Part shown: in pieces, positions 1 to 64,000 of the stretch
Layout: every line of letters starts with the position of its first letter
How positions within the stretch are numbered: position 1 is the stretch's first letter
Assembly: GCA_013204155.1 (NCBI GenBank)
Contig: JABMOK010000023.1
Span: 1 to 64,000 of the forward strand
Length of the DNA: 64,000 bases
Source: Pseudohongiella sp.
GTDB lineage: Bacteria; Pseudomonadota; Gammaproteobacteria; Pseudomonadales; Pseudohongiellaceae
Reading direction: 5' to 3'
The notes under the pieces: model-generated
Databases searched by the model: none
What the model was told of the DNA's origin: nothing
Seen by the model: the letters and a program-made list of their open reading frames with translations, nothing else
Program-made: the position numbers and the translations under genes

Positions 1-24
1 CTTCTAAGCCGGGGGTTGCAGGTT
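1..24 (+). other. Partial tRNA-Arg copy (anticodon loop to start of T arm), possibly a disrupted tRNA or att-like fragment
   Basis: cttctaagccgggggttgcaggtt is identical to 245..268 of the intact tRNA-Arg; diverges abruptly afterwards. Truncated at the window edge. Confidence 0.7.
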
Positions 25-212
25 TGACCAGCGCGAAGCGCGCAGGACGGCGTGCTTTTTGCGCCGCCCCGAAGGGGTGAGGGATTTAGCTAAGCTAAAT
101 CGTGAATCAACCCTGCCGGACAGGACTCTCAGTCAACACAGGCTGACAGAAGTATTTTGTGTAACATGCACGCCGATTTTCGCTAGTCGATAAGACTAGT
201 AAACAGCGCAAC

Positions 213-289
213 GCGCCCGTAGCTCAATCGGATAGAGCACCGGCCTTCTAAGCCGGGGGTTGCAGGTTCGATTCCTGCCGGGCGCACCA
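213..289 (+). tRNA. tRNA-Arg (anticodon TCT)
   Basis: Acceptor gcgcccg/cgggcgc, anticodon stem ccggc/gccgg with loop ct-TCT-aa, T arm ggttcgattcc, encoded CCA. Confidence 0.95.
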
Positions 290-292
290 ATT

Positions 293-321
293 AAAAAAAC
301 CCGCCTTGTGCGGGTTTTTTT
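293..321 (+). terminator. Rho-independent terminator of tRNA-Arg
   Basis: aaaaaaacccgccttgtgcgggttttttt: hairpin with T run directly after the tRNA. Confidence 0.9.
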
Positions 322-453
322 AATTCTCCCGCTAATTACTTATGGCCTTAGCTTCAACTGGGCAACTTGCAGTAGAATAAAATCATCGCAGCACAGACAA
401 AAACCGTCGCTGGAAATTAACAGCGATCTCGTATCGCCAATTGAGTAACAAAG

Positions 454-711
454 ATGAACACATGTATTAATTGTAAGCTTGAAGCCGAAGTTCAGGTGCT
501 GGATGCGGGCAATCGCCTGCTGATCAAATGCGCCGCATGCGGCACCTACGATATTTCCAGGTCAGCTATTAGCAGGGTGAATCGAAATCGATCCGAGAAA
601 CGCAGATTCGCGACGGCGCTGCGCAGAGCACAAAAAGCCAACAAGCCGCTGCTGGTAACGGTAGAGCCAAAAATTGGCTTGCGATTCAAAGACGGTGGGA
701 ATGCAAGCTAA
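454..711 (+). CDS. Small zinc-ribbon-like protein
   Basis: 85 aa ORF with CxxC...CxxC (CINC / CAAC). Confidence 0.6.
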   Translation: MNTCINCKLEAEVQVLDAGNRLLIKCAACGTYDISRSAISRVNRNRSEKRRFATALRRAQKANKPLLVTVEPKIGLRFKDGGNAS

Positions 712-774
712 CAATAAAACCGGTACAGATCGCAACTTAACTGGCGGCCGGCGCCACACCCTGTCGAAAGCGCT

Positions 775-1215
775 ATGACCACGCGTGAATTCGAGGCCAA
801 AGACCGAAAAGCCCTGAGCACGCTCTACCTGGAAACGCGGCGACAGTGTTTCGATTGGCTAGATGTCAACTCTTTACAACAAAGCGACTTCGACAGAGAT
901 ACCGCTGGAGAAAAAATATGGGTGTGTGAGGTAGACGGGAAGCTTGTTGGTTTTATTTCTGTCGATGAGTCGGACAATTTTATCCACCATCTATTTATCC
1001 TGCCGCAATTTTCAAGGCTTGGTTATGCTGCGCAATTATTGCAGACCTGCTTGAATAATATTGGGCGGCCAGCCCGATTAAAGTGCGTGGCTGCAAATAT
1101 AAATGCCTTTAATTTCTATCAAGCAAAAGGTTGGCACACGGTTTCCATGGGGTTAAGCGTCGATGGCGAATATCACTTAATGGAAACGGACAGGCCAGGA
1201 TTCTTTATGGGTTAG
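775..1215 (+). CDS. GNAT family N-acetyltransferase
   Basis: VCEVDGKLVGFISVDE...HHLFILPQFSRLGYAAQLL...NINAFNFYQAKGW, GNAT fold motifs. Confidence 0.85.
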   Translation: MTTREFEAKDRKALSTLYLETRRQCFDWLDVNSLQQSDFDRDTAGEKIWVCEVDGKLVGFISVDESDNFIHHLFILPQFSRLGYAAQLLQTCLNNIGRPARLKCVAANINAFNFYQAKGWHTVSMGLSVDGEYHLMETDRPGFFMG

Positions 1216-1235
1216 AGGAAAAGCAGACCCGGCGT

Positions 1236-2117
1236 TCACGATGACTCATCGGCATCCGCTTCGGCCATCCGGTCCTTCCGCGCCTGTTCCTCGGCCAGAA
1301 TGGATTTAATTTCTTCCAGTACGCTGTCCACATCCGCCTCTTCGGTACTTTCCTCAAAATAACCTGTCAGCTTCGAATCTGGGTGCAATTCACCCGCCTC
1401 ATACAGGCTCCAGATTTCCTTGGCGTAATGGCTGGTTAGCAACTCGGGGGCGAATTGGCCGTAATACTGACTTATCTTATTAACATCCCGTTCCAGCATA
1501 AACTCGGCATTGTTGTTAGCGGCGGCATCAACCGCCTGGGGCAGGTCTATGATGACCGGGCCGTGCTCATCCACCAAAATGTTAAATTCCGATAAATCCC
1601 CATGGATTATTCCGGCGCAAAGCATACGCACCACATATTGCATGACTATGGCATGGTCTTCCAGGGCCTGCTCGACTGACATTGTGACTTCGCTGAGACG
1701 CGGCGCCACATCACCGTGACTATCGGTGACCAGTTCCATTAACAGTACGCCGTCAATGCAGGCATAGGGCTGAGGAACCCGAATCCCGACCTTGGCCAGC
1801 GTACGCAGCGCATCGACTTCGGCATTGTGCCAGGTTTCATCCTGCTGCTTACGGCCAAATTTTGAGCCTTTCTCCATGGCCCGGGCACGGCGCGTATTGC
1901 GGGTCTTGCGACCTTCCTGATACTGGGCAGCCTGTTTGAAGCTGCGCTGAGCGGCTTCCTTATAGACCTTGGCGCAGCGGATCTCGGAACCGCAACGAAC
2001 GATATAGACATCGGCCTCTTTGCCACTCATTAGCCGGCGGATGACTTCGTCGATCAGGCCTTCGTCGATCAGGGGTTGGATTCGCTTGGGGATTTTCATG
2101 GCGTCTTTGTACAGCAT
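1236..2117 (-). CDS. RIO-type serine/threonine protein kinase
   Basis: MSGKEADVY, IIHGDLSEFNILV, VIIDLPQAVD motifs of the RIO1 family. Confidence 0.92.
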   Translation of the reverse strand: MLYKDAMKIPKRIQPLIDEGLIDEVIRRLMSGKEADVYIVRCGSEIRCAKVYKEAAQRSFKQAAQYQEGRKTRNTRRARAMEKGSKFGRKQQDETWHNAEVDALRTLAKVGIRVPQPYACIDGVLLMELVTDSHGDVAPRLSEVTMSVEQALEDHAIVMQYVVRMLCAGIIHGDLSEFNILVDEHGPVIIDLPQAVDAAANNNAEFMLERDVNKISQYYGQFAPELLTSHYAKEIWSLYEAGELHPDSKLTGYFEESTEEADVDSVLEEIKSILAEEQARKDRMAEADADESS

Positions 2118-2192
2118 TTGAACTCGGGATGGAACGCTAAGACAGCGTTATTCAAAACAAAAAACAGCAGGGGGATAGGCAGGGTTGCCTTA

Positions 2193-2522
2193 CTATCCTG
2201 AGTGGGAGCTGTCACTTGCATTGCGTATCGTCCTATCTGGCCGGTAATTCAATTCAGTAATGAAGTCCGATTCAGCCTGTAGATATTTTTCCAGTTGTAC
2301 CCGGGGTCTAAGCTCTTTCATGGTCTGGAATGGCGAATCGATCAGTAATCTATTGGTAATCCAGTCAGCTAACAGGCTGGTAGGATTAGCGCGAGCGGTG
2401 AGAGTAACCGTGGTGGCAGCGTTTTTAGCCGGCACTAATTCCCAGCCATCCGCAACAGCGACAGGGGAGAAAAGCAGGCTAACAAATAGGATTAAGCCGT
2501 TTATTCGGGTAGAGCCGTTGAT
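2193..2522 (-). pseudogene. Remnant of a START-domain lipid-binding protein (signal peptide plus C-terminus)
   Basis: Minus-strand open frame: INGSTRINGLILFVSLLFSPVAVA-DGWELV-PAKNAATTVTLTARANPTSLLADWITNRLLIDSPFQTMKELRP. SD AAAGGAG (2529..2535) is followed by ATC where ATG is expected. Confidence 0.6.
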
Positions 2523-2788
2523 TTAAAACTCCTTTACGCGGGTCAGGATTTTTAGCTTAGCGGCTATAGCCCTTCGGTCTATAGTAGAGCTAATCGGCCA
2601 AGAAGGCCGTCATGGTAAGGATTTTTCGGATATGTTTTCCAGGCAAATCTCAATCATCGATTCTAAACCAGTCAAATACGCTGGCAAAAGCCTGTCATAA
2701 GTAGTAATTTTTAGCCTGTTTCTATCTGGCTGGCCCAGAATCATAAAACGCACTGCTGAGACCGACCGCTAAAACCTGAGAGATAACA

Positions 2789-3502
2789 ATGAGAAAAATT
2801 AACCTACCGCCAAAGCGCAGTTTGCCAAAATCCGTATTCTCAGCCGCCGCAGTGATACTGCTGCTTTCGGCTTCATTCCCGCTTCCCGCTGTTGCTGCAG
2901 ATGAGGAATTTGCAGGAGAGCGGGTGGTTCATCTGTTACAGGAACCGCGACACAGAACGGTGCATCACGAAGGCGATCTGTATCTGTTAGATGTACAAAT
3001 CAACCCAGGGGACATCTCTCTGGCCCATGTTCACGATCAGCCAATTTTGCTGACGTTTATTAGTAGTCCAGACCGGCCGCGTAATGGCGAGGTAAGTGCA
3101 AACATTGAGTATGCAACGAAAGCGGACACGCATAAAGTGTCTAATAATGGTACCGGACTGTTTCGGATTATAGCCTTGGTTCACGATGGCGAGGGAAATA
3201 CTGATCTAACATCCGACAGACCCACGGGACTGTCGGCGGAGCCGCAACTGGAAAATGCCTGGTTTCGATCCTATCGAGTCGAGTTGGCGCCAGGAGAAGA
3301 GACGGCTATTCAGGCGCATAGTTCGCCCAGCGTGGTGGTTCAGGTCGCCGATGGCCTATTGCGTGTGACTCGCAGCGATGGGGTAAGCGCTGAGTTGGAT
3401 GAGAAGGCCAAATGGGCGTGGCGTGATGCCAATGAGGCTTATGTGGTGCGCAATGTTGGCCAAGTTGCCTCGGCGGTAGTAATTAACGAAGGCAGACTCT
3501 AG
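2789..3502 (+). CDS. Secreted cupin-like protein
   Basis: N-terminal signal peptide; two cupin-like segments (DVQINPGDISLAHVHDQP; ELAPGEETAIQAHSSPSVVVQVADG). Confidence 0.6.
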   Translation: MRKINLPPKRSLPKSVFSAAAVILLLSASFPLPAVAADEEFAGERVVHLLQEPRHRTVHHEGDLYLLDVQINPGDISLAHVHDQPILLTFISSPDRPRNGEVSANIEYATKADTHKVSNNGTGLFRIIALVHDGEGNTDLTSDRPTGLSAEPQLENAWFRSYRVELAPGEETAIQAHSSPSVVVQVADGLLRVTRSDGVSAELDEKAKWAWRDANEAYVVRNVGQVASAVVINEGRL

Positions 3503-3552
3503 TAACGGAATTTAGCGCGCCGGGAGGGTCGGACGCTATTCAAAAACCTGTC

Positions 3553-3579
3553 GATCAGGGGCCTTATCTGCCCCTGATC
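3553..3579 (+). terminator. Strong hairpin, probable transcription terminator
   Basis: Perfect inverted repeat gatcaggggc-cttatct-gcccctgatc 50 nt after a stop codon; weak T tract. Confidence 0.5.
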
Positions 3580-3755
3580 CTTTCCTGCATCGTATCCGCT
3601 ACTAGCGGAGATCGCCCGAGGTCTCTGGTGCCGGAGAAACAAGCAAATCTACCCATAACTCATAATCTATAAATCGGGGCAGTCTATTCAAAATTCACGA
3701 TAGTGATAGCAATACGCCATAACACGGGAATCCCCGCATTATTGAGGTATAAACC

Positions 3756-5912
3756 ATGCGTTATTTTTTACTCCTGACTGCTCTGCTTGTCACTGCTGCC
3801 ACCGCCGATGAAGGCATGTGGCAACCGCACCAACTGCCCGATCTCAGCGACCGGCTGCAGCAATTAGGCTTGGAGATCGATGCGCAAAATTTAACTGCGC
3901 TGGATAAGTTCCCGATGAACGCGGTAGTCAGTCTGGGAGGTTGCAGTGCCTCTTTTGTATCGCCTCAGGGCCTGGTGGTAACCAACCATCACTGTGTCTA
4001 TGGATCGGTGCAATACAATAGCTCACCAGAAAATAATCTGCTGGTAGAGGGTTTCCTTGCGCGCCGGCTGGAAGAGGAAATTCCTGCGGCTCCAGGCAGC
4101 AGCGTCTATGTCACCGAAGCAGTTACCGAGGTTACCGCAGCCACTTTGGCCGGGATTACAGATTCCACACCCGGCATCGATCGTTATCGCATCATCGAAA
4201 CCAATCGAAAGGCCCTGATTGCCGATTGCGAAGCCACCGGGGTGCATCGTTGTAGTGTCTCGTCGTTTCATCAAGGGCTTGAGTACTTTTTGCTGAAGCA
4301 GCTCGAAATTAAAGACATCCGTCTGGTTTACGCGCCGGCTACCAGCATCGGTAAATACGGCGGTGATATCGATAACTGGCAGTGGCCCAGACACACGGGT
4401 GATTTTGGTTTTTATCGTGCCTATGTGGATGTCGATGGTCGGCCCGCGGAATTCAGTGAAGATAATATTCCCTATCAGCCGGCCAGCTTTCTGGAGGTTA
4501 GTGCCAAGGGGGTAGAAGAAGGGGATTTTGTCATGGGTGTCGGCTATCCAGGCAGCACCAATCGTTATCGTACTTCATCGGAAATTGAAAATGAGTTCAC
4601 CTGGTTCTATCCCCAGGCGCGACAGTTTCGCGAAGACTTGATGCGCATCATCGATGAAAATTCTGCGCCGGGTAGCCAGGCACGGATCGCCTACGAGAGT
4701 ACCCTGGCCAGTCTGTCTAACTATGCGAAGAATTATCAGTCTATGGTGGAAAGTTACCAGCACAGTGACTTTGTCAATCGGCGCAGGCAAGAAGAGTCAA
4801 ATCTTGCAGCGTGGATAGAGAGTGATAGCTCTCGTGCGCAACAATACTCATCGGCAGTCATTCAATTGCAGGACTTAATTGAATCCGATCATGCCACGCG
4901 AGAGCGCGACCTGGTAAGCAGTTATATGAGTTACGCGACACTGCCGAATACGGCCGAGCGACTGTATCGTTTGGCTATCGAAAAACAGAAGCCGGATGCT
5001 GAACGCGAACCCGGCTATCAGCAGCGTGATCTTTCGCGTTTCCGTCAGTCAATGCAACGAATTAGCCGCCGCTACGACAAACAGGTAGACAAGGCCATGC
5101 TCAGTTATCTATTGGGGCGCTATGCAGAATTGCCTGAACAGTATCGCTCAAACGCGGTGGACAGTTTTTATGGGATATCGGATCGTTTCGATCAAGGTCA
5201 GGTAGAACAAATCATCGAAGACTCCTACGCGCAGTCTACATTGGATGATGAGGCGACACGCCTTGCCTGGATGGAAAAAAGCCAGGAAGAATTCGAAAAT
5301 AGCAGTGACCCTTTGATTCGTTATGCGGTGGCATCATATGATGAGAAGATGTTGTTGGAGCGCTCTGATAAGGAATTGAGAGGGAGGTTTCAGCAATGGC
5401 GACCGCGTTATATGGAGGCGGTAATAGCCTATAATCGTAGTCTGGACCGACCGATTTATGCCGATGCGAACAGCTCATTGCGTGTTACTTTTGGACAGGT
5501 GCGCGGCAACCAACCGAAAGACGGTTTAGTCAATCAGCCATTTACTACCCTGCAAGGAATAGCAGGAAAAAATACCGGACTGGATCCGTTTAATGCACCA
5601 GCAAAGCAACTCGATTTAATTCGGCAACGACAATATGGCAGATACGCATTACCCTCGCTCGGTTCGGTGCCGGTCAATTATTTAACCACCCTGGACATTA
5701 CCGGCGGCAATTCCGGCACGGCCACCATGAACGGCAAGGCGCAGTTGGTGGGCCTGTTGTTCGATGGCGTGTACGAAAGCATTATTGGCGACTGGGATTT
5801 TGATGACGATAAAAATCGGGCAATCTCGGTGGATTCTCGCTACATGTTGTGGGTGATGGAATACATGGACGGTGCGAGTAATTTGTTGGATGAAATGGTA
5901 ATTGTCGATTAA
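3756..5912 (+). CDS. S46 family dipeptidyl peptidase (DPP7-like)
   Basis: TNHHC (His), GGDIDNWQWPRHTGDF (Asp), TGGNSGTATMNGKAQLVGLLFDG (Ser); signal peptide. Confidence 0.93.
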   Translation: MRYFLLLTALLVTAATADEGMWQPHQLPDLSDRLQQLGLEIDAQNLTALDKFPMNAVVSLGGCSASFVSPQGLVVTNHHCVYGSVQYNSSPENNLLVEGFLARRLEEEIPAAPGSSVYVTEAVTEVTAATLAGITDSTPGIDRYRIIETNRKALIADCEATGVHRCSVSSFHQGLEYFLLKQLEIKDIRLVYAPATSIGKYGGDIDNWQWPRHTGDFGFYRAYVDVDGRPAEFSEDNIPYQPASFLEVSAKGVEEGDFVMGVGYPGSTNRYRTSSEIENEFTWFYPQARQFREDLMRIIDENSAPGSQARIAYESTLASLSNYAKNYQSMVESYQHSDFVNRRRQEESNLAAWIESDSSRAQQYSSAVIQLQDLIESDHATRERDLVSSYMSYATLPNTAERLYRLAIEKQKPDAEREPGYQQRDLSRFRQSMQRISRRYDKQVDKAMLSYLLGRYAELPEQYRSNAVDSFYGISDRFDQGQVEQIIEDSYAQSTLDDEATRLAWMEKSQEEFENSSDPLIRYAVASYDEKMLLERSDKELRGRFQQWRPRYMEAVIAYNRSLDRPIYADANSSLRVTFGQVRGNQPKDGLVNQPFTTLQGIAGKNTGLDPFNAPAKQLDLIRQRQYGRYALPSLGSVPVNYLTTLDITGGNSGTATMNGKAQLVGLLFDGVYESIIGDWDFDDDKNRAISVDSRYMLWVMEYMDGASNLLDEMVIVD

Positions 5913-6023
5913 TCAGAAAACCCAAGAAGGCAAGCCGGTGAGGTCTGCTTTTATTTCTCGGCCGTCAGAACTGGACGGTGATACGGGCATTGAAATAGAA
6001 GACCAGGTCTGGCTTGGATTAGT

Positions 6024-7196
6024 ATGACAATTTCTCTTTCCCTTGCAGATGCGCGTAAGACTATTCTCAATAGTCAGCGACTCCATAGTCGCAGTAGTTT
6101 TGGCAAGGGTGTCGATGCCTCTCTGCAGGCGATCGAACATCTGGGATATGTTCAGATCGACACGCTCTCAGTGGTAAGCAGAGCACATCTACATACCTTA
6201 TGGAATCGGGTTAAGGGTTTCACGCCGGATCATATTGACCAACTGCAACAAGATCGGCGAGTGTTTGAGCATTGGGCTCATGCTCTGGCGATATTGCCGA
6301 TGAAGGATTATCGTTTCTCCCTGCCGATGATGAATCGTATCGCCAGCGGTGCCACGCACTGGCATCCGAAAGATTCAAAAGAAACGAAAAAGGTGCTCAA
6401 GCGAATACGTGAAGAAGGGCCGCTGCAGGCGAAGGATTTCGACGACAAAAGAAAAAGTAATCAGATGTGGGCGAGGTCAGCATCGAAAATGGCGTTGGAA
6501 CAGTTATTCATGGAGGGGGAATTGATGATCCCTCATCGAATTAATTTCCACAAGGTCTACGATTTACGAGAACGTGTCCTGTCCGCCGAGGTTGATACTC
6601 GACTCCCTTCAGAAGCAGAGCTCTGTCGTCATCTTATACAAAGTTTTCTGCGCGCCCAAGGCATTGCACAAGTCAATGAGATGGCCTATCTACGCAAAGG
6701 GCTGGGAGCGAGTATGAGTAAAGTAGTACAGCAGATGGAAGAAGAAAAATTGTTAGTGGCGGTGGACGTTGCCGGGCAGAAATACTACAGCAGCATCGAT
6801 GCGGTAGCGCAACTGCAGCAGCCTCAGGCGCGGGCCGGGCTCAGAATACTTTCGCCATTTGATAATGCCATTATTCAACGTAAGCGGGTCGGGAAGTTAT
6901 TCGACTTTAACTATCAGCTTGAATGTTATGTGCCAAAGGAAAAGCGGGAATATGGCTACTTTTGTTTGCCCATCTTACGCAATAATAAGCTGCTAGGGCG
7001 CATCGATGCCAAAGCCAGCAGAAAAGAGGGTGTGTTGCATATTTTGCACCTTCATCTGGAAAAGCCAATTAATAATATCGAAATTTTTTACTCGGATCTG
7101 CTGGCAGAAATCAAGCGCTTTGCGGCGTTTGATAATTGCCCGACAGTACTATTACATCGAGTTTCCGGGGCGCAGAGCCGGCCCGATTGGAACTAA
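6024..7196 (+). CDS. YcaQ/AlkX family winged-helix DNA glycosylase
   Basis: LGYVQIDTLSVVSRAHLHTLWNR with the QxD motif; FEHWAHALAILP; 390 aa. Confidence 0.88.
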   Translation: MTISLSLADARKTILNSQRLHSRSSFGKGVDASLQAIEHLGYVQIDTLSVVSRAHLHTLWNRVKGFTPDHIDQLQQDRRVFEHWAHALAILPMKDYRFSLPMMNRIASGATHWHPKDSKETKKVLKRIREEGPLQAKDFDDKRKSNQMWARSASKMALEQLFMEGELMIPHRINFHKVYDLRERVLSAEVDTRLPSEAELCRHLIQSFLRAQGIAQVNEMAYLRKGLGASMSKVVQQMEEEKLLVAVDVAGQKYYSSIDAVAQLQQPQARAGLRILSPFDNAIIQRKRVGKLFDFNYQLECYVPKEKREYGYFCLPILRNNKLLGRIDAKASRKEGVLHILHLHLEKPINNIEIFYSDLLAEIKRFAAFDNCPTVLLHRVSGAQSRPDWN

Positions 7197-7332
7197 TCGA
7201 TCAGCGCACATTGGAGTGAGATAGTAGGATTGCAGGCTAATCTAATTGGCAGTAAAAATATGATATAAAGCTTTTCGAAATTTCAAACCAGTTAGCTATT
7301 AGCTGCAACCGCTTACATATCAAGGAGATTCC

Positions 7333-7953
7333 ATGGAATCAGAACTGATGAATTTGTTTGCAACTCCCCTGCACAAGTCTTCTTTAAATAGAAGTTTCAC
7401 TGGCATAGAACTGCAATTTATCAAGAATCAACTGGGCGATCCTGTTCGCGCTATATCCAATCACTCGTCCAGGAATAAGAACGTTCTTAATGCGGATGAA
7501 ATGCAAGACATCAGATCTGCGCTGGAGAAAAGTCTCGCTGATTACTTCAAAAGGGTATTCAACACGGCGAATAAGGTTGTATTGGAGATTACTCAATCCT
7601 GGTTGACGGTTACTCGCCAAGGCGAGTCGCACCATTCTCATATTCATCCGAACAGCATCGCCAGTGGAGTTCTGTATATTAACGTCGCTGAAAACGATGG
7701 CATCAATTTCTATCGAAATGAAGATATGCTTTGGTACGATCTCGTTCGGGAGCAGGAAAATTATTACAATGCCTCGCGTTATTTTATTAATGCCAAAGCC
7801 GGAGACATAATTATATTCCCCTCAAATGTCCATCATGGTGTTAATGCCGTGGAAGCAGAGTTTGAGCGTGTGAGTTTGGCGTTCAACAGTTTTTTTTCGG
7901 GGGAGCTGGGCCGCGATGAATTCTCCAACTCCTTGAAAATCTCTATCGGATAA
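7333..7953 (+). CDS. Putative 2OG-Fe(II) oxygenase (TIGR02466-type)
   Basis: SWLTVTRQGESHHSHIHPNSIASGVLYIN...GDIIIFPSNVHHGV. Confidence 0.85.
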   Translation: MESELMNLFATPLHKSSLNRSFTGIELQFIKNQLGDPVRAISNHSSRNKNVLNADEMQDIRSALEKSLADYFKRVFNTANKVVLEITQSWLTVTRQGESHHSHIHPNSIASGVLYINVAENDGINFYRNEDMLWYDLVREQENYYNASRYFINAKAGDIIIFPSNVHHGVNAVEAEFERVSLAFNSFFSGELGRDEFSNSLKISIG

Positions 7954-8166
7954 CAGGGAGTTAAAATCAATGAGCGACTGCTATTGCGCCGTTCGAATGG
8001 TCTGTATGACAGCAAGGGAAGCAGCAGGTTTTCTGCCGGCGAGGCTAAGCTAAGCATTAGCACTTAACATAGCAATTGACTGCGAAAATAAATTAGTGAT
8101 TAAAAACAAGTAATTACTAAAGGAATCTCCAGCAATACCGTTATTATTGATGTAAGACCCTGTACA

Positions 8167-8209
8167 GGCTTAGGTTAGGATTAATTTCTTAGTGCTAGGC
8201 CTTTTTTTT
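8167..8209 (+). terminator. Putative rho-independent terminator
   Basis: ggcttag...ctaggcc (one G:T pair) followed by tttttttt, between convergent genes. Confidence 0.6.
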
Positions 8210-8263
8210 GCCTGCAGGAAAGCGGCTTTGTGCCGCCGTTGCAACATCTGCGAGGAGAATGCG

Positions 8264-9211
8264 TTAAAGCCGCTGACGCGGGAGTTGTTCCAGTCTCTCT
8301 AAGGGACAGGCCACGACATCATCCTGCCCGGAATTACGCCACTGCTTAAAGGCAATCAGTCGATAGGCCCCGCTACGCTTGGCTTTGTTCCCGCGCCGCC
8401 GAGCCTTACTGCCATCGGCTTTGCGCGTATCGAAGGTGAATAACTGGTAATCGGCTGGCAGCAAGGCTTGTAATTCGAGCAGAGAGGAAATAGACAGGGC
8501 GTTGCCATAGCTTATCTCCACCACCATGATGGGTCGCGCCAGGTTCAGGGTTTCCCGTAGGCCCTCAAGCACATTTTTCTCAAAGCCTTCTACGTCTATC
8601 TTTAACAGCGCGATATCTTGCAGCTGCCTTGCTTGCAGATACTCATCGCCCCTTACCAGATTCAGCTTGCCTAAATTGGTGTTTCCCTTAGCCACAGTGC
8701 TGGCGTCGAAAGAGCCGATTCCTTGATTGCGGCCGGTAGGGGCAAAAAAGTCCAATTGCTCCGTTTTATTACTAAGCCCCAGCGGATGCAGTTCGATGTT
8801 TTTGATCTGGTTCAGGCGAATATGCTGTTCTAATTTGCCACTGACAGCCCCGTAGGGCTCGAAGGCATGGACCTGAGCGGCGTAGTTGGACATGAACAGG
8901 GAATGTTGGCCAATGTTTGCGCCTATATCGAAGAATTGCGCCGCCGCCTGGCCGGCTTCGTTGCTGAGGCACTGCAGGGTGTCTCTGAGGAAAAATAACA
9001 GCGGCTTCTCGAAGGCATCGTAGTAGAAAATATTGAATTCGATGTTGTTGTTGAGATTACCTTCATAACGTAGGCCATAGAAATCTTTGCTGAACGGAGC
9101 ATCCGCTACCTCCCCGTAGGCGCAGAGCTTTTTGTACACACTCTTTTTGTACTTGCGACTTATCCAGGTTTGATGCCAGACGAAACTAAAAATTCCTTGA
9201 ATTGGGTTCAT
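8264..9211 (-). CDS. FkbM family methyltransferase
   Basis: FFDIGANIGQHSLFMSN, VHAFEPYG, IALLKIDVEGFEKNVLEGL. Confidence 0.9.
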   Translation of the reverse strand: MNPIQGIFSFVWHQTWISRKYKKSVYKKLCAYGEVADAPFSKDFYGLRYEGNLNNNIEFNIFYYDAFEKPLLFFLRDTLQCLSNEAGQAAAQFFDIGANIGQHSLFMSNYAAQVHAFEPYGAVSGKLEQHIRLNQIKNIELHPLGLSNKTEQLDFFAPTGRNQGIGSFDASTVAKGNTNLGKLNLVRGDEYLQARQLQDIALLKIDVEGFEKNVLEGLRETLNLARPIMVVEISYGNALSISSLLELQALLPADYQLFTFDTRKADGSKARRRGNKAKRSGAYRLIAFKQWRNSGQDDVVACPLERLEQLPRQRL

Positions 9212-9553
9212 AGCCTGTCGCGTTTGTGTCCATAGCGGACGTGAGCGGATGTTTTCCGCTCGATTTGGTGGCGCGCGGGGATAAGGTGCAAGGGTAACGG
9301 GTTTTGCTCAGGCTTTAAATACCGGCTGGCTTGATTTGTCTTAAGACGCCGGCATGATTGGGGACCCGATTCGGGTCTTATCGGACAGTTTGGCAGCAAG
9401 AATAGTGCTCATTATGTGAAGTGTGTTGCATTTTTGTAACGCCCAGGGAGTCGGGGTCTGGTAATGGGCGGGGTTTTGACAATAATACACAAGCTACTCG
9501 GATAAAAAGTCTTCGCCAAGCCTTAGGTGGCTAGCTTAGAATTTGATTACCGC

Positions 9554-9591
9554 ACCAAGAGGGTCGAACCTCGCAGTCTGACCCTCTTGGT
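9554..9591. repeat. Perfect 12-bp inverted repeat between divergent genes
   Basis: accaagagggtc-(14 nt)-gaccctcttggt. Confidence 0.85.
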
Positions 9592-9625
9592 AAAGTAGCG
9601 TTCCCGGTCGCTGTCTGGCGAATTT

Positions 9626-9673
9626 CCCGTACAATTTTCCGCACTGTCTCCCGTACTATTTTCCGTACAATCG
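9626..9673. repeat. Imperfect 24-bp direct repeat x2
   Basis: cccgtacaattttccgcactgtct / cccgtactattttccgtacaatcg. Confidence 0.7.
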
Positions 9674-9785
9674 CCTCATTCGCTCCTCGAATTCAGTTCG
9701 ACACGTTGTGGTTTGCTCCGTTTGCTGTTTCTGTGCCGAATTTGCCTTAGCAAATAAGGTGGCGTATGTTCAGACCCCCATAGTA

Positions 9786-10559
9786 ATGAGAAAGCCCATG
9801 TTAGCGATTATTGGTGGCAGCGGATTATCCAGTCTGGACAGTTTCGAGCAGGTCCAGGAGAAAGCCATAAAGACACCCTATGCTAGAGCCAGGGTTCGGG
9901 TGAATCTGTTTACTCTCGGTGATACTCAATTCGCGTTCTTGCCCCGGCACGGTAAGAAGCATGCAATACCGCCGCACAAAGTGAACTATCGCGCCAATAT
10001 TTGGGCGCTTTCCAGCATCGGAGTGAAACAGATCGTCGCGATCAATGCGGTGGGGGGTATTCACGACAAGCTTGGGCCGGGCAGTTTTGCTGTGCCCGAT
10101 CAACTTATCGATTACAGCTTCGGGCGTGATGGAACGTTCTTTGAAACAGGTTTGAATCAAGTCACACATATCGATTTTAGCCATCCCTACACGGAAACCC
10201 TGCGGCAACAGCTTCTGCACGCCGTTAACCACGTCAATAAGCAAGCAAAAATTCAACGCGCCCTGATGGATGGCGGAGTTTACGCCTGTACTCAGGGTCC
10301 CAGATTAGAAACGGCCGCTGAAATTCAGCGCCTGCAAAGAGACGGCTGCGCTATGGTGGGAATGACTGGCATGCCGGAAGCGGCGCTGGCGAGAGAATTG
10401 GATATTGCCTATGCTTGCCTGGCGTTATCGGTTAACTGGGCGGCGGGCCTGGCGGAGGAACTGATCAGTCTCGATGAAATTCATCGGGTATTGGCACAGG
10501 GGATGGACTTCGTGCTGGCGGTGCTAGAGCAGGTGGTGAAAGAATCAGCCAGCGCTTAG
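9786..10559 (+). CDS. S-methyl-5'-thioinosine phosphorylase / MTAP family
   Basis: MLAIIGGSGL, INAVGGI, TQGPRLETAAEI, VGMTGMPEAALARELDIAYACLALSVNWAAG; internal ATG preferred over 9708 because the family motif starts there. Confidence 0.88.
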   Translation: MRKPMLAIIGGSGLSSLDSFEQVQEKAIKTPYARARVRVNLFTLGDTQFAFLPRHGKKHAIPPHKVNYRANIWALSSIGVKQIVAINAVGGIHDKLGPGSFAVPDQLIDYSFGRDGTFFETGLNQVTHIDFSHPYTETLRQQLLHAVNHVNKQAKIQRALMDGGVYACTQGPRLETAAEIQRLQRDGCAMVGMTGMPEAALARELDIAYACLALSVNWAAGLAEELISLDEIHRVLAQGMDFVLAVLEQVVKESASA

Positions 10560-10586
10560 CCTGTTCAGCTTAATCGCTATTAATTT

Positions 10587-10631
10587 AATCAGTGCCAAGT
10601 CAATCGGGAGCAAGTCAATCAGTACCAGGTC
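10587..10631. repeat. Imperfect 15-bp tandem repeat x3
   Basis: aatcagtgccaagtc / aatcgggagcaagtc / aatcagtaccaggtc. Confidence 0.8.
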
Positions 10632-10658
10632 GGCCAATACCCGCTCAGTGCTGATCTT

Positions 10659-11618
10659 CTATTGGCTGTTTTCGACGTCGAATTCCGCCAGGGGAATAGC
10701 GGGTACGGCATAAGGCTCCACTAAAATAACCACCCCCAGCGCCGGGTGATCAATGTAATGAAACTCTGTGCTGCGCATCTCTCGACTCTGTTGTAAATGG
10801 AAGACGCGATTGATTGCGTAGTTGAACTGACCGCCGGTTGGCTGCGTCGAACTCTCTAAGCTCAGGGATTTCACTCTATTCTCCGCTTTCATCTGTGCGG
10901 GAATTTCTGGTAATTGCCAGTCACCATTGGGATCAATTGCAGCGCCGAACTCTGCCAGCCAAAGATTGGTGTCGATCGTTATCCTGTCGCGATTGTCGTT
11001 GAAGTGCAGGTTAACAGTTCCCTGTAGTTCATGTTGCTCGCCGTATTGCCGCCCACCTTCCAGGTAAATTGGAATCGCCTGGGGCGGATCCTGCAACGGT
11101 TGGCGCCATAAGCCATGAAACAGCAGTCGGTGATCTTCCGCTCGCTGGATAGCGCGATTGGTTTGTTGGAAATCGCTTTCCTTGAGCGGAAGCTGGACCA
11201 GGGCATCTCGCTGGAAATCGAAGAAACGAAATCCGCTGCCCGGTGTTGCCGGTCGTGGCGCGGTTGCCAATATCAATGGCTCAAGCGTGGGTGAGCTTTG
11301 TAGTTCAATTTCCAGTGCGTTTTCCAAAATCGGTGTTTCAGCCTGCTCAGCTTCCTCAACAAACCAATCCTCGAGTAACAGCAGGTCACTTGCCTGTCGC
11401 AAGCGCTGAATAGGCTTTGGATAACGCAGTGTCAGTCTGTCAGCCTGCCACTGTTCCTCGTCTCGATCTGACGGGGATTCGTTGCTGAAGATCGAAATTT
11501 CTATCTGAAACCAGCGTTCGTCACTCTGGGCCAGGACTGACGGTGCCGAAAACCCCGTCGCCACAATCAGGCCAGCGGCTAACAAGGTAAAACGTCTTAA
11601 TGTGCTTTGGCCAGGCAT
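10659..11618 (-). CDS. csiV: CsiV family protein
   Basis: Signal peptide, WFQIEISIFSNE start, position beside mfd as in related gammaproteobacteria. Confidence 0.75.
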   Translation of the reverse strand: MPGQSTLRRFTLLAAGLIVATGFSAPSVLAQSDERWFQIEISIFSNESPSDRDEEQWQADRLTLRYPKPIQRLRQASDLLLLEDWFVEEAEQAETPILENALEIELQSSPTLEPLILATAPRPATPGSGFRFFDFQRDALVQLPLKESDFQQTNRAIQRAEDHRLLFHGLWRQPLQDPPQAIPIYLEGGRQYGEQHELQGTVNLHFNDNRDRITIDTNLWLAEFGAAIDPNGDWQLPEIPAQMKAENRVKSLSLESSTQPTGGQFNYAINRVFHLQQSREMRSTEFHYIDHPALGVVILVEPYAVPAIPLAEFDVENSQ

Positions 11619-11632
11619 GCAGATAATCCGGG

Positions 11633-14600
11633 TTAAGTTACTTGCCGTTCAACGATTTTGAATTTATCCAGCAATTCACTGATGAAGTCCAGTTTATCAT
11701 CGGCGTCGCTGCAATTATGAACAAATTGTAGCTGATTAGCGCTGCCCAGTTTGTAAAGCGCCGGTGCGCCCTGAATCATCTGCACAATCGAAAGCGGGTC
11801 GACTCGGGTTTGGGCGGAGAATTCAATGCGCCCGCTGCTGATATTGGCGTCGATCTTCTTGATTCCATAGGTCTCGGCCTTGAGTTTTAGCTGGGTTAAG
11901 CGGAATAGCAGCTTCAGCGGTCTGGGCAGCAGGCCAAAGCGATCGATCATCTCGACCTGTAGCTCTCGCAGCTCATCATCATCGAGTGTCGCCGAGATTC
12001 GTTTATACATGATCAGTCTAATGTGCACGTCCGGTAAATAATCTTCAGGAATGAGGGCGGGTATTCTGAGATTAACCTCGATGGATTTATCCAGATCCAG
12101 CTCCGGATTCGGCGTGCGTCCTGCCCTGATCGCAGCGACCGCCGATTCCAGCATTTCGGTATACAGCGAGAAGCCAATTTTTTGCATATGACCGCTCTGT
12201 TCGTCGCCTAACAATTCACCGGCGCCGCGAATTTCAAGATCATGGCTTGCCAGGGTAAAACCGGCACCCAGTGTCGTGGCCGATTGAATGGCTTCAATTC
12301 TTTTCAGCGCCCCTGGGCTAAGCTTGTTGTGACTTGGCAGCAGTAGATAGGCATAGGCCTGATGATGGGAGCGACCGACTCGGCCGCGCAGTTGATGCAG
12401 CTGAGCCAGGCCGAATTTATCGGCCCGATGAATCAGGATCGTATTGGCGCTTGGTATGTCGATACCGGTCTCGATGATGGTGGTGCACAACAAAATGTTA
12501 TAGCGCTTGTGATAAAAGTCGGCCATGACTTTTTCCAGTTCGCGCTCTGCCATCTGCCCATGAGCAATGCAGATTCTTGCCTGAGGGACTAATTCCTGTA
12601 AGTGCTGCGCGGCTCTATCGATTGATTTTACTTCGTTGTGCAAGAAGAAAACCTGGCCGCCACGTAATAATTCACGCGAGATGGCTTCCTTGATCAGGCT
12701 GTCCTGTTGTTCGCGTACAAAAGTTTTTACCGAGAGGCGACGCGCAGGGGGCGTGACGATTAATGACAGATCACGGATACCCGACAACGCCATGTTTAAA
12801 GTGCGCGGTATTGGCGTCGCGGTAAGAGTGAGAATGTCGACATTGGCGCGCAGAGATTTTAGTTTTTCTTTCTGTCTGACGCCAAAACGATGCTCTTCGT
12901 CAATGATAAGCATTCCCAGATTATCGTAATCGATTTCGCCATTTAACAACTTGTGAGTGCCGATGAGGATATCTACTTTTCCGGCCGCCACATTTTTCAG
13001 ACTTTCATTCTGCTCGCTGGTGGATTTGAAACGGGAGATTACATCGACAACGATCGGCCAGTCAGCGAAACGATCTTTAAAGCTTTCATAATGCTGCTGA
13101 GCGAGCAGGGTAGTTGGAACCAGTATCGCTACCTGTTTATTGTTCTGTACGGCGACGAAGGCGGCTCGCATTGCAACTTCGGTTTTTCCAAAGCCGACAT
13201 CGCCACAAACCAGTCGGTCCATGGTGCGTTCGCTTCTCATGTCTTCGATTACCGCTTCGATGGCGTTTTCCTGATCGGGGGTTTCTTCGAAGGGGAAACT
13301 GGCAGAAAATTTCTCATAGTCTTCGGCATCACAGGTATATTTAAAGCCTTTTTTCGCTTCTCGTTGCGCGTAGATATTGAGTAGCTCGGCGGCGACGTCG
13401 CGAATTTTTTCTGCGGCTTTGCGTTTGGTTTTTTGCCAGTGATCGGTGCCCAGATGATTAATCGGCGCGGCTTCTTGTTCCGCGCCGCTGTAGCGGCTGA
13501 TCAGATGTAAGGAAGCTACCGGCACATACAGCTTGGCGTCGTTGGCATATTCGAGAGTCAGAAACTCTGTCGCCTGGCCATCGGTGGTAATGGTTTGCAA
13601 GCCGCGAAACCGTCCGACACCATGATCGATGTGAACCACCGCATCGTGGATGCGTAATTCGGTGAGGCTCTTTATGATAAAGTCGGCATTGCTTTGATTT
13701 TTCTTGCGCCGGCGGCGCTGTGCAATGCGGTTGCCGAATAGCTGTGCCTCGGTGATCAGCACCAAATTTTGCTCTGGCAGCCACATCCCCTGATCGAGGG
13801 GGGCAATGGTAATTCCGATGGACTGCTTGGCCTCTATAAATTCTTGCCAGTGCGCAAAACTTGTTGGAATAATATCTACCTGCTTAAGTATCTCAAGCAA
13901 GGTTTCTCGTCGGCCGGCAGATTCGGCGCAAAACAGCACGCGCTGATTCCCGTTGTCTGCGATAAATTGCTGCACGGCGGAGAAGGGCTTCTTCAGTTTG
14001 GCGTCGCTGGCCAGATCTGGCAGCGCCGCACTGTGCAGACTGAATGCGCTACGGCTGTCTTTAAAACTAATTTGTCTGAACTTTTTCAAGCTGGAGAGCA
14101 CGGAATCAATTGGTAGAAATATTTCTTCCGGCGTCAGTATCGGGCGATAGCGATCTATTTGTCGGTCTTCATAGCGGCTCACAATATCTTTCCAGAAATT
14201 GTCGCCCGCTTGTTTTAGATCGCCGATCCTGCAAAAGGTTGTGGTAGCAGGGAGAAAATCGAACAGGGAATTCAGTTCTTCAAAGAACAGGCTCAGATAA
14301 TATTCCAGCCCCGGGGAATTGATGCCCTCACTCACGTCCTGGTAGATCGGGCATTGTCTAAGATCGAGATCAAAACGTTCTCTGAATTCGCTGCGAAAGG
14401 CGGAGATGCCTCTTGCATCCAGTGGATATTCTCTGCCAGGTAACAGGCGTATATTGTCTACCCGATGATCAGAGCGCTGGCTTTCAGGATCAAAGATACG
14501 TAAGGTTTCGATTTCATCGCCGAGTAGATCGATGCGGAAAGGAAACCGACTACCCATGGGGTAAATATCGATGATCGAGCCGCGGACCGCGAATTCGCCA

Positions 14601-15115
14601 TGTTCAAACACAGAATCAACCGATTGATATCCGGCATTTACCAATTGTGTGCGCATTTCGCTGATAGGCAGTTCTTGCCCAATACTGAGATCGAGACTAT
14701 TGGCGCTTATATATTTTTGCGGTGGCAGTTTATGCATCAAACTGGTAATCGAGACCACCAGGATGCCCTGCTTGAGTCGCGGCAGGTGATAAAGTGCGCT
14801 CAGGCGATCGGATATGGTGTCCTGATGGGGGGAGAAATTGTCGTAAGGCAATGTTTCCCAGTCTGGCAGGCTGAAAACATCCAGCGACCCATGGGGAGTA
14901 TTACTTTTGGCGCAAAAATATCTTAGCTCGCGCTTGAACTGTTCGACTGATTCATTGTCTTCACAGACCAGTAACAGGGGACCTTCGCTATTAGCGACGG
15001 CACTGGCAATGGCGAGGCTTGTGGCCGAACCAATGGCCTGATTCCAGTAGCAGCTGAGTTGACTGTCTTCCGGCAGTGGGGGATTAAAAATATTTGCCAT
15101 GAATAGGTTTTGCAA
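11633..15115 (-). CDS. mfd: Transcription-repair coupling factor
   Basis: 1160 aa; GDVGFGKTEVAMRAAF, DEEHRFGVRQKE, LTLTATPIPRTL, LRGRVGRS, TRCF C-terminus. Confidence 0.98.
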   Translation of the reverse strand: MQNLFMANIFNPPLPEDSQLSCYWNQAIGSATSLAIASAVANSEGPLLLVCEDNESVEQFKRELRYFCAKSNTPHGSLDVFSLPDWETLPYDNFSPHQDTISDRLSALYHLPRLKQGILVVSITSLMHKLPPQKYISANSLDLSIGQELPISEMRTQLVNAGYQSVDSVFEHGEFAVRGSIIDIYPMGSRFPFRIDLLGDEIETLRIFDPESQRSDHRVDNIRLLPGREYPLDARGISAFRSEFRERFDLDLRQCPIYQDVSEGINSPGLEYYLSLFFEELNSLFDFLPATTTFCRIGDLKQAGDNFWKDIVSRYEDRQIDRYRPILTPEEIFLPIDSVLSSLKKFRQISFKDSRSAFSLHSAALPDLASDAKLKKPFSAVQQFIADNGNQRVLFCAESAGRRETLLEILKQVDIIPTSFAHWQEFIEAKQSIGITIAPLDQGMWLPEQNLVLITEAQLFGNRIAQRRRRKKNQSNADFIIKSLTELRIHDAVVHIDHGVGRFRGLQTITTDGQATEFLTLEYANDAKLYVPVASLHLISRYSGAEQEAAPINHLGTDHWQKTKRKAAEKIRDVAAELLNIYAQREAKKGFKYTCDAEDYEKFSASFPFEETPDQENAIEAVIEDMRSERTMDRLVCGDVGFGKTEVAMRAAFVAVQNNKQVAILVPTTLLAQQHYESFKDRFADWPIVVDVISRFKSTSEQNESLKNVAAGKVDILIGTHKLLNGEIDYDNLGMLIIDEEHRFGVRQKEKLKSLRANVDILTLTATPIPRTLNMALSGIRDLSLIVTPPARRLSVKTFVREQQDSLIKEAISRELLRGGQVFFLHNEVKSIDRAAQHLQELVPQARICIAHGQMAERELEKVMADFYHKRYNILLCTTIIETGIDIPSANTILIHRADKFGLAQLHQLRGRVGRSHHQAYAYLLLPSHNKLSPGALKRIEAIQSATTLGAGFTLASHDLEIRGAGELLGDEQSGHMQKIGFSLYTEMLESAVAAIRAGRTPNPELDLDKSIEVNLRIPALIPEDYLPDVHIRLIMYKRISATLDDDELRELQVEMIDRFGLLPRPLKLLFRLTQLKLKAETYGIKKIDANISSGRIEFSAQTRVDPLSIVQMIQGAPALYKLGSANQLQFVHNCSDADDKLDFISELLDKFKIVERQVT

Positions 15116-15357
15116 TGAGCCAGGCTAGAGATTGAGCTGTCGCTCCGGCATCAGGGCAGGAAAAACAGCGACCAACAGAATAGCCGGTAATTGTATCTCA
15201 AATAGCCCGGCGAAGCAGGCTTGAATAAATAAACCCTGCAAGGCTACTTAATAACAGCCTGTTGTGTTGCACTGGCAATCCTTTCACAAGATAATACCGG
15301 CCTTCTCAAATCCGGTAATTAGTCGATGGCTAGTGAGCCGCCAAAAAAGGGTTTTTT

Positions 15358-16827
15358 GTGGACCGTCCAAGCGTAGATGATTATTTCGGTGACTGGAAAC
15401 AGCGCGAAGCATTAGTGCAGGAAATGATTCCTGTGATCGGCCGATTATTCAGTCAAAGGAATGTTGGCTTGTATATCTATGGGCGATCGATTCACAACCG
15501 CTCGGTGACATTTATCATGAAATCTCATCGCTTTGTGCGGCAGATAGAGCGCAATGAGATGTCAGAGTTTGAGTCACACCCGGTACTCATGGCATTAGCC
15601 AAGCTGGACCTGGAGCATGCCCAGATCGATCTGGGCAAGCTCACCGTGCGCTTTATGGAACATCTCGAGGAAAAAGGCGATGGCGCACTCGGCGTGGATG
15701 AATTTGTGCATGGCGAATTGGCTTATCTGGACGGGGTGAAGAGCAAGCCGGTTGAGAAGTGCCAGGACGTAGTGCTCTACGGTTTCGGTCGTATTGGTCG
15801 ATTGATGGCGCGATTGCTTATCGAGCGCACCAGCACCGCTGAAGTTATGCGGCTTAAGGCGATTGTGGTGCGACCAGGTGGAGAAGGTGATTTGCAGAAG
15901 CGGGCCAGCCTGTTCAACCGGGATTCGGTACACGGCGCTTTTCAGGGCACCTTGCGGGTCGATGAAAAGACGAATAGTCTGATTGCTAACGGTAACGAGA
16001 TGAAGGTGATCTATGCCAATAGTCCGGATGAGATTGATTACACCCAGTACGGGATTCATGACGCGCTGATCATTGATAACACCGGAATTTGGCGCGACAA
16101 GGAAGGCCTTTCCCTGCATCTCAAATCCAAAGGTGCGGCCAAGGTTATTCTGACGGCGCCTGGCAAAGGCGATATCAAGAATATTGTCTACGGCATTAAC
16201 GATGATCAAATTACCCCGGAAGATACGATAATTTCGGCGGCATCCTGTACCACTAATGCGATTGCCCCGGTGTTAAAAGTTTTAAATGACAAGTTTGGCA
16301 TCCAGCAAGGCCACGTGGAAACTGTGCATGCTTATACCAATGATCAAAATTTAATTGACAACTATCACAAGGGTAGTCGTCGGGGTCGGGCAGCGGCTTT
16401 GAATATGGTGCTGACTGAAACTGGCGCGGCCAAGGCCGTGGTCAAGGCGATACCCGAATTGGAAGGAAAATTAACTGGTAACGCGATAAGGGTCCCGATT
16501 CCCAATGTTTCAATGGCGATCCTGAATCTGACCCTGGAAAAGGCCGCGACCAGGGATGAGTTGAACGAATTTCTGCGGGATATTGCGCTGCACTCGAAGT
16601 TACAAAATCAGATCAGTTATACCGAGGCGGCCGATGCGGTATCCAGCGATTTCGTTGGCACCAGAGAAGCGGGGATTGTGGACTCCAATGCCACCATAGT
16701 GAATGGCAATCACTGTGTCTTGTACCTGTGGTACGACAATGAGTTTGGTTACTGCTGTCAGGTAGGCCGAATGGTGTATAAAATGGCGGGCATTACTTAT
16801 CAGCAATACCCGCTTGAAGAGAGCTAG
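15358..16827 (+). CDS. Glyceraldehyde-3-phosphate dehydrogenase, long form with N-terminal extension
   Basis: VVLYGFGRIGRLMARLL, SAASCTTNAIAPVLKVL, WYDNEFGYCCQV; 489 aa. Confidence 0.93.
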   Translation: MDRPSVDDYFGDWKQREALVQEMIPVIGRLFSQRNVGLYIYGRSIHNRSVTFIMKSHRFVRQIERNEMSEFESHPVLMALAKLDLEHAQIDLGKLTVRFMEHLEEKGDGALGVDEFVHGELAYLDGVKSKPVEKCQDVVLYGFGRIGRLMARLLIERTSTAEVMRLKAIVVRPGGEGDLQKRASLFNRDSVHGAFQGTLRVDEKTNSLIANGNEMKVIYANSPDEIDYTQYGIHDALIIDNTGIWRDKEGLSLHLKSKGAAKVILTAPGKGDIKNIVYGINDDQITPEDTIISAASCTTNAIAPVLKVLNDKFGIQQGHVETVHAYTNDQNLIDNYHKGSRRGRAAALNMVLTETGAAKAVVKAIPELEGKLTGNAIRVPIPNVSMAILNLTLEKAATRDELNEFLRDIALHSKLQNQISYTEAADAVSSDFVGTREAGIVDSNATIVNGNHCVLYLWYDNEFGYCCQVGRMVYKMAGITYQQYPLEES

Positions 16828-16981
16828 CTAGCAGCGCCACTGAACTTGTCGAAATTTACTAACAAGCCGCGTTAATAAGACGCTAATGGATAGAATTCCT
16901 GTAGGTTCGGCTGCGCAAGCCTGGGGATGAATTCAAATTGAAGCAACGGCATAGTAGCTGGCAATTTTAGTGGCTTAGACC

Positions 16982-17095
16982 TATAATATGCACCGCTTAA
17001 AAAGCACCTTTTTAAGCGGCACCAAGATTCCAATTCTTATACCCAGATTTCTGCTGTTATGTGATTTTTATAACAGCGGACGGGTATTCTTTTTT
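16982..17095 (+). promoter_or_regulatory. Putative nqr promoter (-10 TATAAT) and structured leader with a terminator-like hairpin
   Basis: tataat 16982..16987; perfect 12-bp hairpin 16993..17019; nested stems 17039..17087 followed by ttctttttt. Confidence 0.5.
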
Positions 17096-17137
17096 CACGC
17101 TCGGAGTTCATGACTCCTGGCAACATAGACTTGAGCA

Positions 17138-18490
17138 ATGATCAGGATAAAACGCGGTCTGAATCTCCCAATTTCCGGAATGCCTGAGCAGCTTATTGGG
17201 GACGCCCAGCCGACCCGATCTGTGGCTTTGCTTGGCGGCGATTATATTGGCATGAAGCCGACTATGTTGGTGAGTCAGGGGGATCGGGTAAAACTCGGAC
17301 AGGCGCTGTTCAGCGATAAGAAAAATCCCAGGGTAATGTATACCTCGCCAGGGAGTGGTGTAGTGTCCGTTATTAATCGCGGTCTGCAACGTAAGTTACT
17401 CTCCGTGGTTATCGAACTGGATGGCGATGAGCAGGTAAAGTTGAACAGCTATACCGCGAGCGAACTCAGCAAGCTATCCCGTGGGGCGATCGTCGATGAT
17501 TTGCTCACATCCGGCTTATGGACTGCCTTGCGTACGCGGCCTTTCAGCAAAGTAGCGGACCCTGACTGTTGCCCGCACTCATTGTTTATCAATGTCATGG
17601 ACACCAATCCGTTGGCGGCGAGCCCTTCGCTAATCATGCAATCGGGGATTGAAGACTTTGTCACCGGCGTTAATGTGTTGTCGCGCCTGCCAGCGGGGAA
17701 AACCTATGTCTGTGTCGATAGAAAGGTAGACAGCCTGCTGCAACAACAAGTCTTCGCGCAGGGGGTAGTGGTGCAGGAATTCAGGGGACCCCATCCTTCG
17801 GGCCTGACTGGAACTCATATTCATTACCTGGAACCGGCCGGGGTCAGCAAACAGATCTGGTCGCTTAATTATCAGGACGTTATTGCGATCGGAAAATTGT
17901 TCAGCACAGGTCGGCTCAGCATGGAGCGCATTATTTCATTTGCCGGACCGCAGGTCAGCGAACCGCGACTGATCAAGACCCGCATCGGTGCCAGTCTCAG
18001 TGAAATGAGTGCTGGCGAATTAGAGCCCCACGAGAGCCGGCTTATTTCCGGGTCGGTATTGGGCGGCCGCAAGGCTGAAGGCGTCGAGTGTTATCTCGGC
18101 CGCTATCACTTGCAGGTTTCAGTTTTGCGAGAAGGCAGGGAGCGGCCTCTTTTTGGCTACCTCTCCCCGGGGGCAAATCGCCACTCGGTAATGGGAATCT
18201 ATATCTCCGGGATTTATAAGGACAAACGCTTTGCCATGTCTACCAGCACCCAGGGTAGTCCGCGCGCGATGGTGCCCATAGGCGCCTATGAAAAAGTTAT
18301 GCCGCTGGATATATTGCCTACCCATTTATTGCGCGCATTAATAGTTGGAGACATCGAGACGGCGCAGAATCTTGGCGCGTTGGAACTTGATGAGGAAGAT
18401 CTGGCACTTTGCAGTTATGTCTGTCCAGGCAAGTATGAATATGGCCCGATTCTTCGGGAAAATCTCACTCTGATCGAGAAAGAAGGATAG
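17138..18490 (+). CDS. nqrA: Na+-translocating NADH:quinone reductase subunit A
   Basis: Family-typical sequence [18 protein letters not shown]; operon order. Confidence 0.97.
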
Positions 18491-18496
18491 GGACAG

Positions 18497-19741
18497 ATGG
18501 GATTACGCAGAGTACTGGATGAAATCGAGCCGCATTTTAAGCCGGGCGGAAAATTCGAGGCCTGGTATGCCGTATTTGAAGCGGTGGATACCATCTTCTA
18601 CACGCCAAGCAAAGTCACCACCGCACAGCCCCATGTGCGTGACGGCATTGATCTCAAGCGGATCATGATCACGGTCTGGATTGCGGCGTTCTTTCCGATG
18701 TTTTACGGTGTGTATAACCTGGGCTTTCAGGCCAATAGTACCATTCTAATGATGGGGCTGGAGGGCAGCGGCGACTGGCATGAAATGTTTATCAGCCTGT
18801 TGGCTGGCCACAATCCAGCAAGTCTCTGGGACAATATGTGGTTTGGTTTGGTGCACTATATTCCTCTCTATTTCATTGTTTTTTTGGTAGGGGGATTTTG
18901 GGAAGTGCTGTTCGCGACGAAGCGCGGTCACGAAATCAATGAAGGATTTTTTGTTACATCGATTCTTTTTACCCTGATACTCCCGCCCGATATTCCTCTG
19001 TGGCAGGCGGCACTGGGAATCAGCTTTGGTGTGGTAGTGGGTAAAGAAGTATTTGGAGGCACCGGCAAAAATTTTCTCAACCCGGCGCTAACCGGCAGAG
19101 CCTTTCTGTTTTTCGCCTATGCTCCGCAGATATCAGGTAACGCGGTTTGGACCGCGGTCGATGGATTCAGTGGCGCCACGGCAATAGATGGATACAGCGC
19201 GGCCACCGCGCTTAGTCAGATTGCGGCCGAGGGTTTGCCCGCTATCGCCGCCGCTACCGGCCGTGAGTTAAGCTGGCTGAACGCCTTCTTTGGTCAGATG
19301 CAGGGCTCTATCGGAGAGACCTCCACTCTGGCTATCCTGTTGGGGGCCTGTCTGTTACTGATCACTCGTATCGCCTCCTGGCGAATCATGCTCGCTGTCT
19401 TTTTAGGCATGTGTGCTACCGCGACCTTGTTTAATCTGATCGGCTCGGAAACAAACCCCGCTTTTGCAACTCCCTGGTACTGGCATTTTGTACTCGGTGG
19501 TTTTGCCTTCGGCATGGTGTATATGGCAACCGATCCGGTTTCTGCCGCAATGACAAATACCGGCAAGTGGATATTCGGTGGTCTTATCGGATTCATGGTT
19601 GTTTTAATAAGAGTGCTTAACCCGGCTTATCCGGAAGGCACGATGCTGGCGATTTTGTTTGCCAATCTGTTTGCACCGCTGATTGACTATTTTGTGGTGA
19701 AGGCAAATATCAGCAGGAGGCGAGCGCGCGGTGTCCTCTAA
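18497..19741 (+). CDS. nqrB: Na+-NQR subunit B
   Basis: [22 protein letters not shown]; flavinylation motif DGFSGAT. Confidence 0.97.
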
Positions 19742-20528
19742 AGATTCAACCTCGAAAACACTCACAGTCGCTTTTTTTCTCTGCGTGATTTGTTCTATTC
19801 TCGTCTCCGGTACCGCGGTGTTGTTAAAACCAAGGCAGGAAGCGAACCGGGTGCTGGATAGAAATAAAAATGTTCTGAGTGCGGCAGGGATGTTTGATGC
19901 GCTTATAAACAGCGACGAGGAAGTCGATCAAATCTTCAGCCGGTTTACGCCGCGCATCGTCGATCTGCATACGGGCCGCTTTCTTCTCGATGCAGAACTG
20001 GAAGCGCTACAGATAGACGTTGAGAGCTATGATCAGCGACTGGTAATCAACGACAGCAATTACTCCGAAGCCATTCCTCGACAGCAGGACCTTGCCAATT
20101 TGAAACGCCGAGTCAATTATCAAATGGTCTACATAATGGAAGAAGCCGGAGAACTGGATACCCTGGTGATACCTGTTAGTGGTTATGCGCTATGGGGTAT
20201 TCTGTACGGGTTTCTGGCTCTGGAAGGGGACGCAAATACGGTAAAGGGCCTGGCATTTTACGAATTAAAAGAAACGCCGGGCCTGGGGGCCGAAGTGAGA
20301 AATCCCAGTTGGACCGGCTTGTGGCCAGGCAAACAGGTTTACAACGACGCGGGTGAGGTAAGTCTTCGTGTGGTCAAAGGGGCGGGAAGTGGTGACTTTC
20401 AGATCGATGGCTTGGCAGGCGCAACACTTACCAGTCACGGTGTGGACAATCTGATTCAGTACTGGCTGGGTGAGGATGGTTTTGGGCCGCTATTGGCGGA
20501 TATACGAAGCAGCAGAGGCGGGCGCTAA
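19731..20528 (+). CDS. nqrC: Na+-NQR subunit C
   Basis: [22 protein letters not shown] flavinylation motif. Confidence 0.97.
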
Positions 20529-20529
20529 G

Positions 20530-21192
20530 ATGGCTGCGGTAAAACAGGTATTACTCACTCCGCTGTTTGAGAATAATCCGATCACCTTGCAAATTCTTGG
20601 CGTGTGTTCCGCCCTGGCGGTTACCACACAGCTGAGCGTGACCCTGGTCATGTGTATTGCCTTGACCTTGGTGACTGCATTTTCCAATTTTTTTATCTCC
20701 ATGATTTGCCACCACATGCCCACCAGCATTCGTATCATCGTGCAGATGACGATTATTGCGTCTCTGGTTATTACGGTCGATCAGTTCTTGCAGGCCTTTG
20801 CTTATGAGATAAGCAAAGATCTCAGCGTGTTTGTTGGTTTGATAATTACCAACTGTATCGTCATGGGACGCGCCGAAGCGTTTGCCATGAAGAATCCTCC
20901 CGTGATCAGCTTTCTGGACGGAATAGGAAACGGATTAGGCTACAGTCTGGTGTTGATTAGCGTTGCCTGTATTCGCGAACTTTTCGGCTCGGGAACCCTG
21001 CTTGGATTTGAAATATTACCTTTGATAGAGAACGGTGGCTGGTATCAGCGCAATGGCCTGATGCTACTTTCTCCCAGCGCTTTTTTCATAATCGGTTTTC
21101 TGGTATGGGCATTACGCAGTGTGAAAACAGAACAAGTCGAAGCGCGAGAGTATCGATTGGCGCCGCAGAGTAAAGAAGAGGGGTCATTCTAA
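20530..21192 (+). CDS. nqrD: Na+-NQR subunit D
   Basis: [29 protein letters not shown] at 20530 chosen inside the 20470 ORF. Confidence 0.95.
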
Positions 21193-21800
21193 TGGAACAG
21201 TTGCTTAGCCTTTTCATAAAGGCTGTATTTATTGAAAATATGGCGCTGCAGATGTTTCTCGGCATGTGTACTTTTCTCGCGGTATCGAAAAAAGTCGAGA
21301 CCGCAATAGGGCTCGGCGTTGCCGTTGTTGTGGTGCAAGTCATTACAGTGCCGGTGAATAATATTATATTCAACCAGCTTTTGAGAGATGGCGCTTTGGA
21401 TTGGTTGGGAATGCCGGGCCTGTCACTGCAGTTTCTCGGCTATCTTTGTTATATCGGCGTAATTGCCGCGATGGTGCAAATACTGGAAATGTTTCTCGAT
21501 AAGTTTGTGCCGGCACTGTACAACGCCCTCGGAGTTTACCTGCCCCTGATTACAGTAAATTGCGCAATTCTCGGCGCGACTCTTTTCATGGTAGAGCGCG
21601 ATTATTCCTTTTCTGAAAGTGTTGCCTTCGGCCTGGGCTCCGGCTTTGGCTGGGCTTTGGCGATTGTTGCGCTGGCGGGTATTCGTGAAAAACTAAAATA
21701 CAGTGATATTCCAGAAGGTTTACGCGGACTCGGGATCACATTTATCACGGTAGGTTTGATGTCATTGGGATTTATGTCATTAAGCGGAGTCTCACTGTAG
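21192..21800 (+). CDS. nqrE: Na+-NQR subunit E
   Basis: [35 protein letters not shown]. Confidence 0.97.
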
Positions 21801-21815
21801 ATAACTATTCTTAAG

Positions 21816-23045
21816 ATGATCGATATAACAACAATTGTTGGCGGGGTCGCCTTATTTACCATCGTGGTAATGCTGCTGGTGGTGGTTATTCTGTTAGCGC
21901 GCGCGCGACTGGTAAGCAGTGGCGATGTGCATATCGAAATCAATGGCGATCCGCAGAGGTCAATTACCGTTCCCGCCGGCGGGAAACTGCTCAACACCTT
22001 GGCCGACGCCGGTATATTTTTGTCATCTGCCTGCGGTGGTGGTGGTACTTGTGCTCAATGTAAGTGTCAGGTGATTGAGGGAGGCGGCTCAATGTTGCCG
22101 ACCGAAACCGGATTCTTCACTCGTGGTCAGGCAAAAGATAACTGGCGCCTTTCCTGTCAGGTTGCCGTTAAGCAGGACATGAAAATTCAGGTTGCTGCCG
22201 AATTCTTCGGGGTAAAGCAATGGGAGTGTAGAGTACGTTCTAACGATAATGTTGCCACCTTTATCAAGGAATTGGTGTTGGAGATTCCTGCAGGGGAGAG
22301 CGTCGACTTTCGGGCCGGTGGTTATGTTCAGTTGGAAGTTCCTCCCCATGTTGTTAACTATAAAGATTTCGATATAGGGAAGGAATATCGTAGCGACTGG
22401 GAGCAATTCGGGTTATTCAAACTTGTCTCTAAAGTAAGCGATACCACGACCAGAGCCTATTCGATGGCGAACTATCCCGACGAGAAAGGCGTGATCAAGT
22501 TCAATATTCGAATATCAACACCCCCTCCGGGAACCAACTTCCCTGCTGGCAAGATGTCATCCTATGTTTTCAATCTTAAGCCGGGTGACAAGATTAAAGT
22601 AATCGGTCCGTTTGGGGATTTCTTCGCCAAGGATACCGATGCAGAAATGGTATTCATCGGAGGCGGTGCCGGTATGGCGCCAATGCGATCGCATATATTC
22701 GATCAGCTGCGAAGATTGAAGAGTAAACGTAAGATAAGTTTCTGGTATGGTGCGAGAAGCTTGCGCGAGATGTTCTATGAAGAAGACTACAATATGCTCG
22801 CGGCAGAGAACGAAAACTTCGAGTGGAATATTGCTCTTTCGGATCCTCAGCCTGAAGATAACTGGTCGGGCCTGACCGGATTCATTCATAATGTTGTGCT
22901 GGAAAACCATCTTAAAAATCATCCGGCACCGGAAGATTGTGAATACTATATGTGCGGCCCTCCCATGATGAACGCGGCGGTAATCAGGATGCTGAAGGAA
23001 TTGGGGGTGGAGGATGAAAATATAGCGCTGGATGAGTTTTCATGA
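21816..23045 (+). CDS. nqrF: Na+-NQR subunit F (2Fe-2S / FAD)
   Basis: [42 protein letters not shown]. Confidence 0.98.
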
Positions 23046-23100
23046 AAAGGGACTTTCGTGAAAATATTATTTTTGAGGAACTTTTTGAGAAAATACTTTC

Positions 23101-24153
23101 GTGAAAAAGATACTGCGTCGTTATAGTTTTTCTATTGTTTTCCTGATCTTGCTGGCCGGCTATGCATTCCTGTTTAATGGTAGCGATGGTGAAATTCACA
23201 GGCTCGACGGATTCACTATGGGTACTAGCTATCAAGTACAAATAGTGGATATGCCTGCCGGGATTGGCAGCGAGGAAATTGCCGCGGATGTTAACGAGCT
23301 TCTGCGGCAACTCGATAGTGAAATATTTTCTACCTATGCCGCAAATTCGGAGTTATCCCGCTTCAATCGTCAGGCTGTTGATACTCCCTTTATAGCGTCG
23401 GCGAAAATGATTGAAGTGTTGCTATTGGCTCAGGAAATTTCCGCGCAGAGTGCGGGGGCATTTGATATCACAATCGGGCCATTAGTAAATCTGTGGGGAT
23501 TTGGCCCGACAATACAGCCAGTTGATGCCATGCCAGAGCAGGCCCAAATTGATGCGGCTCTGAGTTCCATCGGATATCAACAGCTGCTGATAGATCCAGC
23601 GCAATCCGAGATTCGAAAGAGCAAACAGCTGTACGTTGATCTAAGTGGTATTGCCAAGGGCTATGCAGTCGATCAGTTGGCCGAGTATTTCGATGAGCTG
23701 GGTGTAGAGAACTACTTTCTGGAAATTGGTGGTGAGCTAAAGATAAAAGGTTTTAAACCGGGAAATGAAAGTTGGGTTCCCGCGATAGAAGCGCCATTGG
23801 ATACCGCTTCGCAGGTGTATGAAATTTTCTTCAGTCGCGGCGAAAAGATTGCTGTTGCCGGCTCAGGAGACTATAGAAATTATTTTGAAGAGAATGGTAT
23901 CAGATACTCCCATGAAATCGACCCACGTACGGGCCGGCCAATCTCACACAATCTCGCGGCGGCCTATGTGATTGATGAATCTGCCGCACGCGCCGATGCG
24001 CTGGCAACGGCGTATATGATTCTTGGCCTGGAGGCGGCAAAAGAACTGGCGGCAAGCCAGGGGCAGGCGGCGTACTTTATTTACACGACAGACGGCACTG
24101 ATTTCAAAGAGTATATTAGCGATGAGTTTTCCGTTTATCTGGAGGCTAACTGA
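23101..24153 (+). CDS. apbE: FAD:protein FMN transferase
   Basis: LDGFTMGTSYQVQ, LSGIAKGYAVD, HEIDPRTGRPISHNLA. Confidence 0.95.
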   Translation: MKKILRRYSFSIVFLILLAGYAFLFNGSDGEIHRLDGFTMGTSYQVQIVDMPAGIGSEEIAADVNELLRQLDSEIFSTYAANSELSRFNRQAVDTPFIASAKMIEVLLLAQEISAQSAGAFDITIGPLVNLWGFGPTIQPVDAMPEQAQIDAALSSIGYQQLLIDPAQSEIRKSKQLYVDLSGIAKGYAVDQLAEYFDELGVENYFLEIGGELKIKGFKPGNESWVPAIEAPLDTASQVYEIFFSRGEKIAVAGSGDYRNYFEENGIRYSHEIDPRTGRPISHNLAAAYVIDESAARADALATAYMILGLEAAKELAASQGQAAYFIYTTDGTDFKEYISDEFSVYLEAN

Positions 24154-24158
24154 GTCGC

Positions 24159-24368
24159 ATGATGCAGGTATTATTAAGCTTTGTTGCCATCGCGACAGTC
24201 ATCTTATTGATGTCGGTGGGGGTGTTGTTCGGCCGCAAGCCAGTACAGGGCTCCTGCGGGGGTATGAATAAACTGGATGGCTTAAGCGAGTGTGAGATTT
24301 GCGGCGGCGATCGCGTTAAATGCAAGCAGACCAAATCAAAGCAGACCAAAGAAAATAGGCCCGAGTAA
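24159..24368 (+). CDS. nqrM: NQR maturation protein NqrM
   Basis: 69 aa, N-terminal TM helix, GSCGG...CEICGGD...C; follows apbE. Confidence 0.93.
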
Positions 24369-24393
24369 TCGAGCCAAGCCGGATTCAACCGCC

Positions 24394-25779
24394 ATGAAAA
24401 AATATGAATTCGACATTATCGTAATCGGCAGCGGTCCCGCGGGCGAAGCCGCGGCTATGAATTCGAAAAAGAAAGGTTATTCAGTCGCGGTAGTTTGTGA
24501 TCTTGAATACGTGGGAGGCAGCTGTACCCACCTTGGAACGATTCCATCGAAGGCGCTACGCCATTCAGTTAAACAGGTAATGCAATTCAATAGCAATCCC
24601 ATGTTCAGGGATTTTGGCGATGCACGGAAATTGAGCTTTCAACAGATATTGAAACACACCGAACGGGTTATTTATGAGCAAGTGAGAATGCGAGCTGATT
24701 TCTACGAAAGGAATCAAATTTCCATTATCAAAGGCAGGGCAAGTTTTCTCGATAAGCACACCATCAAGCTGATTGGGAAACGGAAGAAGTTGACGGCCGC
24801 TCATTTCATCATTGCAACCGGCTCCAGGCCATATCATCCGCCCGCAGTAGATTTTAGTCATCCCTGTGTATTCGACAGCGATACTATTTTGAGTCTTGAC
24901 CATTCGCCGCGCAAGATTACAGTAATTGGGGCCGGCGTGATTGGTTGTGAATACGCTTCGATTTTCGGCGGCCTCGGCGCCAAAGTAGAGTTAATAAATC
25001 CTTCCTCAAGTCTGCTTAATTTTCTTGATTCCGAAATTTCTGATGCCCTTACTTATCATCTTCGAAATGTAGGCGTGCGCAGTCGTCACAATGAAGAATT
25101 TCAAAAGATGGAGTACTTCGATGATCATGTCGTTACCTATCTGCAATCGGGCAAGAGAATCCGCAGTGACATCGTGCTGTGGGCAAATGGCCGCTCGGGA
25201 AACACTCACGCTCTGGGACTGAAACAGATTGGACTGAGCGCCAACAGTCGTGAGCAAATTGCCGTTAATGAAAAATACCAGACAGGCGTGAAGAATATTT
25301 ATGCGGCAGGCGATGTCATTGGTTGGCCTTCTCTGGCGGGTGCCGCTTATGATCAAGGCAGGGCTGCCAGCAATGCCATCGTGGCGCCCGATGAATGTTA
25401 TCCGGTTAAAGAGGTAGCGACAGGAATTTATACGATTCCTGAAATCAGCACCTTGGGAGCAACCGAAGCTGAGCTGACGGAAAAGAAAATCCCCTACGAA
25501 GTCGGCAAAGCTTTTTTCAAGAATACGGCGCGTGCCCAGATTACCGGCGAAAGGGTGGGAATGTTAAAGCTAATTTTTCATTTTGAGACGCTGGAATTAC
25601 TGGGCATTCACTGTTTCGGTGACCAGGCATCGGAGATCGTTCACATCGGTCAGGCTATTATGCGTCAGCCTGCTCCAGCCAATAGCATGAAATATTTCCT
25701 AACCACCACCTTTAATTACCCCACCATGGCAGAGGCCTACAGAACGGCTGCGCTGGATGGACTGAACAGGGTGTTTTAA
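24394..25779 (+). CDS. sthA: Soluble pyridine nucleotide transhydrogenase
   Basis: [52 protein letters not shown] at 24394. Confidence 0.93.
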
Positions 25780-25932
25780 CTAGGCCGAAGCGACAGTCGG
25801 CCGCCTCGGCGTGCTTGCCATCGGTTAAAAACAGGGTTAATTTGCGAGTGCTGAAGCAAAATGAGCGAAACCTAAAAAGAATTAAGTTGTAGTGGCTATA
25901 GATTTACAGCCAGGCTATTAGGGAGAGATTAA

Positions 25933-26403
25933 ATGAAAAGAACTGCCAGAGATATTCTGCAAGAGAAAGGCGGTCACATGATTACCATCAACGCCGATGC
26001 CACGGTATTTCAGGCATTGACTGTCATGACCCAGAATAAGGTCGGGTCCATCGTGTTGCTTGAAGATGAAAAGATAGTCGGTATCTGGACAGAGCGGGAT
26101 CTGATGTTCAGGGCATTGGAGGAAGGCTTCGATCCCAAGACGGCGCGTCTGAAGGACAATATGAGCGAACACCTGATCTCTGCTAACGTCGATGAGCAAG
26201 CCTATCAGCTTTACGATAAATTTCTCGGCCGGCGTATTCGCCACCTGTTAATCGAAGAGGATGGTGAATATATCGGGCTGCTCTCCGTGGGTGATGTAAT
26301 GAAGGCCAATTTGCAGCAAAAAAATGAGGAATTCGATGAGCTCAATAACATGGTGAGCCTCGAGTACTACGAGAACTGGAAAGACCTTCAGTCTGAGCGT
26401 TAA
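25933..26403 (+). CDS. CBS-domain pair protein
   Basis: VFQALTVMTQNKVGSIVLLEDEKIVGIWTERDLM and IRHLLIEEDGEYIGLLSVGDVMK. Confidence 0.92.
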   Translation: MKRTARDILQEKGGHMITINADATVFQALTVMTQNKVGSIVLLEDEKIVGIWTERDLMFRALEEGFDPKTARLKDNMSEHLISANVDEQAYQLYDKFLGRRIRHLLIEEDGEYIGLLSVGDVMKANLQQKNEEFDELNNMVSLEYYENWKDLQSER

Positions 26404-26432
26404 TTTAAGTCCGTGGACAACACTCCAGTGCT

Positions 26433-26484
26433 CACACATTGGCTTGTGTGTTTTGTCGGCTGCTTCCGAGCGCAGACAAAACAC
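26433..26484. repeat. Two overlapping, mutually exclusive hairpins
   Basis: cacaca/tgtgtg (26433..26450) overlaps gtgttttgtc/gacaaaacac (26448..26484). Confidence 0.6.
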
Positions 26485-27104
26485 TTGCTATCAATCGTCT
26501 ATGCGTGTAGATTTTCAGCGCTATTAAGGGTGAACATCCTTTTGGGATGTGCAAAGGCTGCAGAAGAAAGCTTTAGCAAGATTAAGAAGTAACGATACAT
26601 AAAATTAGAATAACGAGCCGACTACTTTAATCTGACATTCAATTGGTATTTTGCAGAATAAGTGCCCTGGTTCTGCAAAAATTGATGGTTTAATTGGCTC
26701 CCGTTACAGAGTGGATCTACTCGATGGGAAGTGACATACAATCCTTGGCATCCTCTGCCAAAGTTGATGATTCTCTACTGAATCATGCGACGGGATTGTC
26801 TTCCCCTGAAATTCCCATTGGCCGTCCTCAATCAAGGTCTGGTCATCGATCTCTTTCACATCTATCGTTGAACTCCGGTATTTATTCCCTGAGTGGTGTT
26901 TGCTTTGTTTTACGTTCTCCCTGTTTGTCAGTGAGTGGCGAGTATTAGAGTAACTGCAATAAAACATTGGTTTATGAGCTTGATGCAATGATTCGAAGGT
27001 GGCTGGATAGGCTGTTGTACTTTTAAAGAAGTGGAAACAGGTGTTAGTCAGAATCAGTTGGCCTCGTAAGGCAATAACAGTTCGGGATATTTGGAGTTGA
27101 AGGC

Positions 27105-27554
27105 TTGGAATTATCTAACGAATTTTTAGACGGCTTTAAACCGTTTCTTTTCTATTTCGCCCTGGTGTTGGCCGTAGTGGTCATCATGCTGGGCCTGTCC
27201 TATTTTCTTGGTCAGCGCCCGCACTCCCATTCCAAAGATCTGCCATTCGAGTCAGGTATCGTATCGGTAGGTAGCGCGCAATTTCGTATCTCGGTGCATT
27301 TTTACCTGCCGGCCATATTGTTCATTATTTTCGATCTGGAAGTGGTCTTCCTGTTTGCCTGGGCGATTGCGGTCAAACAGGCTGGCTGGCCCGGGTTCAT
27401 CGAGATATCGCTGTTTGTCTTTGTTCTGCTTGCCGCGCTGTTCTATCTGTGGCGCATAGGGGCACTGGACTGGCGAACGCAGACTCAGAAGCGAGAGTTA
27501 AAAACCCTTGCCGGACCGGGTGGCGTCACCAATAAGAAGGAATTCAAACTATGA
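27105..27554 (+). CDS. nuoA: NADH-quinone oxidoreductase subunit A
   Basis: [42 protein letters not shown]. Confidence 0.97.
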
Positions 27555-28192
27555 GCTGGGAACTGCAAAAAGCGGACGATGCCTCTTCGCCCAAGCCTGG
27601 TGGCAGTGCCATGGATGAGTTCATTCGTCGCAATGTGGTGATGGCAAATCTCGAGGATATGGTGGCCTGGGGTCGTAAGAACTCAATCTGGCCGTTCAAT
27701 TTTGGGCTTTCCTGTTGCTATGTCGAGATGGCAACCGCTTTCACCAGCCGTCATGACCTGGCGCGATTTGGTGCTGAAGTCATTCGTGGCACGCCGCGAC
27801 AGGCCGATTTGATGGTTATTGCCGGAACCGTATTTCGTAAGATGGCACCCGTGGTAAAGCTGCTACATGAGCAGTTGTTGGAGCCAAAATGGGTGATCAG
27901 CATGGGTTCCTGCGCGAATTCCGGTGGTATGTACGATATTTACTCGGTGGTGCAGGGAGTGGATAAGTTTCTCCCGGTGGATGTCTATGTTTCAGGCTGT
28001 CCGCCACGTCCGGAAGCGCTGTTGCAGGGGCTGATTCTGTTGCAAGAGTCTATTGCTCGAGAGCGTCGTCCGCTTAGCTGGGTGATTAACGATCAGGGCA
28101 TTATTCAGAAACAGGCCAACCCGGTACAAAGAGAAGTAAAGCATGCGGATAGAATCGCGGCGACAGAGCTTCGATCGCCTAATGACGTTTAA
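27551..28192 (+). CDS. nuoB: NADH-quinone oxidoreductase subunit B
   Basis: [41 protein letters not shown]. Confidence 0.98.
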
Positions 28193-28249
28193 TAAAAAAA
28201 TCATAAATAACAATAAGATAAACTAAAAACATAAAGTAATTGCGAGTTA

Positions 28250-30028
28250 ATGAAAATAGCAGAAGACAAGATAGATTCCATTCAAGAGGCTACCGCTCCC
28301 CTGCAGCAGTTGCGTCGGGATTTTGCTCCGCAAATTCTTGCCGAGCAGATTACTTGTGACGGTATTCCGACTGTCTGGGTTGATCGCCAGCATGTGAAGT
28401 CGATGCTGCGGGCATTACGGGATGAAACCAAACCTTGCTTTGAGATGTTGTTTGACTTAACGGCGATCGACGAGCGCCTCAGATGCCACCGGGAAGGCCA
28501 GCCAGCCAGCGAATTCACGGTGGTCTATCAGCTGATGTCGTTTCGAGGCAACTGCGATTTTCGGCTTAAAGTGCCGCTGATGGACAATGATTTAAACCTG
28601 CCTACGGTGATCGATTTGTGGCCAAGTGCCAACTGGTATGAGCGGGAAGTGTGGGACATGTTCGGCATTCACTTCGAAGGCCATCCAAATCTGTACCGCA
28701 TCGTCTTGCCACCGACCTGGGAAGGGCATGCGCTGCGGAAGGAACACCCCGCCCGTGCCACCGAGATGGAGCCTTTTTCCCTGGACGACGAAAAACAGGA
28801 TTACGAGCAGGAAGCGCTGAAATTCAAGCCCGAAGAATGGGGCATGAAGCGTGAATCCGAAAATTCAGAATTCATGTTCCTTAATCTGGGCCCTAATCAC
28901 CCCTCTGTGCACGGTGCTTTTCGTATTGCCTTGCAACTCGATGGTGAAATTCTGGTGGATGCGGTGCCTGATATCGGCTACCACCATCGTGGTGCCGAGA
29001 AGATGGGTGAGCGCCAGTCCTGGCATACCTTCATACCTTATACCGACCGCATAGATTATCTCGGCGGCGTGATGAATAATCTGCCCTATGTGATGGCCGT
29101 TGAAAAAATGGCTGGTATCGAAGTGCCGGAGCGGGTCAAGGTGATTCGCATTATGCTTTCTGAGATGTTCCGTATCTGTAGCCATCTATTATTTTACGGA
29201 ACCTTTGCCCAGGATGTAGGGCAGCTTTCGCCGATTTTTTATATGTTTGTTGAGCGGGAGCGCATATTTAATATTATCGAATCCATATGTGGTGCGCGTA
29301 TGCATCCAGGTTGGTTCCGGATCGGCGGTGTCGCGCAAGATCTGCCCAATGGCTGGGAGAAGCGGATTGCAGAGTTGCTGGATTTTATGCCGGCGCGGCT
29401 GGACGAATACGACTCCATGGTGATGAATAATGGAATTCTGAAGAGACGCACCCAGGGTGTCGGTGTGTATAACACCGAAGAGGCTTTCAACTGGGGCGTT
29501 ACCGGTGCCGGTTTGCGCGCAACCGGTCTTGAATGGGATTTCCGTAAACAGCGGCCTTACAGTGGCTACGAAAATTTTGAATTTGATGTGCCAATCGCAA
29601 TCAACGGCGATAGCTATGATCGTTGCGCTATACGCGTCGAAGAGATGCGCCAGAGTTTACGCATCATCAAACAGTGCCTGGACAATATGCCATCGGGGCA
29701 TTACAAATCCGATCACCCTTTAACGACTCCACCGCGCAAAGAAAATACCATGCAGGATATCGAAACCCTGATCAATCATTTTCTCAGTGTCAGTTGGGGG
29801 CCGGTGATACCTGCAAACGAAGTTAGTATGGCGGTCGAGGCGACGAAGGGGATCAATAGTTACTATTTGATCAGTGATGGCAGCACGACGTCCTATAGAA
29901 CACGAATTCGTACTCCGTCTTTCCCCCATTTACAGATGATTCCGCAGATATCTCGTGGGTTTATGGTGTCCGACTTGATAGCCATTATCGCCAGCATCGA
30001 TTTCGTAATGGCGGATGTGGATCGATGA
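28250..30028 (+). CDS. nuoC: NADH-quinone oxidoreductase fused subunit C/D
   Basis: NuoC domain [18 protein letters not shown] fused to Nuo[15 protein letters not shown]...[14 protein letters not shown]. Confidence 0.98.
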
Positions 30029-30558
30029 GCAGCAGCGACGTAAAAATGAGCAATAACGTAATCGCCAGTACAGCGACCAGACCGCGCAAACTTTCGGCAG
30101 AAGAGATTGCTGAAATAGAACACGAGATGACACTGTATCCGGATAAAAGGGCGGTCGGTCTGGAAGCCTTAAAAATTGTGCAGAAATATCAGGGTTGGGT
30201 ATCGGATGAAAGCTTGCTTGGCATATCCCGGTATCTGGATATTCCCGCCAGCGACCTCGAAGGTGTGGCTACCTTTTTTAATCTGGTTTACCGACAGCCG
30301 GTTGGAAAAAATGTGATGTTATTTTGCGATAGCGTCAGTTGTTGGATTATGGGCTGCGAAAACATCAAGCAAGCCATTAAAGACAAGCTGAATATCGACT
30401 ATGGCGAAACCAGCAAAGATGGCGAGTTTACGCTGATTCCGGTTCCCTGTTTGGGCGATTGTGATCGAGCACCGGTAATGATGGTGGGGCCAGACCTGCA
30501 CCGAAATCTGACGCCCGCGGCAATAGATAAAATAATATTGGACTACCAAAACAAATAA
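30025..30558 (+). CDS. nuoE: NADH-quinone oxidoreductase subunit E
   Basis: [10 protein letters not shown]...[13 protein letters not shown] thioredoxin-like 2Fe-2S motif. Confidence 0.97.
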
Positions 30559-30607
30559 ACCCAGTGGAATAGAAGTTGTAAATAACCCTTTAACAAAGAA
30601 CATCGAT

Positions 30608-31855
30608 ATGTCACGGCCAGCAATGGATATTGCTGCCTATGAGGCGAGTGATGGGTATCAGAGTCTGCAGGCGATTGCTAAAGGTCTGAGTCCTGATGAT
30701 GTTTTGCAGCAAGTAAAAGACTCGGGGCTCAAGGGGCGTGGCGGCGCTGGATTTCCCACCGGGCTTAAATGGAGTTTTGTGCCGAGAGGAGGCGATGCTC
30801 CCAAGCAGAAGTATCTGGTTGTCAACGCCGATGAAATGGAACCGGGCACCTTTAAGGACAGGTTGCTGATGGAGGGTGATCCGCATTTGTTAATCGAAGG
30901 CATGATTATCGCGGCGTATACCATTCAGGCCAGTAAGGCTTACATATTTCTGCGCGGTGAATATATCGTCTCTGGACAGCGGCTAAATCGTGCGATTTCT
31001 GAGGCGGCCGCGCGCGGCTATCTCGGTAAGAATATTCTCGGTACCGGTTTTGACCTGGACATTGTCGTGCACACCAGCGCTGGGCGTTATATCTGCGGTG
31101 AAGAGACGGCGTTGCTTAACGCACTGGAAGGCAAGCGCGCGACCCCCAGAGCGAAGCCGCCTTTTCCGCAGGTGAGCGGATTATGGGGCAAGCCGACGAT
31201 CGTTAACAATGTAGAAACGATTTGTAATCTTCCGGGCATTATTACTTATGGGGTGGACTGGTATCACGGCCTGACTAAAGGCAGCGATCACGGCACCAAG
31301 TTATTTGGCGTCAGTGGCAAAGTTAAAACCCCGGGATGTTGGGAATTACCGCTGGGGCTTCCTATTCGTGAACTGTTCGAGGGTTATGCCGGTGGTATGC
31401 AAGACGGACTGGAGTTGCGAGGATTTTTGCCCGGGGGGGGCTCGACAGATTTCATGTTGCCGGAACATCTCGATGTCCTGCTTGATTACGATGCGATCGC
31501 CAAGGTAGGCAGTAGATTGGCTACCGGCACCATGATTATTCTGGATAATAAAACCTGTCCAGTTGGAATGGTCGGCAACTTGATGAAGTTCTTCGCCCAT
31601 GAGTCCTGCGGATTCTGCACACCTTGCCGTGATGGATTGCCGTGGGTCGATGAAATATTCAATGAATTTGAAAGCGGGCGTGGTAGTGAGAAAGATCTAC
31701 AGATACTGCACGATCATGTTGATTATCTGGGGCCAGGACGTACATTTTGCGCGCTGGCGCCTGGTGCAACAGCACCGCTGGGCAGTGGCTTAAAGCATTT
31801 TAAAGAAGATTTTGATCAGCATATAAAGCAGAAGTGCTGTCCCTATAAGCATTGA
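30608..31855 (+). CDS. nuoF: NADH-quinone oxidoreductase subunit F
   Basis: GLKGRGGAGFPTGLKW, NADEMEPGTFKDR, ESCGFCTPCRDG. Confidence 0.98.
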   Translation: MSRPAMDIAAYEASDGYQSLQAIAKGLSPDDVLQQVKDSGLKGRGGAGFPTGLKWSFVPRGGDAPKQKYLVVNADEMEPGTFKDRLLMEGDPHLLIEGMIIAAYTIQASKAYIFLRGEYIVSGQRLNRAISEAAARGYLGKNILGTGFDLDIVVHTSAGRYICGEETALLNALEGKRATPRAKPPFPQVSGLWGKPTIVNNVETICNLPGIITYGVDWYHGLTKGSDHGTKLFGVSGKVKTPGCWELPLGLPIRELFEGYAGGMQDGLELRGFLPGGGSTDFMLPEHLDVLLDYDAIAKVGSRLATGTMIILDNKTCPVGMVGNLMKFFAHESCGFCTPCRDGLPWVDEIFNEFESGRGSEKDLQILHDHVDYLGPGRTFCALAPGATAPLGSGLKHFKEDFDQHIKQKCCPYKH

Positions 31856-31918
31856 CAGAAGTATTGAAAAACCATTAGGCGGCCAGCGCGCGGCAGAATG
31901 ATAAGTTTGGAGTATTAG

Positions 31919-34654
31919 ATGGCAAAAGTTGTTATAGATGGGGTGACTTACGAAGTGAATCCCGATAACAATCTGTTACAGGAATGTCTGTCGCAGGGCC
32001 TGGACTTGCCTTATTTTTGTTGGCATCCCTGCATGGGCTCGGTTGGCGCCTGTAGACAGTGCGCAATAAAACAGTACCGCGATGCCGATGACAAGAATGG
32101 CATGTTGGTCATGGCCTGCATGACACCGGCTACAGATGGTGCCATTATTTCTATAGACGATGAGCAAGCCAAATCTTTCCGTGCCAGCGTGATCGAAAGT
32201 TTAATGATTAGTCATCCTCATGACTGCCCGGTTTGTGAAGAAGGGGGCGAGTGCCACCTGCAAGACATGACCTTGATGTCAGGTCATAACTATCGTCGCT
32301 ACGACAAGAAAAAAGTGACTCATCGCAATCAATATCTGGGTCCTTTTCTTAATCACGAGATGAATCGCTGCATCACTTGTTATCGCTGTGTGCGCTATTA
32401 CGATGACTATGCCGGCGGCACCGATCTCTCCGCGCAGGCTTCACACCATCATGTGTATTTTGGCCGGCACGAGGAAGGGGTACTGGAAAGTGAATTCAGT
32501 GGCAACCTGGTAGAAGTCTGTCCGACCGGTGTTTTTACCGACAAGGCTTTCAGTCAGCACTATTCGCGTAAATGGGATTTACAGACAGCGCCATCAGTTT
32601 GTGTTGGTTGTTCCGTAGGCTGTAATACAGCGCCCGGCGAGCGATACGGTACGCTCAGACGCATTGTTAATCGTTATAACAACGAAGTGAACGGCTATTT
32701 TCTCTGTGACCGAGGTCGCTTCGGTTTTGATTTTGTCAATAATGAGGGGCGTCTACGGGACGCGGTTAAGCAACAGGGCGATACCTCGCAAGCCCTGAGC
32801 GGCGAACAAGTTCAATCAGTAATCAATGAATTTAAGACAGGCAAGACCATTGGCATAGGTTCTCCTCGGGCGAGCAATGAATCTAATTTTGCGCTGCGCG
32901 CTCTGGTTGGTGAAGATAATTTTTATGCCGGTTATTCCGATACAGAACACGAGGCGACACAGTTGATCTTGCAGCTGGCAAAGGACAAGGCTTTTCACAG
33001 CCCCAGCATACGCGAGATCGAACAGGCAGACGCGATAGTCATTCTGGGCGAGGATGTGACCAATGTTGCGCCTCGAATAGCACTGGCATTAAGACAGTCG
33101 GTGCGTAACAAGGCGCTTGAATTGGCCAGTAATAGCCGTATACCGCAATGGCAGGACGCGGCAGTGCGTGAACTGGCGCAGCATGATCGCAGCCCGCTAA
33201 GTATTCTCAGTACTTATGTCAGTCGCCTCGATGATGTGGCTTCGGACAGGGTGGTGGATACGCTGCAAAATTTGGCCGGCATCGCGTATGCGGTTGCGAA
33301 CACGATTGCCAGTCAGTCTCCGTCTTCAAGTGATGTACCCACCGAACATGCAAGCGTGATTGAAAAAATTGCTGCTCAGCTGCAGGCGGCCAAACGCCCC
33401 TTGCTTATCGCCGGTAGCACGAGCGGTAATCTGGAATTAATAAAGGCGGCGGCAAATATCGCGCGGGCGTTGCAGCAGCAAAAGTCAACCGCGGTAGATC
33501 TGTGTCTATTGGTGCCAGAAGTGAATAGTCTTGGTATGGGCATGTTAACCACCGCCGAGAACAAACTAGGACGGGCGCTGGCGAAATTGCAGGATGGTTC
33601 GGCAACGCAGGCGATCGTGTTGGAGAATGATTTATATCGTCGCGCGCCGCAGGCTACGGTTGATGCGGCGCTGGAGAAAGCCGATAAATTATTGGTGCTG
33701 GATCAACTGGGTACGGCAACCACAGCGAAGGCAGACTATGTGTTGCCTACGACGGCGTTCTCGGAACACGAGGCAAGCTATATCAACTACGAAGGCAGGG
33801 CCCAATTAAGTTTTCAGGTTCACCGATGTCATAGCGGGGCTATGCCAGCATGGAGTTGGCTGGGTGCTGAACAGGTCGATGAGTTTGATGCCCTGGTCAA
33901 TCGTTGTGCCAGTGAGGCAAAGGGTTTCAGTAATCTGAGTAAGATACTGCCTGATCCAGCCAGTTTTATCGCCGGGATGAAAGTGCCACGTCAATCACAT
34001 CGCTACAGCGGTCGCACGGCAATGAAGGCCAATATTAATGTGCATGAGCCAAAACAAGCTGAAGACCCTGGCTCAGTAATGTCATTTTCCATGGAAGGAA
34101 TCCCGGCGCAGAAAGACGCCGACGTCCTCGCTTCCTCATGGGCGCCAGGATGGAATTCCAATCAGTCTATTAGTAAATTTCAGGACGAGGTAAACGGCGA
34201 GCTGAAGCAGGGGCATCCGGGCACTTTATTAATCACCCGTGAAACTGCAGCGGCCGGATACTTTGATCCGGCAGACTCCAGCGTCTCTCCTTCCGCGAAT
34301 GAGTTGCAGGTGTCGCTGGCTTATCAAATATTCGGTAGCGACGAACTTAGTGCCAAGTCAAATTCTGTACAGCAGCGCATGACTGATGCTTTTATAGGAT
34401 TGTCTCCAGAAGACGCGCAGGCTCGAGAATTGAGCCAGGGTGACACGGTAAAATTAGGCACTACCGAATCAAATGCTGTGGTATGTATTCGAACTGGAAT
34501 TAAGTCCGGCAGTGCAGTGATTTATTGTGGGGATGGGCAGGTTAATCCTACCGAACTGCCACAATGCATTGAAATAACAAAGAGCGGTGAGCAGAATTTA
34601 TTGCGCGGCATTGAAGGGCTTATCGTCAGCGATTTATTGGAAGAGGACTATTAG
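31919..34654 (+). CDS. nuoG: NADH-quinone oxidoreductase subunit G
   Basis: CxxxxC / CRQC / CPVCEEGGECHLQDM cluster motifs. Confidence 0.97.
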   Translation: MAKVVIDGVTYEVNPDNNLLQECLSQGLDLPYFCWHPCMGSVGACRQCAIKQYRDADDKNGMLVMACMTPATDGAIISIDDEQAKSFRASVIESLMISHPHDCPVCEEGGECHLQDMTLMSGHNYRRYDKKKVTHRNQYLGPFLNHEMNRCITCYRCVRYYDDYAGGTDLSAQASHHHVYFGRHEEGVLESEFSGNLVEVCPTGVFTDKAFSQHYSRKWDLQTAPSVCVGCSVGCNTAPGERYGTLRRIVNRYNNEVNGYFLCDRGRFGFDFVNNEGRLRDAVKQQGDTSQALSGEQVQSVINEFKTGKTIGIGSPRASNESNFALRALVGEDNFYAGYSDTEHEATQLILQLAKDKAFHSPSIREIEQADAIVILGEDVTNVAPRIALALRQSVRNKALELASNSRIPQWQDAAVRELAQHDRSPLSILSTYVSRLDDVASDRVVDTLQNLAGIAYAVANTIASQSPSSSDVPTEHASVIEKIAAQLQAAKRPLLIAGSTSGNLELIKAAANIARALQQQKSTAVDLCLLVPEVNSLGMGMLTTAENKLGRALAKLQDGSATQAIVLENDLYRRAPQATVDAALEKADKLLVLDQLGTATTAKADYVLPTTAFSEHEASYINYEGRAQLSFQVHRCHSGAMPAWSWLGAEQVDEFDALVNRCASEAKGFSNLSKILPDPASFIAGMKVPRQSHRYSGRTAMKANINVHEPKQAEDPGSVMSFSMEGIPAQKDADVLASSWAPGWNSNQSISKFQDEVNGELKQGHPGTLLITRETAAAGYFDPADSSVSPSANELQVSLAYQIFGSDELSAKSNSVQQRMTDAFIGLSPEDAQARELSQGDTVKLGTTESNAVVCIRTGIKSGSAVIYCGDGQVNPTELPQCIEITKSGEQNLLRGIEGLIVSDLLEEDY

Positions 34655-34657
34655 ATC

Positions 34658-35614
34658 ATGACTTTCGAAGTTGGATCCGCACTAAGCATAGGCGTAATAT
34701 TGGCAACAGTCATTGTTGTCGCGGCCATGCTTATCTGGGTGGAACGCCGATTGTTGAGCTTGTGGCAGGAACGACTTGGACCAAATCGGGTTGGTTATTT
34801 TGGTTTGCTACAAGTGGTCGCCGACATGATAAAAATCTTTACCAAGGAAGACTGGGTGCCTCCGTTTGCGGATAAGTTCAGCTTTGTCCTCGCGCCAGGC
34901 ATTATCATGATGGTCATACTCATGAGTTTTAGTGTGATTCCCTTTGCGCCGGGAGTAGGTGTTGTCGATTCCAATATTGGCGTGCTGTTTGTGTTAGCTA
35001 TGGCGTCTCTCGGAGCCTATAGCGTAATGTTGGGTGGCCTTTCTTCGGATAATAAATATGCATTACTAGGCGCTTTACGCGCCGCTGCGCAAATGGTTAG
35101 TTACGAAGTATTTATGGGTATTTCAATTCTGGGCGTCGTGGCGCTGTCGGGCAGCTTCAATCTTAGAGAAATAGTATTAGCCCAGACGGATGGTTGGTAC
35201 GTTATTCCCCAGTTCATAGGCTTCGTTATTTTCCTGATTGCCGGTATTGCCGAGAGTCACCGTCTGCCATTCGATATTCCAGAGGCGGAGCAGGAAATTT
35301 GTGCCGGTTATCACACGGAATATTCCGGCATGAAATTCGGCATGTTTTTTGTCGGAGAGTATTTAGGCCTGGTGCTGATCTCTTCACTGATTACAGTGTT
35401 ATTTTTTGGCGGTTGGCTTGGCCCCGCCTTTTTACCTCCTATAGTCTGGTTCTCTATTAAGGCATTTGGATTTATTGCTTTCTTTATACTATTGCGGGCG
35501 GCGATCCCCAGGCCAAGATATGACCAACTGATGAGCTATGGCTGGTTATTTCTATTACCGGTGTCTTTGCTTAATTTATTAGTTACCGGCGCAATAATTT
35601 TGAGTACACAGTAA
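34658..35614 (+). CDS. nuoH: NADH-quinone oxidoreductase subunit H
   Basis: ERRLLSLWQERLGPNRVG, ESHRLPFDIPEAEQEICAGYHTEYSGMKF. Confidence 0.98.
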   Translation: MTFEVGSALSIGVILATVIVVAAMLIWVERRLLSLWQERLGPNRVGYFGLLQVVADMIKIFTKEDWVPPFADKFSFVLAPGIIMMVILMSFSVIPFAPGVGVVDSNIGVLFVLAMASLGAYSVMLGGLSSDNKYALLGALRAAAQMVSYEVFMGISILGVVALSGSFNLREIVLAQTDGWYVIPQFIGFVIFLIAGIAESHRLPFDIPEAEQEICAGYHTEYSGMKFGMFFVGEYLGLVLISSLITVLFFGGWLGPAFLPPIVWFSIKAFGFIAFFILLRAAIPRPRYDQLMSYGWLFLLPVSLLNLLVTGAIILSTQ

Positions 35615-35638
35615 TGCGGCAGTTTCCTGGAGACAGCT

Positions 35639-36178
35639 ATGTTTAATCTGATCAAAGATACACTGATTTCTCAGGTGGTTACTCTTTGGCGGGTGCTATT
35701 ACATATGTTCGTCAAGGCGGACACAGTAGAGTATCCAGATGAGATGCCTTATATGTTTCCGCGGTGGCGTGGTCGTATTATTCTGAGTCGTGATCCTGAT
35801 GGGGAGGAACGCTGCGTTGCCTGCAATTTATGTGCGGTTGCCTGCCCGGTCGATTGTATCGCCCTGCAAAAAACCGAGGACGAGGAAGGACGTTGGTATC
35901 CGGAATTTTTTCGTATCAACTTTTCTCGCTGCATCATGTGTGGCTTTTGTGAAGAAGCCTGTCCGACAAATGCTATTCAACTAACGCCTGACTTCGAGAT
36001 GGCAGAGTATGAGCGACAGGACATGGTTTGGGAGAAAGAAGATTTGCTAATCAGTGGTACCGGCAAATATCACGATTACAATTTTTACAAGGTTGCAGGC
36101 AAGAAGATAGGTGGAAAGGATAAGGGCGAAGCCCAAAACGAAGCAGTTCCGGTCAATGTGAGGAGTCTATTGCCATGA
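35639..36178 (+). CDS. nuoI: NADH-quinone oxidoreductase subunit I
   Basis: Two 4Fe-4S motifs: [15 protein letters not shown] and [16 protein letters not shown]. Confidence 0.98.
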
Positions 36179-36657
36179 TCTTACTTTTTTACATTGCTGG
36201 TGCCGTCGCTATTATTTCCACGGTATGCGTTATTTTGCAAAGTAATATCACCCATGCGCTAATCTATTTAATTTTGTCTCTGCTTGCTGTGGCCGTAGTT
36301 TTCTATGTGCTTGGTGCTACCTTTGCCGCGGTATTGGAAGCCATCGTCTACGCAGGGGCGATCATGGTATTGTTCCTTTTTGTCATCATGATGTTGAACT
36401 TGGGGAAACGCAGCGAAGATCAGGAGCGAAGTTGGTCAGGGGTAAAAGTATGGGTAGCCCCTTCCGTTATGGCGGCCATTTTATTGGCGCAGCTGCTGAA
36501 TGTATTAAGCCAGTATGAATACGATCTTATTCCAAAAGAAGTCAGCGTGCTGGAAGTGAGTGCCTTGTTATTTGGCCCCTATGTTTTGGCAGTTGAGCTG
36601 GCATCGATATTATTATTAGCGGGTCTGGTTTCGGCCTATCACCTGGCTAAAAAGTAA
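36175..36657 (+). CDS. nuoJ: NADH-quinone oxidoreductase subunit J
   Basis: [53 protein letters not shown]. Confidence 0.97.
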
Positions 36658-36684
36658 AACGAATAAAGGATAAGCAGAAAACAC

Positions 36685-36993
36685 ATGCAATCAATTCCGA
36701 TAGAACATGGTTTGATTTTGGCGGGGATTCTCTTCGTGCTGGGGCTGCTTGGTGTTATGACCCGGCGCAATATCGTGTTCGTTTTGATGTCGCTCGAGGT
36801 CATGCTCAACGCAGGAGGCCTGGCATTTATCGTCGCATCCTCTCGTTGGGGTCATGCCGATGGTCAGGTGATGTTCTTGATGATACTTACCCTGGCAGCG
36901 GCGGAAGTCGCGGTGGGGCTCGGGCTAATTATACAGGTGTATCGACGCTTTCATACGGTCGATATTAACGTACTAAGTCAGATGAAAGGCTGA
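36685..36993 (+). CDS. nuoK: NADH-quinone oxidoreductase subunit K
   Basis: [42 protein letters not shown]. Confidence 0.97.
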
Positions 36994-37008
36994 GGAAAGG
37001 AAACCAGA

Positions 37009-38859
37009 GTGCTTGATCTTATTTGGCTATTACCGACTTTTCCAGCATTGGGCTTTCTTGCTCTGGTATTGACCAGTGGGAATTTGCCTAAAAAAGCGGT
37101 GGCCTACATCGGAGCGGGTTCTATTGGTCTGTCATTTCTGGCGGCGGCGCTTATCGCGGCTCAGTTTCTAGCCAGCGGCGAAGATTATTTCCTGAAGGAA
37201 GTCTGGGTCTGGATGTCAGTTGGGAAGTTCACCCCTGGATTCAGTTTCTATCTCGACGGTCTGTCATTGGTGATGATGCTAATTATTACCGGTGTTGGCT
37301 TCCTGATTCATCTTTATTCTACCGGCTTCATGGTTGACGATCCGAGTTATAGCCGATTCTTCGCCTATATGAATTTGTTTGTGGCCTCGATGTTGATGCT
37401 GGTATTGGCAGACAATCTGGTACTGCTGTATTTAGGCTGGGAAGGAGTGGGGCTTTGTAGCTACTTGTTAATTGGTTTCTGGTATGAAAATCCAGCGAAT
37501 GGCTATGCGGCCCGCAAGGCATTTGTGACCACCAGAGTCGGTGACACCTCCATGGCGATAGGGCTGTTCCTGCTGTTTGCCCAGCTTGGCACGCTGAATA
37601 TTCAAGACCTGTTGCATGCCGCACAAACCCAATGGGCAGTAGGGTCCGGACTGGCGATCGCGGCCTCCTTGTTATTACTCGGTGGCGCGGTGGGCAAGTC
37701 GGCACAATTACCGTTACAAACCTGGCTGCCTGATGCGATGGCAGGACCGACTCCGATTAGTGCCCTGATCCATGCCGCGACGATGGTAACGGCCGGTGTC
37801 TATCTCATCGCCAGAACTCATATCTTGTTTGAGTTGGCGCCAAACGTGCAATTACTCGTCGCGTGGATTGGGCTGATCACCTTACTGATGGCTGGTTTTA
37901 CCGCCATGACGCAACATGACATCAAGCGCATATTGGCGTATTCGACAATTAGTCAGATCGGCTATATGTTTCTCGGCTTGGGAGTAGGCGCCTGGTCCGC
38001 ATCGGTATTTCACTTAATGACCCATGCTTTCTTCAAGGCACTGTTATTCCTTGCCGCGGGCACGGTAATCCTCAGTCTTCATCATGAGCACGATATTTTT
38101 AAGATGGGAGGTAAGCGTAAGCAGCTACCGATTGCCTTTGCGTCATTTATGATTGGCAGTCTTGCGCTTGCTGCATTTCCTTTTACCTCTGGTTATTTCA
38201 GTAAGGATGAAATTCTGCTCGCGGCCTTGGAAATGGAGGGTCCTGGCTTATGGCTGTGGATTGGCGGGGTTATCGGTGCATTCTTCACCGGCATTTATAG
38301 TTTCCGCCTGGTGTTTGTGGTTTTCTTTGGTGAAAGCAAGGGTCACCACGATGCCAGGGAAGTCGCCGGATTTAGTATGGCGACTCCGCTATTTATCTTG
38401 ATGGTTTTGGCGCTGTTCGGAGGTTGGGTGCAGATTCCAGTCGATGCGGTGTTCAGTCATGGCGAAGTCCATGAAGAACACCATGTGAGTGCGATCATGC
38501 ATGCCATTATGATCGCAATGCCACTACTGGGCATTGCGGTGAGTTATCTATTCTTTATGAAGAAGGCCTTCGATATAGACAAATTGATGGCGAATCCTGT
38601 GGCAGCTTCACTGCACAAATTTTGGTTCAGCGGCTGGGGTATGGACGCGCTGTATAATTTCTTGTTTATACGACCCTTCTTATTCCTGGCGAGAATAAAC
38701 AAGAATGATTTAATTGACGCAGGCTACGCTTTGATAGTCGTGCTAACGCGTACCGCGCACAGAATGCTGGCGAAAACCCAGACCGGGCAACTTCACTGGT
38801 ATGTGATAAGTCTGGCGGCTGGATTGGTGCTAATCGTTTCCCTGGGAGTGCTATTGTGA
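37009..38859 (+). CDS. nuoL: NADH-quinone oxidoreductase subunit L
   Basis: LGWEGVGLCSYLLIGFWY, AMAGPTPISALIHAATMVTAGVYL. Confidence 0.98.
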   Translation: MLDLIWLLPTFPALGFLALVLTSGNLPKKAVAYIGAGSIGLSFLAAALIAAQFLASGEDYFLKEVWVWMSVGKFTPGFSFYLDGLSLVMMLIITGVGFLIHLYSTGFMVDDPSYSRFFAYMNLFVASMLMLVLADNLVLLYLGWEGVGLCSYLLIGFWYENPANGYAARKAFVTTRVGDTSMAIGLFLLFAQLGTLNIQDLLHAAQTQWAVGSGLAIAASLLLLGGAVGKSAQLPLQTWLPDAMAGPTPISALIHAATMVTAGVYLIARTHILFELAPNVQLLVAWIGLITLLMAGFTAMTQHDIKRILAYSTISQIGYMFLGLGVGAWSASVFHLMTHAFFKALLFLAAGTVILSLHHEHDIFKMGGKRKQLPIAFASFMIGSLALAAFPFTSGYFSKDEILLAALEMEGPGLWLWIGGVIGAFFTGIYSFRLVFVVFFGESKGHHDAREVAGFSMATPLFILMVLALFGGWVQIPVDAVFSHGEVHEEHHVSAIMHAIMIAMPLLGIAVSYLFFMKKAFDIDKLMANPVAASLHKFWFSGWGMDALYNFLFIRPFLFLARINKNDLIDAGYALIVVLTRTAHRMLAKTQTGQLHWYVISLAAGLVLIVSLGVLL

Positions 38860-40358
38860 TTTTAGTAGTGCTTATCAGTGTGTTGTTTCTCGGTGGCGTA
38901 CTGGCCTGGTTGTCTGAGGGTTTCGACGCGAAATTTCCAAGAGTCATAGCCCTGGCGGCCGTGGTAATCGACCTGCTTATTATGCTCAGCTTACTCGCGG
39001 TTCCAGAATCGGCAGAATCTGCATGGATTGTTTCGCTGAATGCCCAGTGGATGCCAAATTTCGGCATTTCTTTTCATCTTGCCGCCGATGGTTTGAGCGT
39101 TCTGTTGTTATTGCTCACCGGGTTTTTGGGCGTAATTGCGATTGGCTCGGCATGGAACGAAATAACCGAGCGAGTCGGTTTTTTCTATTTTAGTCTGCTA
39201 TGGACACTGGCAGGGGTGGTAGGGGTATTTACCGCGCTGGATTTATTTCTGTTCTTCTTTTTCTGGGAAGTGATGTTGATCCCGATGTATTTCATCATCG
39301 CGGTCTGGGGTCATGAGAATAAAAACTACGCGGCCATGAAATTTTTCATTTTTACCCAGGTTACCGGTATGTTAATGCTGGTTTCTATTCTGCTGCTGGC
39401 CTATTTTCACTATGTTCAATTTGGCTGGTTCAGCTTTGATTATCTGGATCTGTTAAAGGTAAACATGAGCAGCCGCATCGAGATGTGGGTGATGCTGGGA
39501 TTCTTTATCGCCTTTACCACCAAATTACCCAGCTTTCCTTTTCATTCCTGGTTGCCGGATGCCCACAGTCAGGCACCGACAGCCGGTAGTGTGATTCTTG
39601 CCGGGGTATTGCTAAAAACCGGCGCCTATGGACTCATTCGCTTTGCTATTCCCTTGTTTCCGCACGCCTCTATGCAGTTTGCGCCGATTGCCATGACCCT
39701 GGCGGTGATTAGCATTCTGTACTGTGCAAAAGTTGCCTTCGCCCAGACTGACATAAAGCGCCTGATCGCCTATACCAGTGTGAGTCATATGGGCTTCGTC
39801 CTGTTGGGGATTTACGCCTGGAATGCACAGGCACTGCAAGGCGCGGTGATGACTATGCTGGCTCACGGTTTGAGTGCAGCGGCGTTGTTCATGTTAGCGG
39901 GGGGTTTACAGCATCGAATTCACACCCGGAATATGCAAGACATGGGGGGGTTCTGGGCAAAGGTACCGCGCATGTCCTTTGTCGCCCTGTTCTTTTCTAT
40001 AGCGGCTTTGGGTATGCCGGGTTTGGGCAATTTCGTTGGCGAATTCCTGGCCTTGTTAGGTGCGTTTAAAGCGAACATAACATTGACGGTACTGGCGGCA
40101 TTCGGTTTGATTTTCGCTTCGGTTTATTCGCTTTGGGTAATCCAGAAAGTATTTCATGGTGAATACAAAAATACCGATTTTGATGATGCTCAGCTCAGCG
40201 ATTTGAGTCGCCGTGAAATGTTTTATTTTGCGGCCATGATGCTGGGCCTGATCTGGATGGGAATGTATCCGCAGAGTTTTCTCGATTTGTCTGAAGCTAC
40301 ATTGAGCAATTTATTAAGTGTTACCCAGGGAGTTGTTTCCTCGGTGGTTCAGCAATAG
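38856..40358 (+). CDS. nuoM: NADH-quinone oxidoreductase subunit M
   Basis: FFFWEVMLIPMYFIIAVWG, HSWLPDAHSQAPTAGSVILAGVLLKTGAYGLIRF. Confidence 0.98.
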   Translation: MILVVLISVLFLGGVLAWLSEGFDAKFPRVIALAAVVIDLLIMLSLLAVPESAESAWIVSLNAQWMPNFGISFHLAADGLSVLLLLLTGFLGVIAIGSAWNEITERVGFFYFSLLWTLAGVVGVFTALDLFLFFFFWEVMLIPMYFIIAVWGHENKNYAAMKFFIFTQVTGMLMLVSILLLAYFHYVQFGWFSFDYLDLLKVNMSSRIEMWVMLGFFIAFTTKLPSFPFHSWLPDAHSQAPTAGSVILAGVLLKTGAYGLIRFAIPLFPHASMQFAPIAMTLAVISILYCAKVAFAQTDIKRLIAYTSVSHMGFVLLGIYAWNAQALQGAVMTMLAHGLSAAALFMLAGGLQHRIHTRNMQDMGGFWAKVPRMSFVALFFSIAALGMPGLGNFVGEFLALLGAFKANITLTVLAAFGLIFASVYSLWVIQKVFHGEYKNTDFDDAQLSDLSRREMFYFAAMMLGLIWMGMYPQSFLDLSEATLSNLLSVTQGVVSSVVQQ

Positions 40359-40360
40359 TT

Positions 40361-41830
40361 ATGATTATGACACTAGATGACCTAAACCCCTTAATGCCGC
40401 TGTTGATTGTTACGGCCACCGCTATCATTGCGATGTTGATGATTGGTATCCGGCGCAGTTATCTGCTTACCGGTGCTATCGCAATTACCGGCTTATTAAT
40501 TGCGGCGATTGTCGCCGCAACGATGATGTCCTACACCAATCAACAACTTACACCGCTACTAATAATCGATCAGTACAGTCTGTTCTTTACGCTGCTGATT
40601 TGTGCCGCGGCGATGTTTATTGCCATATTGAGCTTTCCTTATTTCTTTAATCTCGATGATCACAAGGAAGAGTATTATTTACTCCTCGTAGTGGCGACCA
40701 TCGGTGCGATTGTGATGGTCAGCAGTAACCATTTTGTCAGCGCACTATTGGGTTTGGAAACCTTGAGTATGTCACTGTATGGCATGGTGGCGTATCCCCT
40801 GCATAGTAAGAATGCCGCTAAATATCCTCTGGAAGCGGCAGTAAAATATCTGGTTCTGTCAGGTGTCGCTTCTGCGTTTATCGTATTCGGCATGGCGCTG
40901 GTATATGCGCAGACAGGCAGCTTGTCTTTTAGTAGTCTGCTGGATGTCTCCGGCTCAGCGAATGGTCTTTCCGATAGTTATTCAATAATTGCGTTATTGC
41001 TGATCACCGCAGGAATGGCCTTTAAGTTGTCTTTGGCGCCTTTCCATCTCTGGACTCCCGATGTCTATGAAGGTTCACCATTACCCGCTACTGGCTATTT
41101 GGCAACGATCGGCAAGGCGGCGATGTTTGTGCTCATGTTGCGCTTTATCATTACCAGTGAAGCGCTGAGTTTTCCTTCCATCGTGATGGTATTTTCTTTG
41201 CTTGCCGCGGCGTCGATATTAGCTGGAAATCTATTGGCACTGTCACAGGATAATTTGAAGCGGATTCTCGCTTATTCATCCATTGCGCACATGGGTTATT
41301 TGCTGCTTGCCGTTATTGCCAGTTATTCCACCGAGGGTTCGATAAGTATTGAGGCTGTCACCTTCTATCTGCTGGCCTATGTGATCATGTCGCTGGGTGC
41401 TTTTGCTGTGGCATCGGTGATTTCATCCAGTGAAAAAGAATTTGATGCGGTCTCGGATTATCGCGGCCTGTTCTGGCGTAATCCCTGGTTGGCGGCAAGT
41501 TTTATGACGATGTTGCTGTCTCTGGCGGGCATTCCTCTCACCATAGGCTTTATTGGCAAATTCTATCTGTTTCTGGCCGGTGTCGAAGCCGGGCTTTGGG
41601 CGTTGCTGGCGGTGCTGGTGATCGGCAGTGGTATCGGTTTGTATTACTATCTGCGCATTGTGTACCAGATGTTGATGCCGGAAGACGAATCTCTACGGTA
41701 TCGAATCGCAGGTATTGAAAGCCTCAGTTCCTATGGCGTCATCGCCGTCCTGGTATTCTTGCTGTTGCTGTTGGGTATCTATCCCGCGCCGGTGATGTCG
41801 ATCGTTGCCAGTGTCTCGGCTTATCTCTAA
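40361..41830 (+). CDS. nuoN: NADH-quinone oxidoreductase subunit N
   Basis: LLGLETLSMSLYGMVAY, PFHLWTPDVYEGSPLPATGYLATIGKAA. Confidence 0.97.
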   Translation: MIMTLDDLNPLMPLLIVTATAIIAMLMIGIRRSYLLTGAIAITGLLIAAIVAATMMSYTNQQLTPLLIIDQYSLFFTLLICAAAMFIAILSFPYFFNLDDHKEEYYLLLVVATIGAIVMVSSNHFVSALLGLETLSMSLYGMVAYPLHSKNAAKYPLEAAVKYLVLSGVASAFIVFGMALVYAQTGSLSFSSLLDVSGSANGLSDSYSIIALLLITAGMAFKLSLAPFHLWTPDVYEGSPLPATGYLATIGKAAMFVLMLRFIITSEALSFPSIVMVFSLLAAASILAGNLLALSQDNLKRILAYSSIAHMGYLLLAVIASYSTEGSISIEAVTFYLLAYVIMSLGAFAVASVISSSEKEFDAVSDYRGLFWRNPWLAASFMTMLLSLAGIPLTIGFIGKFYLFLAGVEAGLWALLAVLVIGSGIGLYYYLRIVYQMLMPEDESLRYRIAGIESLSSYGVIAVLVFLLLLLGIYPAPVMSIVASVSAYL

Positions 41831-41841
41831 AACCCAGGTCA

Positions 41842-41864
41842 ATTCCAGCAGCTAAAGCTGGAAT
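41842..41864 (+). terminator. Probable nuo operon terminator hairpin
   Basis: attccagc-agctaaa-gctggaat shortly after the nuoN stop, T-rich tract (tttacttttttt) downstream. Confidence 0.5.
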
Positions 41865-42097
41865 CACTGTGGTCCCGTTTACTTTTTTTATGCCTGTAGC
41901 AGATATTCTTGCATAAAGGCATAGTGGTGTTCAGTGACAGTGCGGATATAATTGGTCGCACTCTTTGTGACAGGTTAATTCCCCGCAAGTTAATGCAACG
42001 ACGGCAGGTTAGAATCTCTGGCTAATTGGCTTGCTGCTTGCGGAGAAGTTCTTGCTGCGCTGTTTCCTCGGTAAAATTTGCTTATCATGCCTTGCCT

Positions 42098-42754
42098 ATG
42101 AAATTAGAACTCAGTTATTTTTTTAAACAGAAACTGCCGGTAATTGCACTGCTGGTGGCGGTGATTGGGATTTTATTATTGCTGAATTTTATTGCGCGGG
42201 ATGATGTGCAGGCGAGCAGGAAAAACTACGATCGACAGAGTCTTTATCAATTCTTCGAAGCGGGAAGCTTCGATAATGATTTGCTCCTGGATACTTTTTT
42301 GTTACCGGCAAATCAACAGCACGAGAAATTGATAAATATGCAGCTGTTGAACTTAAGGCGTGATCGACTTGCCTATTTAGCGAAGAAGAATGGTGAGGTT
42401 GTCGCCGTTGCCGTGCCGGCGACGGCTGATGACGGTTTTAACGGAACTATTGATCTGTTAGTGGCCGTTGATATGTATGGACGTATTTCGGCGGCACGGG
42501 TAATAAAGGATCTGGATTCCGATGAATTGTACGGAGTCGTAGAGCTTGTCGAATCTCAGTGGATGAAAGCGTTCGAGGGAAGCAGTATGCGGGATATTCT
42601 TCGCATTAGTTGGCAGAAAATTTCAGCCGACAATGAATATGACAAGTTTGTCGGTGCCTCAATTACCCCAAAAACAGTATCCGATCGTATCTATGATGCG
42701 CTGGTCTTTTTTAATTCCAATCGCATTGCCTTGATGGCGGGAGACGAAGGATGA
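42098..42754 (+). CDS. RnfG-like FMN-binding domain protein, orphan
   Basis: GTIDLLVAVDMYGRISAARVIKD...W..AFEGSSM...DKFVGASITPKTVSDRIYDALVFF resembles RnfG; no other Rnf subunits in the window. Confidence 0.75.
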   Translation: MKLELSYFFKQKLPVIALLVAVIGILLLLNFIARDDVQASRKNYDRQSLYQFFEAGSFDNDLLLDTFLLPANQQHEKLINMQLLNLRRDRLAYLAKKNGEVVAVAVPATADDGFNGTIDLLVAVDMYGRISAARVIKDLDSDELYGVVELVESQWMKAFEGSSMRDILRISWQKISADNEYDKFVGASITPKTVSDRIYDALVFFNSNRIALMAGDEG

Positions 42755-42900
42755 AGACGAATTTTAATGAGCAATTTTCCGCGCATGCTCTCACTTATGC
42801 CAACGCCAGGCCTGGGGCACGGATCCGCAACAGGCAGTCGAAGTGCAATGGCCGATGGTTTTAAAGCTTGGCCGAAAGGAGTGGCTGGTTGAGTCGCTTG
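42751..42900 (+). pseudogene. Remnant of a class I SAM-dependent methyltransferase
   Basis: Frame 1 MKTNFNEQFSAHALTYANARP (N-terminus), then a different frame AWGTDPQQAVEVQWPMVLKLGRKEWLV (C-terminus-like). Confidence 0.6.
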
Positions 42901-42915
42901 GCTTGAAGATAATGC

Positions 42916-43160
42916 TTCTATCGAATAGCACCGATAAAGCCTGCGGCTTATTGAATTTCGATTAGTGGTACAACATCTTGAAGAGAGTTCTGGTTCTGTC
43001 TCTGTTCTATCGAATAGCTTCAGCTAAAGCCTGCGTGTTATTGAATTTCGATTAGTGGTACAACATCTCGAAGAGTGTTTGTTCTATCGAATAGCACCGA
43101 TAAAGCCTGCGGTTTATTGAATTTCGATTAGTGATACAACATCTTGAAGAGAGTTCTCTT
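42916..43160 (+). repeat. Three tandem copies of a ~77-89 bp structured repeat
   Basis: Copies start at 42916, 43005, 43082: ttctatcgaatagc...taaagcctgcg...ttattgaatttcgattagtg.tacaacatct.gaagag. Confidence 0.93.
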
Positions 43161-43221
43161 CTTGGTATTCAGGGTCATTCGGACTATCATGAGAGCGGCA
43201 TAGAATAGTATCAATGGAATC

Positions 43222-44256
43222 TTGATGTCAGCATGTAAGATCTCTGTAATTGGCGGTGGCAGTTTTGGTACCGTAATTGCAAATATAACGGCAGAAAATG
43301 GCCACGACGTCAGTTTCTGGATGCGTAGCGAATCCCAGGCAGCAGATTTAAATCGTGATCACGAAAATGCGCAATACCTTCCCGGCTATAGTTTAAGCGA
43401 GCGACTTGTTGCAACCGCCGATATGGCAGCGGCCGTGGCTGACAGCGAGCTTATTTTCGTCGCTGTCCCCAGTTCTTCGTTTCGGCAAGTAGTCAGGGAT
43501 GTCATGAAACACGCCGCCGCCGATGTAATCCTGATCAGCACCACCAAGGGCATAGAGGCCGGAAGCTTCATGCTGATGAGCCAGATTCTTATGCAGGAAG
43601 CGCCAGAGGCTAAAGTCGGGGTCTTAAGCGGTCCTAATCTGGCAAAAGAGATTGCCAGCAAATCCCTCACCGGTACCGTCATCGCCAGTAATCATGAGGA
43701 AGTCAGGGAGATCGTAAAAAAGGTACTTAAATCTGAGTATTTCCGGGTCTATACCAATGACGATATGTTTGGGGTAGAGCTGGGCGGGTCGCTGAAGAAT
43801 ATCTACGCCATAATTGCCGGTATGGCGGCGGCTTTAGGCATGGGTTACAACACAAATAGTATGTTAGTAACCAGAAGTCTTGCCGAGATGGCCCGCTTTG
43901 CCAAGGAGTTAGGTGCCGACCCGATGACCTTTCTGGGTTTGGCCGGAGTCGGGGATTTAGTAGTGACCTGTTCAACCCCTTTAAGCCGAAATTACCGCAT
44001 CGGATTCTCTCTTGGTCAAGGCAAGTCGATCGAGGAGGCGAAAGCCGAGCTTGGACAGGTTGCGGAGGGGGTGAATACAGTGAAGCTGGTGAAGGAAAAA
44101 GCGGATGAACTGGGTGTTTATATGCCGCTTGCTGCGGGTCTGTACAATATCATCTATGGTAATGAATCCATGCAGAATATAATTTCTTCGCTGATGGGTG
44201 GAGAACAGGCACTCGATGTTGAGTTTGCTGCCAACAAGGACAAGATACTGGATTAG
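43222..44256 (+). CDS. gpsA: Glycerol-3-phosphate dehydrogenase [NAD(P)+]
   Basis: ISVIGGGSFGTVIANITAENGHDVSFWMR, GPNLAKEI, GLAGVGDLVVTC. Confidence 0.97.
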   Translation: MMSACKISVIGGGSFGTVIANITAENGHDVSFWMRSESQAADLNRDHENAQYLPGYSLSERLVATADMAAAVADSELIFVAVPSSSFRQVVRDVMKHAAADVILISTTKGIEAGSFMLMSQILMQEAPEAKVGVLSGPNLAKEIASKSLTGTVIASNHEEVREIVKKVLKSEYFRVYTNDDMFGVELGGSLKNIYAIIAGMAAALGMGYNTNSMLVTRSLAEMARFAKELGADPMTFLGLAGVGDLVVTCSTPLSRNYRIGFSLGQGKSIEEAKAELGQVAEGVNTVKLVKEKADELGVYMPLAAGLYNIIYGNESMQNIISSLMGGEQALDVEFAANKDKILD

Positions 44257-44316
44257 GCCGCCTTGCTATTTGCTGTTAAGCAGGCGCCATTGAATATTAG
44301 GCTGAGAGGAAAGACC

Positions 44317-44850
44317 ATGTCAGAAGAATTGGATACCATCGTAGATAATATTCGGCAGCCATCCGTCTGGATACGCATAGTCTTTATGCTGGGATTTGCC
44401 GTTGTCCTCAATGTCATTATCCTTCCCATCATTATTGTGTTGCTTATTGTACAGGCACTGTTTTCGGTGATTACTGGAGAGAGTAACGAAAACTTACGTT
44501 TTTTTGCTGCGGCGTTGGAGCAGTATGTTTCCCAGATTGTAAAATTCCTGACTTACAATTCGGAAACAAAACCGTTTCCATTCTCTGAATTTCCCCAACT
44601 TGAAGATGATCTGACCGCGTCTCCGGCAGAATCGGGGGGTGATAGTGCTTCCGCAAAAACTCAGGCTAAGGCAAGCCAGAAGCAAGCCACTAAAAAAGAA
44701 TCAACTGAGAAGAAAGCCAGCAGCAAGAAGAGCGCAAGCGAAAAGGCCGCGGCAAAAAAGCCACCCGCAAAAAAGCCACCTGCTAAAAAGGCCGGCGCGA
44801 AGAAATCTGCAGCGGGGAATGATAATAGCGACTCGAGTGTAAAGTCTTAG
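44317..44850 (+). CDS. DUF4389 domain protein with Lys/Ala/Pro-rich tail
   Basis: RQPSVWIRIVFMLGFAVVLNVIILPIIIVLLIVQALFSVITGE...LTYNSETKPFPF; low-complexity PPAKKPPAKKAGAKK tail. Confidence 0.85.
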   Translation: MSEELDTIVDNIRQPSVWIRIVFMLGFAVVLNVIILPIIIVLLIVQALFSVITGESNENLRFFAAALEQYVSQIVKFLTYNSETKPFPFSEFPQLEDDLTASPAESGGDSASAKTQAKASQKQATKKESTEKKASSKKSASEKAAAKKPPAKKPPAKKAGAKKSAAGNDNSDSSVKS

Positions 44851-44865
44851 AGAGATACCGCTAGT

Positions 44866-45324
44866 ATGTTGGTTTATTTACTTCGTCACGGCATCGCAGA
44901 GAGTGAAGCGGGGTCTGATAGAGCGCGCGAACTTACTCGGGAAGGGATAATGCAAACCCGAGATGTGGCTGAGAAGTATAAACACCATTCGCCAATTCTG
45001 GATAAGGCGATAGTGAGTCCGTATCCGCGAGCCAGGCAGACGGCTTCTTCGCTGCAGACGGTTTTTCCAGAATTACAATTTGACGTGGATAGTAGAATTG
45101 AGCCGGATGGGGATGTTTATGCGGTCATGGATGTCATCGCGAATTTTGGCGTACAGCAGTTGTTAATAATTAGTCACAATCCATTTCTGTCAAATATGTT
45201 GGCGGTTATGGTGGACGGAACAATGAAAACCAATAGATATATAGGTAATAGTGTGCTGGTGTGCGTCAGCTTGGACCTTATGGCGCCCGGTTGCGGCAAG
45301 ATTTTGTATACACTACAGCCATGA
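44866..45324 (+). CDS. sixA: Phosphohistidine phosphatase SixA
   Basis: LRHGIAES (RHG), SPYPRARQTA, ISHNPFLSNM. Confidence 0.93.
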   Translation: MLVYLLRHGIAESEAGSDRARELTREGIMQTRDVAEKYKHHSPILDKAIVSPYPRARQTASSLQTVFPELQFDVDSRIEPDGDVYAVMDVIANFGVQQLLIISHNPFLSNMLAVMVDGTMKTNRYIGNSVLVCVSLDLMAPGCGKILYTLQP

Positions 45325-46322
45325 AATTTCTAAATTACTCAATCTGTAAACGACTATCCCTGGCAGCATGGCTTACCTTGCTCGCGACTAGCAGCTTCGC
45401 TCAAGTAGAGTTCTCCACAGCCAGCCTGAGCGACCATTCTCTCATCGCCGGATTTCCCGACTCGGAAATTATTAGTAGAGAGCTGGAGCAGGACATAAGC
45501 CACCGACTCGTTCTTGGCAGCTTGCAAAGGTCGAGAGGAGAAGTAGTCCCGGAAAATTTCCAGCGTCTGCGCGGCGATGTAAGCCGGATCACTTATGATG
45601 TTTCACAGGAATTTACTGGCGAGAATGTGAATCAATATTACCGTGAACAAATGCAGTCCAGGGGTTATTCAGAATTATTCAGCTGTAGTGGGCGCGCCTG
45701 CGGGAGTAGTAATTTTTGGGCCAATGACGTGTTCAGTAATCGCTCATTATATGGCCCGGAGCGCAACCAGTTTTATCTGGCGATGAAGACAAATACAGGT
45801 CTGGAAACAGAGTCTTATATAGCGCTGTATATTATTACCAAGGGTAATCGGAAAATTTATGCCTACCTGGAAATCATCGAGCTTGGTGGAACGCGGGATC
45901 CAATTCCCGAGCGTGCGATAGAAGCTTTGCCGGAACCCATAATAGAAATACCCGCTGATACTGTTGAGATTGTCGGATCGACAGGCTTGTTGGATTTATT
46001 GCGCGAGAAGCGAAGTATTATTTTGCCAGCGCTGGAATTCGATTCGGACACGCAGTTGTCGGATGCTGCAGATCTTTCAAGCACGGTGGCGTTGCTGAAC
46101 GCGGATTCTTCGATTCGCGTCTATCTGGTCGCACACTTGCAGGGGACTCAGTCATTGGAGGTGTTGCTGCGGCGCTCCGCGCTGCGGGCAGCGACATTGC
46201 GAGAAAGTTTAATTAGCCTGGGTGTCGATGGGGGAAAAATCATTGCCCAGGGAATAGGACCGCTGGCACCGGCTTGTGAGACAGATTACTGTGCCGAGCG
46301 TATAGAGTTGGTTTTGCAATAG
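45321..46322 (+). CDS. DUF4892 domain / OmpA-like protein
   Basis: Signal peptide; DVSQEFTGENVNQYYREQMQSRGYSELFSCSGRACGSSNFWAN; OmpA-like C-terminus. Confidence 0.85.
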   Translation: MKFLNYSICKRLSLAAWLTLLATSSFAQVEFSTASLSDHSLIAGFPDSEIISRELEQDISHRLVLGSLQRSRGEVVPENFQRLRGDVSRITYDVSQEFTGENVNQYYREQMQSRGYSELFSCSGRACGSSNFWANDVFSNRSLYGPERNQFYLAMKTNTGLETESYIALYIITKGNRKIYAYLEIIELGGTRDPIPERAIEALPEPIIEIPADTVEIVGSTGLLDLLREKRSIILPALEFDSDTQLSDAADLSSTVALLNADSSIRVYLVAHLQGTQSLEVLLRRSALRAATLRESLISLGVDGGKIIAQGIGPLAPACETDYCAERIELVLQ

Positions 46323-46341
46323 GTTGATGTGCTGGCTGGTT

Positions 46342-46401
46342 GTCAGGTGATAATTAGTCAGGTGATAATTAGTCAGGTGATAATTAGTCAGGTGCTAATT
46401 A
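46342..46401. repeat. 15-bp tandem repeat x4 overlapping the folE stop codon
   Basis: (gtcaggtgataatta)x3 + gtcaggtgctaatta. Confidence 0.95.
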
Positions 46402-46952
46402 TTAATCAAGGATAGAAATTCACCCCGGGTGCTTTGACTATTTCGAAACGCGCCTAGCATGCAAGATGTGGTCATGGTTGAGTTTTGCTTTTCTACTCCA
46501 CGCATCATCATGCACATATGCTGAGCCTCGATAATGACTCCGGCGCCGGCGGCACCCGTTTTCTCGATTAGGCAATTGGCAATTTCATTAGTCAGGTTTT
46601 CCTGAATCTGTAATCGTCTGGCAAAAACATCCACAATCCTGGCGATCTTGGATAGACCGATTACCATTCCATTGGGAATATAGGCTACATGGCACTTGCC
46701 GATGAAGGGCAGCAGATGGTGTTCGCACATCGAATACAGTTCAATATTTTTGACGATGACCATTTCGTCAGTATCAGAAGGGAATAAGGCATTATTGATG
46801 ACTTCATCGATGTTCATCGAGTAGCCTTGCATCAGGAATTCCATGGCCTTAGCGGCTCTTTTTGGTGTATCGGTCAATCCGGCGCGAGTAGGATCCTCTC
46901 CAATTTTCTTGAGGATATCCAGATATGACTGTTCCATAGTATTTGCTGTCAT
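46395..46952 (-). CDS. folE: GTP cyclohydrolase I
   Basis: [49 protein letters not shown]. Confidence 0.97.
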
Positions 46953-47186
46953 AAAAAATTCTTTAATATTTAATAATTGAGGGCAAGCCTACGATAACCC
47001 CTATAGTTGGTAAAGCGCTTTTGAGCATATTTCAAGAATAGTCAGAGTGATAAGCCTTGGTTTTTCCAGGGTCATTTTGTAAAACTTCATCGGGGTACGC
47101 TGAGGCAGGACAACAGGCGAATATCGGGAGATAGGTGCATAGCCGGGTGATTGGGTCTTATTGGATGTTTAATAGAGTACCGCCGT

Positions 47187-48062
47187 GTGAAAATTCAGCA
47201 ATACATTGAGCAAACTGCAAAGCGAATGCTTAAGCATGATCTGTTTTATGGTCATGGCACAGACAATCCGCTGGATGAGGCAGTGTATTTAATTTATACC
47301 AGTCTGGGGATCGATTTTGCAGACGGCGATCAGGATAATCGCGTACTCACCGACAGTGAAATCTCCGTGCTGGAGCGGGCGGTAAACAGCAGGATTGAAC
47401 ATCGCCTGCCAGTCGCCTATATTGTGGGTAAGGCCTGGTTCGCGGGCTATGCCTTTTACTGTGACGAACGGGCATTGGTTCCGAGATCGCCGATCGCCGA
47501 GTTAATCAGGAATCGCTTCGAACCGTTATTGTCTTCTGATCCCCTTCGTATTCTGGATTTATGTGCCGGGGGCGGCAGCATCGGCATAGCCTCTGCGCTG
47601 GAATTTGCAGACTCCCAGGTTGATTTGGCCGATATCTCTGTCGAGGCACTGGCCTTGGCGGCTGATAATATTGCCCTGTATGATTTGGCTGACCGGGTAA
47701 CAACCCTGCAATCGGATTTATTTACCGCGGTGGACGGAAAGTATGACCTAATCGTTTCAAATCCTCCCTATGTTTCACAACAGGAGTACGATGAACTGCC
47801 GGATGAATTTTTGCATGAGCCGGCCCTGGGTCTGATTAGCGAAGACGAGGGTCTCGAATTACCGCTACGCATTATGCGCGAGGCGGCAGATTATTTGAAC
47901 GAAGCGGGTGTGTTGGTAATGGAGGTTGGCTATAGCAATGAGCTATTGGCCCAGCGCCTGGAGAAAGTGCCGTTGCTCTGGTTGCAGTTTGATCAGGGCG
48001 GAGAAGGGGTGCTGGCCTTGACTGTCAGCCAACTTCAGCAGTACAGGGAATGTTTTAAATAG
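47187..48062 (+). CDS. prmB: Ribosomal protein L3 glutamine N5-methyltransferase
   Basis: ILDLCAGGGSIGIA, DLIVSNPPYVSQQEYDELPDEFLHEPALGL; GTG at 47187 preferred start. Confidence 0.92.
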   Translation: MKIQQYIEQTAKRMLKHDLFYGHGTDNPLDEAVYLIYTSLGIDFADGDQDNRVLTDSEISVLERAVNSRIEHRLPVAYIVGKAWFAGYAFYCDERALVPRSPIAELIRNRFEPLLSSDPLRILDLCAGGGSIGIASALEFADSQVDLADISVEALALAADNIALYDLADRVTTLQSDLFTAVDGKYDLIVSNPPYVSQQEYDELPDEFLHEPALGLISEDEGLELPLRIMREAADYLNEAGVLVMEVGYSNELLAQRLEKVPLLWLQFDQGGEGVLALTVSQLQQYRECFK

Positions 48063-48221
48063 TGTACAATCCGCTGGTTTTTTGGCGCCATTTTTTGTCG
48101 GACTAGCCAATAAGTTCTGTATCCAGCTGTTCTGCGTCCAACGGTAGTACGACATCGAGTACTGACAGTTAGTACTGACACCGGTACGGGCAGTAGCAGC
48201 AACAAGTGTACGAGTTTTCAT

Positions 48222-49310
48222 ATGTCAGGAAATACTTTCGGTAAATTATTCACGGTAACCAGCTTTGGCGAAAGTCATGGGCCTGCGCTCGGCTGCGTGA
48301 TCGACGGTTGTCCGCCTGGAATGGAACTCTGTGCCGCGGATATGCAGCAGGATCTTGATCGGAGAAAACCCGGGCAGTCGCGTTTTACCACACAGCGCCG
48401 TGAGGACGATGAGGTAAAAATCCTGTCGGGTGTATTCGAAGGCAAGACCACGGGAACACCCATCGGGCTGCTTATAGAGAATACAGATCAGCGCTCCAGA
48501 GACTACAGCAAAATAAAGGACCAGTTCAGGCCTGCTCATGCTGACTATACGTATATGAAGAAGTACGGTATCCGTGACTATCGCGGAGGTGGCCGTGCTT
48601 CGGCGCGTGAAACCGCGATGCGTGTCGCGGCCGGGGCGATAGCGAAGAAATACTTGTTTGAGACCTGTGGTACTCAAATAACGGGCTATTTAAGTCAATT
48701 AGGGCCAATCGCCATCGAAACGGTGGATTACGACGAGATTGAACGCAATCCATTTTTCTGCCCGGATGCATCGAAGGTGGCCGAGATGGAAGACTATATG
48801 GCCGCCCTCAGCAAGGAGGGCAATTCCATTGGCGCTCGCATCAATGTCTGCGCCAGTAAGGTGCCCGCAGGGTTGGGAGAGCCTATATTCGACCGGCTCG
48901 ATGCTGATATTGCCAAGGCCTTGATGAGCATTAACGCGGTAAAAGGTGTTGAGATAGGCGCGGGTTTTAAGTCTGTAAGCCAAAAAGGCAGTGAACATCG
49001 CGATGAGATCACGCCTCAGGGCTTCATCGGCAACAATGCCGGGGGTGTGCTCGGAGGAATATCGAGTGGGCAGGATATTTTCGCCAGTATTGCGCTGAAA
49101 CCAACCTCCAGTATTCGCCTGCCAGGAAAGTCGATAAATACCCGTGGGGAAGCCGAGGAAGTCATCACCACCGGTAGGCATGATCCCTGTGTCGGAATTC
49201 GCGCGACACCCATTGCAGAAGCTATGCTGGCTCTGGTTCTCATCGATCACCTGTTGCGTGACCGAGGACAGACCGGCCAAACACGAACGGCATCGACCAT
49301 TCCGATTTAG
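48222..49310 (+). CDS. aroC: Chorismate synthase
   Basis: [42 protein letters not shown]. Confidence 0.98.
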
Positions 49311-49433
49311 CTGCTCCGGTTCGATCGAGCCGTCTGATTTACCATAAAAACCATTTTCATTAGTAATAAAATTTCAATAAATACAAATAGATATACAATC
49401 TATTTAACTCTTAACATTATATTGGTGAGGAAC

Positions 49434-50855
49434 ATGAGTAGCAAAACCTTGTATGACAAAATCTGGGACGCTCATTTGGTTAAGCAACGGGCCGACGGTA
49501 CCGCATTGATCTACATTGATCGGCATCTGATTCACGAGGTAACTTCACCCCAGGCTTTTGAAGGCCTGCGTCTGGCGGGCCGCAAACCCTGGCGCGCAGA
49601 GGCTAATTTCGCCACCCCTGACCACAATATTCCCACAACCCGTGAGGAGCGAAGTCAGGGACTGGAAGGGATAAAAGACCCAGTATCGAAGATTCAGGTT
49701 GCTACGCTGGATGATAACTGTCGCGAGTTTGGAATTTTTGAGCTGAAAATGACCGATGAAAGACAGGGTATTGTGCATGTTGTGGGGCCAGAGCAAGGCG
49801 CTACGCTGCCCGGAATGACCATCGTCTGCGGTGACTCTCACACCTCTACTCACGGGGCCTTGGGCGCTTTGGCTCATGGTATTGGCACCTCGGAAGTAGA
49901 ACATGTGTTGGCGACCCAGTGCCTGATGCAAAAGAAAGCGAAGAATATGCGGGTGCAGGTGAATGGGCAGTTAAGTCCGGGTGTTACCGCCAAGGACATC
50001 GTATTGGCTATTATCGGTAAAATAGGCACTGCTGGCGGCACCGGCTACACCATCGAATTTGCTGGGGAGGCCATTCGTTCCCTGTCGGTAGAGGGCCGCA
50101 TGACAGTGTGCAATATGGCCATTGAAGCGGGAGCCAGAGCGGGGTTGATTGCCGTCGATGAAACTACTCTGGCGTATTTAAAAGGCAGGCCTTTTGCGCC
50201 AAAGGGCGATCTTTGGGAGCAGGCGGCGGAATCCTGGCGAGAGCTGACCAGTGATGAAACGGCCGTATTCGATTCCGTTGTGACTTTAGAGGCTGGCGAA
50301 ATTGAGCCGCAAGTTACCTGGGGTACTTCCCCGGAAATGGTGGTTGCAGTGGGTGGCAGGGTTCCCGATCCTGAGCAGGAGCCCGATATGGCCCGGCGCA
50401 GCAGCATTCAGCAGGCGCTGGATTATATGGGCCTGGTTGGCGGCACCGCGATCAAAGATATCAAGTTAGACTGTGTCTTTATTGGCTCCTGTACCAATTC
50501 CCGGATTGAAGACCTGCGCGCAGCGGCCGCTGTCGTCAAGGGCAAGCACGTGGCAGAAAGCGTTGAGTTGGCGATGGTTGTTCCCGGTTCTGGGCTGGTT
50601 AAGAAACAAGCTGAAGAAGAGGGTCTGGATAAGATATTTATTGCGGCGGGGCTGGAATGGCGTGAGCCTGGCTGCTCAATGTGTCTCGCTATGAATGCGG
50701 ATCAACTGGGCGCGGGCAAACATTGTGCCTCGACCTCAAATCGTAATTTTGAAGGCCGGCAGGGTTTCGGTGGTCGAACCCATCTGGTGAGCCCGGCGAT
50801 GGCAGCGGCAGCTGCCATTCACGGTCACTTCGTCGATATCAGAGAGATTTCCTGA
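49434..50855 (+). CDS. leuC: 3-isopropylmalate dehydratase large subunit
   Basis: [45 protein letters not shown]. Confidence 0.98.
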
Positions 50856-50944
50856 TAGCGGATATTTAATTCAATACAAGCTACTTATTTTAATACTAAC
50901 TAGCAATTTTAATATCAATATAATCAAAGTATTAAGAGCATAAC

Positions 50945-51592
50945 ATGAACAAATTTATCATTGAGAAAGGACTGGTATTGCCACTGGATCGAGCCAACGT
51001 GGATACGGATTTCATCATTCCTAAGCAATTTCTTAAATCCATCAAACGCACCGGTTTTGGCGTCAATTTATTCGACGAACACAGGTATCTGGATAAAGGC
51101 GAGCCGGACTCCGATAACAGTAACCGGCCGCTGAACCCTGATTTTGTCCTCAATCAACCGCGCTATCAGGGGGCCAGAATCCTCTTGGCGCAAGACAATT
51201 TTGGCTGCGGGTCCAGCAGAGAGCACGCACCGTGGGCGCTGGAAGATTACGGCTTTCGCGCTATTATCGCGCCCAGTTTTGCCGATATTTTTTTCAACAA
51301 CTGCTTGAAGAACGGCTTGCTGCCAATTGTACTGCCTAAACCGATAATTTCCGGCTTGTTTGCCGAAGTTGAAGCGAATGCAGGCTATCAGTTAGAAGTG
51401 GACCTGGATCTACAGCTTATTACCAAGCCAGGTGGCGAAACCATTTCCTTCGAGGTGGATGAGTTCCGTAAGCATTGCTTGTTAAATGGCCTGGATGATA
51501 TCGGTCTGACTCTGGAAGATGCCGATGCTATCAGTCAGTTCGAAGCCGCATGGCGTAACCAGGCTCCCTGGTATTTCACGGCGATGAAATAA
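50945..51592 (+). CDS. leuD: 3-isopropylmalate dehydratase small subunit
   Basis: [35 protein letters not shown]. Confidence 0.98.
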
Positions 51593-51607
51593 GCCTTGTC
51601 ACGATCA

Positions 51608-51676
51608 ATTAAACCTAGCAATGCATTAAATCCAAGCATGCATTAAACCCAACAATCGGTTAAACCCAACAATCGG
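51608..51676. repeat. Imperfect 17-bp tandem repeat x4
   Basis: attaaacctagcaatgc / attaaatccaagcatgc / attaaacccaacaatcgg / ttaaacccaacaatcgg. Confidence 0.88.
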
Positions 51677-51705
51677 TTTAGCCAAAACAGAGCGAGAGGA
51701 GCAGG

Positions 51706-52734
51706 ATGAGTAACTTGAGTAAATACAACGTGGCTGTAGTGGGCGCTACAGGGGCAGTAGGAGAGGCATTGCTGAGTATTTTGGAAGAGCGTAACTTCCC
51801 GGTGGATCAGCTATTCCCATTAGCCAGTGAAAGATCGGCCGGTAGGACGGTGATGTTCAAGAATAAGCCGGTGATGGTGACAGATCTGGCGGAATTTGAT
51901 TTCTCCAAGGCCCATATCGGCCTGTTCTCCGCGGGTGGCAGTGTTTCAGCCGAGTTCGCTCCGAAGGCCGGTGCGGCGGGTTGTGTGGTCATCGATAACA
52001 CCTCGCATTTTCGCTACGATGACGATATTCCGTTGGTGGTGCCAGAGGTGAATCCGGGAGCCATCGCGCAATACACCAACAGGAACATCATCGCTAACCC
52101 CAATTGTTCCACCATACAGATGTTGGTTGCCCTGAAGCCTATTCATGATGCGGTGGGCATAAAGCGTATCAGCGTGGCGACTTATCAGGCGGTATCCGGC
52201 GCTGGCAATAGCGGAGTCAAGGAATTGGCGAACCAGACCGCTGAATTACTCAATGGTCGGAATGTCGAGTGCAAAACCTTTGCTCGCCAGATCGCCTTTA
52301 ATGCGTTGCCGCAAATCGACGTATTTCTGGAGAACGGTTACACCAAGGAAGAGATGAAGATGGTCTGGGAAACCCGCAAGATCTTTGAAGATGAAAGCAT
52401 TATGGTAAGCGCCACCTGTGTGCGAATCCCGGTGTTCTATGGGCATTCAGAGGCGGTGCAAATTGAGACTGCAAAACCCATCAGCGAGCAAGAGGTGCGT
52501 GCGCTGTTAGAGAAAGCGCCGGGCGTTCTGGTCATGGATGAGCGCAAGGATGGCGGATATCCTACCGCCGTACATGAATCTGCGGGCCAGGACGCAGTTT
52601 TTGTGGGAAGAATTCGGCAAGATATCTCGTTTCCAAATGGCATGAATCTGTGGGTGGTCTCGGATAATGTGCGAAAAGGGGCGGCTTTGAACTCGGTTCA
52701 AATAGCCGAAGAGTTGATAAAAAGCTATTTATAA
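51706..52734 (+). CDS. asd: Aspartate-semialdehyde dehydrogenase
   Basis: VAVVGATGAVGEALLSILEER, NPNCSTIQMLVALKP, YQAVSGAGNSG. Confidence 0.96.
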   Translation: MSNLSKYNVAVVGATGAVGEALLSILEERNFPVDQLFPLASERSAGRTVMFKNKPVMVTDLAEFDFSKAHIGLFSAGGSVSAEFAPKAGAAGCVVIDNTSHFRYDDDIPLVVPEVNPGAIAQYTNRNIIANPNCSTIQMLVALKPIHDAVGIKRISVATYQAVSGAGNSGVKELANQTAELLNGRNVECKTFARQIAFNALPQIDVFLENGYTKEEMKMVWETRKIFEDESIMVSATCVRIPVFYGHSEAVQIETAKPISEQEVRALLEKAPGVLVMDERKDGGYPTAVHESAGQDAVFVGRIRQDISFPNGMNLWVVSDNVRKGAALNSVQIAEELIKSYL

Positions 52735-52872
52735 TGAATACTTGCAGGCTGTAGTGAAGAAACTTTCTTAAACTCTTTTGTTGAGAAGATAGTAGTGATC
52801 ACTAACTTGTGGAACTGATTTCCATTAGCCGCAAGCTTTTGGTGTCAAAAGCCTGTTGAGAGAAAAGGGAAT

Positions 52873-55800
52873 ATGCTACGTAAATTCGTCGTGATTCTGA
52901 CCCTGCTGCTATGCAGCATGGCGACACAGGTTTATGCCCTGGGGCTTGGCGCTGTATCCGTAGAGTCGTCGCTGAATCAGCCGCTACGGGTTCGTATCGA
53001 GTTGTTACAACTAGGCGACACCAGACTTCAGGACGTCAATGTCCAAATGGCGTCTACCGATGATTTTCAACGCTTTAATATTGATCGTGTTGGTTTCTTG
53101 TCCAATGTCCGTTTCAGCCTGCAAGCCATGGCAACGGGTAATGCCGTAATTCTCACTTCCAATCAGATCGTGCGCGAGCCTTATCTTAGTTTCATTCTGG
53201 AAACCCGCTGGCCGAGTGGTCGCTTGTTGAGCGAGCATACTATTCTGTTAGATCTTCCCGTGTTCGATGAGCAACAAGCTACGCCAGCAGTAAGACAGCC
53301 CATAAGCCCGATTCTACGACAGCCATCGACAGAGCCGCCAATTCCCCGAGCCACGGCAGAACCGGCGGCCCCCTCGGTGGTGAGCCCGGCCACATCGAAT
53401 GGCAGACAAACTAATTCTGCCGCAGACTTGCAGCCGGAACAAATTGGGCTAGCCCCGACAGCAGCAACAGAGCCGGCACCGCAGCGTACCGAGCCCGATG
53501 AAGTCGCCGTCGTTGAAGCAGCACCGACTGCCTTGGCGGAGGCTGTCGTGGAAGAAGAGCCGCTTCCCGTAGCGGCAGAGATTGCAGCGGAGGCAGAACC
53601 ACAAGTCGAAGAGGCGCCAGAGCAAGCACTCGCCCAGGAAGAAGAGCCGCAAGCAGAAGTCGCGATAGAGGAAGAGTCGGTCGAGGAAATTGCCGCGGTA
53701 GTAGAGGCTGTGCCCGAACCTGCAGCACAGACAGCGCAAGCAATCGAAACAAGCAGCACAGACACGCTTTCTGCCATTGCCTTACAGGTCAGACCGGATA
53801 GTTCCGTGACCCTGCAGCAAACCATGCTGGCGATACAGCAGCTTAACCCTGATGCCTTTGCCGATGGCAATATTAACCGTTTGCAGAGCGGTCGAGTTTT
53901 GCGGATTCCTACTCTGGCAGAAATTCAGGCCATTGATGCGCGAGAAGCTGTCGATGAAGTAGCACGGCAGAGCCAGCAAATTGCACAGGCCGCCGATATT
54001 CAACCCTTGGCAGCGCCAGCTGATACAAGCCCGGTACAAGACGATGCCCAGCAGGGGCGACTCAGTGTGGTTGACAGTGACGCCGAGCTGATCGATGGCC
54101 CTGCAGGGGCAGGGCTTGATGCTGCAGAGATTGCGCAGCTGGATGAGCGAATAGTCGAGCTGGAAAGCCTGTTAGCCGTGAGTCAGGACGATGCTGATCG
54201 AGCAAGAATCGAGAGAGAAGAGCTGGATCGGCGTTTACAAAATCTGGAATCGCAGATAGCGGCGGCAGAGGAAATTATTCGCCTACAAGACATTCAGTTA
54301 GCACAACTTCAGGACTCCTTGGCGGCAGCGGCGGCAATTGCACAGCAGCAGGCGGCTCTGGCCGCAGAGACAGCGCAGGCGAGAGATGCGTCAAGCAGTC
54401 TGGTCGATGACCTGATTCGAAGCCTGGGTGCGAATAACATCGTTATGATCATTGTCGTGGCGCTGATAATTCTGCTGTTGGTGGTGTTATTGCTGCGTCG
54501 AAATCGTGCGGCGAAACATGACGATGAAGAGATCGATGAAATTGCCGAGCAGGCCTTCGACGCTTCCGATGACAGCAATCTGGATGCGGAACACTCTGAA
54601 CCAGAATCGGAATTCGAGGATTTCGATGCGGCGGATTTAGATGATGAATTAAGTGGAATTATCGACGCCGGTGACGATCTTGCGGACCAGCAGAGAACCC
54701 AGGCTGTGGAGGGTGATGATTTAGATCTGCCAAGCGATAACAGCGATGCCGCTACCCTGGATGTACTCTCCAGAGCTACTCGATTCGCAGAGGCAAATCA
54801 ATTTGATAGTGCTGTCAGTCTGCTGAATACTTTCCTGGGCCAGCAGCAGGATAATCCCGCTATAAGACAGAAGCTTGATGAGGTTCTGGCGACGCAAGCG
54901 GAGTATCTGGCAAAGGAGCAGCGCGCCGCAGAGGAAGCCAAATCTTTCCTCGATCACCTGGGTATCGACATTGACGCATTTGACGACGACGAAGTTTTTG
55001 GCAGTACGGGTGATCAAGCCGCCACAGTAGAAGACGAAAGCACAAAGGCTGAAAGCGAACTACTGGAAGACCAAGACATAGACGAAGACGACATAGACGA
55101 CATAGACGACATAGACGACATAGACGACATAGAAATTATCGAAATTCTTGAGCCAGATGAAATAGACGTGACGGAAGATTTGGCGACTGACAAGCCAGCG
55201 CTTGCTGTAGAAGAAGTCAGTAAAGATGCCGCCGAAGATAGCGGAGGTAATGCGGAAGAAATAGAGAGCGTTGCTTATAGTCCAGATGATTTTACGGATG
55301 ATTCTGCCGCAGGCACGGCCAACGACATGAAAGATCTGGAGATCGATACGCTGGAATTCGATATCGATCCTACACCAGAAATAGCCGCAGATCCGCAGGC
55401 GGAAACCGAAGAGAAATTGGATCTGGAAACATTCTCTTTCCTTGCCGAGGGTGATGACGCAGCGCCAGACGCTTCTGTGGACGAAGAATCTGAGAGCGAG
55501 GTCGAATTTGCTGGCATAGACTTCGACTTCGATGAAGAGGATATCGAGGAAGAAACCAGCAGCGCGGAGCTCGCGGAAAAAGAAAAAGAAAAAGAACTGG
55601 AAACTTTCGATTTTGATCTGGATGGAGATTCTACCAAGACAGTGGTAGAGGTGCCGGACACAGCCGCAGAATCTATCGAGTTGGAAGATGATGATTTTGA
55701 TCTGGATGAATTTGATTTAGAGGTGGCAATGCCAGAGGGGGATTCAGCGAGTGTGAATGAAGAGTTGCCTGTCGATGTTACTGACACTGACACTGATGAT

Positions 55801-56052
55801 GACCTGGAATTTCTTTCCGATGACTTTGAGCTTAAGCTCGACACAGATGATGAGATCGAAGAAATAGAGCTGCTGCCTGACTATGATGAATCAGAATCGG
55901 CGACTAAACTTGAGCTGGCCTATGCCTATCAAAAGATGGGCGATCCCGAGGGGGCCAAAGAAATACTTCGCGAAGTCATTAGAGAAGGCAATGACGAGCA
56001 AATCACGGAAGCGAAAGCGCTTTTGAATTCGATAGCCGCCGCTGCCGAATAA
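52873..56052 (+). CDS. fimV: FimV/HubP-like polar protein
   Basis: Signal peptide, LGLGAVSVESSLNQPLRVRIEL, LysM-like segment, single TM (IVMIIVVALIILLLVVLLL), acidic region, FimV C-terminal TPR (KLELAYAYQKMGDPEGAKEILREV). Confidence 0.93.
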   Translation: MLRKFVVILTLLLCSMATQVYALGLGAVSVESSLNQPLRVRIELLQLGDTRLQDVNVQMASTDDFQRFNIDRVGFLSNVRFSLQAMATGNAVILTSNQIVREPYLSFILETRWPSGRLLSEHTILLDLPVFDEQQATPAVRQPISPILRQPSTEPPIPRATAEPAAPSVVSPATSNGRQTNSAADLQPEQIGLAPTAATEPAPQRTEPDEVAVVEAAPTALAEAVVEEEPLPVAAEIAAEAEPQVEEAPEQALAQEEEPQAEVAIEEESVEEIAAVVEAVPEPAAQTAQAIETSSTDTLSAIALQVRPDSSVTLQQTMLAIQQLNPDAFADGNINRLQSGRVLRIPTLAEIQAIDAREAVDEVARQSQQIAQAADIQPLAAPADTSPVQDDAQQGRLSVVDSDAELIDGPAGAGLDAAEIAQLDERIVELESLLAVSQDDADRARIEREELDRRLQNLESQIAAAEEIIRLQDIQLAQLQDSLAAAAAIAQQQAALAAETAQARDASSSLVDDLIRSLGANNIVMIIVVALIILLLVVLLLRRNRAAKHDDEEIDEIAEQAFDASDDSNLDAEHSEPESEFEDFDAADLDDELSGIIDAGDDLADQQRTQAVEGDDLDLPSDNSDAATLDVLSRATRFAEANQFDSAVSLLNTFLGQQQDNPAIRQKLDEVLATQAEYLAKEQRAAEEAKSFLDHLGIDIDAFDDDEVFGSTGDQAATVEDESTKAESELLEDQDIDEDDIDDIDDIDDIDDIEIIEILEPDEIDVTEDLATDKPALAVEEVSKDAAEDSGGNAEEIESVAYSPDDFTDDSAAGTANDMKDLEIDTLEFDIDPTPEIAADPQAETEEKLDLETFSFLAEGDDAAPDASVDEESESEVEFAGIDFDFDEEDIEEETSSAELAEKEKEKELETFDFDLDGDSTKTVVEVPDTAAESIELEDDDFDLDEFDLEVAMPEGDSASVNEELPVDVTDTDTDDDLEFLSDDFELKLDTDDEIEEIELLPDYDESESATKLELAYAYQKMGDPEGAKEILREVIREGNDEQITEAKALLNSIAAAAE
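55087..55131 (+). repeat. 9-bp coding microsatellite x5 (Asp-Asp-Ile) in fimV
   Basis: (gacgacata)x5, perfect. Confidence 0.97.
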
Positions 56053-56076
56053 TTTGACGACGTCTGATTCTGAACA

Positions 56077-56907
56077 GTGCCTGCTTCCGAACAAATTCCC
56101 CAGGCCAGTTACCGTATTGCACTGGGAGTGGAATACGAGGGAACTCACTACTCTGGTTGGCAGAGACAATTATCTCCGCTGCAAGAAACCGTTCAACAAC
56201 ATGTTGAACGCGCCTTAAGTCAAATTGCCAACCGACAAGTAAGCGTGATTTGTGCGGGCCGAACTGAAGCGGGCGTACACGCGACTTGCCAGGTAATACA
56301 TTTTGATTGTGCAATCGATCGCGGGACAAAAGCCTGGGTAGTGGGGAGTAATAGCCTGCTGCCAGATTCAATTCGAATTCTGTGGGCGAAAAATGTAAGC
56401 GCCGATTTTCATGCTCGTTTCAGCGCGACCTCACGGCGTTATTTTTATTTGATCTACCAGAGGAAGATTGCATCAGTCATGTTTGCCGGGCGCATTAGCC
56501 ACGAACGCGCACCGTTAGACCTGGATGCGATGAATGCCGCCGCCCAATTCTTGCCAGGCGAACGGGATTTCAGTGCTTTTCGTGCGGCCGGATGCCAATC
56601 AAAGTCTGCAAATCGAAATATTATGCACGCCAGGCTATACCAAGAGGGCAGCCTTATCGTTTTCGATATACAGGCGAATGCCTTCTTGCAGCATATGGTC
56701 AGAAATATTATAGGCTCGCTGTTGGTGGTGGGGAGAGGACAGCAGAGTCCTGGCTGGATCGACGAGTTGCTGCAAGGAAAGGACCGATCACGGGCTGGGA
56801 AAACCGCTTCGCCCCACGGCTTATATCTGGTTGGTGTGAACTATCCGCCGCAATTCGAAATTCCGGGAGAATTTTCTGCCCCGGGATTTTTAGCCGCGAG
56901 TGCATAG
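56077..56907 (+). CDS. truA: tRNA pseudouridine(38-40) synthase
   Basis: GVEYEGTHYSGWQRQ, AGRTEAGVHATCQVIHFD. Confidence 0.97.
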   Translation: MPASEQIPQASYRIALGVEYEGTHYSGWQRQLSPLQETVQQHVERALSQIANRQVSVICAGRTEAGVHATCQVIHFDCAIDRGTKAWVVGSNSLLPDSIRILWAKNVSADFHARFSATSRRYFYLIYQRKIASVMFAGRISHERAPLDLDAMNAAAQFLPGERDFSAFRAAGCQSKSANRNIMHARLYQEGSLIVFDIQANAFLQHMVRNIIGSLLVVGRGQQSPGWIDELLQGKDRSRAGKTASPHGLYLVGVNYPPQFEIPGEFSAPGFLAASA

Positions 56908-56963
56908 GCTCTGCCCTGTGAATTTGTTAGAATGCCGATCTTTCATCACTGCTAAGACCTGCC

Positions 56964-57596
56964 TTGCAAAATATCTGGATTAAAATTTGTGGTATTACCC
57001 GACAACAAGATGCGTTGTCGGCCGCTGAACTGGGCGCAGATGCAATCGGTGTGATGCTGTATGGGGGAAGTTCACGGGCCGTACGAGCGGATCAACTGGC
57101 TGAAATCCTTAAAGATATCCCGCCGGTGGTCAAGGTTGTTGCAGTTTTTTTCGATGCCTCAAGGGCCGAGGTAGAGGCCGCACTTGAGACCGGCTTGATT
57201 GATGTATTGCAGTTTCATGGCAGCGAAACGGCTGAATTTTGTGAGTCATTCAGGGTTCCGTATATGAAAGCAATCCAGGTTCGTGCAGACGATGATTTGG
57301 TGTCGCGTATCGAAGGCTACCAATCGGCAGAATTTATATTATTGGACAACTATGATCCCTTATCTCCCGGGGGTACCGGAAAAACTTTCGATTGGACCCT
57401 GGTAAATTCACTGGCCCGGGAGTTGAAGGTAAAATTGGTGCTGGCCGGCGGCTTGAATCCAGACAACATCAAGGCGGCTATCAAGGTAGTGCAGCCCTTT
57501 GGCGTGGATGTAAGCAGCGGTGTAGAGGCGAGCAAGGGGATTAAGGATTTAAGCAAGATGAAACTGTTTATCGAAGGAGCAAGGGCTGGTGGTTAA
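56964..57596 (+). CDS. trpF: Phosphoribosylanthranilate isomerase
   Basis: [40 protein letters not shown]. Confidence 0.97.
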
Positions 57597-58854
57597 GCAT
57601 GAAGGAGTTGGCACAGAGGCCAGCGCAACAGGCGTCGATGGACCTGAAGGTGAGGATTCGAGGTTTGATGGGCCGGATGAAACCGGTCATTTTGGATCCT
57701 ATGGCGGGATATTTGTTGGTGAAACCCTGATAGCGGCGGTTGAAGAACTCGCTCAGGTTTATAAAGAGGTTTCCGCGGATACCGAGTTCTGGGATGAGTT
57801 TGATTATGACCTTAAACATTATGTTGGCAGGCCATCGCCCCTGTATTTTGCGCAGCGGCTTACTGAGGCCAGCGGTGGCGCCAGAATATATTTGAAGCGT
57901 GAAGATTTAAACCATACCGGCGCACACAAAATCAATAATACCATCGGCCAGGCTTTGCTGGCCAAGCGCATGGGCAAGACCCGAATCATTGCAGAAACGG
58001 GCGCCGGTCAACATGGTGTGGCCAGTGCCACTGTTGCCGCAAGACTGGGGCTGGAATGTCATGTCTATATGGGCGCTGAAGACATTATTCGGCAGGCACC
58101 GAATGTATACAGGATGAAACTGCTAGGTGCCGAAGTGATCTCTGTCGAATCCGGTTCGCGGACACTCAAGGACGCCATGAATGAGGCCCTGCGGGACTGG
58201 GCTAGCAATGTGGATAACACCTATTACATCATTGGTACGGCAGCCGGGCCTCACCCTTACCCCTTGCTGGTTCGGGATTTTCAATGCGTGATCGGCCGTG
58301 AGGCGCGAGCGCAATCATTGGAACAGATGGGGAGATTGCCGGATGCCCTGGTTGCCTGTTTCGGCGGCGGCTCAAATGCCATTGGCTTGTTTCACCCTTT
58401 TCTAAAAGATGCATCGGTAGCGATGTATGGGGTGGAGGCCGGCGGGCACGGGCTCGAGACCGGTGAGCATGCGGCGCCTTTGAGTGCCGGCAGGCCCGGC
58501 GTGTTGCACGGTAACAGAACTTATCTGATGACGGATGCAGGGGGCCAAATCCTGGAGACTCATTCGGTGTCCGCCGGTCTCGACTACCCCGGAGTTGGGC
58601 CGGAACATTCCTGGTTAAAAGATATACACCGGGTGAATTATGTTGTTGCGACAGATGTAGAAGCCATGCAGGCATTTCATCAGCTGACGCTTTTAGAAGG
58701 CATTATTCCAGCCTTGGAGTCCAGTCATGCGGTTGCCTATGGGGTAAAACTCGCGGGGCAGATGGATGCAGACAAGAACATCATCATCAATTTGTCCGGT
58801 CGCGGTGATAAAGATATCGAAACAGTAGCGCGTATCGAAGGCATTACACTGTAG
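57589..58854 (+). CDS. trpB: Tryptophan synthase beta chain
   Basis: [53 protein letters not shown]. Confidence 0.98.
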
Positions 58855-58897
58855 CGTTAATTAGAGAAAGCGAAAGCGAGAGTTGAAGTAAGAAACG

Positions 58898-59716
58898 ATG
58901 AGCAGAATACAAGGAATAGCCAGGCAGAATGCCGAAGCGGGCAGGAAGTTATTAATCCCCTATCTGGTAGCGGGTGATCCGAATCTGGCAAGCACTGTGG
59001 CGCTTATGCATTCGCTGGTAGAGTGCGGTGCAGACATTATCGAGTTGGGCATTCCCTTTAGTGATCCCTCCGCCGATGGTCCGGTTATCCAGCGCGGGGT
59101 CGAACGCTCACTGAGCAAGGGCACGACATTGCAAGGTGTGCTGGATATGGTCGCACAATTCCGCACTTTGAATTCAGCAACCCCGATCGTGCTGATGGGT
59201 TATCTAAACCCCATTGAGATAATGGGCTATGGAAATTTTGTCGAGAAAGCCAGCAATGCTGGAGTCGATGGGGTATTGATAGTGGACATGCCGCCGGCGG
59301 AATCCGATGCGTTGTATACTCAGTTACAAGCGCAGGGTATCGATACTATCTTTCTGGTGGCGCCCACGACTCGCGATGCGCGTCTGCCGACGATTTGTGA
59401 TCACAGCTCCGGTTATCTGTATTATGTATCGCTAAAAGGAGTAACCGGCGCGGCACTTACTGATTACGATTCGGTAACAGCAAACATCGAGAAACTACGG
59501 GGCTTCACTGATTTACCCATCGTAGTCGGCTTTGGAATAAAAGATGCTGACAGCGCGGCCGCCATGGGGCGGTTATCGGATGGTATAATCATCGGCAGCG
59601 CGCTGGTTGAAAAAATTGCACAATTGGCCGATCAAGAACAGCAGGACGATGCCTTGGTAGCGCAAACTACAGCCGTCATCGCTGCCGCGAGAGAAGCGTT
59701 GAATAACATCAGATAG
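58898..59716 (+). CDS. trpA: Tryptophan synthase alpha chain
   Basis: IELGIPFSDPSADGPVIQRG, LIVDMPPAES, YYVSLKGVTGA. Confidence 0.98.
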   Translation: MSRIQGIARQNAEAGRKLLIPYLVAGDPNLASTVALMHSLVECGADIIELGIPFSDPSADGPVIQRGVERSLSKGTTLQGVLDMVAQFRTLNSATPIVLMGYLNPIEIMGYGNFVEKASNAGVDGVLIVDMPPAESDALYTQLQAQGIDTIFLVAPTTRDARLPTICDHSSGYLYYVSLKGVTGAALTDYDSVTANIEKLRGFTDLPIVVGFGIKDADSAAAMGRLSDGIIIGSALVEKIAQLADQEQQDDALVAQTTAVIAAAREALNNIR

Positions 59717-59749
59717 CCTCTGCAAGCTATCGAATAGATGGATTAAAAA

Positions 59750-60619
59750 ATGAGTTGGATCAACAAGATATTACCCTCAATAGCCAATGCTCCCGGCGCG
59801 GCCAAGCGCGGTACGGTGCCGGAAGGGGTTTGGAAGAAGTGTCCTCGCTGTGATGCCATGCTGTACAAGAAATCCTTGAGTGAAAACTTCGATGTCTGCC
59901 CTAAATGTGATCATCATCTGCGCATCACGGCGCGCCGAAGGATTGAGCTATTCCTCGATGCGGGGCAGCAACAGGAACTGAGTCCCGATATGGAACCCGT
60001 TGATCTGCTGAAATTTAAGGATTTAAAGAAATACAAGGACCGTATCACGGCCGCCCAAAAAAGCACCGGCGAAAAAGACGCGCTGGTGGTGGTAAAGGGG
60101 AAGCTGCAGGGTAATCCGCTGGTGGTGGCGGCTTTCGAGTTCAGCTTCATCGGTGGCTCTATGGGCGCCGTGGTTGGCGAGAAATTCACCCAGGCGGTAA
60201 ATACTTGCATCGACGAAGGCTTGCCACTGGTTTGTTTTTCAACCAGCGGTGGCGCGCGTATGCAGGAAGCGCTGATTTCTTTGATGCAAATGGCGAAAAC
60301 ATCAGCCGCCTTGGAAAAGTTAAAACAACATTCCCTGCCTTATATCTCCGTAATGGTAGATCCGGTTTATGGGGGTGTTTCAGCGAGTCTTGCGATACTC
60401 GGCGATGTGAATGTCGCCGAGCCTAATGCCCTGGTAGGGTTTACCGGTCCGGATGTTATTCGTCAAACCGTAAGAGTAAAACTACCCGAGGGGTTTCAGC
60501 GCAGTGAGTTTTTGTTAGAGCACGGCGCTATCGATATGATTGTTCATCGACGAGATTTGCGCGATAAAATTGCTTCATTGCTGGATAAGCTTCTGTACTA
60601 TCGACGAGCCGGAAGCTGA
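59750..60619 (+). CDS. accD: Acetyl-CoA carboxylase carboxyltransferase subunit beta
   Basis: Zinc finger CPRCD...[26 protein letters not shown]. Confidence 0.98.
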
Positions 60620-60635
60620 GCTCCCGTTACCTCTT

Positions 60636-60667
60636 CTATCGATTCAGGACACTATCGATTCAGGACA
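60636..60667. repeat. 16-bp perfect tandem duplication
   Basis: (ctatcgattcaggaca)x2. Confidence 0.95.
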
Positions 60668-60682
60668 CTACTACTAGATAGC

Positions 60683-61981
60683 ATGCTGACACTAGAAAGC
60701 TCACTGGAGAACTGGCTTAAGTATATTGCTTCGGTTCACCCGCGTGAGATTGAACTTGGTCTGGAGCGAATACATCGTGTCGCCAGGCGCTTAAAACTGG
60801 CCAAACCCGCCGCTGTGGTTATTACCGTAGCAGGAACCAATGGCAAAGGATCCTGCGTTGCCACCCTGGAAGCGGTGTTGCAACAAGCGGGTTACAAAAC
60901 CGGCGCCTATACCTCACCCCATATCCAGTATTTCAATGAGCGCATCAGAGTCGCCGCAGCGCCGGTGGCCGATCAAGACATAGTGGCCGCATTGGCGGAA
61001 ATTGATCGCTGTAGGGAAGATGAGTCCCTTAGCTATTTTGAATTCGCAACGCTTGCCGCGCTATTGATCTTCAAGCAGGCGGGGGTCGATGTTGCGCTGC
61101 TGGAGGTTGGTCTCGGCGGCCGTCTGGATGCGGTAAATATTATCGATCCGGATGTGGCGTTGATCACTAATATCAGCATCGATCATGAGGATTGGTTAGG
61201 TAAGGGTGTGGAGAATATCGGGGCAGAAAAAGCCGGTATATTGCGCGCAAATACAGCGGCGGTTTTCGGTGACACCTCCCCGCCAGCGAGTATTGTTGGA
61301 AAAGCCAAAGAACTCGGGGCGCGGCTGTATGTACAGGGCACCGATTTTCGCTTCTCGAAAGCCGTTGCCGAGGAAAGCTGGCAGTGGTTTGGGGTAGATG
61401 GGGCAAATTCAGCCGTACATTTCGCTGCCTTGGAGCTGCCACGGCTTGCCTTGGCTAATGTTTCGGCTGCTCTGCAGGCCTTGATTTTATTGCCTTTGCA
61501 GTTCACGGAGGCAGATATCAATGGCGCGCTGAAAGGACTGCAGCTGGCCGGGCGTTTTGAAATTCGACGTGACCGACGAAGCGCGAAGACGGTGATATTC
61601 GATGTTGCCCATAATCAGGCCGCTGCCGCGTTGCTGGCTGAAAATCTAGCGCTATACCGGCAACAGAATCCTGCAATTGTGCAGCTTGCTGTAGTCATAG
61701 CCGTGCTGGCAGATAAAGATATAGAAGCGATGGTTACAGCCTTAGAATCCTGCACAGACATCTGGTATATTGCGCAGGTCGATGAGGCGCGTGGCATGGC
61801 TGTAGAAGAAGTGGCACAACGCATCAAAAACAGCAACAATGGCTTGCGCCTGCAGCAGTTCGGGACAGTCGGTGAAGCCTATCGAGCCGCCTGCGACCAG
61901 ACGGCAGGGAATGACCTGATTGTGGTAACAGGTTCATTCTTCACCGTTGCTGCGGTTCGGGCACTGAGCTCGCCGACTTGA
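60683..61981 (+). CDS. folC: Dihydrofolate synthase / folylpolyglutamate synthase
   Basis: VAGTNGKGSCVATLEAVLQQAGYKTGAYTSPH, GLGGRLDAVNI. Confidence 0.97.
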   Translation: MLTLESSLENWLKYIASVHPREIELGLERIHRVARRLKLAKPAAVVITVAGTNGKGSCVATLEAVLQQAGYKTGAYTSPHIQYFNERIRVAAAPVADQDIVAALAEIDRCREDESLSYFEFATLAALLIFKQAGVDVALLEVGLGGRLDAVNIIDPDVALITNISIDHEDWLGKGVENIGAEKAGILRANTAAVFGDTSPPASIVGKAKELGARLYVQGTDFRFSKAVAEESWQWFGVDGANSAVHFAALELPRLALANVSAALQALILLPLQFTEADINGALKGLQLAGRFEIRRDRRSAKTVIFDVAHNQAAAALLAENLALYRQQNPAIVQLAVVIAVLADKDIEAMVTALESCTDIWYIAQVDEARGMAVEEVAQRIKNSNNGLRLQQFGTVGEAYRAACDQTAGNDLIVVTGSFFTVAAVRALSSPT

Positions 61982-62021
61982 GTACTTATTCTTTCTTAGT
62001 GAATATCGGGGTATCTGTAGA

Positions 62022-62675
62022 TTGAAGCCAGGAACTAAACAGAGAATTGTCGGTACTGTAGTGCTGCTTGCTCTAGCTCTCATCTTTCTGCCTATCATTT
62101 TTGACGGCCAGGGCAGTTATCAAAGTCCGCTAAGCAGTCGGATACCGGCCCCTCCGCTGATTTCGATTCTTCCCGAGCCGGTAGCCGCGCGACCGGTGAT
62201 TATCGCTGATACCGAGGCTAGTGAGGTCAGCGAAGAGCCAGCGATAACTTCACCCGTAACTTCACCCATAACTTCACCCATAACTACAGATATAACTACA
62301 GATATAACTACAGATATAACTACAACTATAGCGACAGATCCACAGGCACCGATCGCCAGCCGGGTTGAAGTGACAGATTCTGAGCCAGTGTTTAGCCGTG
62401 AAATTCCGGCACTTGCCAGTACCGGTCTTCCGCAAGGCTGGAGTATACGACTGGGTTCATTTTCCGATTCGGCGAATGCCGATAAATTACTGAATCGTTT
62501 GCTCACGGCGGGTTATAGAGCTTACACACGTGACATAAGCGGCGAGCAGGAATCATTTACCGGGGTGTATGTTGGCCCTTGGTTGGAGCGAGATAAAGTC
62601 GATGAATATCAGAAGGTGCTGCAAGAAGAGTTCAGCCTGACAGGGATGGTTGTCCTTTATGAGCTTTTATTATGA
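62022..62675 (+). CDS. SPOR-domain protein (DedD-like)
   Basis: N-terminal TM after KQRIVGTVVLLALALIFLPIIFDG; C-terminal SPOR GWSIRLGSFSDSANADKLLNRLLTAGYRAYTR; TTG start. Confidence 0.88.
   Translation: MKPGTKQRIVGTVVLLALALIFLPIIFDGQGSYQSPLSSRIPAPPLISILPEPVAARPVIIADTEASEVSEEPAITSPVTSPITSPITTDITTDITTDITTTIATDPQAPIASRVEVTDSEPVFSREIPALASTGLPQGWSIRLGSFSDSANADKLLNRLLTAGYRAYTRDISGEQESFTGVYVGPWLERDKVDEYQKVLQEEFSLTGMVVLYELLL
62244..62339 (+). repeat. 12-bp in-frame tandem repeat x8 (I-T-x-x tetrapeptides)
   Basis: ITSP/VTSP/ITSP/ITTD/ITTD/ITTD/ITTT/IATD encoded by consecutive ataact... units. Confidence 0.92.
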
Positions 62676-62723
62676 ACTTTAGTGATGAACTTTAATTATG
62701 GACTTTAATTATGAACTACAAGG
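62672..62723. repeat. 13-bp imperfect tandem repeat x4 spanning the SPOR gene stop
   Basis: atgaactttagtg / atgaactttaatt / atggactttaatt / atgaactacaagg. Confidence 0.9.
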
Positions 62724-62732
62724 GCTTGAGAG

Positions 62733-63248
62733 TTGATTGATCTGCCAACGGGTTTGAATCAAGTCGATATAGCCATTCTAATTATTACAGTGCTGTCGTC
62801 GCTATTCGGTTTGTGGCGGGGATTTATCAAGGAAGTGCTTTCCTTGTTGACCTGGATAGCCGCTTTGCTGGTAGCCAGGGTGTACAGTGAATACCTGTCG
62901 GGGTGGTTGTCGGGAATGATCGACAATGATGGCATACGTTATGTGACGGCGTTTACGCTATTGTTTGTTGCGGTGATGGTGGTCGGAACCCTGATCAATT
63001 TCCTTCTGTCAAAGCTGCTCGTCGTCAACGGACTAAAATTTGCTGATCGTTTATTGGGTGGCGTGTTTGGAATCGCCAGGGGGCTAATTATCGTCCTTGT
63101 TGGTTTGTTTATTGGCAATGTATTTGTTTCAGAGACGGTGTTGTGGCAGGAATCGAAATTAATCCCCTACGGGATGACGATGATCGAGAAGTCACGAATC
63201 TTCATTGGCGATATGAACGGCGTCGATCCGACGCAAGTAGTTAATTAG
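62733..63248 (+). CDS. cvpA: CvpA family protein
   Basis: [38 protein letters not shown]; upstream of purF. Confidence 0.92.
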
Positions 63249-63262
63249 TCACGGAGCATACT

Positions 63263-64000
63263 ATGTGCGGTTTGGTTGGGGTGGTTTCTAGCAAAGGTGT
63301 TGGCGTCTGTCTTTATGACGCGTTGACAGTGCTGCAACACCGAGGGCAGGATGCCGCCGGCATCATGACCTGTGATAATGGCAAGCTCAACCTGCGTAAA
63401 GATAATGGTCTGGTTAAAGATGTCTTTCATAATCGGCATATGCGTCGTCTTACCGGCCAGATGGGCATCGGCCATGTTCGCTATCCCACTGCAGGCGGAT
63501 CCAGTCCAGCACTGGCGCAGCCGTTCTATGTAAATTCTCCCTACGGACTCAGCCTTGCCCATAATGGCAACCTCACCAATAGCAAAGAGCTTAGCCGTGA
63601 TTTGTTTAAGGAAGATTTGCGTCACATAAATACAGATTCAGATTCGGAAGTACTGCTGAACGTCTTTGCCCATGAATTGCAGCGGCGCAATAAGATGAAG
63701 CCGATGCCGGAAGATGTTTTCGCGGCGGTCGCGGGCGTGCACAATCGCTGTCGCGGTGGTTATGTGGCGATTGTTATGTTATCCGGTTATGGCATCGTTG
63801 GATTCAGGGATCGTAACGGTATACGCCCGCTGGTTTTCGGAAGTCGAAAAAGCGTGAGAGGAACAGAATACATGATCGCATCGGAAAGCGTCGCTCTCGA
63901 TTCTCAGGGTTTTACTCTGGAAAGGGATGTGGCGCCTGGTGAGGCGGTTTATATCGATGTTAATGGAAACCTGCATACACAAATTTGTACGCAACAAGGC
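63263..64000 (+). CDS. purF: Amidophosphoribosyltransferase (3' truncated by window)
   Basis: [34 protein letters not shown]...[10 protein letters not shown]...LAHNGNL; open to the window end, so absent from the ORF track. Confidence 0.97.

Follow-up and report, generated by a model that had tools for sequence, protein, structure and literature searches.

A dispersed 77-bp intergenic repeat and its tandem array upstream of gpsA in a Pseudohongiella genome

Organisation of the gpsA locus and its array

In the window, by which we mean the whole stretch of 64,000 nucleotides analysed here, three direct copies of a 77-bp repeat (the 77-mer) lie on the forward strand between a decayed gene and gpsA. 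Copy 1 (42916 to 42991, 76 nt) is directly followed on its 3' side by a 13-bp linker GGTTCTGTCTCTG, delimited from the letters themselves (42992 to 43004), and then come copy 2 (43005 to 43081, 77 nt, placed also by alignment) and copy 3 (43082 to 43157, 76 nt). The copies match profile R1, a sequence-only profile built from 16 copies of the repeat, with 55.2, 59.5 and 55.1 bits respectively (E 2.4e-14, 1.0e-15 and 2.5e-14). Identity is 97% between copies 1 and 3, and copy 2 shares 88% and 87% with these; the Tandem Repeats Finder scores of 270 and 243 place the likeness of the copies far above chance. The preliminary description of this DNA had read three direct copies starting at 42916, 43005 and 43082, with some 12 extra bp between the first two and a position between a pseudogene and gpsA, all of which is borne out. 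It had also recognised no known feature class in the array, and indeed no Rfam family matches there, a tRNA being the only Rfam match in the window.

The near-identity of copies 1 and 3 and the difference of copy 2 are what would be expected if a dimer had been duplicated and one copy had subsequently been lost. The left part of copy 2 (TAGCTTC) is nearer to the family consensus than that of copies 1 and 3. Runs of GGTTCTG that resemble the linker are likewise found 3' of copies at two other places in the genome (C66 and C182).

The decayed gene is the remnant of a SAM-dependent methyltransferase gene (42751 to 42885, forward strand), recognised by tblastn and by reading against L071 and L116. 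Its N- and C-terminal ends are kept, while the middle is deleted and the remainder is frameshifted. Both L071 and L116 have the intact gene, of about 250 aa (PF08241 in L071), between a gene with an FMN-binding domain and gpsA.

In the window gpsA (43225 to 44256, forward strand) is likewise intact, and is at most 82% identical to its counterparts in relatives. By its GpsA the host falls near the Pseudohongiella/OM182 Gammaproteobacteria. Upstream of it a conserved promoter, TTGGTA-N17-TATCAT, occupies 43162 to 43190 on the forward strand, so that 4 bp separate the end of copy 3 from the -35 box. Of 81 gpsA loci of relatives, 22 have the motif at the corresponding position, against 0.02 expected in shuffles. 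Judging from these letters, gpsA probably retains its own promoter despite the array. Since the array leaves this promoter intact, it probably affects gpsA only slightly, and we regard it as probably neutral for the gene; it is possible that the array acts on the promoter as upstream DNA. Two MAG records titled Klebsiella pneumoniae (L083) and Rhodoferax (L122) carry a gpsA of this Pseudohongiella-like lineage (72% and 67% identity, respectively), and their titles look wrong.

Dispersal and placement of the 77-mer

The first lead beyond the array came from blastn against the genome that contains the window (3.48 Mb, 202 contigs). It gave a second place, from the DNA of which diverged copies could be traced on many contigs. 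With profile R1, 26 copies at about 20 sites are detected in this draft assembly (E <= 1.3e-4), four of them in the window and 22 elsewhere; 16 of the 26 belonged to the set from which the profile was built and match by construction, the other ten being found by the profile or weaker relatives. The fourth copy of the window is a single one on the reverse strand (16820 to 16895; 58.7 bits, E 1.9e-15), and its right end reaches into the stop codon of a GAPDH-like gene (15358 to 16827, forward strand), the 3' end of which was compared with relatives. This genome-wide dispersion identifies the 77-mer as a repeat family rather than a single local duplication.

Across 24 aligned copies the layout is TTCTATCGATTRGCT - variable middle - AATTTCGACTAGTTCAGTGG - TTCTAGAGGGTTCT, with a near-constant length of about 77 nt, almost no indels, sharp ends and conserved blocks at constant spacing. 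The left end, TTCTATCG... (given also as TTCTATCGA), is the best-conserved portion, which would fit recognition by an enzyme; the right end is ...GGGTTCT. The 77-mer is AT-rich (43% GC), and its copies are 67-82% identical to the consensus, with a mean identity of 63% between sites. No frame that might encode a peptide is open in more than 6 of the 24 copies, and the internal direct subrepeat TCGAYTAG, present in both halves, does not go beyond shuffles in a simple test (168/300).

None of the approximately 20 sites lies within the body of a convincing gene, and ORFs of at least 100 aa cover 89% of the window. As at 16.8 kb in the window, the right end reaches into or directly adjoins the stop codon of an oncoming gene at C6, C23, C56, C66, C35, C46 and C183. 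In two genes beside copies that were compared with relatives, the protein ends near its natural length. Among the genes neighbouring the 77-mer sites, no shared function or orientation stands out.

Six sites (the window, C6, C66, C42, C173 and C103) hold copies in tandem, complete or partial. Identity within a site ranges from 64 to 97% and mostly exceeds the mean between sites, which points to local duplication. Tandem organisation is also seen in C131 (L025, G000:C131:11410-11594), where the 43-bp unit TTCTATCGATCAGTTTAGTGCTAGTTGCTGTAACTATTGTTCG appears to derive from the 77-mer by internal deletion, and the DNA at C177:35584 looks like a leftover tandem junction.

Outside its own genome the 77-mer is practically absent from the genomes searched. 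A profile search of 57 relatives, of which 36 belong to its genus and 21 to other families of the order, found no copy. A genus-wide profile search of 84 genomes gave one marginal match outside the own genome, in G023 (E 0.0099 per genome), which covers 56 of 77 positions on the minus strand of L207:1501-1556 and is intergenic, upstream of a rhodanese-like ORF. One such match is about what chance gives among 83 other genomes. With 26 copies in one genome, at most one chance-level match in 83 genomes of the genus and none in the 57 relatives, we interpret the family as a lineage-specific expansion. Neither in named genomes nor in viral contigs did a consensus pattern, which was strict, have a match, and plasmid and phage records gave none when searched with the array by blastn; for both searches near relatives may lie outside the collections.

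Nesting in other repeats and likeness to known elements

The genome contains a second dispersed intergenic repeat, here called Repeat-2, an imperfect palindrome of about 190 bp, the inverted ends of which are likewise imperfect (CACTGAGCTTG..GACGAAAGCAG / CTGCTTTCGGCTCATTGCACTGA). It occupies seven sites (L055:1577-1790, and L058, L062, L049, L043, L202 and L203). At C39 and C107 the 77-mer is situated between both halves of Repeat-2. The point of interruption, which follows CCTRCAGG, is identical in the two, and 10-15 bp of Repeat-2 are absent. These interrupted halves favour insertion of the 77-mer, or at least modular exchange. A further palindromic repeat, the third dispersed one, consists of GCGAGGACTGTTTGAGCGAAGCGAGTTCCGCAGCGC and arms and occurs near three full or partial 77-mer sites (L048, L051 and L029).

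A recognisable transposition signature is missing, as neither a target-site duplication nor terminal inverted repeats nor a supported hairpin is found. No convincing target-site duplication is present at any single-copy site, and the 77-mer has no terminal inverted repeats, its TTCTATCG... and ...GGGTTCT ends not being complementary; at the array no inverted repeats were found. Among the relatives compared, which are too distant, no orthologous locus offers a clean empty site. The genome has two Y1-transposase (Y1_Tnp) genes, and no 77-mer occurs within about 1.5 kb on each side of either, in a draft genome from which a RAYT may be missing. At L038:1408-2430 a Y1 transposase domain is fused to a DnaA C-terminal helix-turn-helix (PF01797 + PF08299) in its own 340-aa frame.

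By analogy the 77-mer would work like the small REP- or MITE-type repeats. It resembles REP/BIME elements and REPINs with their RAYT (PMC2817692, PMC3116915) in being short, non-coding, extragenic and dispersed, in forming tandem clusters and in the presence of Y1-type genes in the genome; tandem clusters, and insertion into or beside other repeats, have been described for REPINs (PMC2817692, PMC3116915). In contrast to them, it has neither a GT(A/G)G head with a GC-rich imperfect palindrome nor an inverted-pair unit, and it is AT-rich and not situated beside either Y1 transposase gene. The tests for a REP accordingly show extragenic, dispersed copies, about 26 at about 20 sites where REPs usually number more than 100, but no head tetranucleotide at the ends, no consensus pairs and a GC content of only 43%.

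The MITE-like repeats ERIC/IRU/RU-1 and YPAL/RU-2 (PMC2229807) are, like the 77-mer, shorter than 200 bp, AT-rich, non-autonomous, mostly intergenic and lineage-restricted; the 77-mer differs in its lack of terminal inverted repeats, TA ends, target-site duplication and a contiguous open frame. Judged by its description, the nearest in character is RU-3, a partly conserved enterobacterial repeat of 103 bp that is evolutionarily older and probably immobile now, as the 77-mer seems to be too, although its length and host are different (PMC2229807).

Lacking the defining marks of REPs, REPINs and MITEs with terminal inverted repeats, the 77-mer is classed here only as a short interspersed intergenic repeat, with multiple dispersed non-coding copies and defined ends. 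BOX repeats are modular and fold. The pneumococcal BOX and RUP elements (PMC3049150) are, like the 77-mer, small interspersed repeats of one lineage, but their host is unrelated, and for the 77-mer no fold is supported. The family appears to be undescribed, while the type of element is itself fairly ordinary; the absence of the usual REP and MITE marks makes it a small test case for the spread of unstructured repeats.

Origin of the repeat and competing interpretations

We consider it probable, at roughly 0.7, that the 77-mer is a lineage-specific, non-autonomous interspersed intergenic repeat that was copied in trans, is now decaying and has been amplified locally in tandem. Most likely it would have spread as a non-autonomous element copied by an enzyme acting in trans and would have settled at tolerated intergenic spots, often at gene ends or inside other repeats. 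The copies would be decaying at present, and recombination or slippage between them may have given rise to the full and partial arrays at the six sites, that of the window included. Mobility is suggested by the dispersion of the copies together with their nesting in other repeats. However, the mean identity of 63% between sites implies either that any mobility is old or that the conservation reflects something other than mobility.

A variant of this interpretation, which we hold to be rather unlikely, is a repeat that moves without any hairpin, terminal inverted repeat or target duplication, by a mechanism that reads the conserved ends, with a preference for other repeats and the ends of genes. 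Equally doubtful is that the 77-mer is merely one module in larger mosaic repeats, Repeat-2 among them, and is copied with them and not alone. The 77-mer does lie inside or beside Repeat-2 at five of the seven Repeat-2 sites, but about 15 sites have it without Repeat-2 and with the same sharp ends, tandem arrays among them.

We also have to consider that the dispersed copies may serve as sites for a DNA-binding protein involved in nucleoid organisation or regulation, so that selection would keep their sequence. The conserved blocks at fixed spacing, the conservation of sequence rather than structure and the intergenic position of the copies would fit such a role. It is nevertheless improbable, as the copies are strongly diverged (67-82% to the consensus), no function or orientation is conspicuously shared by their neighbours, and the 77-mer is absent from relatives that have the same neighbouring genes. 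IHF sites in particular show no excess, with 2.5 mismatches against 2.41 +/- 0.12 in shuffles.

A structured RNA or cis-acting RNA array preceding gpsA, in which the outer stem would be conserved, and at which the preliminary description had hinted, is very unlikely. The letters of the stems drawn there are present, and the outer stem can pair in all three copies of the array; over 22 copies it is 78% paired, the inner stem only 55%. The high value of the outer stem is largely due to TCGA, a self-complementary motif that both sides conserve, and beyond this motif the stems find no support. Slid controls are less paired, which is expected because the structure was drawn from these very sequences. 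Taken exactly as drawn, the stems have 66% paired cells in the 22 copies, compared to 64.0 +/- 1.1 in shuffles, of which 29 of 500 reach 66%, and their covariation score is reached by 52 of 500 shuffles. RNAalifold yields no consensus pairs on either 16 or 22 copies, and folding energies are like those of shuffled controls, with mean z-scores of -0.29 +/- 0.21 and +0.16 +/- 0.20 for the two strands. Apart from the missing Rfam match, the conserved gpsA promoter is downstream of the array, which would therefore lie outside the transcript from that promoter. Where stems are read from the letters of tandem repeats, covariation has to be tested over the full family.

The view of the array as no more than a neutral, local tandem duplication in DNA under decay, for which the adjoining pseudogene and the nearly identical copies 1 and 3 could be adduced, is refuted as a full account by about 19 other sites that hold the 77-mer with the same ends, and survives only for the tandem step. 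The preliminary description had foreseen such a neutral duplication for a unit occurring only here, with neither covariation nor a transcript; covariation is indeed not found, but the unit is genome-wide. What appeared as a local curiosity is instead a family of repeats restricted to one lineage, that of an uncultured Pseudohongiella/OM182-like bacterium, and is of modest practical significance.

Short tandem repeats of other kinds are likewise seen in the window: at 46342 to 46401 a 15-bp unit GTCAGGTGATAATTA is repeated four times beside a folE-like gene, and at 62244 to 62339 there is a 12/24-bp array.
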